64,000 nt of DNA, from contig NZ_LT629749.1 in assembly GCF_900105065.1 (NCBI RefSeq), positions 3,100,001 to 3,164,000 on the forward strand, written 5' to 3'. Positions 1 to 64,000 of the stretch are shown one piece after another. A program made the position numbers and the translations under genes. Numbering within the stretch: the first letter of the stretch is position 1; each line of letters begins with the position of its first letter. This DNA comes from Friedmanniella luteola. Lineage in GTDB: Bacteria > Actinomycetota > Actinomycetes > Propionibacteriales > Propionibacteriaceae. The notes below the pieces were generated by a model. The model did not search any database, was not told the DNA's origin, and was given only the letters and a program-made list of their open reading frames with translations.

Positions 1-435
1 GCCGTCGACGAGGACGGTGCTGCCGCGGCCGACACCCAGCAGGTCCAGCCCACGGATGGCGGTCTCGACGGCGACGCCCGCGCCCGCGGCGACGGCCCAG
101 TCGACCGACGCGGGCTTGGCGGCCCAGGCGTCCAGCACCGCGAGCTCGGCGTGGGTGGCGTTCCCGAGCCCGAAGACGTCGTCGCCGATGGCGGTGCCGG
201 TGACGCCCTCCCCCACCTCGTCGACGACGCCGGCGGCCTCGAAGCCGGTGCGGCCGGGTCCCTCCAGCGGCGCGCCCTGGCTCAGGTAGCCGGCGCGGAG
301 CTTCCAGTCGAGCGGGTTGAGGCCCGCCGCACGGACCTGGACGCGGACCTGCCCGGGGCCCGCGTGCGGCTCGGGGGCGTCGCCCACCGTCAGCACCTCG
401 GGACCGCCGTAGGCGGAGAACTGCAGAGCCTTCAA
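1..435 (-). CDS. Medium-chain dehydrogenase/quinone oxidoreductase family protein (3' part outside window)
   Basis: Only the first 145 codons lie in the window. They encode the GroES-like N-terminal domain of a medium-chain NAD(P)-dependent oxidoreductase of the zinc-independent quinone-oxidoreductase/alcohol dehydrogenase type. Visible landmarks are AAGLNPLDWKLRAG near residues 36-49, GFEAAGVVDEVG near 64-75, and the start of the Rossmann nucleotide-binding domain (GRGSTVLVDG) at the window edge. The start is a TTG at 433-435, chosen because AGGAGG lies 7 bases upstream (443-448) and the next residues match the family N-terminus (MKALQFSAYGGPEV). It is divergent from the ABC binding-protein gene. 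The substrate cannot be told from this half. Confidence 0.85.
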   Translation of the reverse strand, partial: MKALQFSAYGGPEVLTVGDAPEPHAGPGQVRVQVRAAGLNPLDWKLRAGYLSQGAPLEGPGRTGFEAAGVVDEVGEGVTGTAIGDDVFGLGNATHAELAVLDAWAAKPASVDWAVAAGAGVAVETAIRGLDLLGVGRGSTVLVDG

Positions 436-520
436 CGTCGAACCTCCTGCTCGAGAGCGCCCCGCGGCGCTCGACCGGTGGACGGTCCGAGCCACGGCGG
501 ACCGGTCCTGTCGCAGGAAC

Positions 521-526
521 TAGAGT
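521..526 (+). promoter_or_regulatory. -10 box (TAGAGT) of a probable leaderless promoter
   Basis: TAGAGT is followed by six bases and then the ATG at 533, so transcription would start at or next to the start codon. No convincing Shine-Dalgarno sequence sits at usual spacing. The same geometry recurs at several other genes in this window. Confidence 0.5.
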
Positions 527-532
527 CCGCCT

Positions 533-1828
533 ATGGCTATTCCGCGTCGACGGTTCTTGTCCCTCTCCGGCGGTCTCGCCGCCGCTGCCGCTGCCGGCCT
601 CTCGGCCTGCGGCAGCAACACGGGTCGCCCCGAGCCCGGCGCGTCCGGCAGCGCCAGCGCGAGCGCCTCTGGCGGCGGCCGGGCCCAGCTGAGCCAGTGG
701 TACCACGAGTACGGCGAGGACGGCGTCGAGGACGCCGTCAAGCGCTACGCGGCCGCCTACGACCAGGCGGAGGTCACCGTCAAGTGGAACCCCGGTGAGT
801 ACGAGAAGCTGGTCTCGGCCGCCCTGCTGACCGACGACGTCCCCGACGTCTTCGAGTACGGCAACGGACCGACGCTGGACATGATCAAGGCCGGCCAGGT
901 GCTGGACCTCACCGACACCCTCGGCGACGCCCGGTCCCAGTTCGCGCCGTCGGTGCTGGCCGCGATGACGTGGGACGACAAGGTCTGGGCCGTCCCGCAG
1001 ACCGTCGACATGCAGATGCTGTACTACCGCCGCTCCATGCTGGAGAAGGCCGGTCTGCAGCCGCCGCAGACGATGGCCGAGCTGATCACCGCCGCGCGCG
1101 CCCTGCAGAGCAAGGACATCGGCGGCTTCTTCGCCGGCAACGACGGCGGCGTCGGCGTCCTCGGCAACCAGCTGATCTGGGCCGCCGGGCTGGAGCAGAT
1201 CAACGCCGAGAAGACAGGCATCGGCTTCGACAGCCAGGCGATGTACGACGGCCTCGACCAGTTCCGCGCCCTGCACGAGGACGGCCTGCTGGCCAGCGCG
1301 TCGAAGGACTGGTTCGACGCGGCCCCGTTCGTCAACGAGGAGACCGCCATGCAGTGGACGGGCCTCTGGGTGCTGCCCGAGATCCAGGACACCTTCGGCG
1401 ACGACTTCGGCGTCGTGCCGTTCCCCGCCATCGGGCCCTCGGGCCGGCAGGTCGTCCCCTTCGGCGCGTTCAGCTCCTGCGTGGCCGCCAAGGGCAAGAA
1501 CCCCGACGCGGCCAAGGCCTTCGTCAAGTGGCTGTGGGTGGACCAGGAGGCCGACCAGGTCGACTTCTCCAACAGCTACGGGACGCACATCCCGGCCAAG
1601 CCCGCCCTGGCCGCCCAGGCGACCAAGCTGGCCGAGGGCGCCGGCAAGGACGCCGCGACCTTCGTCACCGACTTCGGCCACGCCCCGAGCCTGCTGTGGA
1701 CCCCCGCGATCCTGCAGGCCTACACCGGTGCGGTGACCAACGTCGTCAACAAGGGGGCGGACCCGCAGAAGGAGCTCGCCGCGGTGGCCGCCAAGGCCAC
1801 GGCGGAGCTCGAGCGCGTCAACGGCTGA
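533..1828 (+). CDS. Extracellular sugar-binding lipoprotein of an ABC importer
   Basis: A 431-residue family-1 extracellular solute-binding protein that captures a sugar outside the membrane and delivers it to the two permeases encoded next. The N-terminus shows a twin-arginine motif (RRRFLSL, residues 5-11), a hydrophobic segment and a lipobox LSAC with Cys26, so it is predicted to be Tat-exported and lipid-anchored. A Ser/Ala/Gly-rich linker follows, then the bilobal binding fold with typical segments such as VPDVFEYGN and AVPQTVDMQMLYYR. It stops 4 bases before the first permease GTG. The ligand is not identifiable; a mono- or oligosaccharide is the usual substrate of this family. Confidence 0.9.
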   Translation: MAIPRRRFLSLSGGLAAAAAAGLSACGSNTGRPEPGASGSASASASGGGRAQLSQWYHEYGEDGVEDAVKRYAAAYDQAEVTVKWNPGEYEKLVSAALLTDDVPDVFEYGNGPTLDMIKAGQVLDLTDTLGDARSQFAPSVLAAMTWDDKVWAVPQTVDMQMLYYRRSMLEKAGLQPPQTMAELITAARALQSKDIGGFFAGNDGGVGVLGNQLIWAAGLEQINAEKTGIGFDSQAMYDGLDQFRALHEDGLLASASKDWFDAAPFVNEETAMQWTGLWVLPEIQDTFGDDFGVVPFPAIGPSGRQVVPFGAFSSCVAAKGKNPDAAKAFVKWLWVDQEADQVDFSNSYGTHIPAKPALAAQATKLAEGAGKDAATFVTDFGHAPSLLWTPAILQAYTGAVTNVVNKGADPQKELAAVAAKATAELERVNG

Positions 1829-1832
1829 GACG

Positions 1833-2801
1833 GTGACCGCTGCCCCGACCGCACCCGCGCGCGCCCTGCGCCGCGGCCCGCAGCCGCGGAAGGCCCGCAC
1901 CCTGCAGCAGAACCGCAACCGGTGGTTCTGGGTGTTCGTCGGGCCGTTCCTGGCCGGCCTGCTGGTCTTCGTCTACGTGCCGATCCTGTGGAGCGTCTAC
2001 CTCTCGTTCTTCGACGCCCGCAACACGGTCACGCCGACGAAGTTCGTGGGGTTCGGCAACTACGTCTACCTGCTGCAGGACCCGGCGTTCGTCTCCAGCA
2101 TGGGCACGTTCCTGGTGTTCGCGGCGTTCATCGTGCCCGTCACGTTCGCCTGCTCGCTGGGGCTGGCCCTGCTGGTCAACCGGGCGCGGGTGGCCCAGGC
2201 GTTCTTCCGCTCGGCCTTCTTCCTGCCCACCGCCTGCTCCTACGTGATCGCGGCCATGATCTGGCGGCTGTCCTTCTTCAACGGCGCCCGCTTCGGCCTG
2301 GCCAACTCCCTGCTGCGCTCGCTCGGCTTCGAGAACGTCAACTGGCTGGGCGGCGGCAACTACGGCTACTGGGTGGTGCTGGTCAGCCTGCGGCTGTGGC
2401 TGCAGGTCGGCTTCTACATGATCCTGTTCCTGGCCGGCCTCCAGCGGATCCCGACCGACACCTACGAGGCCGCCGCCATCGACGGCGCCGTGGGCTGGAA
2501 GGTGTTCCGCTGGATCACGCTGCCGCAGCTGCGGGCGACGTCGGTGGCGGTGGTCCTGCTGCTGCTGATCGCCGCCTTCCAGGCGTTCGACGAGTTCTAC
2601 AACACCCTGATCTCCGTCGGCGGCTACCCGCCGTTCGCCCGCCCGCCGCTGGTCTACCTCTACCTGATCTCGCTCGGCGGGGGCAGCCAGGACCTGGGGC
2701 TGGGCAGCGCCGGGACGATCATCCTCACGGCCGTCGTGGTGGTCATCGGCGTCGTCCAGCTCAAGATCTTCTCCGTCGGCGGCCGGGAGGACCGGGCATG
2801 A
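1833..2801 (+). CDS. Sugar ABC transporter permease (MalF/UgpA type)
   Basis: A 322-residue inner-membrane permease with about six transmembrane helices after a basic cytoplasmic N-terminus. The EAA loop that docks the ATPase reads EAAAIDGAVGWKVFRWITLP in the second half, as expected for the CUT1 group. The GTG start lies 4 bases after the binding-protein stop. The stop overlaps the next permease start as ATGA, implying translational coupling. It pairs with the following gene to form the heterodimeric channel. No ATP-binding subunit is encoded nearby. Confidence 0.92.
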   Translation: MTAAPTAPARALRRGPQPRKARTLQQNRNRWFWVFVGPFLAGLLVFVYVPILWSVYLSFFDARNTVTPTKFVGFGNYVYLLQDPAFVSSMGTFLVFAAFIVPVTFACSLGLALLVNRARVAQAFFRSAFFLPTACSYVIAAMIWRLSFFNGARFGLANSLLRSLGFENVNWLGGGNYGYWVVLVSLRLWLQVGFYMILFLAGLQRIPTDTYEAAAIDGAVGWKVFRWITLPQLRATSVAVVLLLLIAAFQAFDEFYNTLISVGGYPPFARPPLVYLYLISLGGGSQDLGLGSAGTIILTAVVVVIGVVQLKIFSVGGREDRA

Positions 2802-3625
2802 GGTCCTCCCGCGGGGTGTCCGCGCTGCGCTACGTGGTGCTGAGCGTGCTGGCCCTGCTGTTCCTGCTGCCCTTCTACGTGCTGCTGCGCAACGGGTTCT
2901 CGAGCGAGCGCCTGATGGCCGCGGCGCAGTGGCGCTGGCTGCCCGACGAGGTCAACCTCACGAACCTACGCGAGCTGTTCGCCAACGACAGCATCCGGAT
3001 GGCCCGCAGCATGGCCAACTCCGCCGTCGTCGCGGTCGTGCAGACGCTGGCCACCGTGGTGATCTCAGCGCTGGCCGGCTACGGCCTGGCCCGGATCGAC
3101 CACCGGCTCAGCCGGCTCGTCCTCGGGCTGACGGTGCTGACGCTGATGGTCCCGGCGGCGGTGACCTTCATCCCCAGCTTCGTGCTGGTCTCCACCCTGG
3201 GCTGGATCTCCACGCTCCGCGGGCTGATCATCCCCGTGCTGTTCTCGGCGTTCGCGACGTTCCTGTTCCGGCAGTTCTTCCTCGGCTTCCCCCGCGAGCT
3301 CGAGGAGGCCGCCTACATCGACGGGGCCGGGTACTGGCGGACCTTCTGGCGGGTGGTGATGCCCAACACCTACGGCATCTGCGCCGCCGTCGGGACCATC
3401 ACCTTCATCGGCTCGTGGAACGCCTTCCTGTGGCCGCTGCTGATCGGCCAGGACCGCGACTTCCGCACCGTCCAGGTGGCGCTCAGCCAGTTCATGTCCA
3501 GCCAGCGGATCGACATGCCGCAGCTCTTCGTCGGCGCCGCCGTGGCGATCCTGCCGGTGCTGCTGGTCTTCCTGTTCCTCCAGCGCTACCTGGTGCAGGG
3601 CGTGGAGCGTTCGGGCATCGACTGA
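2798..3625 (+). CDS. Sugar ABC transporter permease (MalG/UgpE type)
   Basis: A 275-residue permease and the second half of the CUT1 sugar channel. ATG at 2798 overlaps the previous stop (ATGA). It has about six membrane helices and an EAA loop, EEAAYIDGAGYWRTFWRVVMP-like, near residue 170. The C-terminus (QRYLVQGVERSGID) resembles the conserved end of MalG-type permeases (family knowledge: G(L/V)TAGAVKG). It is the last gene of the three-gene unit and converges on lepA, with a palindromic repeat element between them. The energising ATPase is probably a shared MsiK-like protein encoded elsewhere (inference). Confidence 0.92.
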   Translation: MRSSRGVSALRYVVLSVLALLFLLPFYVLLRNGFSSERLMAAAQWRWLPDEVNLTNLRELFANDSIRMARSMANSAVVAVVQTLATVVISALAGYGLARIDHRLSRLVLGLTVLTLMVPAAVTFIPSFVLVSTLGWISTLRGLIIPVLFSAFATFLFRQFFLGFPRELEEAAYIDGAGYWRTFWRVVMPNTYGICAAVGTITFIGSWNAFLWPLLIGQDRDFRTVQVALSQFMSSQRIDMPQLFVGAAVAILPVLLVFLFLQRYLVQGVERSGID

Positions 3626-3643
3626 CTGGCGCCCGCCACCGAG

Positions 3644-3785
3644 CCTGAGCCCGACTACCGTCCCCTGAGCCCGACCACCGCGCCCTGAGCCTGTCGAAGG
3701 GCCTTCGACAGGCTCAGGCAGCGGTGGTGGGCTCAGGCAACGGTGGTGGGCTCAGGCAGCGGTGGGCCTGAGACCGTGGTCGGGC

Positions 3786-3790
<5 letters not shown>
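3644..3790. repeat. Periodic inverted-repeat element between convergent genes
   Basis: CCTGAGC occurs at 3644, 3664 and 3684 with an exact 20-base period. Its complement GCTCAGG follows at 3712, 3731, 3750 and 3784. The centre is a perfect 35-base palindrome: arms 3684-3700 and 3702-3718 around G3701, with core CTGTCGAAGG/CCTTCGACAG. The flanking units carry CCGACCACCG-like sequence on the left and its complement on the right, so the whole stretch can fold on itself. The element runs into the lepA stop codon (3786-3788). It could act as a bidirectional terminator or a REP-like element. The core resembles a repeat known from many actinobacterial genomes (recalled, not searched). Confidence 0.8.
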
Positions 3791-5600
<1,810 letters not shown>

Positions 5601-5815
5601 CGCGGGCTCGGTACGCCCGGGGCTGGGTGCTGGCGGAGTCAAGTCGTCTTCCCGGTCGGCGGCGCGGTGTGGTGCTCTCCCGTGCGGTGGCACGTCGGGC
5701 GGGTCGCCCGGCTGCCCATCCTCCCACGCCGGGCCACGCCACCCAATCGACGCGGACGCCCGGCGCCGGGGGCAAACCCGTGGCGGCCCGACCCGGCGGT
5801 CGCGACGATGGGCCG

Positions 5816-6853
5816 GTGCCCGTCGACCTCCCCGTGACCTACGCCCGCGGCGTGCGGGTGCCCTACCGGCAGCTGCCCGGTGCGGTGCGGCACTGGGTGG
5901 AGGAGCAGCTCGGCGGGCCGGTCGTGCAGGTCGAGGACCGCGTCGGCGGGTTCGCGCCCGGCTGCGCCGCCGTCGTCCGGACGGCCGCACGGGCCGGCTT
6001 CGTCAAGGCCACCGGATCGGTGCCCAACGCCTTCGCCCTCGAGCTCTACCGCGGGGAGCGGGCCCGGCTGGCCGCGCTCCCCGACCACCCGGCCCTGCCG
6101 AAGCCGCTGGCCGCCGCCGACCTCGCGCTGCCCGACCAGACCTGGTCGGTGACGCTGCTGCCGGCGGTGCCCGGCGAGCCGCCGGCCCACCCCTGGACGG
6201 AGCCGGTGGCGCGGCTCGTGCTGGACCGGCTCGGTGACCTGCAGACCACCCTCGTGCAGGCGGCCGGGTCGGTGTTGACGGCGGCGCTGCCGGGCAGCGA
6301 CCACCTCACGGGGTTCCTCCGCCCCTGGTCCGAGGTGCTGGACGACCCGGCCGACCCCTGGAACGACGACCCGTGGGTGCGGGCCCGCGCGGGCGACCTG
6401 GCGGCCTTCTCGACACTGCTCGGCGCGGCCGTCGTCGGGGAGGCGCCGGTGCACGCCGACCTGCGCGCCGACAACGTCCTCGTCGGGCGGCCGGCGGCCC
6501 CGGGCGAGGAGCCGGACGTCTGGTTCGTGGACTGGGCGGCGGCCCTGCGCGCCGCCCCGTGGGTGGACCCCGCGATCCTGGCCTGCGACCTGGTCGTCTC
6601 GCGCGCCGACCGCGGGCAGGGCGGGTCGATGGACGTCGTCGACTTCCTGGCGTCCCACCCGGTGACCGCCGCGGTCGACCCCGTGCTGCGCTGGGCGATG
6701 ATGACCGGGCTGGCCGTCACCCTGCACCGGCTCTCCCGCGGCGGGGAACCGCCGGGGCTGCCGACGATCCGCGGCTGGCAGCGGCGCTGCGCCGACGACC
6801 TGCTCGGCTTCGTCCGGGCCGTGGATTTGGGGTCGGGTCACCGGGTTTGGTAA
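5816..6853 (+). CDS. Aminoglycoside phosphotransferase-fold kinase (APH family)
   Basis: A protein-kinase-like small-molecule phosphotransferase of about 345 residues. The catalytic loop is [11 protein letters not shown] (Brenner motif HxDxxxxN) and the metal-binding motif is FVDWAAA in place of DFG. The N-lobe contains GFVKATG, whose Lys is the likely ATP-anchoring residue. The substrate is unknown; members phosphorylate aminoglycosides, sugars, homoserine, choline and others, so resistance should not be assumed. The GTG at 5816 was chosen because upstream codons would run antisense into lepA. The 3' end carries the likely rpsT promoter. Confidence 0.75.
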
Positions 6854-6856
6854 CGT
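6827..6856 (+). promoter_or_regulatory. Likely rpsT promoter inside the end of the upstream gene
   Basis: TTGGGG at 6827-6832 and TAACGT at 6851-6856 are separated by 18 bases, a plausible housekeeping sigma promoter. The -10 box overlaps the stop codon of the phosphotransferase gene. The resulting rpsT leader would be about 80 bases long. Confidence 0.45.
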
Positions 6857-6943
6857 GACTAGTCGCGCCCGAGGGTTCCGTGCAGGTCAGGACCGCAGCG
6901 CGACCCCGAGACCGAACAACGACAGTTAACAGAGGCTTGCCCC

Positions 6944-7204
6944 GTGGCGAACATCAAGTCCCAGATCAAGCGGATCAAGACGAACGAGAAGGCCCGCCAG
7001 CGCAACAAGGCGACCAAGTCCGCGCTCAAGACGTCGATCCGCCGTTTCCGTGAGGCCGCGGCTTCCGGCGACGCCAAGAGCCTGGAGCTGGCCCGTGCGG
7101 CCAACCGCCAGCTCGACAAGGCGGCGTCCGCCGGCGTCATCCACAAGAACCAGGCAGCGAACCGCAAGTCGGCCATCGCTGCCCAGGCCGCGAAGCTGAG
7201 CTGA
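6944..7204 (+). CDS. rpsT: 30S ribosomal protein S20
   Basis: An 86-residue basic protein of the small ribosomal subunit that binds 16S rRNA. The N-terminus [20 protein letters not shown] and the C-terminal [14 protein letters not shown] are diagnostic of S20, and the length is normal. The GTG start at 6944 follows an AGAGG-like ribosome site. As is common in actinobacteria, rpsT lies near lepA and holA. It converges on holA, with a perfect hairpin between the two. Confidence 0.97.
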
Positions 7205-7302
7205 GCTCAGCGCTGCACCGGGGGTGACCACCCCCACGCCTCCGGTCCGGCACGCGCGGCCGCGACCACCGGGGGCCGCCACCCCGTCCCCCAGGTCCGT
7301 CT

Positions 7303-7336
7303 CGACGTCCCGATCACCCTCGTGATCGGGACGTCG
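7303..7336. terminator. Perfect 15-bp hairpin between rpsT and holA
   Basis: Arms 7303-7317 (CGACGTCCCGATCAC) and 7322-7336 are exact complements with a 4-base loop. It sits between convergent genes and probably ends transcription from both sides, although there is no T tract. The right arm's CGGGACGTC unit recurs downstream at about 7345 and 7361, forming short direct repeats. Confidence 0.75.
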
Positions 7337-7388
7337 TGCGTTTCCGGGACGTCGTGTTGCCGGGACGTCCGTCGCGCCGGGTGTTCCC

Positions 7389-8360
7389 TCAGCCGCGGCG
7401 GGAGCGCGCGACCGTGAGCACGGCCCGTTCCAGGGCGAAGGCGGCGTCGTCCGCCGCGCCCTTCACCTCCGCGTCCGCCACGGCGACCGCCTGCAGGGCA
7501 GCGGCCAGCCCGCCCTGGTCCCACCCGCGGGCCTGGCTCCGCATCGTGCGCAGCTTCCACGGCGGCACGCCGACCTCGCGGGCGAGGTCGGCCTCGCGCA
7601 GTCCGGACGCCGCCGTCACCAGCTTGCCCAGCCCCCGCAGGCCCGAGGCCAGGGCGCTGGTGACCAGCACCGGCGCCACCCCGGTCGCGAGGGCCCAGCG
7701 CAGCTGCTCCATCGCCACCCCGGTCCGGCCCGCCAGGGCGGCGTCGGCGACGGCGAAGCTGGTGACCTCGGACCGCCCGCCGAAGTAGCGGCGGACCTGC
7801 ACCTCCTCGATCGGGCCGCCCTCGCCGTCGGCCACCAGCTGGCTGACCGCGGCCGCCAGCGAGCGCAGGTCGTGGCCCACGGCGTCGACCAGCGTCTGGG
7901 CGGCGCCCGCGTCGATCCCCGCCCCCACCCGGCGCGCCTCGGCGGCGACGAACTGGGGCAGCTCCCAGGCCTTGACGGCGGGGGCGTCGACGACGGCCAC
8001 CTTCGCGGCTTTCAGCTTGTCCAGCAGGCCCTTGCCCTTCTGCCCGCCGCCGTGCACGAGGACTAGGGCGAGGTCCTCCTGCGGCTGCCGGACCAGCTCG
8101 AGCACGGCGTCGGTGAGCTCGGCCGGCAGGTTGGCCAGGTCCTCGACCACCGCGGCCCGCCGGACCGCGAACAGCGAGGCGCTGGTCATCTCGGCGAAGC
8201 GGGACGGGTCGAGCCGCTCGCCCGCCGTCCGGGTCACCTCGGCCTCCGGGGACTCCGACCGCACCTGCTCGAGCAGGACGGCGACGGCCCGGTCGGCCAG
8301 CAGGCTCTCGGGTCCGCTGACCAGGGTCACCCGGCCGAAGGGTGAGGGTCGGGGGGGCAC
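7389..8360 (-). CDS. holA: DNA polymerase III delta subunit
   Basis: A 323-residue clamp-loader subunit that opens the beta sliding clamp during replication. Family features are the N-terminal VTLVSGPESLLADRAV segment, the LVLVHGGGQKGKGLLDKLK region and the helical C-terminus containing PPWKLRTMRSQARGW. A GTG at 8358-8360 gives MPPRPSPFGRVTLV and a usual length; upstream codons look non-coding. In many actinobacteria holA directly follows comEC. Here two unrelated genes on the other strand separate them. Confidence 0.92.
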   Translation of the reverse strand: MPPRPSPFGRVTLVSGPESLLADRAVAVLLEQVRSESPEAEVTRTAGERLDPSRFAEMTSASLFAVRRAAVVEDLANLPAELTDAVLELVRQPQEDLALVLVHGGGQKGKGLLDKLKAAKVAVVDAPAVKAWELPQFVAAEARRVGAGIDAGAAQTLVDAVGHDLRSLAAAVSQLVADGEGGPIEEVQVRRYFGGRSEVTSFAVADAALAGRTGVAMEQLRWALATGVAPVLVTSALASGLRGLGKLVTAASGLREADLAREVGVPPWKLRTMRSQARGWDQGGLAAALQAVAVADAEVKGAADDAAFALERAVLTVARSRRG

Positions 8361-8497
8361 GGCGCCAGCATGCCAGCCGGCGCCGACAGTCCCGAATCCC
8401 GAGCGGCGGGACCGGGCTGCGGCGTTGCTCACCGGCTCGCCGCCCCCGCGGGCCAGAATGGGGCGACCGCCTCGGGTGGGACGGACGGAGGGGACGC

Positions 8498-9232
8498 GTG
8501 GACGACGACCGCGGCAACGCCCTGCTCCGCTGGTGGGCCCGGCGGGCCCAGGACCGCGCCGCCCGCGAACCGGGCCGCGCGCCCGGCGCCCCCTCCAGCA
8601 CCGGCGCCTCCCCCGCACCGCAGCCGTCGCTCGGTCACCGGCTGGTGGGTGCGCTCGTCCCGCTGACCCGGCTGGCCGTCGTCGGCCGCGGCACGGTGGC
8701 GGTGGTGCTGGCGCCCGACGGCCGCGCGGTCGTCCGCCGACCGGGTGAGCTGCTCGTCCCGCGGCTGCTCGTCCGTCCCGGCGCGCCGGCCCTCCGGGTG
8801 CTGCCGGTCAGCACCGACCTGCTGCACCTCGACGTGCCGCTGGCCGGTCTGGTGAGCTTCGACGGCTACCCGGTGGACCCCGTGACCCTGCGCCTGGAGC
8901 TGCAGCTGGACGCGGCGGACGAGTACGCGGCGCTGGCCGCGCTGGTGGCCGAGCACGGCGCCGCGGTGGAGGCGGTGCTGCTCGACCCGGTGCCGCGCGC
9001 CTGCGCGGCGGCCGCCCAGGGCGCCGTGGCCATGAACCGGCTGGCCCAGCTGCAGCGGCTGGGGCTGCGCGAGGTGCTGGCCGAACGCTGGCTGCCGCTG
9101 ACGTTCAGCGGCGGGCTGCTGCTGCGGCGCGGCTTCGACGTCGTCGAGAGGGACGGTGAGGGCGGCCAGGACGAGCCGACGGTCCCGGTGCTGGGCCGGC
9201 ACCCGGTCACGACCCCGGCCCCGAGCCCGTGA
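8498..9232 (+). CDS. SPFH/band-7-like protein of unknown role
   Basis: 244 residues starting at a GTG preceded by GGAGGGG. The central part (about residues 60-215) has the rhythm of an SPFH (band-7) domain: a beta-rich GRGTVAVVLAPDGRA segment, then LVSFDGYPVDPVTLRLELQL, and a helical segment ending LREVLAERWLPLTFSGG. A Pro/Ala-rich linker precedes it, and no clear membrane helix is visible. The stop overlaps the start of a seven-helix membrane protein (GTGA), so the two are probably co-translated and may form a complex. The SPFH assignment is tentative and the function is unknown. Confidence 0.5.
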   Translation: MDDDRGNALLRWWARRAQDRAAREPGRAPGAPSSTGASPAPQPSLGHRLVGALVPLTRLAVVGRGTVAVVLAPDGRAVVRRPGELLVPRLLVRPGAPALRVLPVSTDLLHLDVPLAGLVSFDGYPVDPVTLRLELQLDAADEYAALAALVAEHGAAVEAVLLDPVPRACAAAAQGAVAMNRLAQLQRLGLREVLAERWLPLTFSGGLLLRRGFDVVERDGEGGQDEPTVPVLGRHPVTTPAPSP

Positions 9233-10713
9233 CACCCACCCCCGTGACGCCCAGCCCCGTGACGCCCAGCCCCGTGCCGACCAGCCCCGTGCCGGCGCCG
9301 GTCGCCACGACCGCCCTCTACGCCGACCCGCAGGCGCCGGCCCCGGCCCTCTCCCCCGTCGGTGTGCCGGAGCGGCCGGACGACCGCGCCCGGTTCGTGA
9401 CCCGGGTGCGGGTGGCGGCGGCGGTGCCGCTGGTGATCGGACTCGGCGTGCACGTGCTGTTCCTGGTCGCCTACTGGATCCCCGAGACCAGCGCCTTCCC
9501 CGCCCACGACTGGTGGCTGGGCCAGCTGGCCCCCCTCGCGTCGGAGGCGCTGACCAGCGCCGGGGAGCCCCAGGTCGAGGCGCAGTGGCGCCAGCCCGGC
9601 CTGGGTGGGGTGCTCCTCCTGCTGGCCGCCGTCGTCCTCTTCGTGCTGAACCGACGGCCCCGCCTGCTGGGTCCGGGCGCCGCGGTGCTGCCCGCGGCCG
9701 CCGGGGCGCTGGTCGCCCTGGTGATGGCCGTCGCCCTGGTGGTCGGGGGCCGGCCATCGGCGTCGGGGCTCACGCTGGTGCTGCTCGCGCTCTGGGTCGG
9801 CACCGCCGGCTACGCGGGGCTCGCCGGGCTGCTGGTGGACCCCGAGGCCTACCGCGAGCGGCGGTGGCGGCACGGGGTGGTGCTGCTGGCCGCGTACGCC
9901 GTCGTGGGCCCGGTGCCCACCGCGGTCGGCCGGGCGCTGTTCGGCCCCGACCTGCGTGATGCCGCCGCCGCCCTGCAGGGCAACACCGTCGCCCTGCGGC
10001 TGGCGGCGCTGACCACCGGCACGACCCTGCTGCTCTACCTCAGCGGGCTGTTCGTCGGCGTGGCGGTGTGGGCCGGCTACCAGTGCTGGCCGCCGCGGCG
10101 CGACCTCCGCACCGGCGTGCGGGTGCTGGTCCTGGTCGCTGCCCTGGTGCTGACGGCGCTGGTGGGCAGCGCCGCCGTCGGGCCCGCGGAGCGCCGGGCC
10201 GCGCAGCTGCTGCAGGACAGCCCGGCCGACGCCGTGCACTTCAGCTGCGGCGCCGCGCAGGTGGACCGCCCGGCCGGCCCGGAGACGCCCGCGCGCACCC
10301 TGGTCATCACCGGCCTCACCTGCACGGAGCTGACCTCCTTCGAGGGCTACCGCCAGCTGGTCACCCGCGAGCTCCCCTTCTCGCTGGCCCCGGTCACCGC
10401 CCGCGATCCCGAGGGCCGACGGCTGGCCGGCCGGGTGGTGGGCGCGCAGTACGGGCCGGCCCTGGTGCTGGCCGGCTCCGACCGCGTGGACAACGGCGCC
10501 GACCAGCTGCTCGCCGTCGCGGTCGCCGACGGCACCGAGCAGTGGCGGTGGAGCTGCCCGGACCGTCGGCCCCTCCGCCTGCGCTTCACCGGCGTGCCCG
10601 GCGGGGACGCGCCCGAGCGCGGTCACGTCGGCGCCGGCCGGGCCGCCGTCGTCGTGACCTGCGCCGACCGCGTCACCCGGCTGGACCCGGCCACCGGCGC
10701 CCGGCTGCGCTGA
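9229..10713 (+). CDS. Seven-helix membrane protein with extracytoplasmic C-terminal domain
   Basis: 494 residues. The N-terminus is a Pro/Thr/Val/Ser repeat tail built on VTPSPV units. About seven hydrophobic helices lie between residues 55 and 310. A 180-residue C-terminal domain contains paired Cys residues (FSCGAAQ, TGLTCTE, WSCPDRR, VVTCADRV), which suggests disulphides on the outer face. The end, DRVTRLDPATGARLR, resembles a PQQ-like beta-propeller strand. Its start overlaps the SPFH-like gene (GTGA) and its stop lies 6 bases from the convergent comEC stop. The family was not recognised and no function is assigned. Confidence 0.65.
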   Translation: MTPTPVTPSPVTPSPVPTSPVPAPVATTALYADPQAPAPALSPVGVPERPDDRARFVTRVRVAAAVPLVIGLGVHVLFLVAYWIPETSAFPAHDWWLGQLAPLASEALTSAGEPQVEAQWRQPGLGGVLLLLAAVVLFVLNRRPRLLGPGAAVLPAAAGALVALVMAVALVVGGRPSASGLTLVLLALWVGTAGYAGLAGLLVDPEAYRERRWRHGVVLLAAYAVVGPVPTAVGRALFGPDLRDAAAALQGNTVALRLAALTTGTTLLLYLSGLFVGVAVWAGYQCWPPRRDLRTGVRVLVLVAALVLTALVGSAAVGPAERRAAQLLQDSPADAVHFSCGAAQVDRPAGPETPARTLVITGLTCTELTSFEGYRQLVTRELPFSLAPVTARDPEGRRLAGRVVGAQYGPALVLAGSDRVDNGADQLLAVAVADGTEQWRWSCPDRRPLRLRFTGVPGGDAPERGHVGAGRAAVVVTCADRVTRLDPATGARLR

Positions 10714-10719
10714 GCCCGG

Positions 10720-13161
10720 TCACGGTCGCCGCTGGGTGACCAGGCCCGGGTCGGCGTCGGTGCCGGTGACGGCGACCCCGCCCGCCCGGTCGGTGGAGAC
10801 CACCGTCATCCCCAGCCCGCGGGCCAGCGCGACCGTCCGCGGCGCCGGGTGCCCGTAGTCGTTGTCCCGGCCCGCGCTGGCCACGGCCAGCCGCGCCCCG
10901 GTCGCGGCGAAGAAGTCCGGCTCCTGCCGGCCGGAGCCGTGGTGGGGGACCTTGAGCACCGTGACCCGCAGGTCGACGCCGGCGGCCAGCAGGGCCCGCT
11001 GCCCCGGCGGCTCCAGGTCGCCCGGCAGCAGCACCGTCAGGCCCCCGACGTCGGCGAGCAGCACCACGCTGGCGTCGTTCTGGGCGGCGGACGCGTCGTC
11101 GTCGGTGCCGCGCGGCGGGAGCGGGCCCACCACCCGCAGCGCGAGCTCCCCCACCCGCACCCGGGTGCCGGGCCCGGCCACGGTGACGGCCGCCCCCGCC
11201 GCCGCGGCGGCGGCTCGGACCGCGACGACCTCCCCCACCGGCTCCGCCAGCGGGCTGACCCACACCTGCTGCACCGTCCGCCCGGCCAGCACCCCCGCCA
11301 GCCCGTCGGCGTGGTCGGCGTGGAAGTGGGTGAGCACGAGCAGCGGGACCGTCCGCACCCCCAGGGTGTCCAGGCAGCGTCGCATCGCGACCGGGTCGGG
11401 GCCGGCGTCGACGACGACGGCACGGCCCGGGCCGGCCCGGAGCACCAGCCCGTCGCCCTGGCCGACGTCGCAGGCGACGAACTGCCAGCCGGGTGGCGGC
11501 CAGCCCGGCGCCGTCGGCACCCGGACCAGCGCCACCAGCAGGGCCAGCGCGAGCAGCAGGGTGGGCACCCGGCGAGCCAGCAGCCAGGGCACGAGCAGCG
11601 CGGCCAGCAGGCAGCCCGCCGCGAGCAGCGCCACCGCGGCGGGGCCCGCGGGCCAGCCGACGGCGGCCCCGGGCAGCCGCGCCCCGAGCCGGGCGACCGT
11701 GATGATCGCCTGCGCGGACCAGGCGGCACCCCAGCCCAGCCCGGCGGCGAGCGGGACGCTGAGCAGGGAGGCGCCGGCGGCGGCGAACCCCAGCACGGTG
11801 GCCGGGCCGACGAACGGTCCGGCCAGTGCGTTGGCCAGCAGTCCGACGACGCTCACCTGGCCCGAGAGCAGCACGACCACCGGCAGGGTCGCGAGGTGGG
11901 CGGCCAGCGGCAGGGTCACCGACTCCGCGACGAGCCGGGGCAGCCAGCGGGCCAGCACGTCGGCCCAGGGCCGGGCCCACCAGATGATCCCGCCGCTGGC
12001 CAGCACCGAGAGCGCGAAGCCCCAGGACCGGCTGAGGAAGGGGTCGACCAGCAGCAGGACCAGCACGGCCACACCGAGGTTCCGCAGGCCGGCCCGTCGG
12101 CCGCCCGCCCCCAGCGCGGCCAGCGCGACGAGCCCCATGGCGGCCGCCCGCAGCACGCTGGGCTCGGTGCGGCACAGCGCCACGAACACGGCGACGCCGA
12201 GCAGGCCGACGCCTCGCAGCCACCAGCCGCGCACCCCGGCCCAGCGGGCCCCGAGCAGCAGGAAGGCGAGCAGCAGCGTCAGGTTGGCGCCCGAGACGGC
12301 GGTGAGGTGGGTCAGCCCGGTCGTCCGGAACACCTCCTGCAGCTCCGGGGTGAGTCCCGCGGTGTCGCCGAGGACGAGGGCAGGCACGAGGGCCCGCGGC
12401 TCGGGTGGCCGGCCGGCCACCGCCTGCCGGAGGCCGGCGCGCACCTGCTCGACCAGGCGGCCCGCAGGGCCCGGCGGCGCGACGGCCGTGGGCGGCGCCC
12501 GGACCCGCAGCAGGGCGGCGACGTCGTCGCCGCGCCGGGGGCTCTGCAGCCGTCCCTCGACCGTGACCGTGGTCCCCACCGGCTGCCGGGCCCACCAGCC
12601 GACCTCGCCGCCGGTGACCAGCAGCGTGACGGGCACCCGCACCCGCCAGTGGCCACCCCGACCGCTGACGGCGAGCAGCCGGGCGCCCGCCAGCAGCACC
12701 GGCGGCCGGGTCGCGCTCCCGGCCACCAGCCGGGCGTCGCTGCGGACCTCCAGCCGGGCCGTCACCACCGCCCCGGCGGCGGCCAGCCGGGCCGGGGGGC
12801 CCGACCGCAGCCGCTCCGCCTGCGCGACGCCGATCGTCCCGACCACCAGGGCCACGAGCACGGTCACCAGCCACCAGGCCCCGGGGGCGGTCCGGTCCGC
12901 ACCGGCCCGCCGGTGGGACAGCCCGGCCGCAGCGATGGCCGCGGCGACGGTCGCGGTGAGGCCGAGCGCCCCGGCGGCGAGGAGACCGACCAGCGGCCGC
13001 CCGCCGGTCCCCGCCCAGGCCGCGGCCCCGGCGGCCAGCGCCAGCGGGACCACCCGGAGGTCGCGCACGGCGGCGGTCGCCTCCTCCGACGGTTCCGGGC
13101 GGTCCGGAGCGAGGCGGGCCCGGAGTGCGGCGGCGGTCCGCCGGGCCCACGGCTCAGACAC
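10720..13161 (-). CDS. comEC: ComEC/Rec2 DNA-uptake channel protein
   Basis: An 813-residue polytopic membrane protein that forms the inner-membrane channel for transforming single-stranded DNA. An N-terminal soluble and OB-like region is followed by a multi-helix Competence domain. A C-terminal metallo-beta-lactamase domain carries the ligand motif LTHFHADHADGL. A GTG at 13159-13161 overlaps the end of comEA by 8 bases, and the downstream residues read SEPWARRTAAAL. It is co-transcribed with comEA. Whether the organism is naturally transformable cannot be judged here. Confidence 0.93.
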   Translation of the reverse strand: MSEPWARRTAAALRARLAPDRPEPSEEATAAVRDLRVVPLALAAGAAAWAGTGGRPLVGLLAAGALGLTATVAAAIAAAGLSHRRAGADRTAPGAWWLVTVLVALVVGTIGVAQAERLRSGPPARLAAAGAVVTARLEVRSDARLVAGSATRPPVLLAGARLLAVSGRGGHWRVRVPVTLLVTGGEVGWWARQPVGTTVTVEGRLQSPRRGDDVAALLRVRAPPTAVAPPGPAGRLVEQVRAGLRQAVAGRPPEPRALVPALVLGDTAGLTPELQEVFRTTGLTHLTAVSGANLTLLLAFLLLGARWAGVRGWWLRGVGLLGVAVFVALCRTEPSVLRAAAMGLVALAALGAGGRRAGLRNLGVAVLVLLLVDPFLSRSWGFALSVLASGGIIWWARPWADVLARWLPRLVAESVTLPLAAHLATLPVVVLLSGQVSVVGLLANALAGPFVGPATVLGFAAAGASLLSVPLAAGLGWGAAWSAQAIITVARLGARLPGAAVGWPAGPAAVALLAAGCLLAALLVPWLLARRVPTLLLALALLVALVRVPTAPGWPPPGWQFVACDVGQGDGLVLRAGPGRAVVVDAGPDPVAMRRCLDTLGVRTVPLLVLTHFHADHADGLAGVLAGRTVQQVWVSPLAEPVGEVVAVRAAAAAAGAAVTVAGPGTRVRVGELALRVVGPLPPRGTDDDASAAQNDASVVLLADVGGLTVLLPGDLEPPGQRALLAAGVDLRVTVLKVPHHGSGRQEPDFFAATGARLAVASAGRDNDYGHPAPRTVALARGLGMTVVSTDRAGGVAVTGTDADPGLVTQRRP

Positions 13162-14011
13162 GGACGTGCGGCGCGATCTCCGCGTAGGTCTTCGGCCCAA
13201 TGCCGTCGACCTCCTGCAGCTCCTCGACCCGGCTGAACCGGCCGTGCTCGTCCCGCCAGGCCACGATCTTGGCGGCGGTCACCGGCCCGACCCCTGGGAG
13301 CTCCTCCAGCCGGGTCGCGTCGGCGCTGTTGAGGTCCAGGACCGGCCCGACGCCCCCACCAGCGCCGGAGCTGTCGCCGGACGGCCCACCGCCGCTGCCG
13401 CGGACCTCCCCGTCGGGGTCGTCCCGGGTGCCGATGACCACCTGCTGACCGTCGGTCAGCAGCTGGGCCAGGTTCAGCTCGCCCGGGTCGGCGGCGCGGG
13501 TGAGGCCACCGGCCGCGTCGACGGCGTCCTGGACGCGGGCCGGCCCCGGCAGCCGGACCAGCCCGGGGCGGCGCACCGCCCCCAGCACGTGCACCACGAG
13601 CTCGGCCGCCGGGCCGGTGCCCGCACCGGGGTCGGCGGACGGCGTCGCCCGGGCGGAGGCCGAGGCCGACGGCGCCTGCTCGGTGACGACCACCGTCGAG
13701 GGCTCCGGCGCGGCGAGGGCCACCGGCCTCGCCCGCACCAGGCTCCAGGCGGCCACGAGGACCCCGAGCAGCAGCACGACCGCGACCACGCCGAGGTGCG
13801 CCCGGCCGAAGCGCCGGGGCGGGGGCAGCGCGTCGACGTCCTCCGCCGGCGCGCCGATCGCGGCCGGCGCCGAGCCAGCCCGGTCGTCGCCGCCGGAACC
13901 GGCGGGCGGGTCAGCCACGGCCCGCCGCGGCTCGTGCTCGGCGAGCAGCCGCGCCAGCCGCTCGCTGACGGTCTGCAGCAGGAGCGGGTCGGGATCACCT
14001 CGTCTGGCCAC
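13154..14011 (-). CDS. comEA: ComEA-type DNA-binding competence protein
   Basis: 285 residues. A cytoplasmic N-terminus is followed by one membrane helix (about 97-118), then a Ser/Ala/Pro linker, an SLBB domain (LVVHVLGAVRRPGLVRLP) and two C-terminal helix-hairpin-helix units (LDLNSADATRLEELPGVGP and VDGIGPKTYAEIAP). It binds incoming double-stranded DNA outside the membrane and hands it to ComEC. The GTG at 14011 was chosen because GGAGG lies 8 bases upstream; a longer frame exists but lacks such a site. It forms an operon with comEC. Confidence 0.92.
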   Translation of the reverse strand: MARRGDPDPLLLQTVSERLARLLAEHEPRRAVADPPAGSGGDDRAGSAPAAIGAPAEDVDALPPPRRFGRAHLGVVAVVLLLGVLVAAWSLVRARPVALAAPEPSTVVVTEQAPSASASARATPSADPGAGTGPAAELVVHVLGAVRRPGLVRLPGPARVQDAVDAAGGLTRAADPGELNLAQLLTDGQQVVIGTRDDPDGEVRGSGGGPSGDSSGAGGGVGPVLDLNSADATRLEELPGVGPVTAAKIVAWRDEHGRFSRVEELQEVDGIGPKTYAEIAPHVRV

Positions 14012-14100
14012 GTCGGCATCCTCCGGACGCCCGCCCCGGACCGAGCACACCGCCGGCGGCGCTGTGGACAGCGCCCCGACCGGCCCTGGGGACAGCCGGC

Positions 14101-14961
14101 TCAGGCGGCCGGGGACACCACCACGCCGACCGTCCCGGGGCCGACGTGCACGGCGAGCACGGCGCTCAGCTCGCTGACCAGCACGGAGCCGCCCGGCGTC
14201 AGCGCGCGCAGCCCCGCGGCCAGTCGTTCCGCGGCGTCAGCGTTGTCGAGGTGGTGCACGGCGACGTCGACGACCCGGCCCGCCCCCACGCCCGCCCGGA
14301 CGGCCTCCCCCGCCAGCTGCTCCAGCCGGGCCAGCGCCCGCGAGCTGGTCCGCACCCGCTCCAGCGCCCGGATGGTGCCGTCGGCGACGGTGAGCAGCGG
14401 CTTCACGGCCAGCGCGGTGCCCAGCACCGCCGTCGCGGCACTGACCCGTCCCCCGCGGCGCAGGTGGACGAGGTCGTCGACGCAGAACCAGGTGCTGGTG
14501 GCTGCGGCGGTCCGGGCCGCCGAGGCCACGACGGCGTCGAGGTCCGCGCCCTGTCCAGCCGCCCGCGCGGCGGCCAGCGCCGCGAAGCCGGTCGCCATCG
14601 CCGCCCCCCGGCTGTCCACCACGCGGACCGGCAGGGTGGCGCTGCGGGCGGCCACCTCGGCGGCCTGGGCGGTGCCCGAGATGCCACCGCTGAGGTGCAC
14701 GGAGACGACGCCGGTGAAGCCGGCGGCGGCGAGCCCGGCGTAGGTCGCGCCGATCACCTCGGGCGTCGGCCGCGAGGTGCTGACGCGGCGGCCGGCCCGC
14801 AGGGCGGCCGCCACCTCCGCGGCGGCCACCTCGCTCTCGGGCCGGCTCCGGCCGTCGAGGACGACCTGCAGCGGGACGACGCGCACGTCGGCGCGCTCGG
14901 CCTGCTGCGGGGCGAACGACGACGTAGAGTCGGTCACCACCGCGACGCCAGGCACCTGCAC
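14101..14961 (-). CDS. DegV family fatty-acid-binding protein
   Basis: A 286-residue DegV protein of the kind that binds a fatty acid and, as FakB, presents it to the kinase FakA. Typical elements are the N-terminal VAVVTDSTSSF, SVHLSGGISGTAQAAEVAA (lipid-binding Ser loop) and VDDLVHLRRGGRVSAATAVLG. It starts at a GTG (14959-14961). Such genes commonly lie near comEA/comEC and leuS in actinobacteria. A fakA partner is not in the window, so a role in lipid handling is inferred only from the family. Confidence 0.92.
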   Translation of the reverse strand: MQVPGVAVVTDSTSSFAPQQAERADVRVVPLQVVLDGRSRPESEVAAAEVAAALRAGRRVSTSRPTPEVIGATYAGLAAAGFTGVVSVHLSGGISGTAQAAEVAARSATLPVRVVDSRGAAMATGFAALAAARAAGQGADLDAVVASAARTAAATSTWFCVDDLVHLRRGGRVSAATAVLGTALAVKPLLTVADGTIRALERVRTSSRALARLEQLAGEAVRAGVGAGRVVDVAVHHLDNADAAERLAAGLRALTPGGSVLVSELSAVLAVHVGPGTVGVVVSPAA

Positions 14962-15038
14962 AGCCTAGGGGCCGCGGTCGGGGCGGGCTGCGCGGTGGGG
15001 CGGGGCTGGAGGACGGGTTCGGCGAGGGAAGCAGGCGA

Positions 15039-15998
15039 GTGGACGGACGGGACCGGCGGGTCTGGCGGGCGGCGCCCGGCACCCTCGCCGTGGTCGTCGT
15101 GTTCATGGTCGTCGCCGCCGTGGCGGTCCCGCTGCTGGCCTACCTCATCTGGTCCGACGACCGCGGCTGGGTCACCCCGGCGCTGCTGGCCGCCCTCAGC
15201 GTGATCGCCCTCGGCTACGCCTGGCGGTTCGGGCTGCACCCGCGGCTGCGCGCCGACGCCACCGGGGTCACGGTGGTCAACCCCTTCTCGGTGCACCGCT
15301 TCGGCTGGGACGACCTGCGCGTGATCGCCCCCGGGGAGAACGGCCTCGTGCTGGCCGGCGTCGACGCGCGGGCCGAGGCGTGGTGCGTGCAGAAGTCGAA
15401 CCGGGCGGCCCGCAAGGGCCGCCTCACCCGGGCCGACCGGATCACCACCGAGCTGTTCGACATGCTCGAGGAGCACGACCCGCCGCTGGAGGACGACGAG
15501 ACCGGGCTGCGGATCCGGCGGGCCCGGCCCGACGAGAGCCGCGTCCTCACCCGGCTGGAACGGGCGGCCAGCGAGGAGGAGCTCCGCCACCTCTTCCCGC
15601 CCGACCGCCACCCCTACCCGGTGACCGAGGTGACGCGGCGCTGGCGCCGGCTGCTGCGGGACGCGACCGTCCGGGTCGTCGTCCTGGAGAAGGACGGCGA
15701 GCCGGTGGGCTTCGTCGCCTTCGACGACGCCTCCGTGCGCCACCTCGGCGTGGTGCCGGACCACACCCGGCGCGGCTACGGCACTGCGCTGCTCGAGTTC
15801 GCGACCCACGAGATCTTCGACGGCGGCGCGCCGCAGGCGGGTCTGTGGGTGCTGGAGGGCAACGAGGGGGCCCGCGCCTTCTACCGCTCGCTCGGCTGGA
15901 CCGAGAGCAGCGACCGGCGGCCGTGCGAGTTCCCGCCGGCCCCGGTCGAGCTGCGGATGGAGCGGCGCAACCCGGCGGCGCCCCGGCGCGGCCGGTGA
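15039..15998 (+). CDS. Fusion of a membrane PH-like domain and a GNAT acetyltransferase
   Basis: 319 residues. Two hydrophobic helices (about 14-40 and 46-64) lead into a small bacterial PH-like domain (LRADATGVTVVNPFSVHRFGW, followed by RAEAWCVQKSN). From about residue 150 comes a GNAT acyltransferase domain: LRIRRARPDESRVL, then acetyl-CoA motif VRHLGVVPDHTRRGYGTALL and GLWVLEGNEGARAFYRSLGW. Each half is a known family; their fusion would place an acetyltransferase at the membrane. Its stop overlaps the next gene (GTGA). The acetyl acceptor is unknown. Confidence 0.8.
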   Translation: MDGRDRRVWRAAPGTLAVVVVFMVVAAVAVPLLAYLIWSDDRGWVTPALLAALSVIALGYAWRFGLHPRLRADATGVTVVNPFSVHRFGWDDLRVIAPGENGLVLAGVDARAEAWCVQKSNRAARKGRLTRADRITTELFDMLEEHDPPLEDDETGLRIRRARPDESRVLTRLERAASEEELRHLFPPDRHPYPVTEVTRRWRRLLRDATVRVVVLEKDGEPVGFVAFDDASVRHLGVVPDHTRRGYGTALLEFATHEIFDGGAPQAGLWVLEGNEGARAFYRSLGWTESSDRRPCEFPPAPVELRMERRNPAAPRRGR

Positions 15999-17029
15999 GC
16001 GGGACCCGCGGCTCCGCCGGTCCGCGGCGCACGGTGCGCCCCGCCTGGGACACCGTCGAGGCCGGCCGCCCCGGTCAGTCGGCGCTGGTCACCGTCGGCC
16101 TCCTGCTGACCGTACCCGGGCTGGTGCTGACCGCGATGCGGTGGCTGCCCCCCGCGGACGACGCCGCCGCCCTCGTCGCCGCGTTCGTCCCCTATGGCCT
16201 CCCGCTGCTGGGGTGCGCCCTGCTCTGCCTGCTCGGGGCCCTGGTGCGGGCCCGTCGGCGGTCGCGGCTGGCCGCGCTGGCGGGCGTGGTGGCGCTGCTG
16301 CTGGGCGCCCAGGTCGGCTGGCAGCTGCCCTACTTCGTCCCCGACCACCGGCCGGTGCCCGGCACCACCTTCGGCCTGCTCACGCTCAACACCTACAAGG
16401 GCGAGGCCGACCCCGAGCAGGTCCGGGCCGCGGCCGCGCAGGCCGACGTGGTCGTGCTGGTGGAGGTGACCTCCGCCCTGGTCCGCGCGCTCGACGCCCG
16501 TGGCTGGCGGGAGCGCTTCCCCTACGACGCGGGCGCCTCCGGCGGCCGCGTCACCAACACCGCCGTCTTCTCCCGCTTCCCGCTCAGCGGCAGCGAGCAG
16601 TTCGGCTCCAGCTTCTTCGACCAGTGGGCGACCACCGTCGACGTGCCGGACGTCGGGGCCGTCGCCCTGGTCGCGGTGCACCCCTGCAACCCCTACTGCG
16701 GCCAGGACCGGTGGGCCCGCGAGCACGAGGACCTCCGCCGGCAGGTGCAGGGCCGGCTGGGCGGCCCGCTGGTGGTGGCGGGCGACTTCAACGCCGTCGT
16801 CGACCACGGGCCGATGCAGCAGCTGCGGCGCCTGGGCCTGCGCAGCGGGGCCGACCTGGTCGGCAGCGGCTGGGCGCCGACCTACCCGGCCGGGCGGCGG
16901 CTGCCCCCGCTGCTGGCCATCGACCACGTCCTCGTCGACCCCGCCCTGGGCGTCACCGCGCTCGAGCGGGTGCCGGTGGACGGGACCGACCACCTGGGGC
17001 TGCTCGCCCGCGTCGGGCGGTCGGCGTGA
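15995..17029 (+). CDS. Membrane-anchored endonuclease/exonuclease/phosphatase-fold protein (copy 1)
   Basis: 344 residues. Three N-terminal hydrophobic helices precede an endonuclease/exonuclease/phosphatase (EEP) domain facing outward. Catalytic motifs are LTLNTYKGEAD, a Glu in VVVLVEVT, GDFNAVVDH, IDHVLV and GTDHLGL. Such proteins cleave phosphodiester or phosphate-ester bonds in DNA, lipids or polyphosphates; the substrate here is unknown. The GTG start overlaps the preceding stop, and its own stop overlaps copy 2 (GTGA), so three genes are coupled. Copies 1 and 2 share the same layout and motif spacing, indicating tandem duplication. Confidence 0.85.
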   Translation: MSGTRGSAGPRRTVRPAWDTVEAGRPGQSALVTVGLLLTVPGLVLTAMRWLPPADDAAALVAAFVPYGLPLLGCALLCLLGALVRARRRSRLAALAGVVALLLGAQVGWQLPYFVPDHRPVPGTTFGLLTLNTYKGEADPEQVRAAAAQADVVVLVEVTSALVRALDARGWRERFPYDAGASGGRVTNTAVFSRFPLSGSEQFGSSFFDQWATTVDVPDVGAVALVAVHPCNPYCGQDRWAREHEDLRRQVQGRLGGPLVVAGDFNAVVDHGPMQQLRRLGLRSGADLVGSGWAPTYPAGRRLPPLLAIDHVLVDPALGVTALERVPVDGTDHLGLLARVGRSA

Positions 17030-18015
17030 CGGGCCGCCGGGTCGCCGCCCGCGTGGCCACGACCCTGGGAGTGCTCGCCCTGGCCGCCGGCGCGACCACC
17101 ACCCTGGCGCGGGTGCTCCCGGGGGTGCCGGGCGTCGCCCCGGACACCTGGGTGATGGTGACCTCCTTCACCGACGCCGGGGCGCTGGCCTACCTCGTCG
17201 CCGTGCTGGGCCTGCTCGGCGGGGTGCTGCTGCGGCGCAACCGCCTGCGGCTGGTCGCCGTCGGCCTGGCGCTGGGGCTGTCCGCCGTCCACCTCGCGTG
17301 GCTGGTGCCCGGCTACGTCGCCGACGACCGGCCGGCCGGCGGTCCCGGCGAGCTGCGCGTGCTGGCCCAGAACATGCTCTACGGGGGCGCCGACCCCGGG
17401 GCGTTGCTGCAGGCGGCGCAGGACGTCGACGTGCTTGTGCTCACCGAGGCCACGGAGCCGGCGCGCCAGGCGCTCGAGGCGGCGGGGGTGCGGGAGCGGT
17501 TCCCGTTCGAGGCCGGCAGCGGCGCGCTGCCGCGCACGGGCGCGTCCGGCACCCACCTGTACAGCCGGTACCCGGTCCGGTCCGACGGCCCGCTGGACGC
17601 CGCCCTCGGCGACCAGCACTGGCGCGCCGACCTGCAGGTGCCGGGGATGGGCAGCGTCACCGTGGTCGCGGTCCACCCGCAGCGTCCGGTGCGCGGTGGG
17701 TCGGGCTGGGCGGGCGAGCAGGAGCAGGTGCGCCTGGCCCTGCCGCGCACGCGGACGGTGGTGGCGGGCGACTTCAACGCCGTGGACAGCCACCCCAGCC
17801 TCCGCCGCCTGCTGGGCGACGGCTTCCGGGACAGCGACGACCTCGTCGGGGCGGGCTGGAACCCGACCTACCCGGCGCAGGGGCGGGTCCCGCCGCTGAT
17901 CGCCATCGACCACGTCCTGGTCAGCGACGACCTGACCGCGACGGCGTTCCGGACCGTCGAGGTGCCGGGGACCGACCACCGCGGCGTGGTCGCGGTGGTC
18001 GCCGCACGCGGCTGA
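17026..18015 (+). CDS. Membrane-anchored endonuclease/exonuclease/phosphatase-fold protein (copy 2)
   Basis: 329 residues, paralogous to the preceding gene. Three hydrophobic helices are followed by an EEP domain with VLAQNMLYGGAD, LVLTEAT, GDFNAVDSH, AIDHVLV and GTDHRGVV, so all catalytic residues are retained. The GTG at 17026 overlaps the upstream stop. Divergence between the copies is greatest in the membrane part, suggesting different partners or substrates. It converges on leuS across an 84-base gap that holds a weak inverted repeat. Confidence 0.85.
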   Translation: MTGRRVAARVATTLGVLALAAGATTTLARVLPGVPGVAPDTWVMVTSFTDAGALAYLVAVLGLLGGVLLRRNRLRLVAVGLALGLSAVHLAWLVPGYVADDRPAGGPGELRVLAQNMLYGGADPGALLQAAQDVDVLVLTEATEPARQALEAAGVRERFPFEAGSGALPRTGASGTHLYSRYPVRSDGPLDAALGDQHWRADLQVPGMGSVTVVAVHPQRPVRGGSGWAGEQEQVRLALPRTRTVVAGDFNAVDSHPSLRRLLGDGFRDSDDLVGAGWNPTYPAQGRVPPLIAIDHVLVSDDLTATAFRTVEVPGTDHRGVVAVVAARG

Positions 18016-18058
18016 CCGGGCCCCGGCACCCCGCCCCCGCCCGGAGCGCGCGGGCTGA

Positions 18059-18095
18059 CGAGGTGCAGTCACCCCGGGAGCTCGCACGCACCTCG
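18059..18095. terminator. Inverted repeat between convergent genes (weak terminator candidate)
   Basis: CGAGGTGC (18059-18066) and GCACCTCG (18088-18095) are exact complements separated by 21 bases, just downstream of the leuS stop. The long loop and lack of a T tract make this a modest candidate. Confidence 0.35.
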
Positions 18096-18099
18096 CTGC

Positions 18100-20625
18100 T
18101 CAGGCGGGGACGATGCTGACCAGCTTGGGCGCCCGGACGATCACCTTGGCGACCTCGCGGCCCGCCAGGGCCCGGACCACGCCGTCGTCGGCCAGCGCCC
18201 GGGTCCGCAGCTCGTCCTCGGTCACGTCCGGGGTGACCTCCAGCCGGGCCCGGACCTTGCCCTGCACCTGCACCACGCAGGTCACCGACTCGGTGACCAG
18301 CAGCGAACGGTCGACGACCGGCCAGGACGCGTTCGCGACCGACGGCTCGTGCCCCAGCAGCTCCCACATCTCCTCGGCCACGTAGGGCGCCACCAGGCTC
18401 AGCGCGATGGTGACGGCCTCGACGGCCTCCCGGACGGCCGGGTCCGCGGCGCCCGGCCCGGAGTCCACCGCCTTGCGGGTGGCGTTGACCAGCTCCATGA
18501 CGCGGGCGACCGCGACGTTGAAGCGCTGGCCCTCGACCAGCTGCTCGACCTCGGCCAGCAGCCGGTGGGTCTCCCGCCGCAGCGCCCGGTCGCCGGTGGC
18601 CGGGTCGGTGCCGCGCGCGCTCGTGACGTCCTGCGCCAGCCGGTGGGCCCGCTGCAGGAACTTCAGCGAGCCGGCCGGTGAGACGTCGGCCCAGTCGATG
18701 TCGTCCTCGGGCGGGCCGGCGAACACGACGGTCAGCCGGACGGCGTCGACGCCGAACTGGTCGATCTGGGCGCCCAGGTCGACGCCGTTGCCCAGCGACT
18801 TGCTCATCGCCCGGCCCTGGTTGATCACCTGGCCCTGGTTCAGCAGCCGCTGCGTCGGCTCGACGAAGTCCACCAGCCCCATGTCGAACAGCACCTTGGT
18901 GAAGAAGCGCATGTACAGCAGGTGCAGGATCGCGTGCTCCACGCCGCCGACGTACTGCGCGGCCGGCATCCACCGGCGCACGTCGTCGGGGTCGAACGGC
19001 CCGTCGGCGTAGCCCGGGGAGCAGTAGCGGAAGAAGTACCAGGACGAGTCGACGAAGGTGTCCATGGTGTCGGTGTCGCGCTGCCCCGGGCCGCCGCACC
19101 GCGGGCACGTCGTCGCCACCCAGTCGGGGGCACCGGCCAGCGGGGACGTCCCCTTGGGGGCCAGCGCCGACCCCGTCAGGTAGGGCAGCTCCACCGGCAG
19201 CTCGTCGTCGGGCACGGCGACCTCGCCGCAGTCGGGGCAGTGGATGATCGGGATCGGCGCACCCCAGTAGCGCTGGCGGCTCAGCAGCCAGTCGCGCAGC
19301 CGGTAGGTGATGGCGCCCGCGCCGACGCCGTCGGCCTCCAGCCGCTCGACCATCCGGCGGACGCCCGCCTCCTTGCCCTCCAGGCCGTCCAGCTCGCCGG
19401 AGCTGACGTAGGTGCCGTCGCCCGTCGTCGCGACGCCGGACTCCGCCGGGTCGGGCTCGCCGGTGTCGATCACCCGGCGGACGGGCAGGTCGTGGGTCCG
19501 GGCGAACTCCAGGTCACGGGCGTCGTGGGCGGGCACCGCCATGATCGCGCCGGTGCCGTACTCGGCCAGCACGTAGTCGGCCGCCCAGACGGGCAACCGC
19601 TCGCCGTTGGCGGGGTTGACCGCGTGCACGCCCAGGAAGACGCCGGTCTTGGGCCGGTCGGTGGCCTGCCGCTCGATCTCGGTGGCCTGCTGGGCCCGGG
19701 CCAGGTACTCCTCGAACGCGGGCCGCTGCTCGTCGGTGACCAGCTCGCCGGCCAGCGCGGCGTCGGGCGCGACCACGAAGAACGTCGCGCCGTACAGCGT
19801 GTCCGGTCGGGTGGTGAAGACGGTGACCACGCGGCCGTCCTCCGGCCCGCCCTCCACGCTGAAGTCGACGTGCGCGCCCTCGGAGCGGCCGATCCAGTTC
19901 CGCTGCATCGTCAGCACCCGGTCGGGCCAGCCGCCCTGCAGCTGGTCCATGTCGTCCAGCAGCCGCTGGGCGTAGTCGGTGATCTTGAAGTACCACTGCG
20001 TCAGCTGGCGCTTGATGACCACGGTGCCGCAGCGCTCGCACGCTCCCTGGACCACCTGCTCGTTGGCCAGCACGGTCTGGTCCTTGGGGCACCAGTTGAC
20101 GTAGCTGGCCTTGCGGTAGGCCAGCCCGCGCTCGCGGAAGCGCAGGAACAGCCACTGCGTCCAGCGGTAGTACTCGGGGTCGGAGGTGTGCAGCCGCCGG
20201 GACCAGTCCACGCTCAGCCCGTAGCGGCGGAACGAGGTGGCCTGGGTCTCGATGTTGGCGTAGGTCCACTCCGCCGGGTGCGTGCCGCGCTGGATCGCCG
20301 CGTTCTCCGCGGGCAGGCCGAAGGAGTCCCAGCCGATCGGGTGCAGCACGTCGTAGCCCCGCAGCCGCAGGAAGCGGGAGACGACGTCGGCCATCACGTA
20401 GGCCTCGGCATGGCCCATGTGCAGGTCACCGGAGGGGTAGGAGAACATGTCGAGGACGTAGCGGCGCTCGGCCGACCCGTCGTCCTTCGGCGTGAAGGTC
20501 TGGTCGGTCTCCCAGAACTTCTGCCAACGCGTCTGCGCGGCGACGGCGTCGTAGCCGGGCCGGGTCTCCCCCGTCCCGTCGTCGTCGCGTCCGGTGGTCC
20601 CGGTCTGCTCCAGCTGGTCGGTCAC
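18100..20625 (-). CDS. leuS: Leucyl-tRNA synthetase
   Basis: An 841-residue class I aminoacyl-tRNA synthetase that charges tRNA-Leu. The HIGH-type motif is HMGH (residues 69-72). The KMSKS loop reads AMSKS in the second half. Zinc-knuckle-like Cys pairs occur (CERCGTV and CPRCGGPGQ), and the editing (CP1) domain contains the [12 protein letters not shown] signature. The GTG start at 20625 follows AGGGAG. Upstream lies a leader peptide with consecutive Leu codons, a hairpin and a T-tailed terminator, so expression is probably controlled by leucine supply or leucyl-tRNA charging. Confidence 0.98.
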
Positions 20626-20669
20626 TGCTGCTCACTCCCTAGTCGCTCTCCGCGCCCGTTCCCGGGCAG

Positions 20670-20701
20670 AAAAAAACCCCCCGCCGGGTCGGCGCGAGGG
20701 G
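20670..20701 (-). terminator. T-tailed intrinsic terminator (attenuator) in the leuS leader
   Basis: Read on the minus strand, a C-rich arm, CGCC, a 5-base loop, GGCG and a G run are followed by seven T residues (20676-20670). This is the only classic hairpin-plus-T-tract found in the window. It lies between the leader peptide and the leuS start, where it can abort transcription before leuS. Confidence 0.85.
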
Positions 20702-20703
20702 TG

Positions 20704-20728
20704 GCCGCGTAGGGATCGCCTACGCGGC
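20704..20728 (-). promoter_or_regulatory. Leader hairpin overlapping the leader-peptide stop
   Basis: A perfect 10-bp stem (20704-20713 with 20719-20728) and a 5-base loop begin at the G of the leader-peptide stop codon TAG. A ribosome stalled on the Leu codons would cover its 5' arm. A strong alternative pairing with the terminator's 5' arm was not seen; the best is 4 bp. Confidence 0.7.
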
Positions 20729-20751
20729 TAGGCAAGGAGAGCGCGGTTCAT
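20728..20751 (-). CDS. leuS leader peptide (MNRALLA)
   Basis: Eight codons encode Met-Asn-Arg-Ala-Leu-Leu-Ala-stop, with the Leu codons CTC CTT adjacent. CTT is uncommon in this GC-rich genome, which would increase sensitivity to low charged tRNA-Leu. A -10-like TACCAT (20764-20759) ends 7 bases before the ATG, so the peptide may be translated from a leaderless mRNA. An in-frame ATG at 20760 would give a 10-residue form. Hairpin and terminator follow directly, as in amino-acid attenuators. Confidence 0.7.
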   Translation of the reverse strand: MNRALLA

Positions 20752-20886
20752 GGGCCCCATGGTAGACCACCGGCCCGCCCCGCCACGACCCTGATCCGCG
20801 CTCCGCAGCGGTCGGCGGGTGAGGGCGCCGAGAAGGATCCCGCAGTCCGGTAATGAACGGTCGGGGTCGAGCGATGTGGGGGGCGG

Positions 20887-20930
20887 AAGTCGCGACCTAC
20901 CTGAACCCCCGAGCAGGCAGGTCGCGACTT
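20887..20930. terminator. Strong hairpin downstream of the Tad operon
   Basis: Arms 20887-20903 and 20914-20930 (AAGTCGCGACCT core) pair over 17 bp with one mismatch and a 10-base loop. It lies 77 bases past the last pilus gene and before the leuS leader promoter, so it probably ends the pilus transcript. Confidence 0.7.
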
Positions 20931-21006
20931 CTCCTGCGTCCGGGACCGGTCGGCCGCACGAGCACTGGGCCTCGAACGCCCCGGCCGGGGCCGGCTGGGG
21001 CGCCCC

Positions 21007-21900
21007 TCACCTGAAGGCGCCGACGATGTCCATCGCCGCCGGGCCGAGCAGGACGATGAACAGCACCGGCAGGATGCAGAGCATCAGCGGGAAGATCACC
21101 TTGACGGGGATCTGCATGGCCTTCTCCTCCGCCCGCTGGCGACGCTTCAACCGCATCTCTGCCGCCTGGGTGCGCAGCACCTCGGCGACCGCGACGCCGT
21201 ACTTGTCGGCCTGGATCACCGCGCGCACGAACCGCCGCAGGTCGACCACGTCGGTCCGCCCGGCGAGCGCCTCGTAGGCGTCGCGTCGGGACTGGCCGAG
21301 CTGCATGTCCTGCAGCGTGCGGACGAGTTCCTCGGCCAGCGGCCCCTGGCCGTTCTGGCCCGCCTTGGCCATGGCCCCGTCGAACCCGAGCCCGGCTTCC
21401 ACGGCGATGGTCATCTGGTCGAGGGTGTCCGCGAGCTCGAGGGTGATCTGCTGGCCGCGCTCCTGGGCGCGGCTGTGCAGCAGCAGCTCCGGCAGGAAGT
21501 GGCACACGACGGTCACGCCGCCGCCGACCAGCAGGGCGAGCGTGCCGGGCTTCGACGTGAAGTAGAGCAGGCTGAGCGCCAGCGCGACCAGCGGCAGCAC
21601 CAGCTTGGCCACGACGAGCCGCGGCACGGGCCAGGCTGCGGGCCGGCCGGCCCGGCTCCACAGGCGCTCGAGGACGCGCCGCCGGCCCGGCGGCGTCAGC
21701 CGGTGCGCCAGCTGGGCCAGGGTTGACGCCTGCCCGCCCGCCACCTCCTGCTCCCCGGTCGGCAGCCTCAGCCCACGCCGGAGGTTGGCCAGCGCGGCCT
21801 TGTCGACGTGGGGACGGGACAGGACGGTCCAGACCAGCAGGGCGACGCCGGACGCCAGCAGCGCGACGGCGGTCAGGGCGAGGGGCGGGAGCGGAGGCAT
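21007..21900 (-). CDS. tadC: Tad pilus platform protein TadC
   Basis: A 297-residue type II secretion F-domain (GspF/TadC) inner-membrane protein that, with TadB, forms the platform for Flp pilus assembly. Hydrophobic segments occur at the N-terminus, in the middle and at the C-terminus (MLCILPVLFIVLLGPAAMDI). The T2SSF core includes DTLDQMTIAVEAGLGFDGAM. ATG at 21898-21900 was chosen, with an AGGAG about 13 bases upstream. It is the last gene of the pilus operon. Confidence 0.9.
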   Translation of the reverse strand: MPPLPPLALTAVALLASGVALLVWTVLSRPHVDKAALANLRRGLRLPTGEQEVAGGQASTLAQLAHRLTPPGRRRVLERLWSRAGRPAAWPVPRLVVAKLVLPLVALALSLLYFTSKPGTLALLVGGGVTVVCHFLPELLLHSRAQERGQQITLELADTLDQMTIAVEAGLGFDGAMAKAGQNGQGPLAEELVRTLQDMQLGQSRRDAYEALAGRTDVVDLRRFVRAVIQADKYGVAVAEVLRTQAAEMRLKRRQRAEEKAMQIPVKVIFPLMLCILPVLFIVLLGPAAMDIVGAFR

Positions 21901-21916
21901 GAGGTGCGTGGTGCTC

Positions 21917-22867
21917 CTAGAACGTGACCTGGACGGTCTTGCGGAGCCAGAGCCCACCCACCACCAGCAGCACCACGGCCACGAAGATCATCGCGTAGCC
22001 GGCGAAGCTCTCGGTGAACTTCACCATGTAGGCGGGGTTCGACATCAGGAGGAAACCGGCGATGCCGAAGGGCAGCAGCATGAGCACGACGGCCGACAGC
22101 TTCCCCTCGGCGGCGAGGGCCTTGACCTGTCGCCGGATCTGGTTGCGCTCCCGGATGGTCTCGCTCACGCCGTCCAGGACGTCGGCCAGGTTCCCGCCGA
22201 CCTCCCGGTTGATGGCGATCGCCTGGATGACCCAGACGAAGTCCTCGCTCTGCATCCGCCGCGCCGCTTCCTCCAGCGCGCTGCCGAGCTGGCGGCCGAC
22301 CCGGGTCTCGTTGATGATCCGCGCGAACTCCTCGGAGGTGGGCTCCTCGGCCTCGGACGCCACGGACGCCAGCGCCTGGAGCAGGCTGTGACCGGCGCGC
22401 AGGCTGCTGGCCATCAGCTGCAGGGAGTCGTCGAGCTGGTCGGCGAAGTCGCGCTGGCGCTTCCGCGCCCGGCTGCCCAGCCAGACCTTCGCCAGCACCG
22501 GGACGAGCACCGCCAGCAGCAGGCCGACGACGACGCCACCGAGGACGACCCCCAGGGCCCCGCCGACGAGCACGGCCGCCACGAGGAAGAGGGCAGCGTC
22601 CTGAGGCGCGAGCTTGACGCCGGCCTGCTCGAGCGCCACGGCCAGCGTGCGGCTCCATCCTCGGCGACTCAGCACGCGACCGATCAGCGAGGTCGCGGCG
22701 GCGGTGGCCCCGCTCAGCGCCGTCGCCTCCTCCTGACGGGGTGGTCGTCGCCGGTCCAGGGGCAGCCGTACCGGGCGCGGCGCCAGCAGCGGGAGGGCGA
22801 AGCACGCCAGGGCCACGGTGCAGGCGCCCACGCCGAGCCACACCACCCAGGGCAGGGACCCGGTCAC
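21917..22867 (-). CDS. tadB: Tad pilus platform protein TadB
   Basis: A 316-residue membrane protein of the GspF/TadB family and partner of TadC in the pilus assembly platform. The F-domain core reads DQLDDSLQLMASSLRAGHSLLQAL and is flanked by hydrophobic helices. The GTG start at 22867 overlaps the tadA stop (GTGA), indicating coupled synthesis with the motor ATPase. Confidence 0.9.
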   Translation of the reverse strand: MTGSLPWVVWLGVGACTVALACFALPLLAPRPVRLPLDRRRPPRQEEATALSGATAAATSLIGRVLSRRGWSRTLAVALEQAGVKLAPQDAALFLVAAVLVGGALGVVLGGVVVGLLLAVLVPVLAKVWLGSRARKRQRDFADQLDDSLQLMASSLRAGHSLLQALASVASEAEEPTSEEFARIINETRVGRQLGSALEEAARRMQSEDFVWVIQAIAINREVGGNLADVLDGVSETIRERNQIRRQVKALAAEGKLSAVVLMLLPFGIAGFLLMSNPAYMVKFTESFAGYAMIFVAVVLLVVGGLWLRKTVQVTF

Positions 22868-24312
22868 CGCGGACCCGGCCCGGTCCGCGGGGTGGCGAAG
22901 ACCCGCGGCGACAAGGTGATGCCGTGGTCCGCGAACTTGTCAGTGAACCGGGGCCGGATCCCGGTCGACACCGGCTTGCCGAGGAAGCGGCCGTGGGCGT
23001 CGACCCCTGCGGAGTAGTCGAACAGGAACGCGTCCTGCATGGTCACCGTCTGGCCCTCCATGCCCTGGATCTCGGTGACCGCGGTCACCCGGCGCGTCCC
23101 GTCGCGCAGCCGCGTCAGCTGGACGACCACGTCCACCGCCGAGGCGATCTGCTCCCGGATCGCCCGGAGCGGCAGGTCCATGCCGGCCATCAGCACCAGG
23201 GTCTCCAGCCGGGCGACGGCGTCCCGGGGCGAGTTGGCGTGCACGGTGGAGAGGGAACCGTCGTGGCCGGTGTTCATCGCCTGCAGCATGTCGAGCGACT
23301 CCCCGCCCCGGACCTCGCCGACGACGATCCGGTCGGGGCGCATGCGGAGGGAGTTGCGGACCAGGTCCCGGATGCCGATCTCGCCCCGCCCCTCGACGTT
23401 CGGCGGCCGGCTCTCCAGCCGGACCACGTGCGTCTGCTGGAGCTGGAGCTCGACCGCGTCCTCGATGGTGACGATCCGCTCGCCCTCGGGGATGAAGGAC
23501 GAGAGGACGTTGAGCAGCGTCGTCTTGCCGGTCCCCGTCCCGCCCGAGACGATGATGTTCAGCCGGGCCTCGACGCAGGCGCGGAGCAGCTCGGCCATCT
23601 CCGGGGAGAGGGTCCCGAAGCTGATCAGGTCGTGGACCTTGAACGGGTCCTTGGCGAACTTCCGGATGGTCAGCGAGGACCCGCTGAACGCGATCGGGGC
23701 GATCACGGCGTTCACGCGGCTGCCGTCGGACAGCCGGGCGTCCACCAGCGGCGAGGACTCGTCGATCCGCCGACCGACCCGCGAGACGATCCGCTCGATG
23801 ACCCGGCGCAGCTGGTCCTCCGAGGTGAACCGGGCGCTGCTCAAGGTCAGCTTGCCGTTCTGCTCGACGAACACCAGGTCGGGTCCGTTGACCATGATCT
23901 CGGTGATGGTGGGGTCGTCGAGCAGTCGCTGCAGCGGCCCGTGGCCGAGCACGTCGTCCTCGACGTCGGCGATCAGCCGCTGGCGCTGCTCACCGCTGAG
24001 CGGGACCTTCTCCTGCTCGACGACGTGGTTCAGCTCCGTCCGCACCAGGGCGTGCAGCTGGTTCTCGCTGAGCGTCGGGTCGTTGAGCCGTGCACCCATC
24101 CGGTCGAAGAGGGCGCTCACCGCGCGGTCCTTGAGCCTGGTCAGCGCCTCGTTGCCGGACGCCTCGGACGTGCGGGTGACCGCGACGACCGGGGCTGCGG
24201 CGACGGGCTGCGACGGCGCCGCCGCTGCGGCAGGGACGGCCTCGTGGGCAGGACGGACGTCGCCGCCACCACCGCCGCCGCGGAGAGCCTGCATGCGGTC
24301 GGTCAGCGTCAT
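22864..24312 (-). CDS. tadA: Tad/CpaF pilus assembly ATPase
   Basis: A 482-residue secretion ATPase (CpaF/TadA, VirB11-like) that powers Flp pilus extrusion from the cytoplasm. Features are Walker A GGTGTGKTTLLN, the Asp/Glu boxes VTIEDAVELQL and IVVGEVRGGE, and a His box (TGHDGSLSTVHANS). The N-terminus is Gly- and Ala-rich. The start overlaps the preceding cpaE-like gene (ATGA) and the end overlaps tadB. Confidence 0.95.
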   Translation of the reverse strand: MTLTDRMQALRGGGGGGDVRPAHEAVPAAAAAPSQPVAAAPVVAVTRTSEASGNEALTRLKDRAVSALFDRMGARLNDPTLSENQLHALVRTELNHVVEQEKVPLSGEQRQRLIADVEDDVLGHGPLQRLLDDPTITEIMVNGPDLVFVEQNGKLTLSSARFTSEDQLRRVIERIVSRVGRRIDESSPLVDARLSDGSRVNAVIAPIAFSGSSLTIRKFAKDPFKVHDLISFGTLSPEMAELLRACVEARLNIIVSGGTGTGKTTLLNVLSSFIPEGERIVTIEDAVELQLQQTHVVRLESRPPNVEGRGEIGIRDLVRNSLRMRPDRIVVGEVRGGESLDMLQAMNTGHDGSLSTVHANSPRDAVARLETLVLMAGMDLPLRAIREQIASAVDVVVQLTRLRDGTRRVTAVTEIQGMEGQTVTMQDAFLFDYSAGVDAHGRFLGKPVSTGIRPRFTDKFADHGITLSPRVFATPRTGPGPR

Positions 24313-25586
24313 GACGCCACCGCCCGGGGTCGGCGGAACCAGCCGGAAGCGGCCCGGCGAGGGGTGGGGCCGCTGGGCTTCGCCCGGAAGCCCGGCAGCG
24401 GCCTGGCCGGCTTCCCGCCCGCCTCGTGGTCGCTCAGCCGGCCGACGAGGGTGCGGAGCTGCCGGGTCATCGGATCGCGTGTCCCGCTCTGCAGCAGGGG
24501 CACGCCGAGGTTCACCGACGCGGGTGCGGCCTTGGACCGGGGCAGCATCACGTCGACCGGCGCGCCGATGGTGGCCTCGATGTCGGCGGCGCTGAGACCG
24601 GTGGCGGGGTCGGCGAAGTTGACCACGATCTGCCGCCGCTGCCCGAGCAGGTCGAGGGTCCGCAACGTCTCCAGCTCCTTGCGCAGCCCGCGCAGGCCGG
24701 GGACGTCCATGCTGCTGAGCAGGACGAGGTCGGTGGTCTCGTCCATCGCCGCGAGCGTGTGCTCCGACAGCCCGGGCGCGGTGTCGACCACCACGTAGCG
24801 GAACTCGGTCGCCAGCGTGCGGAGCAGTCCCCGCACGTCGTCAGCCGAGATGCCGTCCGCCTCGATCGGCGACTCCGGCGCCGCCAGCACGTAGAGGCCG
24901 GTCTCGTGCAGCGTCAGGAACGTCTTGAGCACCATCGTGTCGCGACTGGCCGCTCCGCTGACCGCCGCAGGCAGGAAGTACTCCGGGTCGAGGTTGAGCC
25001 CGCTCGCCACGTCGCCGAACTGGATGTCGAGATCGACCAGCACGGTGGCCTGCGGTGCCGTCCTCGCCAACCCCACGGCGAGGTTGGTGGCGACCGTCGT
25101 CTTGCCCACCCCACCCTTCGGCGAGACGACGCTGATCACCCGTCCGGTGCTCGGCAGGGCCGCGGCCGGCGGCCCTCCCCGGTGCTGAGCCGCCCGCACC
25201 TCCGCCAGCTCGGCGGCACGCTGGATCACCAGCACGACCTCTCGGGCGTCGGCGGCCGGGTGCAGGATGTCGGTCGCGCCGGCGCGGATGGCCGCGAGGG
25301 CCACCTCGGCGCCGGCGTCGCTGACCAGCACCACGCTGATCCTCGGGCACAGCTCGTCCAGCCGGGCCGCCAGCTCCAGCGTCACCCCGGTGCCGGCGGT
25401 GGCGCAGTCGAGGACCACCACCTGGGGCGGGCCCTCCGCGGCGTCGCGGCACAGCACGCCGGCGTCGGCGGGGGTGGGGACCTCCGGCATCGTGACCAGC
25501 TGGTAGCGCTCACCGAAGGGGGCCAGCGGGGCCCGCAGGTGCTCCAGGAGGTCGGCCGAGGCGGTGCAGACGACGATGCGGGTCAT
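24309..25586 (-). CDS. tadZ: TadZ/CpaE pilus localisation ATPase
   Basis: A 425-residue, two-domain protein. Residues 1-125 form an atypical receiver domain: the strand-end Asp60 is kept, but the usual Lys-Pro of strand 5 is replaced (ILHPAAD). Residues 148-400 are a MinD/ParA ATPase with the deviant Walker A SPKGGVGKTT. It positions the pilus machinery at the pole or membrane. ATG at 25586 overlaps the cpaB stop (ATGA). Confidence 0.9.
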   Translation of the reverse strand: MTRIVVCTASADLLEHLRAPLAPFGERYQLVTMPEVPTPADAGVLCRDAAEGPPQVVVLDCATAGTGVTLELAARLDELCPRISVVLVSDAGAEVALAAIRAGATDILHPAADAREVVLVIQRAAELAEVRAAQHRGGPPAAALPSTGRVISVVSPKGGVGKTTVATNLAVGLARTAPQATVLVDLDIQFGDVASGLNLDPEYFLPAAVSGAASRDTMVLKTFLTLHETGLYVLAAPESPIEADGISADDVRGLLRTLATEFRYVVVDTAPGLSEHTLAAMDETTDLVLLSSMDVPGLRGLRKELETLRTLDLLGQRRQIVVNFADPATGLSAADIEATIGAPVDVMLPRSKAAPASVNLGVPLLQSGTRDPMTRQLRTLVGRLSDHEAGGKPARPLPGFRAKPSGPTPRRAASGWFRRPRAVAS

Positions 25587-26278
25587 GAGTACAGGCTCTT
25601 CTCGGTCGTGGCCGACGTCTGGGTGGAGGGCGCGTCCGAGGGCTCGGAGGACAACCAGATGGTGCCGTGCTCGGCCGTGAAGACGACCTTCTGGGCGTCG
25701 GCACCCGAGAGCGCGAGCGTCACGGTCAGCGGTGTGGACTGGGGGGCGGCCCCACCCTCCGCGCCGACGGCGCCGCCCTGCACGGCCGTCACCAGCACCT
25801 TCTGCAGGGTGAGCCGGGTGCTGTCCTTCGTGGAGAGGAAGACCCCGACCGTCGCACCCGGGGCGAGGGACGCGCCGACCACCCGTTGCGGCTCGAGCGT
25901 CACCGACACCTGGTGGAGACCTTCCGGGACGGTGACGCCCTTGGCCGCCTCGAGGGCTGCGGGGTCGGCGAGCCGGCTCAGCAGCAGCTGCTCCCCCGGC
26001 TGCAGGGACGTCGTCGCCACCCGTCCGCGCAGCTCGCTCAGACTGGTCACGGCGCCGGGTGCGACCGCGGTCCCGGGCAGCTGCCGCTCCTCCAACGCCG
26101 CGGCCAGCTCGCTGCTGGTGGCGCCCTCGGGGACGGCCTTGGTGAGGACCAGCACCCGGACGGGCTGCAGCCCGGCCACCGCGCGCTGGTCCGCCTTGGC
26201 CACGTACACGAGCAGCAGCAGCCCGCCCACGACGGCCAGCAGGAGTGCGGTCACGGCAGCCAGCACACGACGTCTGAT
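25583..26278 (-). CDS. cpaB: CpaB/RcpC pilus assembly protein; probable ATC start
   Basis: A 231-residue protein with an N-terminal membrane helix and an SAF domain (RVLVLTKAVPEGATSSELAA), typical of CpaB in Flp pilus biogenesis. The first ATG/GTG/TTG in frame is GTG at 26266. However, the ribosome site AGGAG (26289-26285) is correctly spaced (6 bases) only for the ATC codon at 26278. That start yields the family-typical basic N-terminus (I/M)RRRVLAAVTALLLAVVGG. A rare ATC start or a sequencing error (ATG) is inferred; with GTG the protein is 227 residues. Confidence 0.8.
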   Translation of the reverse strand: MRRRVLAAVTALLLAVVGGLLLLVYVAKADQRAVAGLQPVRVLVLTKAVPEGATSSELAAALEERQLPGTAVAPGAVTSLSELRGRVATTSLQPGEQLLLSRLADPAALEAAKGVTVPEGLHQVSVTLEPQRVVGASLAPGATVGVFLSTKDSTRLTLQKVLVTAVQGGAVGAEGGAAPQSTPLTVTLALSGADAQKVVFTAEHGTIWLSSEPSDAPSTQTSATTEKSLYS

Positions 26279-26287
26279 GGGGAGCTC

Positions 26288-27226
26288 CTAGGAGATGAGG
26301 TCGACCACGGCGGCCCCGAGGGCGGGCGCCGTGGGCGAGTAGGTGAACGACTCGGTGAGGTCGACGAACCCGGCGAAGTAGCCCCGGATGCACCGGGCGT
26401 TGCCGTTGCAGGGGCTGTTCCAGGAGTACTGGCCCCCGAAGTCGTAGCCGGTGATGATGAAGGCGGCGTACCCGAAGATGTGGTACCTGGCGCCCGAGCC
26501 GGTCCCCGCGGACGAGTCGAAGATCGGCAGCAGCACGTTCCTGCTCCGGAGCGCTGCGACGCTGGTCGTCGAGCACCCGCTGGGCACGGAGTTGCCCGGA
26601 TCGCTCATCACGACGTCGCCGAGCGCCGTGGTGGCGCTGCAGGTGCCGCTGTCGGCGGTCAGCCAGCCGAACCCGCCCGGGACGACGTTGCGGGACGGCC
26701 CCGTGCAGTCGACGGTCCCCGAGGTCTTCGTCAGGTAGACGGTGTGCGGGGTCGAACCAGAAGGCAGCCCGCCGCCGGTCTGCTGCATCCACTCGCACCA
26801 GGAGAACGCGAGGGGCAGGACGGCCCGGCCGCCCGACGGGAAGCCCCAGGCCACGGTGGACTCGGCACTGACCTGTGTCGAGTCGACGCCGAGGACCGGG
26901 GCGAAGACGTGGGTCCGGGTCGCGCTGGCCCGCACGGTGACGCGGCCCGCCGAGAGACTCGTCACCGTTCCGGTCGCCGCTGACCGCGGGTGGTTGAGGG
27001 TGACCATCTGCTGCGCGGTGCCGGCCGGTGCCGAGCAGGCCGGGCCCGCCTTCCCGCAGTCCTGGGCGATGGCCAGGGCCCCGGCGTCCGCCCCGCTCCG
27101 CAGCTGCTGCTTCTCCCACCACAGGCCCGCCACGTCGAGGCTGATGGCCGCGAACCCGAGGACGGGCACCATCAGCAGGGCGACGACCACGGCGACCGCA
27201 CCACGTTCGTCCCTCATCCTCCGCAC
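26288..27226 (-). CDS. TadG-like pseudopilin/pilus-associated membrane protein
   Basis: 312 residues. The N-terminal class III prepilin-like segment ERGAVAVVVALLMVPVLGFAAISLDVAG matches the TadE/TadG N-terminal domain. The Glu usual at +5 after the putative cleavage Gly is Val. The remainder is an exported Ser/Thr/Gly-rich domain with several Cys (WCEW, CGKAGPACSAPAG, CTGPSRN). GTG at 27226 has GGGGG upstream; ATG at 27217, overlapping the tadE stop, is the alternative. Confidence 0.75.
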   Translation of the reverse strand: MRRMRDERGAVAVVVALLMVPVLGFAAISLDVAGLWWEKQQLRSGADAGALAIAQDCGKAGPACSAPAGTAQQMVTLNHPRSAATGTVTSLSAGRVTVRASATRTHVFAPVLGVDSTQVSAESTVAWGFPSGGRAVLPLAFSWCEWMQQTGGGLPSGSTPHTVYLTKTSGTVDCTGPSRNVVPGGFGWLTADSGTCSATTALGDVVMSDPGNSVPSGCSTTSVAALRSRNVLLPIFDSSAGTGSGARYHIFGYAAFIITGYDFGGQYSWNSPCNGNARCIRGYFAGFVDLTESFTYSPTAPALGAAVVDLIS

Positions 27227-27606
27227 CGCATGACCCCCTTGCCCTGCAGGTCCAGCGTCGTGCCGATGAGCTGGGTCGCGAACGTCATGGTGTACCGGAT
27301 GGTCACGGTGGCGTTCGGCGAGCTCGTCGCGGTGGAGAGGCAGGTGCCGGAGCCGGGCGTGACGTCGATCTGGGCGTCGCTCAGCACCAGCGGGCTCGCG
27401 GCGTTGCGGACCGCGGTCCGGGCCTGCCCGGTGTCGTTCCTCAGGGCCATCACCCGGACGCCCTCGCGCGCCGCGCCCGAGAGGGTCGTCTGCAGGTAGT
27501 AGGCCCGCCCGAACTCCGCGATCCCCAGGACGAGGAGGACGAGCAGGGGCACGACGAGGGCGAACTCCACGGCAGCCGCGCCACGCTCGCCTCCGCTCAC
27601 GGTCAT
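27214..27606 (-). CDS. tadE: TadE-like pseudopilin
   Basis: 130 residues. The N-terminus GERGAAAVEFALVVPLLVLLVLGIAEFGRAY has the prepilin-type site Gly-AAAVEF with Glu at +5, followed by one membrane helix and a small outer domain. It is processed by a prepilin peptidase and needed for Flp pilus biogenesis. ATG at 27606 follows AGGAGAGCG. Its end overlaps the next gene. Confidence 0.88.
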   Translation of the reverse strand: MTVSGGERGAAAVEFALVVPLLVLLVLGIAEFGRAYYLQTTLSGAAREGVRVMALRNDTGQARTAVRNAASPLVLSDAQIDVTPGSGTCLSTATSSPNATVTIRYTMTFATQLIGTTLDLQGKGVMRCGG

Positions 27607-27695
27607 CGCTCTCCTGCTCGGGGTGGGGGTCCAGCGCGGCTCGTCACGAGGTCGAGGGCGCACCGGGCGGACGGAGGCCGGGGCCGCCGTGGACG

Positions 27696-27908
27696 TCAGG
27701 GGGTCGTGCCGCCCAGGGAGGTGACGACGCTGCGGAACAGGGTGTCGAGGCGGCCACCGAGGGCCGTCACGGCGACGATGATCACCACGGCGATCAGGCC
27801 GACCAGCAGGCCGTACTCGACGGCGGTGGCACCGCGGTCCTCGCGGTCCTCGAAGCGGTGGCCGAGAACGGTGGCGAGAGCCATCAGGTGTGCGTACGCA
27901 CGGGTCAT
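27696..27908 (-). CDS. flp: Flp/Fap-type pilin (copy 1)
   Basis: A 70-residue structural pilin. The cleavage site is in EDRGATAVEYGLLVGLIAV: Gly followed by ATAVEY with Glu and Tyr at +5/+6, then a single hydrophobic helix. Mature pilin would be about 45 residues. ATG at 27908 is preceded by GAGGAG. It is nearly identical in layout to copy 2 and shares its translation leader, so both likely form the fibre or one is a minor form. Confidence 0.92.
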   Translation of the reverse strand: MTRAYAHLMALATVLGHRFEDREDRGATAVEYGLLVGLIAVVIIVAVTALGGRLDTLFRSVVTSLGGTTP

Positions 27909-28188
27909 GGGAACTCCTCGAGTCGGTGGTCGGGTCCCGGAGCGGATCCGCTGGGTCGCAGCATCCGGGTGATCGGCAGGACGGTCTGAGGACCGGCCTG
28001 GCGGGAGCAGGGGCGAGCTGGCGACGTGACAGGCCCGGAGGCTCGTCATCCCGAGCGCTGCGCGCCCTTCCCTGGTCGGGCGCCCCGTCGTCGGACGCCG
28101 AGGACCTGGGGTGGAGCCGCCTCGGCCGCGTGCGACTCGCCCGGAGGTCGAGCCGCACGCGACGAGAGCCAGGGGCCACCCCGGCAGA

Positions 28189-28413
28189 TCAGGGAGTGGT
28201 GCCGCCCAGCGAGGTGACGATGCCGCGGAACAGGACGTTGAGGCGGCTACCGAGCGCGGTCACGGCGACGATGATCACGACGGCGATCAGACCGACCAGC
28301 AGGCCGTACTCGACGGCGGTGGCGCCACGGTCCTTGCGGTCCTCGAAGTGCTTCTCGAGGCGGTAGCCGGCGACGGTGGCGAGGGCGAGCAGGTGTACGT
28401 ACGCTCGGGTCAT
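28189..28413 (-). CDS. flp: Flp/Fap-type pilin (copy 2)
   Basis: 74 residues with the same cleavage motif (DRGATAVEYGLLVGL) and helix as copy 1. It differs mainly in the leader (MTRAYVHLLALATVAGYRLEKHF) and at a few mature positions. ATG at 28413 follows AAGGAG. It is the first gene of the pilus operon. The 280-base gap to copy 1 and the relatively AT-rich stretch upstream suggest that pilin mRNA is made separately and abundantly (inference). Confidence 0.92.
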   Translation of the reverse strand: MTRAYVHLLALATVAGYRLEKHFEDRKDRGATAVEYGLLVGLIAVVIIVAVTALGSRLNVLFRGIVTSLGGTTP

Positions 28414-28660
28414 GAGAACTCCTTGAGTCGATGGTTCCGCCCCGATCGGACCCCTGTGGTGCAGCCATCTGGCCAGCAGGAGAAGTGAATCAAGACTTCT
28501 CAGCACAGGAAAGCGAGAAGGGCTCCTGCGCGGCTAATCGGGTCATATTCGGGTCTTTGGTCCCAGCCCACGCCGCTCATCGCAGGTCTTCCGCTCCCCT
28601 CAGCACGAGGCCTTGGTCACGCGCCCGCGCTGACGTCGTCGCTGGCGCTAGCGTCGGGCC
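28414..28660. promoter_or_regulatory. Divergent intergenic region with an AT-richer pocket upstream of the pilins
   Basis: This 247-base gap between pilin copy 2 and the winged-helix gene contains the lowest-GC stretch nearby (about 28480-28560). That stretch holds TTGATT on the minus strand, a possible -35 for the pilus operon, but no well-spaced -10 was identified. A TAGCGT box at 28649-28654 lies 6 bases before the ATG at 28661 and fits a leaderless promoter for the rightward gene. Confidence 0.4.
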
Positions 28661-29791
28661 ATGACCCGGCTGAGCGCCGACGAGCTGGCCCGTCGCACCC
28701 TGGTCCGGCAGTTCCCCGTCGTCAGCGGCGTGGACGACGCCGCGGTGCTCGAGCTGCTGGACCGCCTGGGCCCCGTCCAGTCCCAGGTGCCGCGCTCCCC
28801 CTTCCTCACCGCGGCCTCCCGGCTGCCCGGGGTCGAGCGGTCGACCGTGCGCCGGCTGTTCGAGGAGCACCGGCTGCTGAAGACGAGCAGCCTCCGCGGC
28901 ACCGTGCACACCGGCGTCGTCGCCCAGTACCCCGGGCTGGACGCGGTCGCCCGGCGGGGGCGGCGCGGCATGGTCGCCGCCCAGCTCCGGCTGAGCCGGG
29001 TCACGCCGGAGGAGCTGCTGGCCGAGCTGGAGGCCTTCGCCGCCGACGCCTGGCGGCCCCGGACCGAGGTGGTGGAGCACGCCGGGGCGTGGCTCGCGGT
29101 GCACGAGTCGGCGGCGGTGGCCGCGTCGGTGACCGCCAGCCCCGTGGCCGCCCTGCTCTGGGGTCACAGCGGCTTGCTGCGACGGCCGCCCGACCAGCGC
29201 TGGGAGACCCGGACGGACGTGCTGCACCGGCGCGCCCGCTCGGTCGTCCCCGGGCTGCCCGAGCCGACCTTCGCGGTGGCGCTGGCCGGCCTGGTCCGGG
29301 TGCACCTCGGCGCGGTCGGGCCGGCGACCCGGGCCGACCTGGCGTTCTTCTGCGGCACCACGCTGGGGGCGGTCGACACCGCCGTCGCGGACCTCGGCGA
29401 GGCGCTGGTCCGGCTCGACGGGCCGGACGGCGAGACCTTCGTCGACCTGGCGGAGCCGGGCCCGGAGGGTCCCGGGCCCGTCGGCGTCCGGCTGCTGCCC
29501 GAGTTCGACGCGCTGCTGGTCGGCTTCCACGGCCGGCACCGCACCCGGTTCCTGGACGCCGAGCAGCTGGTCGAGGTGTGGGCCAAGGCCAACGGGCAGT
29601 TCGCGCCGGTGGTGCTCCGCGAGGGTCGGCTGGTGGCCACCTGGCGCACCGTGGCCGTCCGCTCCTCGGTCCGGGTCGAGGTCCGGCCGCTCAGCCGCTG
29701 CCGGGCGCCGGACGAGGCGGAGCTGGCCGAGCCGGCGGCCGCCGCCGCGCGGGCGCTCGGCGCGGACCTGGCCGACGTCCGGGTGGTCTGA
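28661..29791 (+). CDS. Winged-helix DNA-binding protein of the AlkX/AlkZ-like (HTH_42) family
   Basis: 376 residues. The N-terminal ARRTLVRQFPV and QSQVPRSPFLTAASR segments, the LRGTVHTGVVAQYPGLDAV region and the C-terminal LLPEFDALLVGFHGRHRTRF match the HTH_42 family. That family includes AlkZ/YcaQ DNA glycosylases that unhook crosslinks, as well as uncharacterised actinobacterial relatives. Glycosylase activity here is unproven. It starts at an ATG with a -10 box 6 bases upstream. It is a lone gene converging on galE. Confidence 0.8.
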   Translation: MTRLSADELARRTLVRQFPVVSGVDDAAVLELLDRLGPVQSQVPRSPFLTAASRLPGVERSTVRRLFEEHRLLKTSSLRGTVHTGVVAQYPGLDAVARRGRRGMVAAQLRLSRVTPEELLAELEAFAADAWRPRTEVVEHAGAWLAVHESAAVAASVTASPVAALLWGHSGLLRRPPDQRWETRTDVLHRRARSVVPGLPEPTFAVALAGLVRVHLGAVGPATRADLAFFCGTTLGAVDTAVADLGEALVRLDGPDGETFVDLAEPGPEGPGPVGVRLLPEFDALLVGFHGRHRTRFLDAEQLVEVWAKANGQFAPVVLREGRLVATWRTVAVRSSVRVEVRPLSRCRAPDEAELAEPAAAAARALGADLADVRVV

Positions 29792-29798
29792 CCGGAAG

Positions 29799-30767
29799 TC
29801 AGCGGGCGGCGGCCCGCTGCTGCGCCTCCCAGGCGCTGGCCACCATGGACCGCAGGTCGTGGGTCATCCGCCAGCCCAGGTCGCGGGCGGCCAGCTCGCC
29901 GGAGGCGACGATCCGCGCGGGGTCGCCGGACCGCCGGGGCGCGACCACGGGCTCGAAGTCTAGGCCGGTCACCTCGGCGATGGTGGTCATGATCTGCCGC
30001 ACCGAGACGCCGTCGCCGCTGCCCAGGTTGTAGACCCGCTCGAGCGGGCGACCGTCGGCCAGCGCGTGCGCGGCGGCCAGGTGGGTGGCGGCCAGGTCCT
30101 CCACGTGGATGTAGTCGCGGACGCAGGTGCCGTCCGGGGTCGGGTAGTCGTCGCCGTTGATCTGCGGCGTCCGACCTTCCGCCAGCAGCCTCAGCACGAC
30201 CGGGAACAGGTTGTGCGGGCTGGTGTCGTAGAGCTCCGGGGTCGCCGAGCCGACGACGTTGAAGTAGCGCAGCGAGGTGTGCCGCAGACCCGCCGCCTTC
30301 TCCTGGTCAGCCAGCAGCCACTCCCCGATCAGCTTCGACTCCCCGTACGGGGACTCGGGCGAGGTCGGCGTCGACTCCGTCACCAGGTCGACGTCGGGCG
30401 TCCCGTAGGTGGCGGCGGAGGAGGAGAAGACGAGCTGGTCGACCCCGACCGCCTGCATCTGCTCGAGCAGGGTCGCCGTGCCGGTCACGTTCTGCTGGTA
30501 GGTCAGCAGCGGCCGGGTCACCGAGACCCCGGCGTACTTGAAACCGGCGAGGTGCACGACACCGGTGACCTCGTGCTCGACGAGGGTGTGCCGCACCAGG
30601 TCGCCGTCGAGGATCGTCCCGCGGACGAAGGGCACGTCGGCCGGCACGAACTGCGGGTGGCCGCTGGTCAGGGCGTCGAGCACCACCACCGGGGTGCCGG
30701 CCTGCACGAACGCGCGGACGACGTGCGCGCCGATGTAGCCCGCCCCTCCGGTCACCAACCAGGCCAT
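29799..30767 (-). CDS. galE: UDP-glucose 4-epimerase
   Basis: A 322-residue extended short-chain dehydrogenase interconverting UDP-glucose and UDP-galactose for sugar use and cell-surface polymers. The NAD-binding motif is VTGGAGYIGAHVV at the N-terminus, the catalytic Ser is in SSSAATYG, and the Tyr/Lys pair is in SPYGESKL. NLFPVVLRLLAEGRTPQINGDDY and TCVRDYIHVEDLA are GalE signatures. ATG at 30767 follows AGGAGGAGG. Other galactose (Leloir) genes are not adjacent. Confidence 0.95.
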   Translation of the reverse strand: MAWLVTGGAGYIGAHVVRAFVQAGTPVVVLDALTSGHPQFVPADVPFVRGTILDGDLVRHTLVEHEVTGVVHLAGFKYAGVSVTRPLLTYQQNVTGTATLLEQMQAVGVDQLVFSSSAATYGTPDVDLVTESTPTSPESPYGESKLIGEWLLADQEKAAGLRHTSLRYFNVVGSATPELYDTSPHNLFPVVLRLLAEGRTPQINGDDYPTPDGTCVRDYIHVEDLAATHLAAAHALADGRPLERVYNLGSGDGVSVRQIMTTIAEVTGLDFEPVVAPRRSGDPARIVASGELAARDLGWRMTHDLRSMVASAWEAQQRAAAR

Positions 30768-30867
30768 CGGTCCTCCTCCTGGGGGGCTGCGGCCCCCCCG
30801 TCGTCGGCTGCCGATCCTACGGGGACGCCCCCGCGGCGCGGGGATGTGAGGTCCCCGACTCCGGACC

Positions 30868-30924
30868 GTCACCGCACGAAACACGCTCGTCACCTGACGG
30901 GGGGAACTGTCACACCGGTGTAAC
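30868..30924 (+). promoter_or_regulatory. GTCAC repeat cluster, probable GlnR-type operator of amtB-glnK-glnD
   Basis: GTCAC occurs at 30868, 30889 and 30909, spaced 21 and 20 bases apart (two helical turns). GAAAC at 30878 lies 6 bases before the second copy. The third copy is followed after 6 bases by GTAAC (30920-30924). This resembles the actinobacterial GlnR box (GTnAC-n6-GAAAC). It lies 115-172 bases upstream of the ammonium transporter gene. Confidence 0.6.
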
Positions 30925-31039
30925 CGTCAGCGCCCCGGCCGCAACACGAGCCGGACAGAGTTCACGTGTCCCCCACCAGCGTCCACCGATCCAGCCCGGC
31001 GGACGTCCACCCACCCGTTCCTTCACCGGAAGAAGCAAC

Positions 31040-35126
<4,087 letters not shown>

Positions 35127-35200
35127 GGTCCGCCGGCGCCCGGTCCCGGCGACCGGACCCCGCGCGGGTGCTGCCGAGCGGGGTGGCCCTCGAACGCCCA

Positions 35201-35266
35201 CAGGGGCCGCGAGCGCGGCCGGTGGACGGGCCCGGCGACGAGCCCAGGGGCCGGGAGCGCGGCCGG
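35201..35266. repeat. 22-base direct repeat with internal hairpins
   Basis: CAGGGGCCGCGAGCGCGGCC-type units at 35201-35222 and 35245-35266 match at 21 of 22 positions, 44 bases apart. The first contains GGCCGC-gagc-GCGGCC, a 6-bp hairpin. They lie between the convergent glnD and kinase genes and may help terminate transcription. Confidence 0.5.
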
Positions 35267-35279
35267 CCGGCGCGGCCCC

Positions 35280-36221
35280 TCAGCCGCGGGCCAGCAGCTC
35301 CTCGACCTCGGCCGTCGTCGGCGGCTGCGCGCCCTGCCGGGAGCAGACGATCGACGCCGCCGCGGCGCCCCGGCGCAGCGACTCGGCCAGACCCAGCCCG
35401 CGCTCGGCGTGGCCGTCGAGGAAGCCGGCCATGAAGGTGTCCCCGGCCCCGACCGTGTCGACGACCTCGGTCGGGAACCCGGGCACCCGGGTCACGGCGC
35501 CACCCGGCTCGACGGCGAGCCCGCCGCCGGCGCCCAGGGTGACCACGGCCAGGCCCAGGCCGTACTCCTCCACCCAGCCGGCGGCGATGGCGACCGGGTC
35601 GCCCGCGAGACCCGCCCGGGCGAGGAACTCGATGTCGGCGTCACTGGCCTTGACGACCCCGCGGCGGCGCCCGACGGCGCGCAGCCACGGCTGCACCTTG
35701 GCCCAGTAGGCCTCCGGGTCGGTGATCACCGTCGGCCGGACGTTGATGTCGTAGGAGACACCGGAGGGCACCGACGCCATCCACGCGAGCAGCACCTCGG
35801 CGCCGGGGCTGACGACGCAGGACAGCGAGGCGATGTGCAGCCAGTCCTGCGCCTGCAGCACGGGCAGCTCCTCGGCCCGCCAGCCGAAGTTCGCGGTGTC
35901 GTCGAAGTGGAAGGTGTAGCTGGCCACGCCCTCGGCGTCGAGGCTGACGACGGCGATGGACGTGGCCTGGGACGACTCCGTGGCCAGGTCCAGCTGCACG
36001 CCGGCACCGGTGATGTGGCCGCGCAGCTGGCCCCCGAACGCGTCGTCGGAGATCCGGCCGAGGAAGTGCACGTCGTCGCCCAGCTGGCCGAGCGCGACCG
36101 CGGAGTTCATCGGACCGCCCGCGGAGAGGGCCAGCCAGGTCGTCCGGAAGGTGTCGTCCGAGCTCTGCTCGTCCTGGACCAGGTCGATGAGGGTCTCCCC
36201 GCACACCACGAAACGCGTCAT
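35280..36221 (-). CDS. PfkB-family carbohydrate kinase
   Basis: A 313-residue ribokinase-fold sugar kinase. The N-terminal CGETLIDLV, the GG-containing LSAGGPMNSAVALGQLG and the catalytic signature DTVGAGDTFMAGFL (catalytic Asp) are present. It phosphorylates a sugar, often fructose, ribose or a nucleoside; the exact substrate is unclear. ATG at 36221 is only 11 bases after the DUF4192 gene's stop, so the two are probably co-transcribed. Confidence 0.9.
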   Translation of the reverse strand: MTRFVVCGETLIDLVQDEQSSDDTFRTTWLALSAGGPMNSAVALGQLGDDVHFLGRISDDAFGGQLRGHITGAGVQLDLATESSQATSIAVVSLDAEGVASYTFHFDDTANFGWRAEELPVLQAQDWLHIASLSCVVSPGAEVLLAWMASVPSGVSYDINVRPTVITDPEAYWAKVQPWLRAVGRRRGVVKASDADIEFLARAGLAGDPVAIAAGWVEEYGLGLAVVTLGAGGGLAVEPGGAVTRVPGFPTEVVDTVGAGDTFMAGFLDGHAERGLGLAESLRRGAAAASIVCSRQGAQPPTTAEVEELLARG

Positions 36222-36232
36222 ACCCAGGCAAC

Positions 36233-37285
36233 CTAGTGGAGCCCCGGGACGCCGGCCACGGCGCCGACCTCGGCGCGCAGGCCGCCGACCATCTCGTCCC
36301 ACAGGCTGGGCGGCAGCGCCCGCTCGCTGAGCTCGGCGAGCAGGTGGCCGAGCGTGCAGCCCGGGTCGTCGCGCTCCAGCCGCTCCACGCAGCAGTTGAG
36401 CAGGGCGCCGTTGCCACCGATCCAGGCCGCGGCCCCGAGCAGGGCGACCGGAGCCGACGCGACCTCCGGTGGCGCCACGGCCACCACCTGCGCCCAGAGC
36501 CGCTGGTGCCCCTCCGCGGCCGACCGGCTCATCAGGGCCCAGCCGACGTCGCGCACGGCGAGGTCCAGTCCCAGCACGGCCAGCCGCACGGCGACCTCCT
36601 CGTCCACCGCCCCGCCACCAGCCACCGCGGCCTCGACCGCGGCGGCCAGGGCGGCGGCCGCCGTCGGCCGGTCCACCCCGGCCCAGCGGGAGCGGGCCAG
36701 CCCCACCAGCCCGCGGAGCCGGGGCAGCGCGTCGGGGCCCGGCCCCCCGACCAGCTCGACCAGCGCGGCACGGCTCCGCCCGGCCACCAGCCCCCGGTAG
36801 ACCGCCTCCGCCGCCAGCGGGTGGGCGTCGGGGTCGAACACCGCGCCGCCGGCCGGGCAGCAGCCGCTCGTGCAGCTGAGCGACCACCAGCGGGCCCGGC
36901 TGACCAGCACCACCTCGCGCACCGGCACGGCCCCGACGACGCCCGTGCGGACCTGCTCCAGGGTGGCCCGGGTGGCGCCCTGGTCGTCCCCGTAGCCGAC
37001 CAGCACCAGCGCGTCGACGCCGTGCTGGGTGGTCAGCTGCCGCACCTGCGCCGCCACCCCCGGCGCGTCGGCCGGGCGCGGGAGGTCCAGCCGGGCCGTC
37101 AGCAGCACCCGGCCCCGGCGGCAGAGCACGACGACCAGCGACTCCTCGGGGTGGAAACCCAGCAGGTAGGGGATGACGGCCAGGAAGTCTGCGGGCCGTC
37201 GGACCCGGAGGCGGTGCGGGTCCGGCGGCCGGCCCCGGGAGGCGGCGGGCCGGTCGGGCAGGGGCTGCGGGCGGTGGACGGTCAT
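36233..37285 (-). CDS. DUF4192 family protein
   Basis: 350 residues with the actinobacterial DUF4192 hallmark near residues 33-55 (FLAVIPYLLGFHPEESLVVV), ARLDLPRP after it, and LGAAAWIGGNGALLNCCVERL near the C-terminus. No catalytic motif or membrane segment is evident. Members occur widely in actinobacteria with no established function. Four Cys lie close together near residues 136-143 (SCTSGCCPAGG), a possible metal site. It is likely co-transcribed with the PfkB-type kinase gene. Confidence 0.85.
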   Translation of the reverse strand: MTVHRPQPLPDRPAASRGRPPDPHRLRVRRPADFLAVIPYLLGFHPEESLVVVLCRRGRVLLTARLDLPRPADAPGVAAQVRQLTTQHGVDALVLVGYGDDQGATRATLEQVRTGVVGAVPVREVVLVSRARWWSLSCTSGCCPAGGAVFDPDAHPLAAEAVYRGLVAGRSRAALVELVGGPGPDALPRLRGLVGLARSRWAGVDRPTAAAALAAAVEAAVAGGGAVDEEVAVRLAVLGLDLAVRDVGWALMSRSAAEGHQRLWAQVVAVAPPEVASAPVALLGAAAWIGGNGALLNCCVERLERDDPGCTLGHLLAELSERALPPSLWDEMVGGLRAEVGAVAGVPGLH

Positions 37286-37412
37286 GCCGCCACCCTCCGG
37301 ACGGCGGCGCCGACCGCACGCCGCCCGGCCCCCCTGGGGACGGCGCGCCGGTCCGCCGGGGACCTGTGGACGGAGCGTCGCCGGGCGCGCCGCTGACCGG
37401 GCCGGACCGCGC

Positions 37413-37418
37413 TACCGT
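37413..37418 (+). promoter_or_regulatory. -10 box (TACCGT) of a probable leaderless promoter
   Basis: TACCGT is followed by exactly six bases and the ATG at 37425. No Shine-Dalgarno sequence is seen. Confidence 0.5.
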
Positions 37419-37424
37419 GGCCGG

Positions 37425-38066
37425 ATGAGCGAGCGGCCGGGGAGCGCTGACGGCCTGGGCCGCAGCTCGGAGGGCACGCCGGACTTCGCCCAGCCGCCCC
37501 CACGGGTCGCCCCGGCCCCACCGCCTCCGCCGACGCCCCCGCTGCGGCCCGCCGGGGACGTCCCCACGTCCCGCCGGCCCGCCGTGGTCACCGCCGTCGT
37601 GGTGCTGGTGGTTGCCGCCGTGACCGCGCTCGGCACGCTGGCCGCCTGGCGGGCCGACACCCGGGCGGTCCCGGCACCCGCCAGCACGAGCCGGCCGGCG
37701 CCCAGCCCGGCGGATCCCGACCGGGACACCATCCTCTTCACCGGCGCGCACGGCACCGGGAAGCTGGCGGTCCGCGAGCACACCTGGGAGAGCGGCAGCC
37801 CCGACCGGCTGCGGCTGAGCGTCGAGCTGTCCTGCACCACCGGCACCGTCGACCACGGCCCGGACTCCTTCCAGCTGTTCGACGCCACCGGCACCCTGGT
37901 CGAGCCCTCCCCCGTGAGCGGCGGCCCGGGCTCGATCGGCTACGGCACCCTCGGTCCGGGTGAGCTGGTCCGGGGCGACGTCGTCTTCGAGGTCTCCCGC
38001 CAGGTCGTGACCCTGGTGCTCAGCGACGACGCCGGCTCGGTGACGGCGCTGCGGATCACCGACTGA
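37425..38066 (+). CDS. Membrane-anchored DUF4352-like exported protein
   Basis: 213 residues. A Pro-rich cytoplasmic N-terminus (PPPPPTPPLRP) is followed by one membrane helix (about 52-75), a Pro/Ser/Ala linker and an extracytoplasmic beta-rich domain. That domain, with LSVELSCTTG, FQLFDATGTLVEPS, LGPGELVRGDVVFEVSRQ and ALRITD, resembles the DUF4352 (telokin-like) fold. Its role is unknown. It probably has its own leaderless promoter. Confidence 0.65.
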   Translation: MSERPGSADGLGRSSEGTPDFAQPPPRVAPAPPPPPTPPLRPAGDVPTSRRPAVVTAVVVLVVAAVTALGTLAAWRADTRAVPAPASTSRPAPSPADPDRDTILFTGAHGTGKLAVREHTWESGSPDRLRLSVELSCTTGTVDHGPDSFQLFDATGTLVEPSPVSGGPGSIGYGTLGPGELVRGDVVFEVSRQVVTLVLSDDAGSVTALRITD

Positions 38067-38110
38067 CCCGCGGCGCGGCTCCGTGTCCCGGTGGAGCGCG
38101 CGACACGGCC

Positions 38111-38116
38111 TAGGCT
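38111..38116 (+). promoter_or_regulatory. -10 box (TAGGCT) of a probable leaderless promoter
   Basis: TAGGCT is followed by exactly six bases and the GTG at 38123, the same geometry as at 521 and 37413. Confidence 0.5.
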
Positions 38117-38122
38117 CTGCGG

Positions 38123-39097
38123 GTGCAGATCGAGCAGCTCACCGTCAACGACTGGGAGGTCCTCCGGCTCAGCGACGACACGGTCAGCCTGGACGTCGTC
38201 CCCGCGCTGGGCGGCACCGTCACGGCCCTCCGTCGCCGCTCCGACGACGCCTCGCTGCTCTGGAGCACCCCCTGGGGGCTCCGCCGCCGCGGTGCCTGGT
38301 CGCTGCCCGGCAGCTCCGAGGCGCAGATGGTCGACACCTACCCCGGCGGGTGGCAGACGCTGTTCCCCAACGGCGGCGACACCGCCGTCGTCGGCGGGGT
38401 GGAGTGGGGCCACCACGGGGAGGCCCGGCTGACCTGGCTGGACTGGGCGGTGGACGGTGAGGCGCTGGTGCTGACCGGCCGGCTGGTCCGCTCCCCCTTC
38501 ACGCTCCGCAAGCGGTTCGCGCTGGAGGGCGGCGAGGTCGTCCTCGACGAGACGGTCCACAACGTCGGCGGCGAGGCCGTCGAGCTGATGTGGGGCTCGC
38601 AGCTGGCCCTGGGCGGCGACCTCGTCGGGCCCGGCAGCAGCGTCGCGACCTCGGCCAGCACGGTGCACCCCGACCCCCGGTTCAGCATCAGCACCAGCTA
38701 CGACGACCTGATGCCCTGGCCCCGGTCGCACGGCCAGCGCACGGTGGTCAACCTGTCGCGGCTCCCCGGCCCCGACGCGGACGAGACCCGGCTGGCCTAC
38801 CTCGCCGACTTCGACACCCCCACCGTCACGGTCCGCAGCCCCGACCGCCGGGTGGGCCTGGACCTGACCTGGGACGAGAGCTGGCCCTACCTCTGGTACT
38901 CGATGGAGGCCGGCGGCCGGCACGGCTTCCCCTGGTACTCCCGCGGCTACTTCCTGGCGCTCACCCCCGGCACCGGCTGGCCAGCGCACGGCCTCCACGA
39001 GGCCCGGCGGGCGTCCGCCACCACGACGTGGGTCCAGCCCGACGAGGAGCGCACCACGCGGGTGCGGCTGCGGGTGCACCCGGAGCCCGTCCGCTGA
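38123..39097 (+). CDS. Aldose 1-epimerase-like (galactose mutarotase fold) protein
   Basis: A 324-residue beta-sandwich sugar-binding protein. Family features are LDVVPALGGTVTALRRR, QMVDTYPGGWQTLFPNGGD, EWGHHGEARL (catalytic-type His) and ESWPYLWYSMEAGG. It probably interconverts sugar anomers or binds a related sugar; the Trp-rich pocket hints at an oligosaccharide or hexose. A GTG start is used with a -10 box 6 bases upstream. Its stop overlaps the next gene's probable start (CTGA). Confidence 0.82.
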   Translation: MQIEQLTVNDWEVLRLSDDTVSLDVVPALGGTVTALRRRSDDASLLWSTPWGLRRRGAWSLPGSSEAQMVDTYPGGWQTLFPNGGDTAVVGGVEWGHHGEARLTWLDWAVDGEALVLTGRLVRSPFTLRKRFALEGGEVVLDETVHNVGGEAVELMWGSQLALGGDLVGPGSSVATSASTVHPDPRFSISTSYDDLMPWPRSHGQRTVVNLSRLPGPDADETRLAYLADFDTPTVTVRSPDRRVGLDLTWDESWPYLWYSMEAGGRHGFPWYSRGYFLALTPGTGWPAHGLHEARRASATTTWVQPDEERTTRVRLRVHPEPVR

Positions 39098-39828
39098 GCC
39101 GCCACCAGCCGGCCGGCGACGTCGGTCACGTCGACGAGCCGCACGCCTCCGGCCTGGCCAACCGGCTCAACGGGCTGCGCGCGGCCGTGCTGGGCGCCAA
39201 CGACGGCATCGTCTCCGTCGCCGCGGTCGCGGTCGGGGTGGCCGGCGCGACGCCGGCGCTCGCCCCGGTGCTGACGGCCGGCGCCGCGGCGCTGGTGGGC
39301 GGCGCGGTGTCGATGGCGCTCGGGGAGTACGTGTCGGTGAGCAGCCAGCGGGACAGCGAGCGGACGCTGATCGCGAAGGAGGAGGCCGAGCTCGCCGCCA
39401 TGCCGGAGGCGGAGCTCGACGAGCTGACCGAGCTGTACCGGGCGCGCGGGCTGAGCCCGACGACCGCCCGGGCGGTCGCGGAGGAGCTCACGGCCCAGGA
39501 CGCCCTCGGCGCCCACCTGGAGGCCGAGCTGAACATCGACCGGGACGACCTGGTCAGTCCCTGGCACGCCGCCGGGGCCTCGGCGGCCGCCTTCGTGGCC
39601 GGGGCCCTGCTGCCGATGCTCGCCGTGCTGCTGCTCCCGCAGGCCTCCCGGGTCCTGGGGACGGTCATCGCCGTCCTGGTCGCCCTCGCGCTGACCGGGG
39701 CCGCCGGCGCGCGGCTGGGCGGCAGTCCTCTGCTGCGGCCGACCCTGCGGGTGGTCGTCGGCGGCGCGGTCGCGCTGGCCGCGACGTTCGCGATCGGCCG
39801 GCTGCTGGGCACCACCGTGCTCGGCTGA
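39094..39828 (+). CDS. VIT/CCC1-family membrane transporter; probable CTG start
   Basis: About 244 residues of the VIT1/CCC1 iron/manganese transporter family. Features are NRLNGLRAAVLGANDGIVS, a GGAVSMALGEYVSVSSQRDSE cytoplasmic hinge with acidic helices, and three C-terminal helices. No ATG, GTG or TTG exists in frame between 39028 and 39187; the latter would cut into the first helix. CTG at 39094 overlaps the previous stop (CTGA), and GGAG lies 8 bases upstream (39082-39085), so CTG is the favoured start. The metal specificity is not visible. Confidence 0.85.
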   Translation: MSRHQPAGDVGHVDEPHASGLANRLNGLRAAVLGANDGIVSVAAVAVGVAGATPALAPVLTAGAAALVGGAVSMALGEYVSVSSQRDSERTLIAKEEAELAAMPEAELDELTELYRARGLSPTTARAVAEELTAQDALGAHLEAELNIDRDDLVSPWHAAGASAAAFVAGALLPMLAVLLLPQASRVLGTVIAVLVALALTGAAGARLGGSPLLRPTLRVVVGGAVALAATFAIGRLLGTTVLG

Positions 39829-39946
39829 CCCCCCGGACGGACCAGCCGGACCGCCGGCCAGCCCGCCGGCCGACCCGCCGCTTGAACCGCCGGGGCACCC
39901 TGGAGGTCCGAGACCGCGCCGGCGGACCCCGGCCCCGAGGAGCACC

Positions 39947-40555
39947 GTGAAGCAGGAGATCGTCCGCCCCGCCCGTGCGGCCCTGGTGATGGTGGCCCTG
40001 CTCGCCGCCCTGTGGCTGCTGGAGGTCGTCGACCAGCTGAGCGGCGGCGCGCTGGACGCCTACGGCATCGAGGCGCGCGAGCTGGACGGGCTGCCGGAGA
40101 TCTTCACCGCACCGTTCCTGCACGCCGGCTTCGAGCACCTGCTCAGCAACACCGTCCCGTTCGCCGTGCTCGGCTTCCTCGTGCTGCTCGGCGGGGTCGC
40201 GCGCTGGCTGCTGTCCTCGCTGACCAGCATCGTGTCGTCGGGACTCTTCGCCTGGCTGCTGACCCCGGCCGGCACGGTGGTCCTCGGGGCCAGCGGGCTC
40301 GTCTTCGGCTGGCTCACCTACCTCGTCGTCCGCGGGGTGTGGTCACGTCGCCCGATCCAGGTCCTCGTCGGGCTGGCCGTGCTGCTCGTCTACGGCAGCC
40401 TCATCTGGGGCGTGCTGCCCGGCGCCGCCGGCATCAGCTGGCAGGCCCACCTCGGCGGTGCCGTCGGCGGGGTGCTGGCCGCCTGGCTGCTGCACCGCCG
40501 CCGCGCGGCCGCGCCCGCCGCCGCGCGCCGGGTGGGTCAGACCTCGTCCTGGTGA
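39947..40555 (+). CDS. Rhomboid-family intramembrane serine protease
   Basis: 202 residues with six membrane helices. The rhomboid HxxxHxxxN pattern is in FLHAGFEHLLSNTVPF, the catalytic Ser116 is in GASG, and the partner His168 is in WQAHLGGAVGG. It should cleave membrane-spanning substrates; none is identifiable here. GTG at 39947 is preceded by GAGGAG. It converges on the small HPt gene with an 18-base overlap at the 3' ends (40537-40555). Confidence 0.93.
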   Translation: MKQEIVRPARAALVMVALLAALWLLEVVDQLSGGALDAYGIEARELDGLPEIFTAPFLHAGFEHLLSNTVPFAVLGFLVLLGGVARWLLSSLTSIVSSGLFAWLLTPAGTVVLGASGLVFGWLTYLVVRGVWSRRPIQVLVGLAVLLVYGSLIWGVLPGAAGISWQAHLGGAVGGVLAAWLLHRRRAAAPAAARRVGQTSSW

Positions 40556-40908
40556 TCGCCGGCCGCGGTCAGGTCCGTCCGCAGCTCGGCGAGCTGGGCC
40601 CGCACCCGTTCCCGGCCCGCGGCGTCGCCGCCGGCGGGCGGGCCGTCCCGGAACCACTGCTCCAGGTCGGCCGCCAGCACGGAGGAGCGTCGCCGGCCGA
40701 AGGTGCCGGCCGAGCCCACCACCTGGTGCGCGGCCGCCACGGCGGCCTCCCGGTGCTCGGCGTCCAGCCGACCCGCCTCGAGCGCTGCCTGCGCCTCCTC
40801 GAGGACGGCGGTCCGGGCGAGGTTGGCCTCCCGTGCGGAGGCGGCCAGCGTGCGCATCAGGGCCCGCAGGGCGTCGTCGGGATCCGGGTGGGGCTGCTCG
40901 GGTACCAC
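40537..40908 (-). CDS. Histidine phosphotransfer (HPt) domain protein
   Basis: 123 residues, essentially one HPt four-helix domain. His61 in AHQVVGSAGTFG is the expected phospho-acceptor, matching the HPt pattern HxxxGSAxxxG. It passes phosphate between a receiver and another receiver in a multistep relay. GTG at 40908 follows GGAGGACGACGC, and the gene lies 15 bases after the single-domain receiver, so the two are co-transcribed. Divergent from them is a PAS histidine kinase. Confidence 0.85.
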   Translation of the reverse strand: MVPEQPHPDPDDALRALMRTLAASAREANLARTAVLEEAQAALEAGRLDAEHREAAVAAAHQVVGSAGTFGRRRSSVLAADLEQWFRDGPPAGGDAAGRERVRAQLAELRTDLTAAGDHQDEV

Positions 40909-40923
40909 GCGTCGTCCTCCGTC

Positions 40924-41304
40924 TCACCACCCGAGCAGCCGCGCCACCTCGGCCGGCAGGCTCATCGGGTCGAAGGGCTTCGGTATTACACCAGACACGT
41001 CGAGGTGCTCCCACTGCTGGTGCCCCTCGCCGCCGACCTTCGCGGTCAGGAAGATGACCGGGATGTCGCGGGTGGCGGGCTCCCGGCGCAGGGCCACCAC
41101 GGTGCTCGGTCCGTCCATGCCCGGCATCATCACGTCGAGCAGCAGGGCGTCCGGCCGCTCGCGGAGCGCCACCTCGGCCGCCTCGGCGCCCGAGCTCGCC
41201 GTCAGGACCTCCCAGCCGCCGACCATCTCCAACGACACCTTCGCGACCTCGCGCAGCAGGTCGTCGTCGTCGACGACCAGCACTCGCCGTGCTCTCACGC
41301 CCAC
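40924..41304 (-). CDS. Single-domain response regulator (receiver)
   Basis: A 126-residue CheY-like receiver. The acidic pocket is VVDDDD near residue 12, the phospho-acceptor is Asp57 in LLLDVMMPGMDG, and the Thr and Lys are in IFLTAK and PKPFDP. With no output domain it presumably acts on the downstream HPt protein or another partner. Starts at GTG 41304 or 41298 are both possible. It is divergent from the histidine kinase gene. Confidence 0.92.
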   Translation of the reverse strand: MGVRARRVLVVDDDDLLREVAKVSLEMVGGWEVLTASSGAEAAEVALRERPDALLLDVMMPGMDGPSTVVALRREPATRDIPVIFLTAKVGGEGHQQWEHLDVSGVIPKPFDPMSLPAEVARLLGW

Positions 41305-41426
41305 CGTCCCAGGAGCGCCACGTCGCCGCCCATCCTCGCCCTCACCTCCGGCCCGCCGCCGCGTGCGCGCCGCGGTCCACTCGTGTCGAGCATGCTAGCC
41401 GCGCGCCAGTGGTAGCGTCACCGTCC

Positions 41427-43595
41427 ATGGAGAGCCATGGGCGTCTCCAAGGTTCGGGGGCTTGGCGATTCGGTGTTTTCAGCGCGATCACAGGGCTCGT
41501 CTCCCTGGTGCTAGCTGCGCTGCTGTCGAGTGACCTCCCGGCCGAGGTCAGGACCCTCATCAGCGGCTGCGCCCTGGTCGGCGTCGGCCTGACCGCCTGC
41601 ATCTCGTGCCGCTACCGGGCCACGCGCAGCATCGGCCTCCGGCGACGGGCCTACCACCTCTGGTCGCTGGCCTGCCTGAGCGCGGCGCTGGGCAACCTGG
41701 GCCTGATGCTCAACGGCGCGCAGCGCGACCGCCAGACCATCTCCGCCAGCGACATCACGCTGCTCGCGACGCTGCTGCTGGCCGCGGCCGGCGTCATCAC
41801 CTTCCCGCTGGCCCGCCGTCGGGGCACCGACCTCGTCCGCATGCTGCTGGACGGGGTCGTCGTCGGTGGCTCGATCCTGGCCGTGGTGTCCATCCGCACC
41901 TGGTCGCAGGTCGCCGCGATGGACCCGGTCGTCGCCGTGGTCAACCTCATCGCCCCGGTCATCGACATCGTGGTCGCCACCTTGGCGACGCTGCTGTTCA
42001 TGCGCAGCGCGCGCGGTGACCGGTCGGTCCTCGGCGCGACCGCCATCGGTTTCACCCTGTACGCCATCTCGGACCTGCTGTACGCACTCCGGCTGGTCGG
42101 CACCGGGAGCTTCGAGCTGGGCACCCCCGTCGACCTCGGCTGGATGGCCGGCTACGCGTTGATCGCGTGGTCGGTGGCCAACGCCTCCACCCCCGACGCC
42201 CGCCAGGACGAGGGGCAGGTCGAGAGCTCCCCGGTCATCGGGACGGCCACCGTCTTCACCGTCTTCCTGCTGGCCGCCCTGCTCAGCCTCGTCGGCGTCG
42301 AGGAGGTCCGCGTCAACTTCGTCTCAGGGGTGCTCTGGGCGGTCGTGCTGCTCGCCGTGCTGGGGAGGCAGTTCTTCCTCGTCATCGACAACGAGCAGCT
42401 GCGCCGCACCCTCGAGCAGCGGGTGGTCGAGCGGACCCGCTCGTTGCGGCAGGTGACCCGGCAGAGCGACCTGCTGGTCAACTCCGTGGGGGACGGCATC
42501 TACGGCGTCGACCGCTTCGGCCTGATCACGTTCGTCAACCCGGCGGCCGCGGACGCGCTGGGCTACGAGGCGCTCGAGCTGATCGGGCACGACGCGCACG
42601 CCACGTTCCACGCCCCCGCACCCAGCGGCGTGTCCTACCCGGCGGACAGCTGCTACATCGTGGAGGCGATCCGCGACGGCCTGGTCACCAGCGCCGAGGA
42701 GGACAGCTACCTGCGCGCCGACGGGCTGGAGATCCCCGTCGAGGTGACGGCGACCCCGCTGACCGACGACGGGGCCACCCTCGGCGCGGTCGTGGTGTTC
42801 CGCGACGTCACGCAGCGCCGGGAGGTCGACCGGCTCAAGAACGAGTTCGTCTCGATGGTCAGCCACGAGCTGCGCACGCCGCTGACCGCGATCCGCGGCT
42901 CCCTCGGCCTGCTGGCGGGCGGGGCGCTGGGCGCGCTGACGCCGGCGGCCAGCCGGATGGTGGACATCGCCCTGGTCAGCAGCGAACGGCTCACCCGGCT
43001 CATCAACGAGATCCTCGACCTGGAGCGGATGGAGGCCGGCGCCCTGCCGATGGAGCTGCACGACCTCCCGGCGGCCGGCCTGGTGCGGACCGCCCTCGAG
43101 CAGGCGTCGGTGCTGGCCACCGAGGCCGGCGTGGCGCTGCGGGTGGTCCACGCCGAGGGCGTGGTGCGGGCCGACGAGGACCGCGTCGTGCAGACCCTGC
43201 TGAACCTGCTCGGCAACGCCATCAAGTTCTCCGACCCCGGCCAGGAGGTGACGGTGCAGAGCGTGCGGCGGGGCAGCTTCGTCGAGTTCGAGGTCTCCGA
43301 CTCCGGCCGCGGGATCCCCGAGGACAAGCTGGACGCCGTGTTCGCCCGCTTCCAGCAGGTCGACTCCTCCGACGCCCGGGAGAAGGGCGGCTCCGGGCTG
43401 GGGCTGGCCATCAGCCGGAGCATCGTCGAGCGGCTCGGCGGCCGGATCTGGGCGCGGAACAACGACGACGGCGGAGCGGCCTTCCGCTTCACCCTGCCCG
43501 CGTCCCTGGCGGCCCCGCACGCCAGCCCGCCCCGCACCGCCGAGGCCGCCCTCCAGGCCCGCGACCGCGTGCCCGACCCGGCCCCCGCCGGGTGA
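41427..43595 (+). CDS. Membrane PAS histidine kinase
   Basis: 722 residues. About ten N-terminal hydrophobic helices (10-330) form a membrane sensor, followed by a coiled linker and a PAS domain (about 350-470: DGIYGVDRFGLITFVNPAA). The HisKA dimerisation domain has His480 in SMVSHELRTPL, and the HATPase domain carries N, G1 and G2 boxes (LLNLLGNAIKF, DSGRGIPEDK, GGSGLGLAIS). A -10-like TAGCGT lies 8 bases before the ATG. The signal is unknown. It heads the locus with the arginine decarboxylase and OmpR regulator. Confidence 0.93.
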   Translation: MESHGRLQGSGAWRFGVFSAITGLVSLVLAALLSSDLPAEVRTLISGCALVGVGLTACISCRYRATRSIGLRRRAYHLWSLACLSAALGNLGLMLNGAQRDRQTISASDITLLATLLLAAAGVITFPLARRRGTDLVRMLLDGVVVGGSILAVVSIRTWSQVAAMDPVVAVVNLIAPVIDIVVATLATLLFMRSARGDRSVLGATAIGFTLYAISDLLYALRLVGTGSFELGTPVDLGWMAGYALIAWSVANASTPDARQDEGQVESSPVIGTATVFTVFLLAALLSLVGVEEVRVNFVSGVLWAVVLLAVLGRQFFLVIDNEQLRRTLEQRVVERTRSLRQVTRQSDLLVNSVGDGIYGVDRFGLITFVNPAAADALGYEALELIGHDAHATFHAPAPSGVSYPADSCYIVEAIRDGLVTSAEEDSYLRADGLEIPVEVTATPLTDDGATLGAVVVFRDVTQRREVDRLKNEFVSMVSHELRTPLTAIRGSLGLLAGGALGALTPAASRMVDIALVSSERLTRLINEILDLERMEAGALPMELHDLPAAGLVRTALEQASVLATEAGVALRVVHAEGVVRADEDRVVQTLLNLLGNAIKFSDPGQEVTVQSVRRGSFVEFEVSDSGRGIPEDKLDAVFARFQQVDSSDAREKGGSGLGLAISRSIVERLGGRIWARNNDDGGAAFRFTLPASLAAPHASPPRTAEAALQARDRVPDPAPAG

Positions 43596-43702
43596 GGCGA
43601 CCGTCCAGCCCTCTCCCGTCGAGCCCGCCCCCGCCGACCCGCACCGCCGCGGAGCGCCGTGCCACCCGCCCCGACAAGCCCTCAGCCCCCCAGGAGGACA
43701 CC

Positions 43703-44281
43703 GTGCCGTCATCGCAGGTCCAGGTCTCGACCCCACCAGCCCCCGACCACCGGGCCGGGCACCCCGCGCTGACGCAGCTGCGGATCCGGATGAGCAGCAG
43801 CCGGGCGGAAGGGCCCACGAGGCTGGCGGCCTTCGACGCCGCGCTGGTGGCCGCCGGCCTGGCGAACTTCAACCTGCTGCCGCTCAGCTCGGTGATCCCC
43901 GTCGGGGCCGCCGTCGACGTCGTGCCCCCGGCTGACCAGCTCAAGGGCCGTCACGGCGACCTCCTGTACTGCGTCTACGCCGCCTCCTACGCCACCACCC
44001 CGGGCGCCCAGGCCTGGGCGGGGATGGCCTGGGCCCTCCAGACCGACGGTTCGGGCGCGGGGCTGTTCGTGGAGCACAGCAGCACGACCGAGGCCGACCT
44101 GCACGCGCACCTGGGCGCCACCCTCGGCGCCATGATGGAGAACCGGGAGCAGGACTACGTCGAGGGCGGCCGGCTCGTCGCCTCGGCGACCTGCACCGCG
44201 GCCCCGGTCGCCGCCCTGGTGGTCGCCAGCTACCAGACCGCCGGCTGGCACCCGGCCCCCGTCCCGGGCGCTGCCCGGTGA
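43703..44281 (+). CDS. Pyruvoyl-dependent arginine decarboxylase
   Basis: 192 residues matching the PvlArgDC family, which converts arginine to agmatine and CO2 with a self-made pyruvoyl group. The motifs EGPTRLAAFDAALVAAGLAN, NLLPLSSVIP and LFVEHSS align with archaeal and chlamydial enzymes. Ser62-Ser63 is the expected autocleavage site, Ser63 becoming pyruvoyl. GTG at 43703 follows AGGAGG perfectly spaced. Its stop overlaps the following GNAT-like gene (GTGA). Finding it between kinase and regulator genes is unusual. Confidence 0.85.
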   Translation: MPSSQVQVSTPPAPDHRAGHPALTQLRIRMSSSRAEGPTRLAAFDAALVAAGLANFNLLPLSSVIPVGAAVDVVPPADQLKGRHGDLLYCVYAASYATTPGAQAWAGMAWALQTDGSGAGLFVEHSSTTEADLHAHLGATLGAMMENREQDYVEGGRLVASATCTAAPVAALVVASYQTAGWHPAPVPGAAR

Positions 44282-44868
44282 AGGGCCTCGCCCGCGCCGA
44301 CCGGACCGAGGACCTCGGTCAGCACGGCCAGTGGCGCTTCACCCGGGAGTACCACGTCGAGCCCGGCATGGCGCTGGCCTTCTACGAGCTCTACGAGGCC
44401 GCCTTCGGCCCCCTGCGCACGCGCGCGATGGCCCGGCAGGTGCTGACGGAGGCCGAGTTCGCCACCCAGATGGTCGACGAGGCGGTCATCAAGTACGTGG
44501 CCTGGGACGCCGACGACCGGCCGGTGGGGATGTGCACCATGACCCGCCGGTTGGAGACGGTCCCATGGATCAGCCCCGAGTACTTCGCCGACCGCTACCC
44601 GGAGCAGTGGGCCCGCGACGCGGTCTGGTACTTCGGCTTCGTGCTGACCCACCCCAGCCAGCGGCACGCCCGCTTCCTCGAGCAGATGGTGGAGATCGGC
44701 ATCCGGGACCCGCTCGCCGACCGCGCCGTCTGCGGCTACGACATGTGCGCCTTCAACGTCGACACGCTCCCCCTCGGGCAGCGGCTGGCCGACGCGTTCG
44801 AGCGGGTCACCGGCCACGCGCCGGAGCGCGCCGACGGGCAGTACTACTACACCCTGGACTTCACGTGA
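44278..44868 (+). CDS. GNAT-like N-acyltransferase of unknown substrate
   Basis: 196 residues. The fold pattern suggests a GNAT acyltransferase: YVAWDADDRPVGMCTMTRR (strand-turn-strand), VWYFGFVLTHPSQRHARFLEQMVEIG (CoA-binding-type segment with degenerate motif A) and CGYDMCAFNVDTLPLGQRLADAF. It is translationally coupled to the arginine decarboxylase (GTGA), so agmatine or another arginine-derived amine is a reasonable but unproven acceptor. It is not a close match to any named family I recognise. Confidence 0.55.
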   Translation: MKGLARADRTEDLGQHGQWRFTREYHVEPGMALAFYELYEAAFGPLRTRAMARQVLTEAEFATQMVDEAVIKYVAWDADDRPVGMCTMTRRLETVPWISPEYFADRYPEQWARDAVWYFGFVLTHPSQRHARFLEQMVEIGIRDPLADRAVCGYDMCAFNVDTLPLGQRLADAFERVTGHAPERADGQYYYTLDFT

Positions 44869-44962
44869 GCACCACCCGCCCCGGGCCCGGGTCCGGCCCC
44901 ACGTCGTCCGGTCCCCCCGGGTCCGCCCGCCGCGACGACGTGCCCACCTCCAGAACGGTCGG

Positions 44963-44968
44963 TACCGT
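44963..44968 (+). promoter_or_regulatory. -10 box (TACCGT) of a probable leaderless promoter for the OmpR regulator
   Basis: TACCGT lies 7 bases before ATG 44976, which would let the regulator be made independently of the upstream decarboxylase genes. Confidence 0.4.
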
Positions 44969-44975
44969 CATGAGC

Positions 44976-45836
44976 ATGACCACCGGGTCCTCCCCCACCA
45001 CCCTGCCGAACCAGCCGGCGGGCCGGGTGGCGGTCGTGATCGAGGACGACGCGGACATCCGCAACCTGCTGAGCGCGATCCTCACCCAGGCCGGCTTCAC
45101 CTGCCACGCCAGCGGGACCGGCGCCGAGGGCATCGAGGCGGTGCGGTCCCACCAGCCGATCGTCACGACCCTGGACATCAGCCTGCCCGGCATCGACGGG
45201 TTCGAGGTCGCGCGCCAGATCCGCGCCTTCAGCAGCACCTACATCATCATGCTGTCGGCGCGCGACGAGGAGATCGACACCTTGATGGGGCTCGACGCCG
45301 GGGCCGACGACTACCTCACCAAGCCCTTCCGACCGCGCGAGCTGCGGGCGCGGATCGAGGCCATGCTGCGCCGGTACCACCTGCCCGGGCTGACGGAGTC
45401 CGGCGGACCGGCCCCGGCGGCCGTCCCCGCGGCGGCCCCGGGCGCCGCACCGGGCGGCGGGACGGCCGCCGTCGACGACCACGACGACGAGGCCGGCTGG
45501 CTGGAGCACAACGGGCTCCGGATCAACGAGGAGATGTGGCTCTGCGACGTCGACGGCTCGACCGTCGAGCTCACCCGCAGCGAGTTCGACCTGCTGCTGG
45601 CGATCATGCAAGGGGCCCGCCGGGTCATCAGCAAGGACGCCCTCGCCCTGGAGCTGCGCGGCGACTACGCCACCACCGGCTACGTGTCCGACTCCGACAA
45701 GCGGGCGGTCGAGGTGCACATGGCCAACCTGCGCCGCAAGCTGAACGACCCGGTCGGCGCGCCCCGGTTCATCGAGACTGTGCGCGGGGTGGGCTACCGG
45801 TTGGCCGACGCCCGCCGCTCCACCGCCCGTCGCTGA
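44976..45836 (+). CDS. OmpR-family response regulator
   Basis: 286 residues from ATG 44976; a GTG at 44865 overlapping the previous stop would add 37. The receiver domain has EDDAD, phospho-acceptor Asp67 in LDISLPGIDGF and Lys116 in YLTKPF. A long Ala/Pro/Gly linker (about 140-175) leads to a winged-helix DNA-binding domain with ELTRSEFDLLLAIM, KRAVEVHMANLRRKL and RFIETVRGVGYRL. It is the likely transcriptional output of the locus. Confidence 0.93.
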   Translation: MTTGSSPTTLPNQPAGRVAVVIEDDADIRNLLSAILTQAGFTCHASGTGAEGIEAVRSHQPIVTTLDISLPGIDGFEVARQIRAFSSTYIIMLSARDEEIDTLMGLDAGADDYLTKPFRPRELRARIEAMLRRYHLPGLTESGGPAPAAVPAAAPGAAPGGGTAAVDDHDDEAGWLEHNGLRINEEMWLCDVDGSTVELTRSEFDLLLAIMQGARRVISKDALALELRGDYATTGYVSDSDKRAVEVHMANLRRKLNDPVGAPRFIETVRGVGYRLADARRSTARR

Positions 45837-45857
45837 CCTCCCGCACCGCCGGACGCG

Positions 45858-45893
45858 ACCGACGGCCGGGTCCTCCCGGACCGGGCCGTCGGT
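45858..45893. terminator. Hairpin between convergent regulator and HPt-like genes
   Basis: Arms 45858-45873 and 45878-45893 (ACCGACGGCC core) pair over 16 bp with a single mismatch and a 4-base loop, between convergent genes. There is no T tract. Confidence 0.7.
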
Positions 45894-45907
45894 GTCATCC
45901 GTGCGGT

Positions 45908-46345
45908 CTACGCGACCGGCTCGCCGAGGCGCCGGGCGACCTCGGCCGCCTCGACGGCCATCCGTGCGGTGAGCGTCTCGAGCTCCTCGGTGCCGCCTCC
46001 CTCCAGGGCCGTCCGCAGCTGGCGGACGGCGGCGGCGAGCCCGCTCGCCCCCACCATCGCACTGCTCGACTCCAGGCTGAGCAGCGCGACGTGCGCCGGT
46101 TCCACCTCGTGGTCCACGACCAGGCGTTCGATGGTGGCCACGCGCCCGTCGAGCAGGTCCAGGTAGTCCTGCCGGAAGCAGGCCATCATGTCCTGCTCCT
46201 GCGGCGTCATCTGCCACTCGCGGGTAGGAGCGGCCGGCCGCGACGCCTGGGGCGCCTCGGCCGACCGGTCCCGCGGCCCGTGCGGGTGGACGGACCGCTC
46301 CCCGTGCGACAGGTCGGGACCGTTCCCGGCCTCCCCTGCCGGCAT
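45908..46345 (-). CDS. HPt-like protein lacking the phospho-acceptor histidine
   Basis: 145 residues. After a variable N-terminus, a four-helix HPt-like domain runs from about residue 50. The pattern LLSLESSSAMVGASGLA fits HPt spacing (HxLxxSxxxxG) but has Leu89 where His is expected, so phosphotransfer through this site is impossible. It may bind a receiver or kinase without phosphorylation. ATG at 46345 follows GGGGAG and shares TGATG with the end of an upstream small frame. Confidence 0.65.
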   Translation of the reverse strand: MPAGEAGNGPDLSHGERSVHPHGPRDRSAEAPQASRPAAPTREWQMTPQEQDMMACFRQDYLDLLDGRVATIERLVVDHEVEPAHVALLSLESSSAMVGASGLAAAVRQLRTALEGGGTEELETLTARMAVEAAEVARRLGEPVA

Positions 46346-46668
46346 CAGGCGCTCCCCCGAGTCGACCTGACACCCGGACCACGACCGGTCCCCCCGACCG
46401 GACCGCGGCCCCGCACCTGGCTCGTCCTCGCGGACGAGCCGTTGCCCAGAGGGGAGTCCAGCGGCTGGGCCGGACTCCTCCCTGGCGACCGCAGCAGCGC
46501 CTGCCCTGGCTCCCCCGAACCGGGCCGCGCTGGCGACCACCTCTGCTCGACCCCGTGCACCCGTCCCTCGCCGTGACCGGCCGCGTCCCCTCGGGCGCCG
46601 ACCAGCGGTCCGGACCGGACTGCCAGGGCACCAGGGCGCTCGACCAGCCGGCCTGCCATGGTGTCCAT
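46345..46668 (-). CDS. Possible small Arg/Gly-rich protein coupled to the HPt-like gene
   Basis: A 107-codon frame beginning at ATG 46668, with a perfect AGGAGG 7 bases upstream (46681-46676) and ending in TGATG, its TGA sharing an A with the HPt-like start. Composition is Arg/Gly/Pro-rich with no Lys and no recognisable domain, so a chance open frame is possible. The translation signals are its main support. If it is not coding, this stretch is an unusually long leader for the HPt-like gene. Confidence 0.35.
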   Translation of the reverse strand: MDTMAGRLVERPGALAVRSGPLVGARGDAAGHGEGRVHGVEQRWSPARPGSGEPGQALLRSPGRSPAQPLDSPLGNGSSARTSQVRGRGPVGGTGRGPGVRSTRGSA

Positions 46669-46862
46669 CTGCAGTCCTCCTCGATGTGCACAGGGCCTGA
46701 GGCCCTGGATCAGGACTCCCCCAGTCCCGACATGGAGGAGTCTGCTGGGAGCGTCTCTGCCCGTTCTCGGTATTGGGGCAGGTAATCCTCAGGATTGGCT
46801 CAAGATCACCTTGTCACGACGCCCGGGGGCGGCGCCAACCGGGACGTGGTGGACTGCTGCCC
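46669..46862. other. Divergent intergenic region with a short inverted repeat
   Basis: About 194 bases between the small leftward frame and the rightward SDR gene. AATCC-TCA-GGATT (46784-46796) is a 5-bp inverted repeat in a locally AT-richer patch containing GGTATTGGGG, a possible promoter for the SDR gene. Nothing else was recognised. Confidence 0.35.
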
Positions 46863-47843
46863 ATGCGCATCGCGGTGATCGGCGGCTCCGGCCACATCGG
46901 CTCCTTCCTGCTGCCCCGGCTGGTCCGGGCCGGCCACGAGGTCCTCAACCTCAGCCGGGGCGGGTCCCGGCCCTACACCGACGACCCGGCCTGGGCCGAG
47001 GTCCGGGCTGTGGCGGTGGACCGGCACGCCGAGGACGCGGACGGCACCTTCGGGGCGCGGGTCGCCGGGCTGGAGGCGGACGTCGTCGTCGACCTCATCT
47101 GCTTCACCCCCGCCTCGGCCGTGGCCCTCGTCGACGCCCTCCGGGGCCGCACCGGTCACCTGCTGCACTGCGGCTCGATCTGGATGCACGGACCCAGCTC
47201 CCGCATCCCGCTGACGGAGGACGACGAGCGGCACCCCGTCGGGGAGTACGGCGTCGGCAAGGACGCGATCGCCCGGCTGCTGCAGGAGGAGACGGCGGCT
47301 GGCGGGCTGCCCACGACGTCCCTGCACCCGGGCCACATCAGCGGCCCCGGGTGGGCGCCGATCACCCCGCTGGGCAACCTCGACCACGGCGTGTGGGAGC
47401 GGCTGGCGCGCGGTGAGGAGGTGCTGGTGCCGGGCACCGGGTCGGAGCTGCTGCACCACGTGCACGCCGACGACGTCGCGGTGGCCTTCCAGCTGGCCCT
47501 CGAGCAGCCGGCCGCGGCGCACGGCGAGGTCTTCCACGCCACGGCGGCGCGGGCGATGACCGTCCGCGGCCTGCTGGAGGTGGCGGCCGGCTGGTTCGAC
47601 CGGGAGCCGGTCACCCGCACCGTCGGCTGGGACGAGTTCCGGGCGGCCACCCCCACGGCGTTCGCCGAGCAGAGCTGGGACCACCTGTGGCGCAGCCAGT
47701 TCGCCTCGCCCGCGAAGGCGGGCCGACTGCTCGGGTTCACCCCTGGCGAGCCCGACGTCGCCGTCCGGGAGGGCGTGGAGTGGCTGCGCCGGCACGGTGA
47801 CCTGCAGCACCTCGGGGCCCCACCCGCTCGTGACCTTGTGTAA
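46863..47843 (+). CDS. NAD(P)-dependent epimerase/dehydratase (extended SDR)
   Basis: 326 residues. Rossmann motif MRIAVIGGSGHIGSFLLPRL at the start and the Tyr-Lys pair in GEYGVGKDAIARLL; LHPGHISGPGW follows. Extended SDRs act on nucleotide sugars or related substrates. The exact reaction is not determinable. It lies 22 bases before an aldo/keto reductase gene and may share its transcript. Confidence 0.85.
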   Translation: MRIAVIGGSGHIGSFLLPRLVRAGHEVLNLSRGGSRPYTDDPAWAEVRAVAVDRHAEDADGTFGARVAGLEADVVVDLICFTPASAVALVDALRGRTGHLLHCGSIWMHGPSSRIPLTEDDERHPVGEYGVGKDAIARLLQEETAAGGLPTTSLHPGHISGPGWAPITPLGNLDHGVWERLARGEEVLVPGTGSELLHHVHADDVAVAFQLALEQPAAAHGEVFHATAARAMTVRGLLEVAAGWFDREPVTRTVGWDEFRAATPTAFAEQSWDHLWRSQFASPAKAGRLLGFTPGEPDVAVREGVEWLRRHGDLQHLGAPPARDLV

Positions 47844-47865
47844 CGAAGGTGTCACGCTAGGGGGC

Positions 47866-48837
47866 ATGGAGTACACCCACCTCGGCCGTACCGGCCTCAG
47901 CGTCTCGCGTCTCTGCCTCGGCACCATGAACTTCGGTCCGCAGACCGAGGAGACGGTCGCCCACGGCATCATGGACACCGCCCACGCGCAGGGCGTCAAC
48001 TTCTTCGACACCGCGAACGGCTACGGCGGCGAGGGCCACCGCGGCTGGACCGAGGAGATCATCGGTCGGTGGTTCGCCCAGGGCGGCGACCGTCGCGAGA
48101 AAACCGTGCTGGCCACGAAGGTCTACGGCGACATGGGCACCTGGCCCAACGAGGGCAAGCTCTCCGCCCTCAACATCCGCCGGGCCCTGGACGCCAGCCT
48201 CAAGCGGCTGCAGACCGACTACGTCGACGTCTACCAGTTCCACCACATCGACCGGAACACCCCCTGGGACGAGATCTGGCAGGCGATCGACGTCGCCATC
48301 ACGCAGGGCAAGATCCTCTACGCCGGCAGCAGCAACTTCGCCGGCTGGCACATCGCGCAGGCCCAGGCCGCCGCCGAGAAGCGGAACAGCGTCGGGCTGG
48401 TCAGCGAGCAGTCGCTCTACAACCTGCTGGTCCGCGACATCGAGCTCGAGGTGATCCCGGCGGCCGAGCACTACGGCCTCGGCATCATCCCCTGGTCGCC
48501 CCTGCAGGGCGGGCTGCTGGGCGGTGTGGTCAAGAAGACCGAGGAGGGCAAGCGGCGCCTCGAGGGCCGCTCCGCCCAGAGCCTGGAGGAGCACCGCGAC
48601 CAGCTGACGGCGTACGAGGACTTCGCCGAGCAGCTCGGTCACCAGCCCGGCGACCTGGCGCTGGCGTGGCTGCTGCACCAGAAGGCGGTCACGGCCCCCA
48701 TCATCGGGCCGCGCACCCCGGAGCAGTTCGACGGCGCCCTGCGGGCCGTCGAGATCCGGCTGGACGACGCCGCCCTCGCGCGGCTCGACGAGATCTTCCC
48801 GGGCCACAAGACCGCCCCGGAGGACTACGCCTGGTAG
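47866..48837 (+). CDS. Aldo/keto reductase
   Basis: A 323-residue NADPH-dependent TIM-barrel reductase. The catalytic tetrad is visible: Asp and Tyr in FFDTANGYG, Lys in VLATKVYG and His in YQFHHID. The N-terminal GRTGLSVSRLCLGTMNFG and SNFAGWHIAQA match the group related to potassium-channel beta subunits and YajO/YghZ enzymes. It reduces carbonyl compounds; the substrate is unknown. A very strong hairpin ends the transcript. Confidence 0.92.
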   Translation: MEYTHLGRTGLSVSRLCLGTMNFGPQTEETVAHGIMDTAHAQGVNFFDTANGYGGEGHRGWTEEIIGRWFAQGGDRREKTVLATKVYGDMGTWPNEGKLSALNIRRALDASLKRLQTDYVDVYQFHHIDRNTPWDEIWQAIDVAITQGKILYAGSSNFAGWHIAQAQAAAEKRNSVGLVSEQSLYNLLVRDIELEVIPAAEHYGLGIIPWSPLQGGLLGGVVKKTEEGKRRLEGRSAQSLEEHRDQLTAYEDFAEQLGHQPGDLALAWLLHQKAVTAPIIGPRTPEQFDGALRAVEIRLDDAALARLDEIFPGHKTAPEDYAW

Positions 48838-48862
48838 GTCGTCGCGACCCCGCCCGGACAGC

Positions 48863-48900
48863 CGTGTGCCTCCCACCCCTGCCGGGGTGGGAGGCACACG
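48863..48900. terminator. Perfect 17-bp hairpin after the aldo/keto reductase
   Basis: Arms 48863-48879 (CGTGTGCCTCCCACCCC) and 48884-48900 are exact complements with a TGCC loop, 25 bases after the stop. No T tract follows. Confidence 0.8.
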
Positions 48901-49032
48901 TGCTCCCGAGCGCTGCGCCGTGTCCGGCCCGGCCGGGGCGTCGGGTCGCGTCCGTGCTCCCTCCCCCAGGGGCGAGCTCCGGACGCGGACCCGATCGGCG
49001 ACCGGCCGCCGAGGTGGCCCCGCCGGCGACTG

Positions 49033-49042
49033 AAATCGATTT
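49033..49042. promoter_or_regulatory. AAATCGATTT palindrome in a GC-rich gap (LacI-type half-sites)
   Basis: TGAAATCGATTTTA contains a perfect 10-base palindrome with a central CG, like operators of LacI-family repressors. It lies between the ends of two convergent genes rather than at a promoter. Nearby (49073-49111) nested inverted repeats CCGTGTCC/GGACACGG and GGTCA/TGACC may terminate the helicase transcript. Confidence 0.3.
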
Positions 49043-49127
49043 TAGGTGCTGCCGCGCACGGGTTGTCGAGACCCGTGTCCGCTTCCGGTCAGTGACCAGT
49101 AGTGGACACGGCCTGGACGCGCGGGGG

Positions 49128-52100
49128 TCACCCGGTGACGAGCGCACGGATGTCGTCGGCGGTCAGGCGGGCGCCGGCCAGCGCGTCCTCGCCGAGCACC
49201 GAGCTGAAGAGCGCGCCCTTGCGGGCCTTCAGCTCCATCACCTTCTCCTCGATCGTGTCCTTGGCGACCATCCGGTAGACCATCACCGTCTTGTCCTGCC
49301 CGATCCGGTGCGTGCGGTCCACGGCCTGCGCCTCCGCGGCCGGGTTCCACCACGGGTCCAGCAGGAAGCAGTAGTCGGCCTCGGTCAGGTTGAGCCCGAA
49401 ACCGCCCGCCTTGAGGCTGATCAGGAACACCGGCGCCTCCCCGCCGCGGAACCGCTGCACCGCCGCGTCGCGGTCCCGGGTGGCGCCGTCGAGGTAGGCG
49501 TAGGCCATCCCGGCGGCGTCGAGCCGCTCCCGCACCCGGGCGAGGAAGCTGGTGAACTGGCTGAACACCAGCGCCCGGTGCCCCTCGGCGACCAGCTGCT
49601 CGAGGTCGGCCACCAGCAGCTCGGTCTTGGCCGACGGCACGCCGGCGTGCTCCGGGTCGACCAGCGCGGGGTCCAGGCTGAGCTGCCGCAGCCGGGTCAG
49701 GGACCCCAGGATGGTGAAGCGGTTGGCCTCGACGTCCTCGAGCAGGCCGAGCACCTTCTGCCGCTCCCGCTGCAGGTGGGTCTGGTAGATCCGCAGGTGC
49801 TTCGGCTGCAGCACCACCTCGAGCACCTGCTCCTGCTTGGGCGGCAGCTCCGGCGCGACGCTCTCCTTCGTGCGGCGCAGCACCAGCGGCCGGATCCGCC
49901 GCCGGAGCTGGGCCAGCCTGTCCCGGTCCCCGGCGCGCTCGATCGGGCGCCGGTAGTAGGCGGTGAAGCGGTCGGGGTCGGGGAACAGCCCGGGTGCGGT
50001 GAGCGAGAGCAGGGCCCACAGGTCCATCAGCGTGTTCTCCAGCGGCGTGCCGGTGACCGCCACCGTGAAGGGCACGGCCACCCGCCGGGCACTCAGGTAG
50101 GTCTTGGAGCGGTGGTTCTTGACGAACTGCGCCTCGTCGAGCACCAGACCGGCCCACGGCTGGGCGGCCCACACCTCCTCGTCGATGCGCAGCAGGGCGT
50201 AGGAGGTGACGACGACGTCGGCCCCGGTCACCAGCGCCGCCAGCGACCGCTCGGCGCCGCCCCGGCCCCGGGTGCGCTTGGCCTCGGACTCCCCGACGAC
50301 GACCACCCGCAGGCCCGGGGTGAAGGTCGCCGCCTCGCGCGACCAGTTGGTCACGACGCTGGTGGGGGCGACCACGAGGAACGGCGGCCCCGGACCGCGC
50401 TCCCGCGCGTGGGCGACCAGGGCGAGGACCTGCAGCGTCTTGCCGAGCCCCATGTCGTCGGCCAGCACGCCGCCGAGCCCGTGCGCCTCCAGGTGGGCCA
50501 GCCACCGGAACCCCTCGCGCTGGTAGGGCCGCAGCTCCGCGCGCAGGCCCGCCGGATCGGCGACCGGTGCGACGTCGAGCACCCCCGCCAGCCCGCGGAC
50601 CGCCCGGGTCCAGCGGGTGGACGCCTCCAGCACCGAGCCCAGGCCCACCAGGTCCTGCCACAGGCTCGCCTGCGCCCGGCTGATGGTCAGGCCGGGGTCG
50701 TCGTCGTGCTCGTCCTCGGTGAGCGCCTTGGACTCCTCGATCAGGTCGCGGAGCCGGTGCAGCTCGGGCCGGTCGAGCGAGAAGTAGACCCCCGTCTCCA
50801 GGACGAGGAGCTCGTCGCCGCGGGTCAGCGCGGCGAACAGCTGCTCGAAGGGGACGGCCTCGCCCTCCAGGGTGACCTCGATGTGCAGGTCGAACCAGTC
50901 GGTGCTGCCGTCCCGCTCCCGCGTCGAGACGGCGACGGCCGGCTCGGCGTCGCTGCGCCGGTAGGCCACCACCTCCCCCTCCAGCTCGACGGCGACGCCC
51001 GCCTGCTCGAGCAGCGGCAGCACCCGGTCGACGAAGACGAGGGCGGCCGGCTCCTCCAGCTCGGCCCGCGCCGCCGGGCGGGGCGGCGCCGAGCCGGGCG
51101 CGGCCAGGACGGGCAGCTCGGCGTAGGGCAGCGGCAGCGCCTCCACCAGCGCGGCCTCCGCCACCGGGTCACGCAGCCCGGGCCGGCCGACCGGCTCGTC
51201 GAGGGCGTGCTCGCGGGCCCGGTCGCCGTGGCCGTAGCGCACCGACCAGGCGAGGGCGACCCGGTGCCCGGGCTGGAAGGCCACGCGCAGGGCCAGCCCG
51301 GGCACGACCCGCTCGGGCAGCGCGACCGAGCCGTCGGTGGAGCCGAGCCCGACCTTGTGCCCCAGCGGCGGCGCGAACTCGGCCAGGAACCGCTCCTCGT
51401 CCCGCGCGGGCACCATCAGCGGCCGGGCGTCGACGACGAGCTGGCGGAGCTCCCGGCTCAGCAGCGACTCCAGGCGGGACACGAGCAACCGCTCGGTGCC
51501 CTCGGCGTCGGTGGAGACGGTGAAGACGCCGTGCGCGGGCTCGCCGAGGACGCCGACCGAGGGCAGGTCCAGGCGGCGACCGGCGAGGACGACCCGGGGC
51601 CCGACCAGCAGGCCGGCGGCCCCGGCCCGGCGCACGTCGAGGGTGACCGAGGCCCGCTCGGTGGTGCGCAGCGGGCCCAGCAGCGGCTTGGCGGTGACCA
51701 GGTCGAGCTCGGCCGTCGCAGCCTGGTCGAGCAGGGCCCAGAAGGCGCTGGTGACGGTGCTCAGCGACAGCCACGGCGTCCGGGGCAGTGCGTAGCGGGC
51801 GCCGGCACCGGCGGCGGCGCGGAACTGCAGGAGCAGCTCGCGGTGCTCGGCCCGGTAGGAGCGCGCGACGAAGTCCAGGTCCTCCCAGGAGATGCCGCTG
51901 CGCACCCAGCCGCCGCTGCGCCCCTGCCGCACCGGCCGCATCCGCAGGTCCTGGCGGCCGGCGTAGCCGCGGTAGGCCGGGATCTTCTCGACCTCGAACT
52001 CGAGGCCCAGCGGCGCGGCGGTCTCCACCGGCTCCGGGTCGGGGGCGGCCAGCAGCCGCTCCAGGGCCACCTCCCACTCCGGACGGTCCACCTGCTCGCG

Positions 52101-52448
52101 CAGCTTGGTGCTGGTCCGGGCCACGACGAGCACGGCGGCGGCGTGCTTGCAGTCCAGCACCACGGGGCAGGTGCACTGGCCGCGGTAGACCGTCGTCGCG
52201 CCCGAGCGGGACGCCCCCAGGTGCACCGTGACCGCGTAGTCGTCGCGGTAGCTGCCACGGACGCGGCCCGAGACCGTCATCGCGTCCTCGTCCAGCTCGA
52301 CGTCGTGCACCCGGCCCGACCGGGCGTAGACGAGGGCGCGCGCGAAGGCCTCGCTGCCGACCATGGCGGTGATCGCCTGGTTCCCCAGCAGCGAGTCCCA
52401 GGAGGGCACGCTGCTCGGGACCGGCACGCCCGCGATGCTAGTCGGCAC
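49128..52448 (-). CDS. SWIM zinc-finger SNF2-family DEAD/DEAH helicase
   Basis: About 1106 residues. The N-terminal SWIM zinc finger is CTCPVVLDCKH (CxCxnCxH). A long middle region precedes the SNF2 ATPase, with Walker A in LADDMGLGKTLQ, LDEAQFVKN (motif II), TGTPLENTL (III) and the C-terminal lobe LVFSQFTSFLARV plus RTHRIGQDKTVMVY (VI). It remodels or translocates on DNA or protein-DNA complexes, perhaps in repair or RNA-polymerase recycling. GTG starts at 52448, 52427 and 52409 are all possible. It is divergent from the repeat-protein gene. Confidence 0.92.
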   Translation of the reverse strand: MPTSIAGVPVPSSVPSWDSLLGNQAITAMVGSEAFARALVYARSGRVHDVELDEDAMTVSGRVRGSYRDDYAVTVHLGASRSGATTVYRGQCTCPVVLDCKHAAAVLVVARTSTKLREQVDRPEWEVALERLLAAPDPEPVETAAPLGLEFEVEKIPAYRGYAGRQDLRMRPVRQGRSGGWVRSGISWEDLDFVARSYRAEHRELLLQFRAAAGAGARYALPRTPWLSLSTVTSAFWALLDQAATAELDLVTAKPLLGPLRTTERASVTLDVRRAGAAGLLVGPRVVLAGRRLDLPSVGVLGEPAHGVFTVSTDAEGTERLLVSRLESLLSRELRQLVVDARPLMVPARDEERFLAEFAPPLGHKVGLGSTDGSVALPERVVPGLALRVAFQPGHRVALAWSVRYGHGDRAREHALDEPVGRPGLRDPVAEAALVEALPLPYAELPVLAAPGSAPPRPAARAELEEPAALVFVDRVLPLLEQAGVAVELEGEVVAYRRSDAEPAVAVSTRERDGSTDWFDLHIEVTLEGEAVPFEQLFAALTRGDELLVLETGVYFSLDRPELHRLRDLIEESKALTEDEHDDDPGLTISRAQASLWQDLVGLGSVLEASTRWTRAVRGLAGVLDVAPVADPAGLRAELRPYQREGFRWLAHLEAHGLGGVLADDMGLGKTLQVLALVAHARERGPGPPFLVVAPTSVVTNWSREAATFTPGLRVVVVGESEAKRTRGRGGAERSLAALVTGADVVVTSYALLRIDEEVWAAQPWAGLVLDEAQFVKNHRSKTYLSARRVAVPFTVAVTGTPLENTLMDLWALLSLTAPGLFPDPDRFTAYYRRPIERAGDRDRLAQLRRRIRPLVLRRTKESVAPELPPKQEQVLEVVLQPKHLRIYQTHLQRERQKVLGLLEDVEANRFTILGSLTRLRQLSLDPALVDPEHAGVPSAKTELLVADLEQLVAEGHRALVFSQFTSFLARVRERLDAAGMAYAYLDGATRDRDAAVQRFRGGEAPVFLISLKAGGFGLNLTEADYCFLLDPWWNPAAEAQAVDRTHRIGQDKTVMVYRMVAKDTIEEKVMELKARKGALFSSVLGEDALAGARLTADDIRALVTG

Positions 52449-52593
52449 CCCTGACACCGGCCGGGGGCCGCGGAGCCCCCGGACCCCGGCGGGGGCGCGG
52501 TTGGCGGCGGGTGCGACAGTGGTGCCGGAGCGCCCCCGAACGGCGCCCGAGACCCCACCCGCACCCCGGCGGGGGGAACGAGACGGAGGATCG

Positions 52594-52956
52594 ATGAGCG
52601 AATCGACGCAGGGTCCGAGCCAGGGCGCGGCGGACCTCGAGGGACCGGCCGACGGCGGCGCTGACGGCATCACCGGCATCCAGGACGGCGGCGCGGACGG
52701 CGGCGCCGACAGCGGAGCCGAGGGTCCCGCGGACGGCGGCGCCGAGGGCACCGCGGGCGTGCAGGACGGCGGTGCTGACGGCGGTGCCGAGGGTCCGGCC
52801 GACGGCGGCGCGGACGGCACCCCGGGCGTCTCCGACGGTGGAGCCGACGGCGGCGCGGACGGCGGCGCCGACGGTGGCGCCGAGGGTCCGGCCGACGGCG
52901 GCGCGGACGGCACCCCGGGCGTCTCCGACGGTGGAGCCGACGGCGACGCGCACTGA
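52594..52956 (+). CDS. Acidic Asp/Gly/Ala repeat protein, possible hydroxylase substrate
   Basis: 120 residues with a perfect GGAGG 4 bases before the ATG. After MSESTQGPSQ the protein consists of units (DGGA)n-EGPADGGADGTPGVS repeated about 3.5 times, with two to four DGGA modules each. There is no Lys, Arg, Cys or aromatic residue, so it is strongly acidic and probably unstructured. It has no signal peptide. Immediately downstream lie two perfect hairpins, a JmjC hydroxylase and a ferredoxin-like gene. That suggests it is the enzyme's substrate or a metal/calcium-binding polypeptide (inference). The repetitive DNA argues for unequal expansion of the module. Confidence 0.75.
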   Translation: MSESTQGPSQGAADLEGPADGGADGITGIQDGGADGGADSGAEGPADGGAEGTAGVQDGGADGGAEGPADGGADGTPGVSDGGADGGADGGADGGAEGPADGGADGTPGVSDGGADGDAH

Positions 52957-52991
52957 GCGCTGGGCCTTCCTTGAACCACACCACCTCCTCC

Positions 52992-53024
52992 GTCGACGCC
53001 CGGGCCGCGGGCCCGGGCGTCGAC
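52992..53024 (+). terminator. Perfect 15-bp hairpin between repeat gene and JmjC gene
   Basis: GTCGACGCCCGGGCC (52992-53006) and its exact complement (53010-53024) surround a 3-base loop. It begins 35 bases after the repeat-gene stop. It could stabilise the upstream mRNA or partially stop transcription, lowering the enzyme-to-substrate ratio. Confidence 0.7.
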
Positions 53025-53052
53025 AGCGGTGCGGGCGGACCGGACGGGGCGG

Positions 53053-53086
53053 ACCGCACGCCCGGCGCGCGCGCCGGGCGTGCGGT
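53053..53086 (+). terminator. Perfect 16-bp hairpin ending at the JmjC start codon
   Basis: ACCGCACGCCCGGCGC (53053-53068) and its exact complement (53071-53086) flank a 2-base loop. The right arm covers the first two bases of the GTG at 53085, so translation initiation of the hydroxylase would be occluded when folded. Confidence 0.7.
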
Positions 53087-54272
53087 GCTCCCCCGGCTGG
53101 TCGCCCTCGACGCGGAGACCTTCGCGCGGGAGCACTGGGGCCGCCGGGCGCTGCTGTCCACCGCCGCCGAGCTGCCGCAGGACTTCAGCGACCTGCTGAG
53201 CGCCGACGCCGTGGACGAGCTGGTCTCCGAGCGGGGCCTGCGCACCCCGTTCCTGCGGGTGGCCAAGAACGGCACGACGCTGGCCGAGCGCTCCTTCACC
53301 GCCCCGGGCGGGGTCGGCGCGGGCGTCGCCGACCAGGTCAGCGACGACAAGCTGGTGGACCTGTTCGCCGACGGCTCGACGATGGTGCTGCAGGCGCTGC
53401 ACCGGGTCTGGCCGCCGGTCCTCGCGTTCTGCCAGCAGCTGGCGGGCGAGCTGGGCCACCCCGTGCAGGCCAACGCCTACGTCACGCCGCCGCAGAACCA
53501 GGGGTTCAGCAACCACTACGACGTCCACGACGTGTTCGTGCTGCAGATCGAGGGCGAGAAGCGCTGGCAGATCCACGCGCCCGTCCTGGAGTCGCCGCTG
53601 CGCGACCAGCCCTGGAGCGACCGGAAGGCGGCCGTCGCCGCCCGGGCCGCCGAGGAGCCGCTCCTCGAGGCGGTGCTCCGCCCGGGTGACTGCCTGTACC
53701 TGCCGCGCGGCTTCCTGCACGCGGCGACCGCCCTGGGCGGGGTCAGCACCCACCTGACCATCGGCGTGCACAGCTGGACCCGCTACGCGCTCGCCGAGCA
53801 GCTGCTGCAGCAGGCACTCCGCACGGTGGCCAGCGACCCAGCCGTCCGCGGCTCGCTGCCCCTGGGGGTCGACCTCGGCCGGCCCGACGACCTGGCCGAC
53901 GACGTCGACGCGGTCCGGGCCGCCCTGGTGGCGGCGCTGGGCTCGGCCGACCTGGAGCGGCTCTCCGACGTCCTGCACGGCAGCGCCCGGGCCAGCCAGC
54001 GGGCCGCGCCCGTCGGCCCGCTGCGCCAGCTGCGGACCGCCGAGCACCTGCAGCCCGGCACCGTGCTGGTGCTGCGCGCCCACCTCACCGCCCGGCTGGT
54101 GGCCCGCGGCACCGGCGGCGTGGTCCGGAGCCGGGCCGCCGACCTCGTCGTCGACGCGGTCGACCTGCCCGCCGTCCGCCGGCTGCTGGAGACCGGGAGC
54201 GCCACGGCCGCGGAGCTCGGCGACGAGCTGGCCCGGCGGCTGGTGCTCGGCGGGCTGGTCGTCGCCGGGTGA
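53085..54272 (+). CDS. JmjC (cupin_4) 2-oxoglutarate/Fe(II) protein hydroxylase
   Basis: 395 residues in the ROX/NO66/MINA-like cupin_4 family, which hydroxylates protein residues using Fe(II), 2-oxoglutarate and O2. The N-terminus RLVALDAETFAREHWGRRALL and core GFSNHYDVHDVFVLQIEGEKRW are characteristic. Metal ligands are His144, Asp146 and the distal His212 in GFLHAATAL. A C-terminal winged-helix-like region follows. GTG at 53085 gives a family-like start; a TTG at 52971 would add 38 low-complexity residues read through the two hairpins. Its stop overlaps the ferredoxin-like gene (GTGA). Ribosomal proteins are known substrates of relatives, but the adjacent Asp-rich repeat protein is an alternative. 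Confidence 0.88.
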   Translation: MLPRLVALDAETFAREHWGRRALLSTAAELPQDFSDLLSADAVDELVSERGLRTPFLRVAKNGTTLAERSFTAPGGVGAGVADQVSDDKLVDLFADGSTMVLQALHRVWPPVLAFCQQLAGELGHPVQANAYVTPPQNQGFSNHYDVHDVFVLQIEGEKRWQIHAPVLESPLRDQPWSDRKAAVAARAAEEPLLEAVLRPGDCLYLPRGFLHAATALGGVSTHLTIGVHSWTRYALAEQLLQQALRTVASDPAVRGSLPLGVDLGRPDDLADDVDAVRAALVAALGSADLERLSDVLHGSARASQRAAPVGPLRQLRTAEHLQPGTVLVLRAHLTARLVARGTGGVVRSRAADLVVDAVDLPAVRRLLETGSATAAELGDELARRLVLGGLVVAG

Positions 54273-55198
54273 GCCTGCCCGCTCCGACGGGCGGGCCGGT
54301 CGTCCCGCCGCGCTGCGCGGACGCGGCCGACCAGCGGGGTGACCCGGTGGTCGGGACCGCCCCGCCCGCCCGGCGCTGGCTGCTGCTGGAGCACCCCGGA
54401 CCGTGGCGGGTCGACGCGGTGGCGGGCTCGGGGATCGACCCCGGCGTGCTGGGTCCGCTGACCGCGGCCGCCGCCCGGACGGCGACGCGCGTCCTGCTCA
54501 TCCGCCGACCCGGCCGCACCGCGGTGCCGGACGGGCGGACCTGGCTGCTCACCGGTCCCACCACCGGGACCGTCGAGGGCCGCTGGCGCTCCGACGCCGA
54601 GCTGGCGGGCGCGCTCGCCGCGCTGGCGGCGCCCGACCCGGACCCGGCCCTGACCGGTCCGTCGGCTCCTGTGGTGCTGGTCTGCGCGCACGGCGTGCAC
54701 GACACGTGCTGCGCGGTGCGGGGCCGGCCGGTGGCGGCGGCGCTGGCCGAGGTCCACCCCGGTCAGGTCTGGGAGTGCAGCCACGTCGGCGGCGACCGCT
54801 TCGCCCCCAACGTCGTCGTGCTCCCCGACGGCTACTACTACGGGGGCCTGACCGCGACCACCGCCGTCGCCACCGTGGCCGCGCACCAGGCGGGCCGGGT
54901 GCAGACCGAGCACCTGCGGGGGATGTCGCGCTTCACGCCGCCGCAGCAGGCCGCCGTCGTGGCCGCGCACGCCGCCTACGGGCCGCTCGCCGCGGGCGCG
55001 GTGGTGGTCACGGGTTCGCAGACCCAGGGGCCGGCCGGTGCCGCCGGGTCGCGCACCGTCGTCGACCTACGGGTGGCGGGGCTGCCCGGCGCCCTCCGGG
55101 CGGAGGTGCTCGCCGTGCGTCGGCCGCCGGCCCGGCTCACCTGCCGGGCCGCCCGGGACACCCCGGCCACCGCGTACCGGGTGGAGCGGCTCGGCTGA
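54269..55198 (+). CDS. Sucrase/ferredoxin-like (thioredoxin-fold [2Fe-2S]) protein
   Basis: 309 residues of the sucrase/ferredoxin-like family. The Cys/His cluster is VCAHGVHDTCCAVRG followed by WECSHVGGDRFAPNVVVLPDGYYYG, typical of its thioredoxin-like [2Fe-2S] domain. It starts by a 4-base overlap with the JmjC gene. It may supply electrons that keep the hydroxylase iron reduced, or act in redox balance (inference). The enzymatic name sucrase is historical and not implied. Confidence 0.85.
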   Translation: MSLPAPTGGPVVPPRCADAADQRGDPVVGTAPPARRWLLLEHPGPWRVDAVAGSGIDPGVLGPLTAAAARTATRVLLIRRPGRTAVPDGRTWLLTGPTTGTVEGRWRSDAELAGALAALAAPDPDPALTGPSAPVVLVCAHGVHDTCCAVRGRPVAAALAEVHPGQVWECSHVGGDRFAPNVVVLPDGYYYGGLTATTAVATVAAHQAGRVQTEHLRGMSRFTPPQQAAVVAAHAAYGPLAAGAVVVTGSQTQGPAGAAGSRTVVDLRVAGLPGALRAEVLAVRRPPARLTCRAARDTPATAYRVERLG

Positions 55199-55220
55199 GC
55201 CGACCACCCGGCCCGGAGGC

Positions 55221-56516
55221 TCAGACCGGCGCGGCCTCCAGGCCCAGGCCGCGTCGGCCGATCGCGTTGAGGTCCTCGACCGCGAACCGGTCGGGCCACT
55301 CCGCCTCGTAGTCCTCGACGGGGAAGTCACCCGGGCTCCGGCCGGCCAGGAAGGCCTCGCGGACCCCCGCCACGTAGGCCTCGTTCTTGGCGCACCGCGG
55401 GGCGGCCGGGATGTACATGACGTTGCCCCAGCCCTGCTGGTCGGTGACCGGCGCGACCGCGTGGATCATGTCGCAGTGCCACCAGACCGAGTCGCCCGGC
55501 CGCACGTCGGGGATGCCCGACAGGCCCTCGAGCAGCAGGGGGTGCCACTTCTCGTTGACCGGGAACGTCCGGTTCGGCTGCACGCCGCACATCTCGTCCT
55601 CGGGCACGTCGTCGAGCAGCGGCCGGAGCATCAGGTAGGCCATCGCCTTCGGGATCGGCACCGTGTGCAGGACGCCCTGGTCGTGGTCCATCTCGCTGAG
55701 CGCCGTCCAGCCCTGGAAGGTGCGGAACGCCGAGCACATCGTCGAGCCCGGGTACTGCACCGCCTCCGTGCGGTAGGCCGCGTCCCAGGGGTCGTAGGCG
55801 GCGACATCACCCGAGAACAGGTGCCGGAAGTGCCGCTGGTAGCCCTCGGACATCCAGAGGTCGAGCGTCCCGGGGTCGAGGTGGGTGCCCAGCCCGCCCG
55901 AGTTCGTGCCCGGCGGGCGGCGCCGGATCCGGTCGGGGTACATGGTGTCGACGTCGGGGTCGAACCAGACCTGCCCCTCGGACTCGTGGGTCCAGCGGGC
56001 GTTGAGGAAGGACTGCACCGTGGCCATCCGCGGGGACTGCCGCGCCTCCATCTGCGAGCGCGACCAGTAGATGGGGTAGATCTCGGGCTTGGACATCGAC
56101 AACGTGCCGAAGAAGTCGTCGGCCGGGCCGGTGTAGTGGTCGAAGAAGTGGTTGCCGTCGACGTAGTCGACCGCCGCCCGGTCCCAGTCCTCCGCCTGGG
56201 CCCGCGGGAAGTGGCCGCGGACGACCGCACAACCGCGCCGGGCCAGCTGGGCCAGCTGCGCCTCGCTGACCGTGCCCGCCTCGATGTCGGCGTAGTCGAT
56301 CTCCGGCCACACCTCCTCACCGCGGGCCTTCGTCGCCGCGATGTCGGCGACCTCGGCGCGGATGTGCTCCTCCACCTCGGCGAAGACGTCCGCGACGTTG
56401 CGCCCGGACGCCTCGATCCGGGCCCGCAGGGCGCGCTTGATCGCCACCGTCGCGGCGGGGATGTCCTCGGGGATGGTCTCCCAGTGCGGCAGACCCGTCG
56501 GGGTGTCGGTGCTCAT
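55221..56516 (-). CDS. DUF1479 (YbiU-like) Fe(II)/2-oxoglutarate dioxygenase-fold protein
   Basis: 431 residues of DUF1479. The iron motif HxD is in GTHLDPGTLDLWMS and the distal His in WWHCDMIHAVAP; DQGVLHTVPIPKAMAYLMLRPLL is family typical. It presumably oxidises a small molecule. ATG at 56516 follows GGAGG. It is divergent from a ROK regulator gene, and the palindrome TAAGGACTCCTTA lies 21 bases before its start, so it is probably repressed by that regulator. Confidence 0.88.
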   Translation of the reverse strand: MSTDTPTGLPHWETIPEDIPAATVAIKRALRARIEASGRNVADVFAEVEEHIRAEVADIAATKARGEEVWPEIDYADIEAGTVSEAQLAQLARRGCAVVRGHFPRAQAEDWDRAAVDYVDGNHFFDHYTGPADDFFGTLSMSKPEIYPIYWSRSQMEARQSPRMATVQSFLNARWTHESEGQVWFDPDVDTMYPDRIRRRPPGTNSGGLGTHLDPGTLDLWMSEGYQRHFRHLFSGDVAAYDPWDAAYRTEAVQYPGSTMCSAFRTFQGWTALSEMDHDQGVLHTVPIPKAMAYLMLRPLLDDVPEDEMCGVQPNRTFPVNEKWHPLLLEGLSGIPDVRPGDSVWWHCDMIHAVAPVTDQQGWGNVMYIPAAPRCAKNEAYVAGVREAFLAGRSPGDFPVEDYEAEWPDRFAVEDLNAIGRRGLGLEAAPV

Positions 56517-56536
56517 CGTCGAACCTCCAGTATTGG

Positions 56537-56549
56537 TAAGGACTCCTTA
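56537..56549. promoter_or_regulatory. ROK-regulator operator, TAAGGACTCCTTA
   Basis: A perfect 13-base palindrome with a central C in the divergent promoter region of the DUF1479 and ROK genes. A second near-copy, AAGGACTCCT, lies at 56594-56603, 56 bases away. The AT-rich palindrome stands out in this GC-rich gap and resembles operators of ROK repressors. Confidence 0.65.
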
Positions 56550-56593
56550 TTGGAGTGTGAGACGGACTTTACCGCCAGCCCGACCGTTTCCGC

Positions 56594-56603
56594 AAGGACT
56601 CCT
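56594..56603. promoter_or_regulatory. Second operator half-site, AAGGACTCCT
   Basis: It repeats the core of the palindrome at 56537-56549 closer to the ROK gene start (56658) and could give looping or autoregulation. Confidence 0.5.
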
Positions 56604-56657
56604 GACCACTAAGGTCGAGCGAGGACGGGAGAGGTCGACGACGCTGGAGGAGGGCCG

Positions 56658-57851
56658 GTGACGCTGGAGGAGGGCCGGCAGCTGCCGCGGCTCGCGCTGC
56701 TCCGCGAGCTGACGGACCAGCACGTGCTGGCCCGGCTGCTGGACGGCGGGGCGCTCACCCGCGCCGAGCTGGCCACCCGGACGGGGATCTCCAAGCCGAC
56801 CATCTCCGAGAGCGTGCGCCGGCTGGTCGAGGGCGGGCTGCTCGAGGAGTCCGGGCAGCAGACGGGCAAGCGCGGGCCCAGCGGCACCTTCTACCGGGTG
56901 CGGCGCGACGCCGCCACGGCGCTGGCCGTCTCGGTGGGCCCGGACGGCGTCCAGGTGGAGAGCTACGACGTGACGGGCCGGCCGACCGGCCGGCTCCGGC
57001 ACGCCGTGGCGGTGCCCACGGACGCCGAGCACCTCGGCCCCCTGCTGGGCCACACCGTCCGAGCGGCCGTGGCCGCGGCCACCGGGCCGGTGCGGACCGT
57101 CTCCGTCAGCGTGGCGGGCCCGGTCGACCAGGCCACCGGCCGGCTGGTGGCCCTGCCGGACTCCCCCTTCGTGCTGGGCGAGCTGGCGCCACGGGAGCTG
57201 CTGGCCCCGCTGCTCGACGTCGCGCCCCGGATCGACAACGACGTGAACTGGGCCGCCCTCGCCGAGCACGCCGAGGGTGCGGCCCGCGACCTCGACGAGT
57301 TCTTCTTCGTCTACCTCGGCCCCGGGATCGGCGCGGCCTCGGTGAGCGGGGGTGCGGTCCGGCACGGCGCGGGGGGTCTGGCCGGGGAGCTGGCGCACGT
57401 GCTGACCGTCGGCCCCGACGGGCGCGGCGTGCGGCTGGTCGCCGCCCTGGCGGCGCAGGGTCTGCTGCTCCCCGGGTCACCCGCGCTGGACGTGGAGCGC
57501 GTGCTGGCCGTGCTGGCCTCCCGGTCGGCGCCGGACCGGGAGGCGGGCGACCAGCTGGCCCGGGCGGTGGCCGGCGCGCTGGCCTCGGTCACGGCGCTGC
57601 TGAACCCGCGCGCCGTCGTGCTCGGCGGCCCGTGGGGCGGCGCTGACGGCTTCTCCTCGCGGGTGCGCGCCGCCCTCGCCGGGCTGGCTGCGGTCCCGAC
57701 CGAGCTGCGCACGTCCACCCTCGGTGCGGACGCGGCGCTGTCCGGGGCCCGCATCGACGCCGTGCGCCGGATGCAGGCCGCACTCGGAGGGGTGCCCGGG
57801 ACCCGACACCTCCCGGAACGGGAGAACGGGCCGTCCGGCGTCCCCGCCTGA
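56658..57851 (+). CDS. ROK-family transcriptional regulator without the zinc motif
   Basis: 397 residues. The N-terminal winged helix reads ALTRAELATRTGISKPTISESVRRLVEGGLL. The C-terminal ROK sugar-kinase fold has [32 protein letters not shown], with the expected Glu-x-x-His. The usual CxCGxxGCxE zinc motif just after is absent (GPDGRGVRLVAALAAQG), so the protein is probably a regulator with altered ligand response rather than a kinase. Palindromic sites lie upstream. Likely targets are itself and the divergent DUF1479 gene. Confidence 0.88.
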   Translation: MTLEEGRQLPRLALLRELTDQHVLARLLDGGALTRAELATRTGISKPTISESVRRLVEGGLLEESGQQTGKRGPSGTFYRVRRDAATALAVSVGPDGVQVESYDVTGRPTGRLRHAVAVPTDAEHLGPLLGHTVRAAVAAATGPVRTVSVSVAGPVDQATGRLVALPDSPFVLGELAPRELLAPLLDVAPRIDNDVNWAALAEHAEGAARDLDEFFFVYLGPGIGAASVSGGAVRHGAGGLAGELAHVLTVGPDGRGVRLVAALAAQGLLLPGSPALDVERVLAVLASRSAPDREAGDQLARAVAGALASVTALLNPRAVVLGGPWGGADGFSSRVRAALAGLAAVPTELRTSTLGADAALSGARIDAVRRMQAALGGVPGTRHLPERENGPSGVPA

Positions 57852-58152
57852 CGACCCGTCCTCTCTACTGAAACGGTGTCCGATCCCCCGATGGTCCTCA
57901 CGTCCCAGCGAACCAACGCTGGTAGCGTAGGACGGTCGCCGCGGACGCGACAGAGCGGTGTCCTGTATAGGACATGTCCTAAAGCTGACAGGCTCGACGG
58001 CTGCGGTGGGTCCCACTCCTCGGTACGGTCATCACGAGTGTCGAGGAGATGAACCCCCGAGCATCTTCTCGACACTCCCACCTCGTCGCCGGCTCGCGCC
58101 GGGCCGGGAGCGCTCGGCGCCCCGCAGCCCCCGCCGGCTCCCCCGACCCGGC
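57852..58152. other. Gap between convergent genes with operator-like repeats and a hairpin
   Basis: About 300 bases without a gene. TGTCCT-GTAT-AGGACA (57959-57974) runs into AGGACATGTCCT (57969-57980), three alternating copies of one half-site that form two overlapping palindromes. A terminator-like hairpin follows at 58038-58075. Nothing else was recognised. Confidence 0.5.
58038..58075. terminator. 14-bp hairpin between the ROK and sugar dehydrogenase genes
   Basis: GTGTCGAGGAGATG (58038-58051) pairs with CATCTTCTCGACAC (58062-58075), with one G-T pair and a 10-base loop. It can serve both converging transcripts. Confidence 0.65.
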
Positions 58153-59355
58153 TCACGTCAGCCGGAGGCGGAGGATCTTGTCGTCGTCCCGGCCGGGGTC
58201 CACCCGGCCGTCGGTGTTGCTGGTGGTCACCCACAGCGTGCGGTCCGGCGCCAGGGCCACGGTCCGCAGCCGGCCGTGCTCGCCGGCGAACCAGGCCCGC
58301 GGCCGGCCGGCCCGGGTGCCGTCCAGCGGGACGGCGAACAGGCAGCGGCCCTGCAGCGCGCCGACGAAGGCGGTGGAGCCCGCGATCGCCACCCCGGCCG
58401 GGGAGCAGGTGCTGGTCGGCGACCAGGTCGCGGCCGGTGCCGTGGACCGGGAGCCCTCCGCACGGCCCTCGACGTCGGGCCACCCGTAGTCGCGGCCCGC
58501 CCGGACCAGGTTGAGCTCGTCGGCCTCCTTGTCCCCGAACTCGGTGGCCCACAGCCGGCCCGCGTCGTCGAAGGCCAGGCCCTCGACGTTGCGGTGGCCG
58601 TAGGACCAGGTGCGGTTGCCGAAGGGGTTGCCCGCGGCGGCGCGGCCGTCGGGCCGGAGCCGGAGGATCTTGCCGGCCAGCGAACCGCGGTCCTGGGCGA
58701 GGTCCCGCTGCTCGGCGTCGCCCGTCGAGACCAGCAGGCGGCCGCCGCGGTCGAAGAGCAGCCGTCCCCCGTGGTGGTGGGTGCTGGTGGGGATGCCGGC
58801 CAGCACGACCCGGGGCCGGCCCAGCCGGCCACCGCGCAGGCTCATCCGCACCACCCGGTCGTCGTCGGCGGTGGTGATGTGGGCGAAGAGCGTCTCCTCG
58901 TCGCCCGGGGCCAGGGCCAGCCCCAGCAACCCGCCCTCGCCGAGACCGGTGGGGGCGACGACGCCGGCCACCTCGCCCAGCGTGCGCGTCCGGCCGCCCG
59001 GGGTGACCCGGCGCAGCCGCGCCGTCCCGCGCTCGCCGACCAGGGCGTCCCCGGACGCCAGGAAGACCAGCCCCCAGGGGACGTCGAGCCCGTCGGCGAC
59101 GACGTCGTCGAGCACCGGGGTGGGGTGCCGCGGGACCCTCGGCGTGGGGCTCGGGCTCGGCGTCGTCCGGGTCGGGGTCGCGGAGGCCGACCGGCCCGCC
59201 GGCGAGGCCGGCCCGGGCGGCAGTGGCGTCGACCCGGACGTGGACCCATCCGCGGCGGACGGGCCGGTCGCCGGGACCGGGTCGGCGCTGCACCCCACCG
59301 CGGCCCCGAGGGCCGCCGCGGACGAACCGAGCAGGAGGGTGCGCCGGGTCAGCAT
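58153..59355 (-). CDS. PQQ-dependent sugar dehydrogenase-type lipoprotein
   Basis: A 400-residue beta-propeller of the soluble glucose/sorbosone dehydrogenase family that oxidises sugars with PQQ. It has a twin-arginine-like start (TRRTLLLGSS), a lipobox ending GAAVGC (Cys22) and a Ser/Thr/Pro linker. The propeller contains LDVPWGLVFLASGDALVGERG, STHHHGGRLLF (likely catalytic His) and GHRNVEGLAFDDAGRLWATEFG. It should be lipid-anchored outside the cell. PQQ biosynthesis genes are not in the window, so activity depends on PQQ from elsewhere. Confidence 0.85.
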   Translation of the reverse strand: MLTRRTLLLGSSAAALGAAVGCSADPVPATGPSAADGSTSGSTPLPPGPASPAGRSASATPTRTTPSPSPTPRVPRHPTPVLDDVVADGLDVPWGLVFLASGDALVGERGTARLRRVTPGGRTRTLGEVAGVVAPTGLGEGGLLGLALAPGDEETLFAHITTADDDRVVRMSLRGGRLGRPRVVLAGIPTSTHHHGGRLLFDRGGRLLVSTGDAEQRDLAQDRGSLAGKILRLRPDGRAAAGNPFGNRTWSYGHRNVEGLAFDDAGRLWATEFGDKEADELNLVRAGRDYGWPDVEGRAEGSRSTAPAATWSPTSTCSPAGVAIAGSTAFVGALQGRCLFAVPLDGTRAGRPRAWFAGEHGRLRTVALAPDRTLWVTTSNTDGRVDPGRDDDKILRLRLT

Positions 59356-59515
59356 GGGTCGATCCTCCCGCGGACCCCGAGCCGGTGGCGCGGCGAGGGA
59401 CCGAGGTCTGGGACCTCCGGCCCTGGTGGCCGCCCCTCAGCGGCACCTACCGTGGAGGCCTCGGGGTTGTCCCGCGGTCGTCGCCCGGCCGCTCGTCCCC
59501 TCTGGAGACCCCCCG

Positions 59516-60487
59516 ATGACCTCCTCGCTGCTCCGGCCTGCCCGCTGGGCCGCCACACTCCTCACCGCGCTCACGCTCGCGGCGGGGATCGGCGCGGCCA
59601 CCCCGGCCTCCGCCGCCACGCCGAACCCCCCGGTGCCGGCGTCGCTCCCCGCGGGGATCGAGCCGCTCTCGGGCTATGTGCCCGCCACCTCCTGCGACCC
59701 GACGGCCAAGCCGGGCGCGGTGGCGCTCGGCACGCTGCTGACCACGACCTACCCGGGCACCAGGTTCGGCAGCGCCAGGACCTGCGGCGCCGACACCAGC
59801 GAGCACTACGACGGCCGCGCGGTGGACTGGATGAACTCCGTGCGGGTGAGGAAGGAGGCGGCCCAGGCCAAGGCCCTGATCAGCTGGCTGACCGCGACGG
59901 ACGCCGACGGCAACGCCCACGCCAACGCCCGCCGGCTCGGGGTCATGTACATCATCTGGAACGGCAAGATCTGGGGCGCGTACTCGGCCGAGCGCGGCTG
60001 GCGGGCCTACTCCTCCTGCGCCGACCACCCGGAGAAGGGCTGGGACAGCACCTGCCACCGCGACCACGTCCACCTCTCGCTCACCTGGGCCGGGGCGATG
60101 AAGCGGACCTCCTACTGGACCGGCGAGGTCGCCGCCACCGACTACGGCCCCTGCCGGGCGAAGGACCTGAACTGGGCGCTCCCCTACGCCGGGCCGCGCC
60201 CCACCCCCTGCCCGCGGCACCCCCGGGTGACGCCGCCCGAGGGCGCCTCGGCGACCCTCAGGGCGCTCACCACCTACTCGGGCGTGCGGCTGCGTCCCGG
60301 CGCCCGCGGGCCGGCCGTCACGGCCGTGCAGAAGGCCCTGGGGGTCAGCGCCACGGGCAGCTACGGCACGGCCACCAGGTCGGCGGTGAAGAAGTTCCAG
60401 ACCGGGCAGCGGCTGACCAGCAGCGGGAACGTCAACACCGCCACCTGGCGGGCGCTGCTGAGGGTGAACGCCCCGGAGGTCTCCTGA
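59516..60487 (+). CDS. Secreted M15-like peptidase with peptidoglycan-binding domain
   Basis: 323 residues. The signal peptide has a hydrophobic core at 12-28 and an ASA cleavage site near 33. The middle domain carries the M15-type zinc motifs SEHYDGRAVDW and DHVHLSL. The C-terminal peptidoglycan-binding_1 domain reads LRPGARGPAVTAVQKALGV and TRSAVKKFQTGQRL. Paired Cys suggest disulphides. It probably cleaves cell-wall peptides (carboxypeptidase-like), though some relatives lack activity. It converges on the permease gene. Confidence 0.82.
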   Translation: MTSSLLRPARWAATLLTALTLAAGIGAATPASAATPNPPVPASLPAGIEPLSGYVPATSCDPTAKPGAVALGTLLTTTYPGTRFGSARTCGADTSEHYDGRAVDWMNSVRVRKEAAQAKALISWLTATDADGNAHANARRLGVMYIIWNGKIWGAYSAERGWRAYSSCADHPEKGWDSTCHRDHVHLSLTWAGAMKRTSYWTGEVAATDYGPCRAKDLNWALPYAGPRPTPCPRHPRVTPPEGASATLRALTTYSGVRLRPGARGPAVTAVQKALGVSATGSYGTATRSAVKKFQTGQRLTSSGNVNTATWRALLRVNAPEVS

Positions 60488-60571
60488 CCGACAGCGGGCG
60501 GGGACGCGGCCGGACCGACGCGGCGGAGCGCCCCGGGTCGGTGTGACCCGGGGCGCCCGGTCCCGGCGCGG

Positions 60572-62293
60572 TCAGCGCACCGCCGGCTGGGCGGGCAGCA
60601 CGTGGTCGGCGACCTTGTCCGTGCTGAGGCAGAGCGAGCAGACCGCCGCTCCGTGCGTCTGGCACGCCGCCATGTCGGGCCGCTCGTAGTCCTGGCGGCA
60701 GACGTGGCAGGTCAGCACCGCGTCGGACGGGTTGCCGTGCTCGTCGAGCACCGGCAGGTCCAGGCCGTCGTCGGAGCGCAGCGGGTCGGCCGGGTCGGCC
60801 CGGCGCAGGTAGTAGCGGCCCCGCGTCGCCACGGCGAGCACCGGCGGCAGGACGAGGGCGAGTCCGATGGCCACCAGCGGGGAGTAGGGCTGGAGACCCT
60901 CCCCCAGCCCGCCGAAGAACACCAGGATGGAGACGCCGGCCGCGACGAGCATCGACCCGAAGCCGACCGGGTTGACGTCGTAGAGCATCCCGCGGCGGAA
61001 CTCCGGCTGCAGCGGGCTGAGCTTCAGCAGGTACTTGTTGAAGGTGATGTCGGAGGCCACCGTGACGATCCAGGCCATCCCGCAGTTGGCGTAGAACCCG
61101 AGGATGGTGTTGAGGAAGTCGAACATGTTCGCCTCCATCAGCACCAGGGCGATCAGCAGGTTGAAGCCCAGGAAGACCAGCCGGCCCGGGTACCGCTTGG
61201 TGATCCGGGTGAAGGAGTTGGTCCACGCCAGCGAGCCCGAGTAGGCGTTGGTGACGTTGATCTTGACCTGGCTGATCACCACCAGCACGACGGCGAGGCC
61301 GAGCGCCACCGGCGCCGGCATGATGTCGCGGTAGATCTCCAGGAACTGGTGCACCGGCTGGTTGGCGACGGCGGCCCCGTCGGCCACGTGGGCGATGATG
61401 TAGACGGCCAGGAACAGCCCGATCACCTGCTTGACGGCCCCGAAGATCACCCAGCCCGGTCCGGCGAGGACCACCGCCCGCCACCAGCGGCGCGAGTTCT
61501 CCGGCGTCCGGGGCGGCATGAAGCGCAGGTAGTCGATCTGCTCGGCGATCTGGGCGATCAGGGACAGGCAGACCCCGGCGGCCAGCATCACCGAGCCCAG
61601 GTTCGGTTCGCCCTGGCCGTTCTCGCCCTGGTAGGCGAAGAACGACGCGACCGACTCCGGGTGCGCCACCACCAGGTAGACGAACGGCACCACCATGAGC
61701 ACCAGCCACAGCGGCGTCGTCCACAGCTGCAGCTTGGTCAGCACCTTCATGCCGTAGACCACCAGCGGGAAGATGATCACGGTCGACACCGCGTACCCCG
61801 CCCACAGCGGGACGCCGAGGCCGAGCTGCAGGCCCTGGGCCATGATCGAACCCTCGAGCGCGAAGAAGATGAAGGTGAACGTCGCGAAGATGACGTTGCT
61901 GACCACCGATCCGTAGTAGCCGAACCCGCTGCCGCGGGTGATCAGGTCCAGGTCGAGGTTGTAGCGCGCCGCGTAGTAGGCGACCGGGAAGCCGGTCAGG
62001 AAGATCACGACGGCGAAGACGGCGATCCCCCAGAGCGCGTTCGTGGTGCCGTAGGAGATGCCGATGTTGGCGCCGATGGCGAAGTCGGCGAGGTAGGCGA
62101 TCCCGCCGAGCGCGGAGACCGCGACGACCCCGGTCGACCAGCGCCGGTAGTGGCGGGGGGCGAACCGGAGGGTGTAGTCCTCCAGCGTCTCCTTGGTGGC
62201 CGCGCTCGCGTCGAGCGGCGTTGCGGCGCCGGGGGCGACCGGTGGCGCGGCCGCGGTCACCACCTCGCCCTCCGGCCGGGTGTCTGAGGTCAT
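60572..62293 (-). CDS. NCS1-family purine/cytosine permease-like transporter with C-terminal zinc ribbon
   Basis: 573 residues. About 12 membrane helices of the nucleobase-cation-symporter-1 family are seen, with SALGGIAYLADFAIGANIGISYG at the start and INVTNAYSGSLAWTNSF in the middle. The unusual cytoplasmic tail (about 530-565) holds CHVC, C-x-x-H and CSLC pairs (TCHVCRQDY, ACQTHGAAVCSLC), a probable zinc-binding module. ATG at 62293 follows AGGAG. The substrate is unknown. It is divergent from a GAF regulator that probably controls it. Confidence 0.85.
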   Translation of the reverse strand: MTSDTRPEGEVVTAAAPPVAPGAATPLDASAATKETLEDYTLRFAPRHYRRWSTGVVAVSALGGIAYLADFAIGANIGISYGTTNALWGIAVFAVVIFLTGFPVAYYAARYNLDLDLITRGSGFGYYGSVVSNVIFATFTFIFFALEGSIMAQGLQLGLGVPLWAGYAVSTVIIFPLVVYGMKVLTKLQLWTTPLWLVLMVVPFVYLVVAHPESVASFFAYQGENGQGEPNLGSVMLAAGVCLSLIAQIAEQIDYLRFMPPRTPENSRRWWRAVVLAGPGWVIFGAVKQVIGLFLAVYIIAHVADGAAVANQPVHQFLEIYRDIMPAPVALGLAVVLVVISQVKINVTNAYSGSLAWTNSFTRITKRYPGRLVFLGFNLLIALVLMEANMFDFLNTILGFYANCGMAWIVTVASDITFNKYLLKLSPLQPEFRRGMLYDVNPVGFGSMLVAAGVSILVFFGGLGEGLQPYSPLVAIGLALVLPPVLAVATRGRYYLRRADPADPLRSDDGLDLPVLDEHGNPSDAVLTCHVCRQDYERPDMAACQTHGAAVCSLCLSTDKVADHVLPAQPAVR

Positions 62294-62517
62294 GCGGTGC
62301 TCCTGGGGGACGAGGGTGGACGTCGCCCCGGCAGGGCCAGGAGCAGAGGACTCGGCTGGCCGCCACCGGCCGCGTCGCAGGTCGTCCTCAGCATCGTGAC
62401 CAGGGGTTACACAGCGGTTCCGGCGCGGTTAAGAGCGGCGTCCGGCCCGCCGGACGGGCCACCGCCACCGGGTCCGCACGGCTGCTCCGACCGGCCCCGC
62501 CCCCGCCGGACCGCGGC

Positions 62518-62523
62518 TACAGT
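62518..62523 (+). promoter_or_regulatory. -10 box (TACAGT) of a probable leaderless promoter
   Basis: TACAGT lies 7 bases before the ATG at 62531, with no ribosome site between them. Confidence 0.5.
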
Positions 62524-62530
62524 GGCCGCC

Positions 62531-63832
62531 ATGGAGCCCTCCAGCGGCCTGGCACTGCCGCCGGGCTCGGACCCGAGGTGGCGGTCGCGCTACCTGCGGA
62601 CCGCCCACGACGACTTCCTGAGCACCGGGCACGTCGACCGCGGGCTGCGGCCCCTGGTGGTCGAGTCGTGGCGGCGCAGCGTGGGGCACGGCGTCGACCC
62701 CGAGCTGAGCGCTCCGCCCATCCGGCTGGCCGACGACCGGCTCGCGGACCTGCGCGCCGGCCACCCGCTGGCCGCCGCCATGCCGGTGATCCGGCGGCTG
62801 CTGCTGGAGTCCGCGGCCGACGCCGGGCTGCTGGTGGCGGTGAGCGACGCGGCCGGCCAGCTGCTCTGGGTGGAGGGCGCCCGCGCGGTGCTCGCCAAGG
62901 CCGAGCGGGTGCACTTCATGGCCGGCGCCGACTGGAGCGAGACGGCGGCCGGCACCAACGCGCCCGGCACGGCGCTGGCCCTCGGCACGCCGGTGCAGAT
63001 CCTCGGCGCCGAGCACCTCACCCGCTCGGCGGCGGAATGGAGCTGCTCGGCCGCCCCGATCCACGAGCCCGACACCGGGGCCATCCTGGGGGTGCTCGAC
63101 CTGACGGGCGGTCCGGAGGTGGTGACGCCGCAGACCCTGACCCTGGTCCGGGCGACGGTCGCCGCGGTCGAGGCCGAGCTCGCCCTGGAGCGGCTGGCGC
63201 CGCGCCGCGCGGGGCGGGTGATGGAGCGGGGGTGGAGCCCGCCGCTGCGGCAGCCGCCGGTGCTGCGGGTGCTCGGCCAGCGGGGCGCGCGGCTGACGCA
63301 CGACGAGACCTCGACCACCCTCAGCCTGCGGCACAGCGAGATCCTCCTGCTGCTGGCCGAGCACCCGGCCGGGCTCAGCGCCGCCGAGCTGGCGGTCGCC
63401 CTCAGCGAGGAGGAGCTCTCGCTGGTGACCGTCCGGGCCGAGCTGTCGCGGCTGCGGACGCTGCTCGGGCCGCTGCGGCTGGCTTCGCGGCCCTACCGGG
63501 TGGACGACGGCCTCACCTCCGACCTGACCGTCCTGCGCGGGCACCTCGCGACGGGTCGGGTGCGGCAGGCGGTCGCGGCCTACCCCGGACCGCTGCTGCC
63601 CACCTCGACCGCGCCCGCCGTCGCCGAGCTCCGCGAGGAGCTGCACATGCTGCTCCGCTCGGCCCTGCTGGCGCAGGGCGACCCGGACGCCCTGCTCTCC
63701 TTCGCCGACACCGCCCACGGCCACGGCGACTACGAGATCTGGGCGGCCGCGCTCGCCGCCCTCCCACCCCGGTCCCCCCGCTACGCCCAGGTCGCCGCAC
63801 ACGTCGACCGCCTGGACGGGGTCTTGGCCTGA
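62531..63832 (+). CDS. GAF-domain transcriptional regulator
   Basis: 433 residues. The N-terminal ESWRRSVGHGVDPELSAPPI resembles the start of acetoin/sigma54-type GAF activators. The GAF domain (about 75-220) includes GADWSETAAGTNAPGTALAL and WSCSAAPIHEPDTGAILGVLDLTG. The C-terminal part (about 255-340) has a helix-turn-helix-like SLRHSEILLLLAEHPAGLSAAELAVAL. No AAA+ domain is present, so it is not a sigma54 activator. It likely senses a small molecule and controls the divergent permease gene or genes right of the window. Confidence 0.82.
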   Translation: MEPSSGLALPPGSDPRWRSRYLRTAHDDFLSTGHVDRGLRPLVVESWRRSVGHGVDPELSAPPIRLADDRLADLRAGHPLAAAMPVIRRLLLESAADAGLLVAVSDAAGQLLWVEGARAVLAKAERVHFMAGADWSETAAGTNAPGTALALGTPVQILGAEHLTRSAAEWSCSAAPIHEPDTGAILGVLDLTGGPEVVTPQTLTLVRATVAAVEAELALERLAPRRAGRVMERGWSPPLRQPPVLRVLGQRGARLTHDETSTTLSLRHSEILLLLAEHPAGLSAAELAVALSEEELSLVTVRAELSRLRTLLGPLRLASRPYRVDDGLTSDLTVLRGHLATGRVRQAVAAYPGPLLPTSTAPAVAELREELHMLLRSALLAQGDPDALLSFADTAHGHGDYEIWAAALAALPPRSPRYAQVAAHVDRLDGVLA

Positions 63833-63927
63833 GCCGCCGGTGATCCCGGCGCAGGTCGGGCTCAGCAACGGCAGGCAACGCCGCGGCCCCCGACCACCAC
63901 CGCTCCGCGCGCCGCCGGATGGAGGAG

Positions 63928-63956
63928 AAGAGCGTGAACACGCTCTTCGTTCACGC
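63928..63956. other. Mutually exclusive hairpins near the window end
   Basis: AAGAGCG (63928-63934) can pair with CGCTCTT (63941-63947), and GCGTGAAC (63932-63939) can pair with GTTCACGC (63949-63956), but not both at once. A short frame from ATG 63919 (MEEKSVNTLFVHARRR) with no known family covers it and runs out of the window. No gene is called after 63832. Confidence 0.3.
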
Positions 63957-64000
63957 ACGACGACGACACCGGCGGTCAGAGCGCGGAGCGCGTCCGAGCG

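Follow-up and report, generated by a model that had tools for sequence, protein, structure and literature searches.

The closest described relatives of the enzyme considered here are the JmjC_2 (PF08007) proteins NO66, MINA53 and YcfD/RoxA, with which it shares an HxD...H motif, a 2OG-type lysine and a C-terminal winged-helix-like domain. Among solved structures, the nearest relatives carry annotations as His or Arg hydroxylases of ribosomal proteins, not as Asp hydroxylases. The present enzyme differs from these proteins in its linkage to a repeat precursor and, usually, to a Suc_Fer protein, as well as in its accessory distribution. JmjC chemistry has also been described in ribosomal peptide biosynthesis, where BipG hydroxylates Orn in the biphenomycin precursor (PMC12707348, PMC12257519). 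The biphenomycin RiPP pathway (BipG/BpmG, with the relative PbsQ) likewise uses a JmjC-type protein on the way to a ribosomal peptide, but the core is short and of the FRF type, and the larger cluster includes MNIO, B12-rSAM, arginase and peptidase genes. In contrast, the cassette described here has an Asp-repeat core, and no MNIO, B12-rSAM, arginase or peptidase genes recur among 80 named loci. RRE-fused PF08007 JmjC proteins, and bacterial PF08007 homologs in 'RiPP-like genomic contexts', were reported by Bregman et al. 2025 (PMC12710340), in a passage that does not mention a precursor, a repeat or a ferredoxin partner. The cassette enzymes differ from these fusions in that profile comparison does not support an RRE identity.

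Two further systems are relevant to the partner gene and to the possible product. The cluster motif of the Trx-like [2Fe-2S] protein Aim32 is CX8CXnHX3H (PMC8482512), and its CX8C spacing is shared by the Suc_Fer-like protein, which in this respect resembles the Apd1/Aim32 proteins. In siderophores, beta-hydroxyaspartate acts as a metal ligand and is made by Fe(II)/2OG enzymes (PMC12971057); these compounds are non-ribosomal and depend on other hydroxylase families, whereas the cassette product would be a putative ribosomal polymer. Literature searches, with most subscription papers outside their reach, found no published description of the cassette. Xia et al. 2025 reportedly deals with 2OG dioxygenase macrocyclization in RiPPs, which might overlap with the cassette.

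Results

Gene organisation

The window, a stretch of 64,000 nucleotides from Friedmanniella luteola, contains three consecutive genes on the same strand, encoding a DGGA/EGPADGGA repeat protein, a JmjC_2 protein and a Suc_Fer-like protein (Table 1). The stop codon of the JmjC gene and the start codon of the Suc_Fer gene overlap in the sequence GTGA. When upstream regions of 24 Streptomyces-type and 15 Arthrobacter-type relatives were aligned, GGAGGA preceding the ATG was conspicuous. Beyond this ribosome binding site, no shared operator was seen upstream of the precursors of these loci by alignment and 8-mer counts, made without an operator model, and no iron-regulator site was recognised in the two genus groups. 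Promoter and terminator scans over 52400-55400 found nothing. A mobile origin was rejected: the cassette had no phage match, and the 126 matching plasmid records were all below 60% identity, with none covering 80% of the query.

Table 1 Features of the cassette, in window coordinates.
Feature	Position	Strand	Basis
RBS GGAGG of repeat gene	52585..52589	+	sequence, before ATG
Repeat protein, 120 aa, putative precursor/substrate	52594..52956	+	repeats; conserved neighbour in relatives
JmjC_2 (PF08007) protein, presumed Fe(II)/2OG oxygenase	52971..54272	+	profile match; ribosomal-oxygenase-type fold
HYD, with H182 and D184 as presumed metal ligands	53514..53522	+	invariant in alignments A2 and A3
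K197, presumed 2OG-binding lysine	53559..53561	+	invariant in A3; aligns with Lys of NO66
H250, presumed third metal ligand	53718..53720	+	invariant in A2 and A3
Suc_Fer-like protein, Trx-like ferredoxin fold, probable [2Fe-2S] electron carrier	54269..55198	+	PF06999; fold
C139-x8-C148 (CX8C), probable cluster cysteines	54683..54712	+	invariant, 29 rows of A4
H172-x3-D176	54782..54796	+	invariant in A4; counterpart of Aim32 HX3H pair

The repeat protein

The 120-residue protein has the composition G42 A22 D20 P7 S6 E6 T5 Q4 V3 I2 M1 L1 H1, with K, R, C, N, F, W and Y absent, in agreement with the preliminary description of an Asp/Gly/Ala-rich repeat protein devoid of Lys, Arg and Cys. DGGA occurs 13 times, spelt by 7 DNA versions, and EGPADGGA four times (residues 16, 43, 66 and 97) in 3 DNA versions. 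Searches against Pfam and NCBIfam gave no match for the protein at E 0.1. A codon alignment with the closest relative (L003) contained 89 identical, 27 synonymous and 4 nonsynonymous codons, with 42 gap columns. By this comparison of coding sequences, the 27 synonymous against 4 nonsynonymous differences indicate that the repeat frame is under protein-level selection and does not represent a chance GC-rich frame. A chance or artefactual frame was thus rejected, the recurring linkage described below providing a second argument, while antisense 'PSAPPS' frames were dismissed as a mirror of the repeat frame.

The cores are highly divergent among loci (DGGAD, DADGTDGDSTDG, DGDASDASD), all being Asp-rich. 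Asp accounts for at least 10% of the residues in all 155 cores, Gly does so in 148, Ala in 144 and Cys in none, the universal Asp being partly built in by the choice of cores on Asp-containing motifs and their trimming to an Asp-dense start. Every one of the 155 cores also contains Gly and Ala, but some have as little as 2% Gly or 5% Ala, whereas Asp, under the same Asp-biased selection, is never below 10%. An N-terminal motif such as LTDEDIET is common to deep-branching precursors. The motif occurs in 43 of the 48 class B and 11 of the 108 class A precursors; three control loci also gave a loose match to it, in 3 small ORFs altogether.

The JmjC_2 protein

The second gene product matches PF08007 with E 3.3e-28 and 98.2 bits (curated cut-off 22), as do 38/38 members of alignment A3 at E 0.01. 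H182, D184, H250 and K197 are invariant in both A2 (10 rows) and A3 (38 rows), and the NO66 lysine aligned with K197 is the one we take to bind 2OG. The gene has two candidate starts, TTG at 52971 as listed and an alternative GTG at 53085, and residues 1-35 of the TTG-start version have pLDDT <50 in the model. The preliminary description had named an intact His144/Asp146/His212 triad; these are the residues numbered H182/D184/H250 from the TTG start, an offset that fits use of GTG 53085 in the earlier numbering.

Foldseek aligned the model with NO66 over 460 columns including the C-terminal part (E 6.7e-24, TM 0.65/0.62, rmsd 6.0), and NO66, MINA53 and YcfD are the best matches by both structure and sequence. 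Profile and model together place the protein in the JmjC_2 / ribosomal-oxygenase fold class, with its activity predicted. The C-terminal domains of classes A and B, compared by hhalign with profiles for an RRE, gave only 1.9-4.0% probability for PqqD, below the 21.9-92.2% obtained with MarR-type profiles. An HxDxHDVF signature occurs in most members and LRTPFLR in class A members, neither being exclusive: the lower-scoring controls L211 and L212 also show family signatures, including HxDxHDVF.

The Suc_Fer-like protein

The match of the third product to PF06999 (E 4.3e-18, 66.5 bits against a cut-off of 34.9) and the gene overlap bear out the earlier reading of a [2Fe-2S] sucrase/ferredoxin-like gene joined by GTGA. 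The best PDB fold match of its model is the Aquifex Trx-like ferredoxin 1f37, a weak one at E 3.9e-3, with none at 0.001 or below. Compared with the Aim32 motif, the window protein retains CX8C and the first His, while the second His is replaced by Asp. This HX3D arrangement distinguishes 130 of 136 such proteins from Apd1/Aim32 (5 were not matched and 1 has Cys), as does an LTC motif close to the C-terminal end of 120/136. A stricter pattern over the CX8C stretch was found in 109/136. The Suc_Fer-like protein is probably a [2Fe-2S] electron carrier.

Distribution of the cassette

A repeat gene immediately precedes the JmjC gene in 31/31 family genomes with the enzyme, at 77 of 80 named loci (the other 3 being unreadable upstream) and, in the phylum sample, in 48 of the 50 genomes that could be read; in addition to these 48, locus L198 combines the N-terminal motif with a different duplicated 20-aa core. 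At the loci read, an acidic ORF is present upstream of every family enzyme for which that DNA is readable. This ORF is non-repetitive at L136 and at a second copy in genome G074 (L217); a second copy in G174 (L216), with 133 nt upstream, has neither a clear repeat nor a Suc_Fer gene next to it. None of the 13 lower-scoring JmjC_2 control loci has a repeat gene or adjacent Suc_Fer gene, with one (L211) falling inside class B on a quick tree. On this tree, of 87 enzyme rows, the five labels can be placed with 6 changes, where shuffled labels take 40.5 on average, a clustering that near relatives alone also generate. Host genera include Streptomyces, Arthrobacter, Nocardioides and Modestobacter.

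A 27-base code for DGGADGGAD was found in 14 of 144 family genomes, in 13 of them beside the JmjC gene and in the last (L114) in a repeat gene cut by the contig end; in family genomes such DNA is confined to these repeat genes. In the phylum sample, 13/396 genomes contained it. In 4 of these it matched at the JmjC locus, between 1 and 4 times per genome; in the other 9 it matched once, in an ORF judged by eye to be unrelated or out of frame, the match at L168 lying in an Arg-containing repetitive ORF. The reversed control pattern matched 0/144 family and 2/396 phylum genomes. That the repeat gene is common elsewhere was rejected, the stray matches being single, unrelated or out of frame. The expectation of the preliminary description, that relatives would have DGGAD-repeat genes next to the hydroxylase, is thereby borne out, and the repeat neighbour whose absence would have told against it is kept across Actinomycetota.

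The Suc_Fer gene follows the JmjC gene in most loci, and is absent despite room for it in 3/28 family, 12/79 named and 6/49 phylum loci. Clustering of neighbouring gene families at the 80 named loci, a procedure blind to the low-complexity repeat gene, recovered JmjC at 78 and Suc_Fer at 51; no further family in the flanks covered, up to 6 kb on each side, recurred in more than 9/80, and no recurring protease or exporter was found among these loci. The window's genome has one PF08007 and one PF06999 match. Six same-genus genomes lack the enzyme, and all 5 of those searched lack both families, suggesting gain or loss as a unit. This absence points to an accessory distribution and argues against a housekeeping role.

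Discussion

The genes, their conserved linkage, the selection on the repeat protein, the intact active-site residues and the fold class provide the ground on which function can be considered. On balance we favour a RiPP-like cassette in which a JmjC protein of ribosomal-oxygenase fold hydroxylates an Asp-repeat peptide, the hydroxylation, site, product and role being inferred. The proposal of a dedicated enzyme-substrate pair gains from the conserved repeat neighbour and stands in part. The RiPP-like label fits the conserved adjacency of a small precursor gene and a putative modifying enzyme, and the N-terminal motif seen in deeper branches; against it, the window's precursor lacks the motif, no protease or exporter recurs among the 80 named loci, and PqqD/RRE profiles are unmatched. 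Some RiPP classes do without an RRE, and a protease or exporter gene is not part of every RiPP cluster.

In the favoured mechanism, the first gene would provide a small acidic precursor, with a short N-terminal part and an array of Asp units spaced by small residues. The JmjC oxygenase, recruited to this precursor, would most likely hydroxylate many Asp residues of each chain at the beta-carbon. The Trx-fold, probably [2Fe-2S] protein may reduce the enzyme iron back to Fe(II) when turnover has been uncoupled, a helpful but dispensable role given that the third gene is missing from some lineages that have the other two. Such a pathway would yield an Asp polymer of ribosomal origin carrying multiple beta-hydroxyl groups, plausibly a binder of Fe3+ or Ca2+.

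The alternative that survives best is that the JmjC protein acts on the repeat protein elsewhere or otherwise (for instance by oxidising Ala, Gly, Thr or Ser, altering the backbone or forming a crosslink), yielding something other than a hydroxy-Asp polymer. 2OG enzymes are chemically versatile, the conserved linkage fits this too, and Gly and Ala occur in every core; however, both dwindle in some cores while Asp does not, and Asp is the sole functional side chain present in each, within a core selection biased to Asp. We regard this alternative as unlikely.

It is improbable that the repeat protein is instead a hydrophilin-like desiccation or cold protectant, with hydroxylation only tuning solubility and metal binding irrelevant. 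The Gly-rich, hydrophilic and Cys-free composition would suit such a role, and many host genera are soil genera, but the loci share no stress neighbourhood, with no other gene family passing 9/80, and the N-terminal motif seen in deeper branches would go unexplained. About as improbable is a reading of the enzyme as a normal ribosomal oxygenase acting on uL2, uL15 or bL16, the repeat protein being an unmodified helper, decoy or storage peptide: the best matches are indeed to NO66, MINA53 and YcfD, and this is the genome's sole PF08007 protein, but it is accessory (none in 5/5 cassette-less same-genus genomes searched), and an acidic ORF precedes all readable family enzymes whereas the 13 lower-scoring loci have no repeat gene.

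Beyond the favoured reading, a widespread ribosomal poly-beta-hydroxyaspartate class in Actinomycetota, produced by a ribosomal oxygenase turned to a new use, with a ferredoxin of its own, and acting as genetically encoded multidentate Fe(III)/Ca(II) chelators, a ribosomal counterpart of the beta-OH-Asp siderophores, is a tentative and rather doubtful extension. If the enzyme does modify the repeats, well-studied genera would harbour a common protein-modification cassette for which no description was found, small enough at two to three genes to be easily tested. A ribosomal oxygenase would then have been recruited to a dedicated repeat substrate, and the cassette would offer both a natural multi-site hydroxylation system for chelating polymers and a direct test of how bacterial 2OG oxygenases stay reduced.

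The cassette in the window

The preliminary description of three tightly packed genes, encoding a repeat protein, a JmjC_2 (PF08007) protein and a Suc_Fer-like (PF06999) protein, was correct apart from the JmjC start codon, which may be either TTG 52971 or GTG 53085. The JmjC and Suc_Fer genes overlap by GTGA. The repeat gene encodes 120 aa. Its ATG is preceded by GGAGG, its 13 DGGA copies occur in 7 DNA versions (synonymous variation among units), and it differs from its nearest relative by 27 synonymous and 4 nonsynonymous changes. Together, these sequence features show that the repeat gene is real. The Gig2-like family, a member of which lies downstream, is presumably another group of Fe/2OG-type oxygenases.

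Cassette and neighbouring features in the window
Feature	Position	Strand	Basis
Repeat protein, JmjC_2 protein and Suc_Fer-like protein genes	52594-55198	+	
Gig2-like protein, converging on the cassette	55221-56516	-	PF07350, E 6.9e-139
ROK-family regulator with winged-helix N-terminus	56658-57851	+	PF00480, E 1e-23
Large ORF divergent from the cassette, probably an SNF2-type helicase	about 49128-52434	-	DDMGLGKT and SWIM-like cysteine motif (by eye)

The JmjC gene has a conserved repeat neighbour

The preliminary description had made a conserved repeat neighbour in hydroxylase relatives its test, and such a neighbour was found. JmjC relatives are present in 31/147 Propionibacteriaceae genomes, and a D/G-rich repeat ORF lies directly upstream in all 31 (loci L002-L031 and L218; in L027 the ORF is truncated at the beginning of the contig). 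G074, which belongs to this set, also carries a further JmjC copy (L217), where an acidic ORF without repeats replaces the repeat ORF. A scan of named genomes matched at least 594 stretches, 579 of which were confirmed as relatives; the repeat ORF is present in 77 of the best 80 that were kept, and in the other three (L091, L096 and L100) a contig edge or N-run interrupts the upstream sequence. Source genera of these 80 include Streptomyces, Arthrobacter, Nocardioides, Terrabacter, Modestobacter, Klenkia, Brevibacterium, Brachybacterium and Kineosporia.

Across an Actinomycetota-wide sample, the JmjC profile matched in 60/396 genomes, which were split by score into 52 members of the enzyme family and 8 genomes whose 13 loci served as controls. 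A contig edge lies upstream in 2/52 members, and an Asp-repeat ORF was found in 48 of the remaining 50, the window's genome included. Locus L198 has the N-terminal motif described below together with a different, duplicated core, L136 only a non-repetitive acidic ORF, and L216, a second copy in G174, 133 nt of upstream sequence with no clear repeat. None of the 13 control loci has such a repeat gene or an adjacent Suc_Fer gene, though they form no clean outgroup: on a quick tree L211 falls inside class B, the deeper-branching of two repeat-core/enzyme classes, and L203 is attached to it by a very long branch. L211 and L212 also have the HxDxHDVF signature in common.

The association was also searched in reverse, using a 27-base degenerate code for DGGADGGAD and the same pattern reversed as control. 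The code matched 14/144 Propionibacteriaceae genomes; 13 matches adjoin a JmjC gene and the fourteenth (G015) lies in a repeat gene that runs off the end of its contig. The reversed pattern matched 0/144. In the phylum sample the code matched 13/396 genomes (4 at the cassette locus, 9 as single matches in other ORFs) and the reversed pattern 2/396.

Precursor architecture

Class A cores comprise DGGAD and EGPADGGAxGTPGVxDGGADGGA units, and class B cores are mixtures, for example DADGTDGDSTDG, DGDASDASD and DTDTTDSTD. Over 155 cores, Asp makes up 10 to 39%, whereas every other residue falls below 10% in at least one core; the Asp figure is partly built in because cores (overlapping loci included) were chosen by Asp-containing motifs and trimmed to their Asp-dense start. 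Cys is absent from all 155. Asp residues number 5-33 per core in class A and 11-43 in class B.

An N-terminal motif (LTDEDIET, LSDDEIVT, LNDDDMVT type) opens 43/48 class B and 11/108 class A precursors (e.g. LDDDDMTT); a loose form of the pattern is also matched by 3 small ORFs of the control loci. RiPP precursors are built in this way, with a conserved N-terminal motif ahead of a repetitive core that changes fast. The window's own precursor has no such motif, so this argument reaches it through relatives only. Nine precursors (the window's and eight others) were compared with Pfam and NCBIfam, and none is covered by a model; the few matches were weak and below cut-off, among them that of L198 to a daptide-type RiPP model at E 0.009.

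At L198 (G259), the upstream ORF carries ITDNDITS and then two exact 20-aa core copies unlike other cores; there is no adjacent Suc_Fer gene, and the genome has one PF06999 match, at a different place. That of L155 (G425, a genome without a PF06999 match) carries LGDDDISS and repeats containing Arg and Tyr (ADGTDQGV.GGTYGPRDA). At L217, L136 (G285) and L216 the upstream ORF is either acidic without repeats or unclear, and Suc_Fer is not adjacent; the JmjC proteins of these loci possibly act on a different substrate type.

The enzyme and its ferredoxin-like partner

The AF2 model of the window's JmjC protein is confident (mean pLDDT 88.1). The solved structures nearest to it are NO66 (E 6.7e-24, TM 0.65/0.62, rmsd 6.0), MINA53, YcfD and B. 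subtilis YxbC, in agreement with sequence search. H182, D184, H250 and K197 are conserved in every one of 38 alignment rows. Plasmids of Streptomyces clavuligerus encode a cupin/JmjC protein that is more distant, sharing 38% identity across 60% of the query. The C-terminal domain of the window's JmjC protein resembles a winged helix and, with profiles built for this analysis, is closer to MarR than to PqqD; an RRE is thus not supported, in contrast to the RRE-fused PF08007 proteins mentioned in the available text of Bregman et al., which also places bacterial PF08007 homologs in RiPP-like contexts (PMC12710340).

Where 700 nt or more of downstream DNA is available, Suc_Fer directly follows JmjC at 25/28 Propionibacteriaceae, 67/79 named (from the best 80) and 43/49 phylum loci. 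At the phylum loci its profile match starts 3-107 nt past the JmjC stop, so the two genes abut or overlap. Other gene families each occur in at most 9 of the best 80 named loci. Three same-genus genomes (G059, G088 and G114) retain the repeat gene and the JmjC gene but have no PF06999 match genome-wide; these two genes are therefore the core pair and Suc_Fer is accessory. Six same-genus genomes lack the enzyme, and in all five of them that were searched PF08007 and PF06999 are both absent. Suc_Fer has a thioredoxin-like ferredoxin fold (best matches weak). It has the CX8C cysteine spacing of Aim32 (PMC8482512), with Asp in place of the second His of Aim32.

A possible polyhydroxylated product

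Relatives of the enzyme hydroxylate protein side chains, and Asp, whose functional side chain the cores share, would be the likely target; the number of Asp per core would imply many turnovers per chain. In its simplest role, Suc_Fer would re-reduce the iron of the JmjC enzyme. JmjC enzymes of ribosomal-peptide pathways are described in the available texts for BipG (PMC12707348) and BpmG/PbsQ (PMC12257519). In the literature searched, which lacks most subscription papers, we found no description of a dedicated substrate made of Asp repeats that has a ferredoxin partner and is conserved across a phylum. A search for regulatory or neighbourhood evidence of a metal link at cassette loci found none. 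Since non-ribosomal siderophores use beta-hydroxyaspartate as a metal ligand (PMC12971057), it is plausible by analogy that the product of the cassette would be a chelator.
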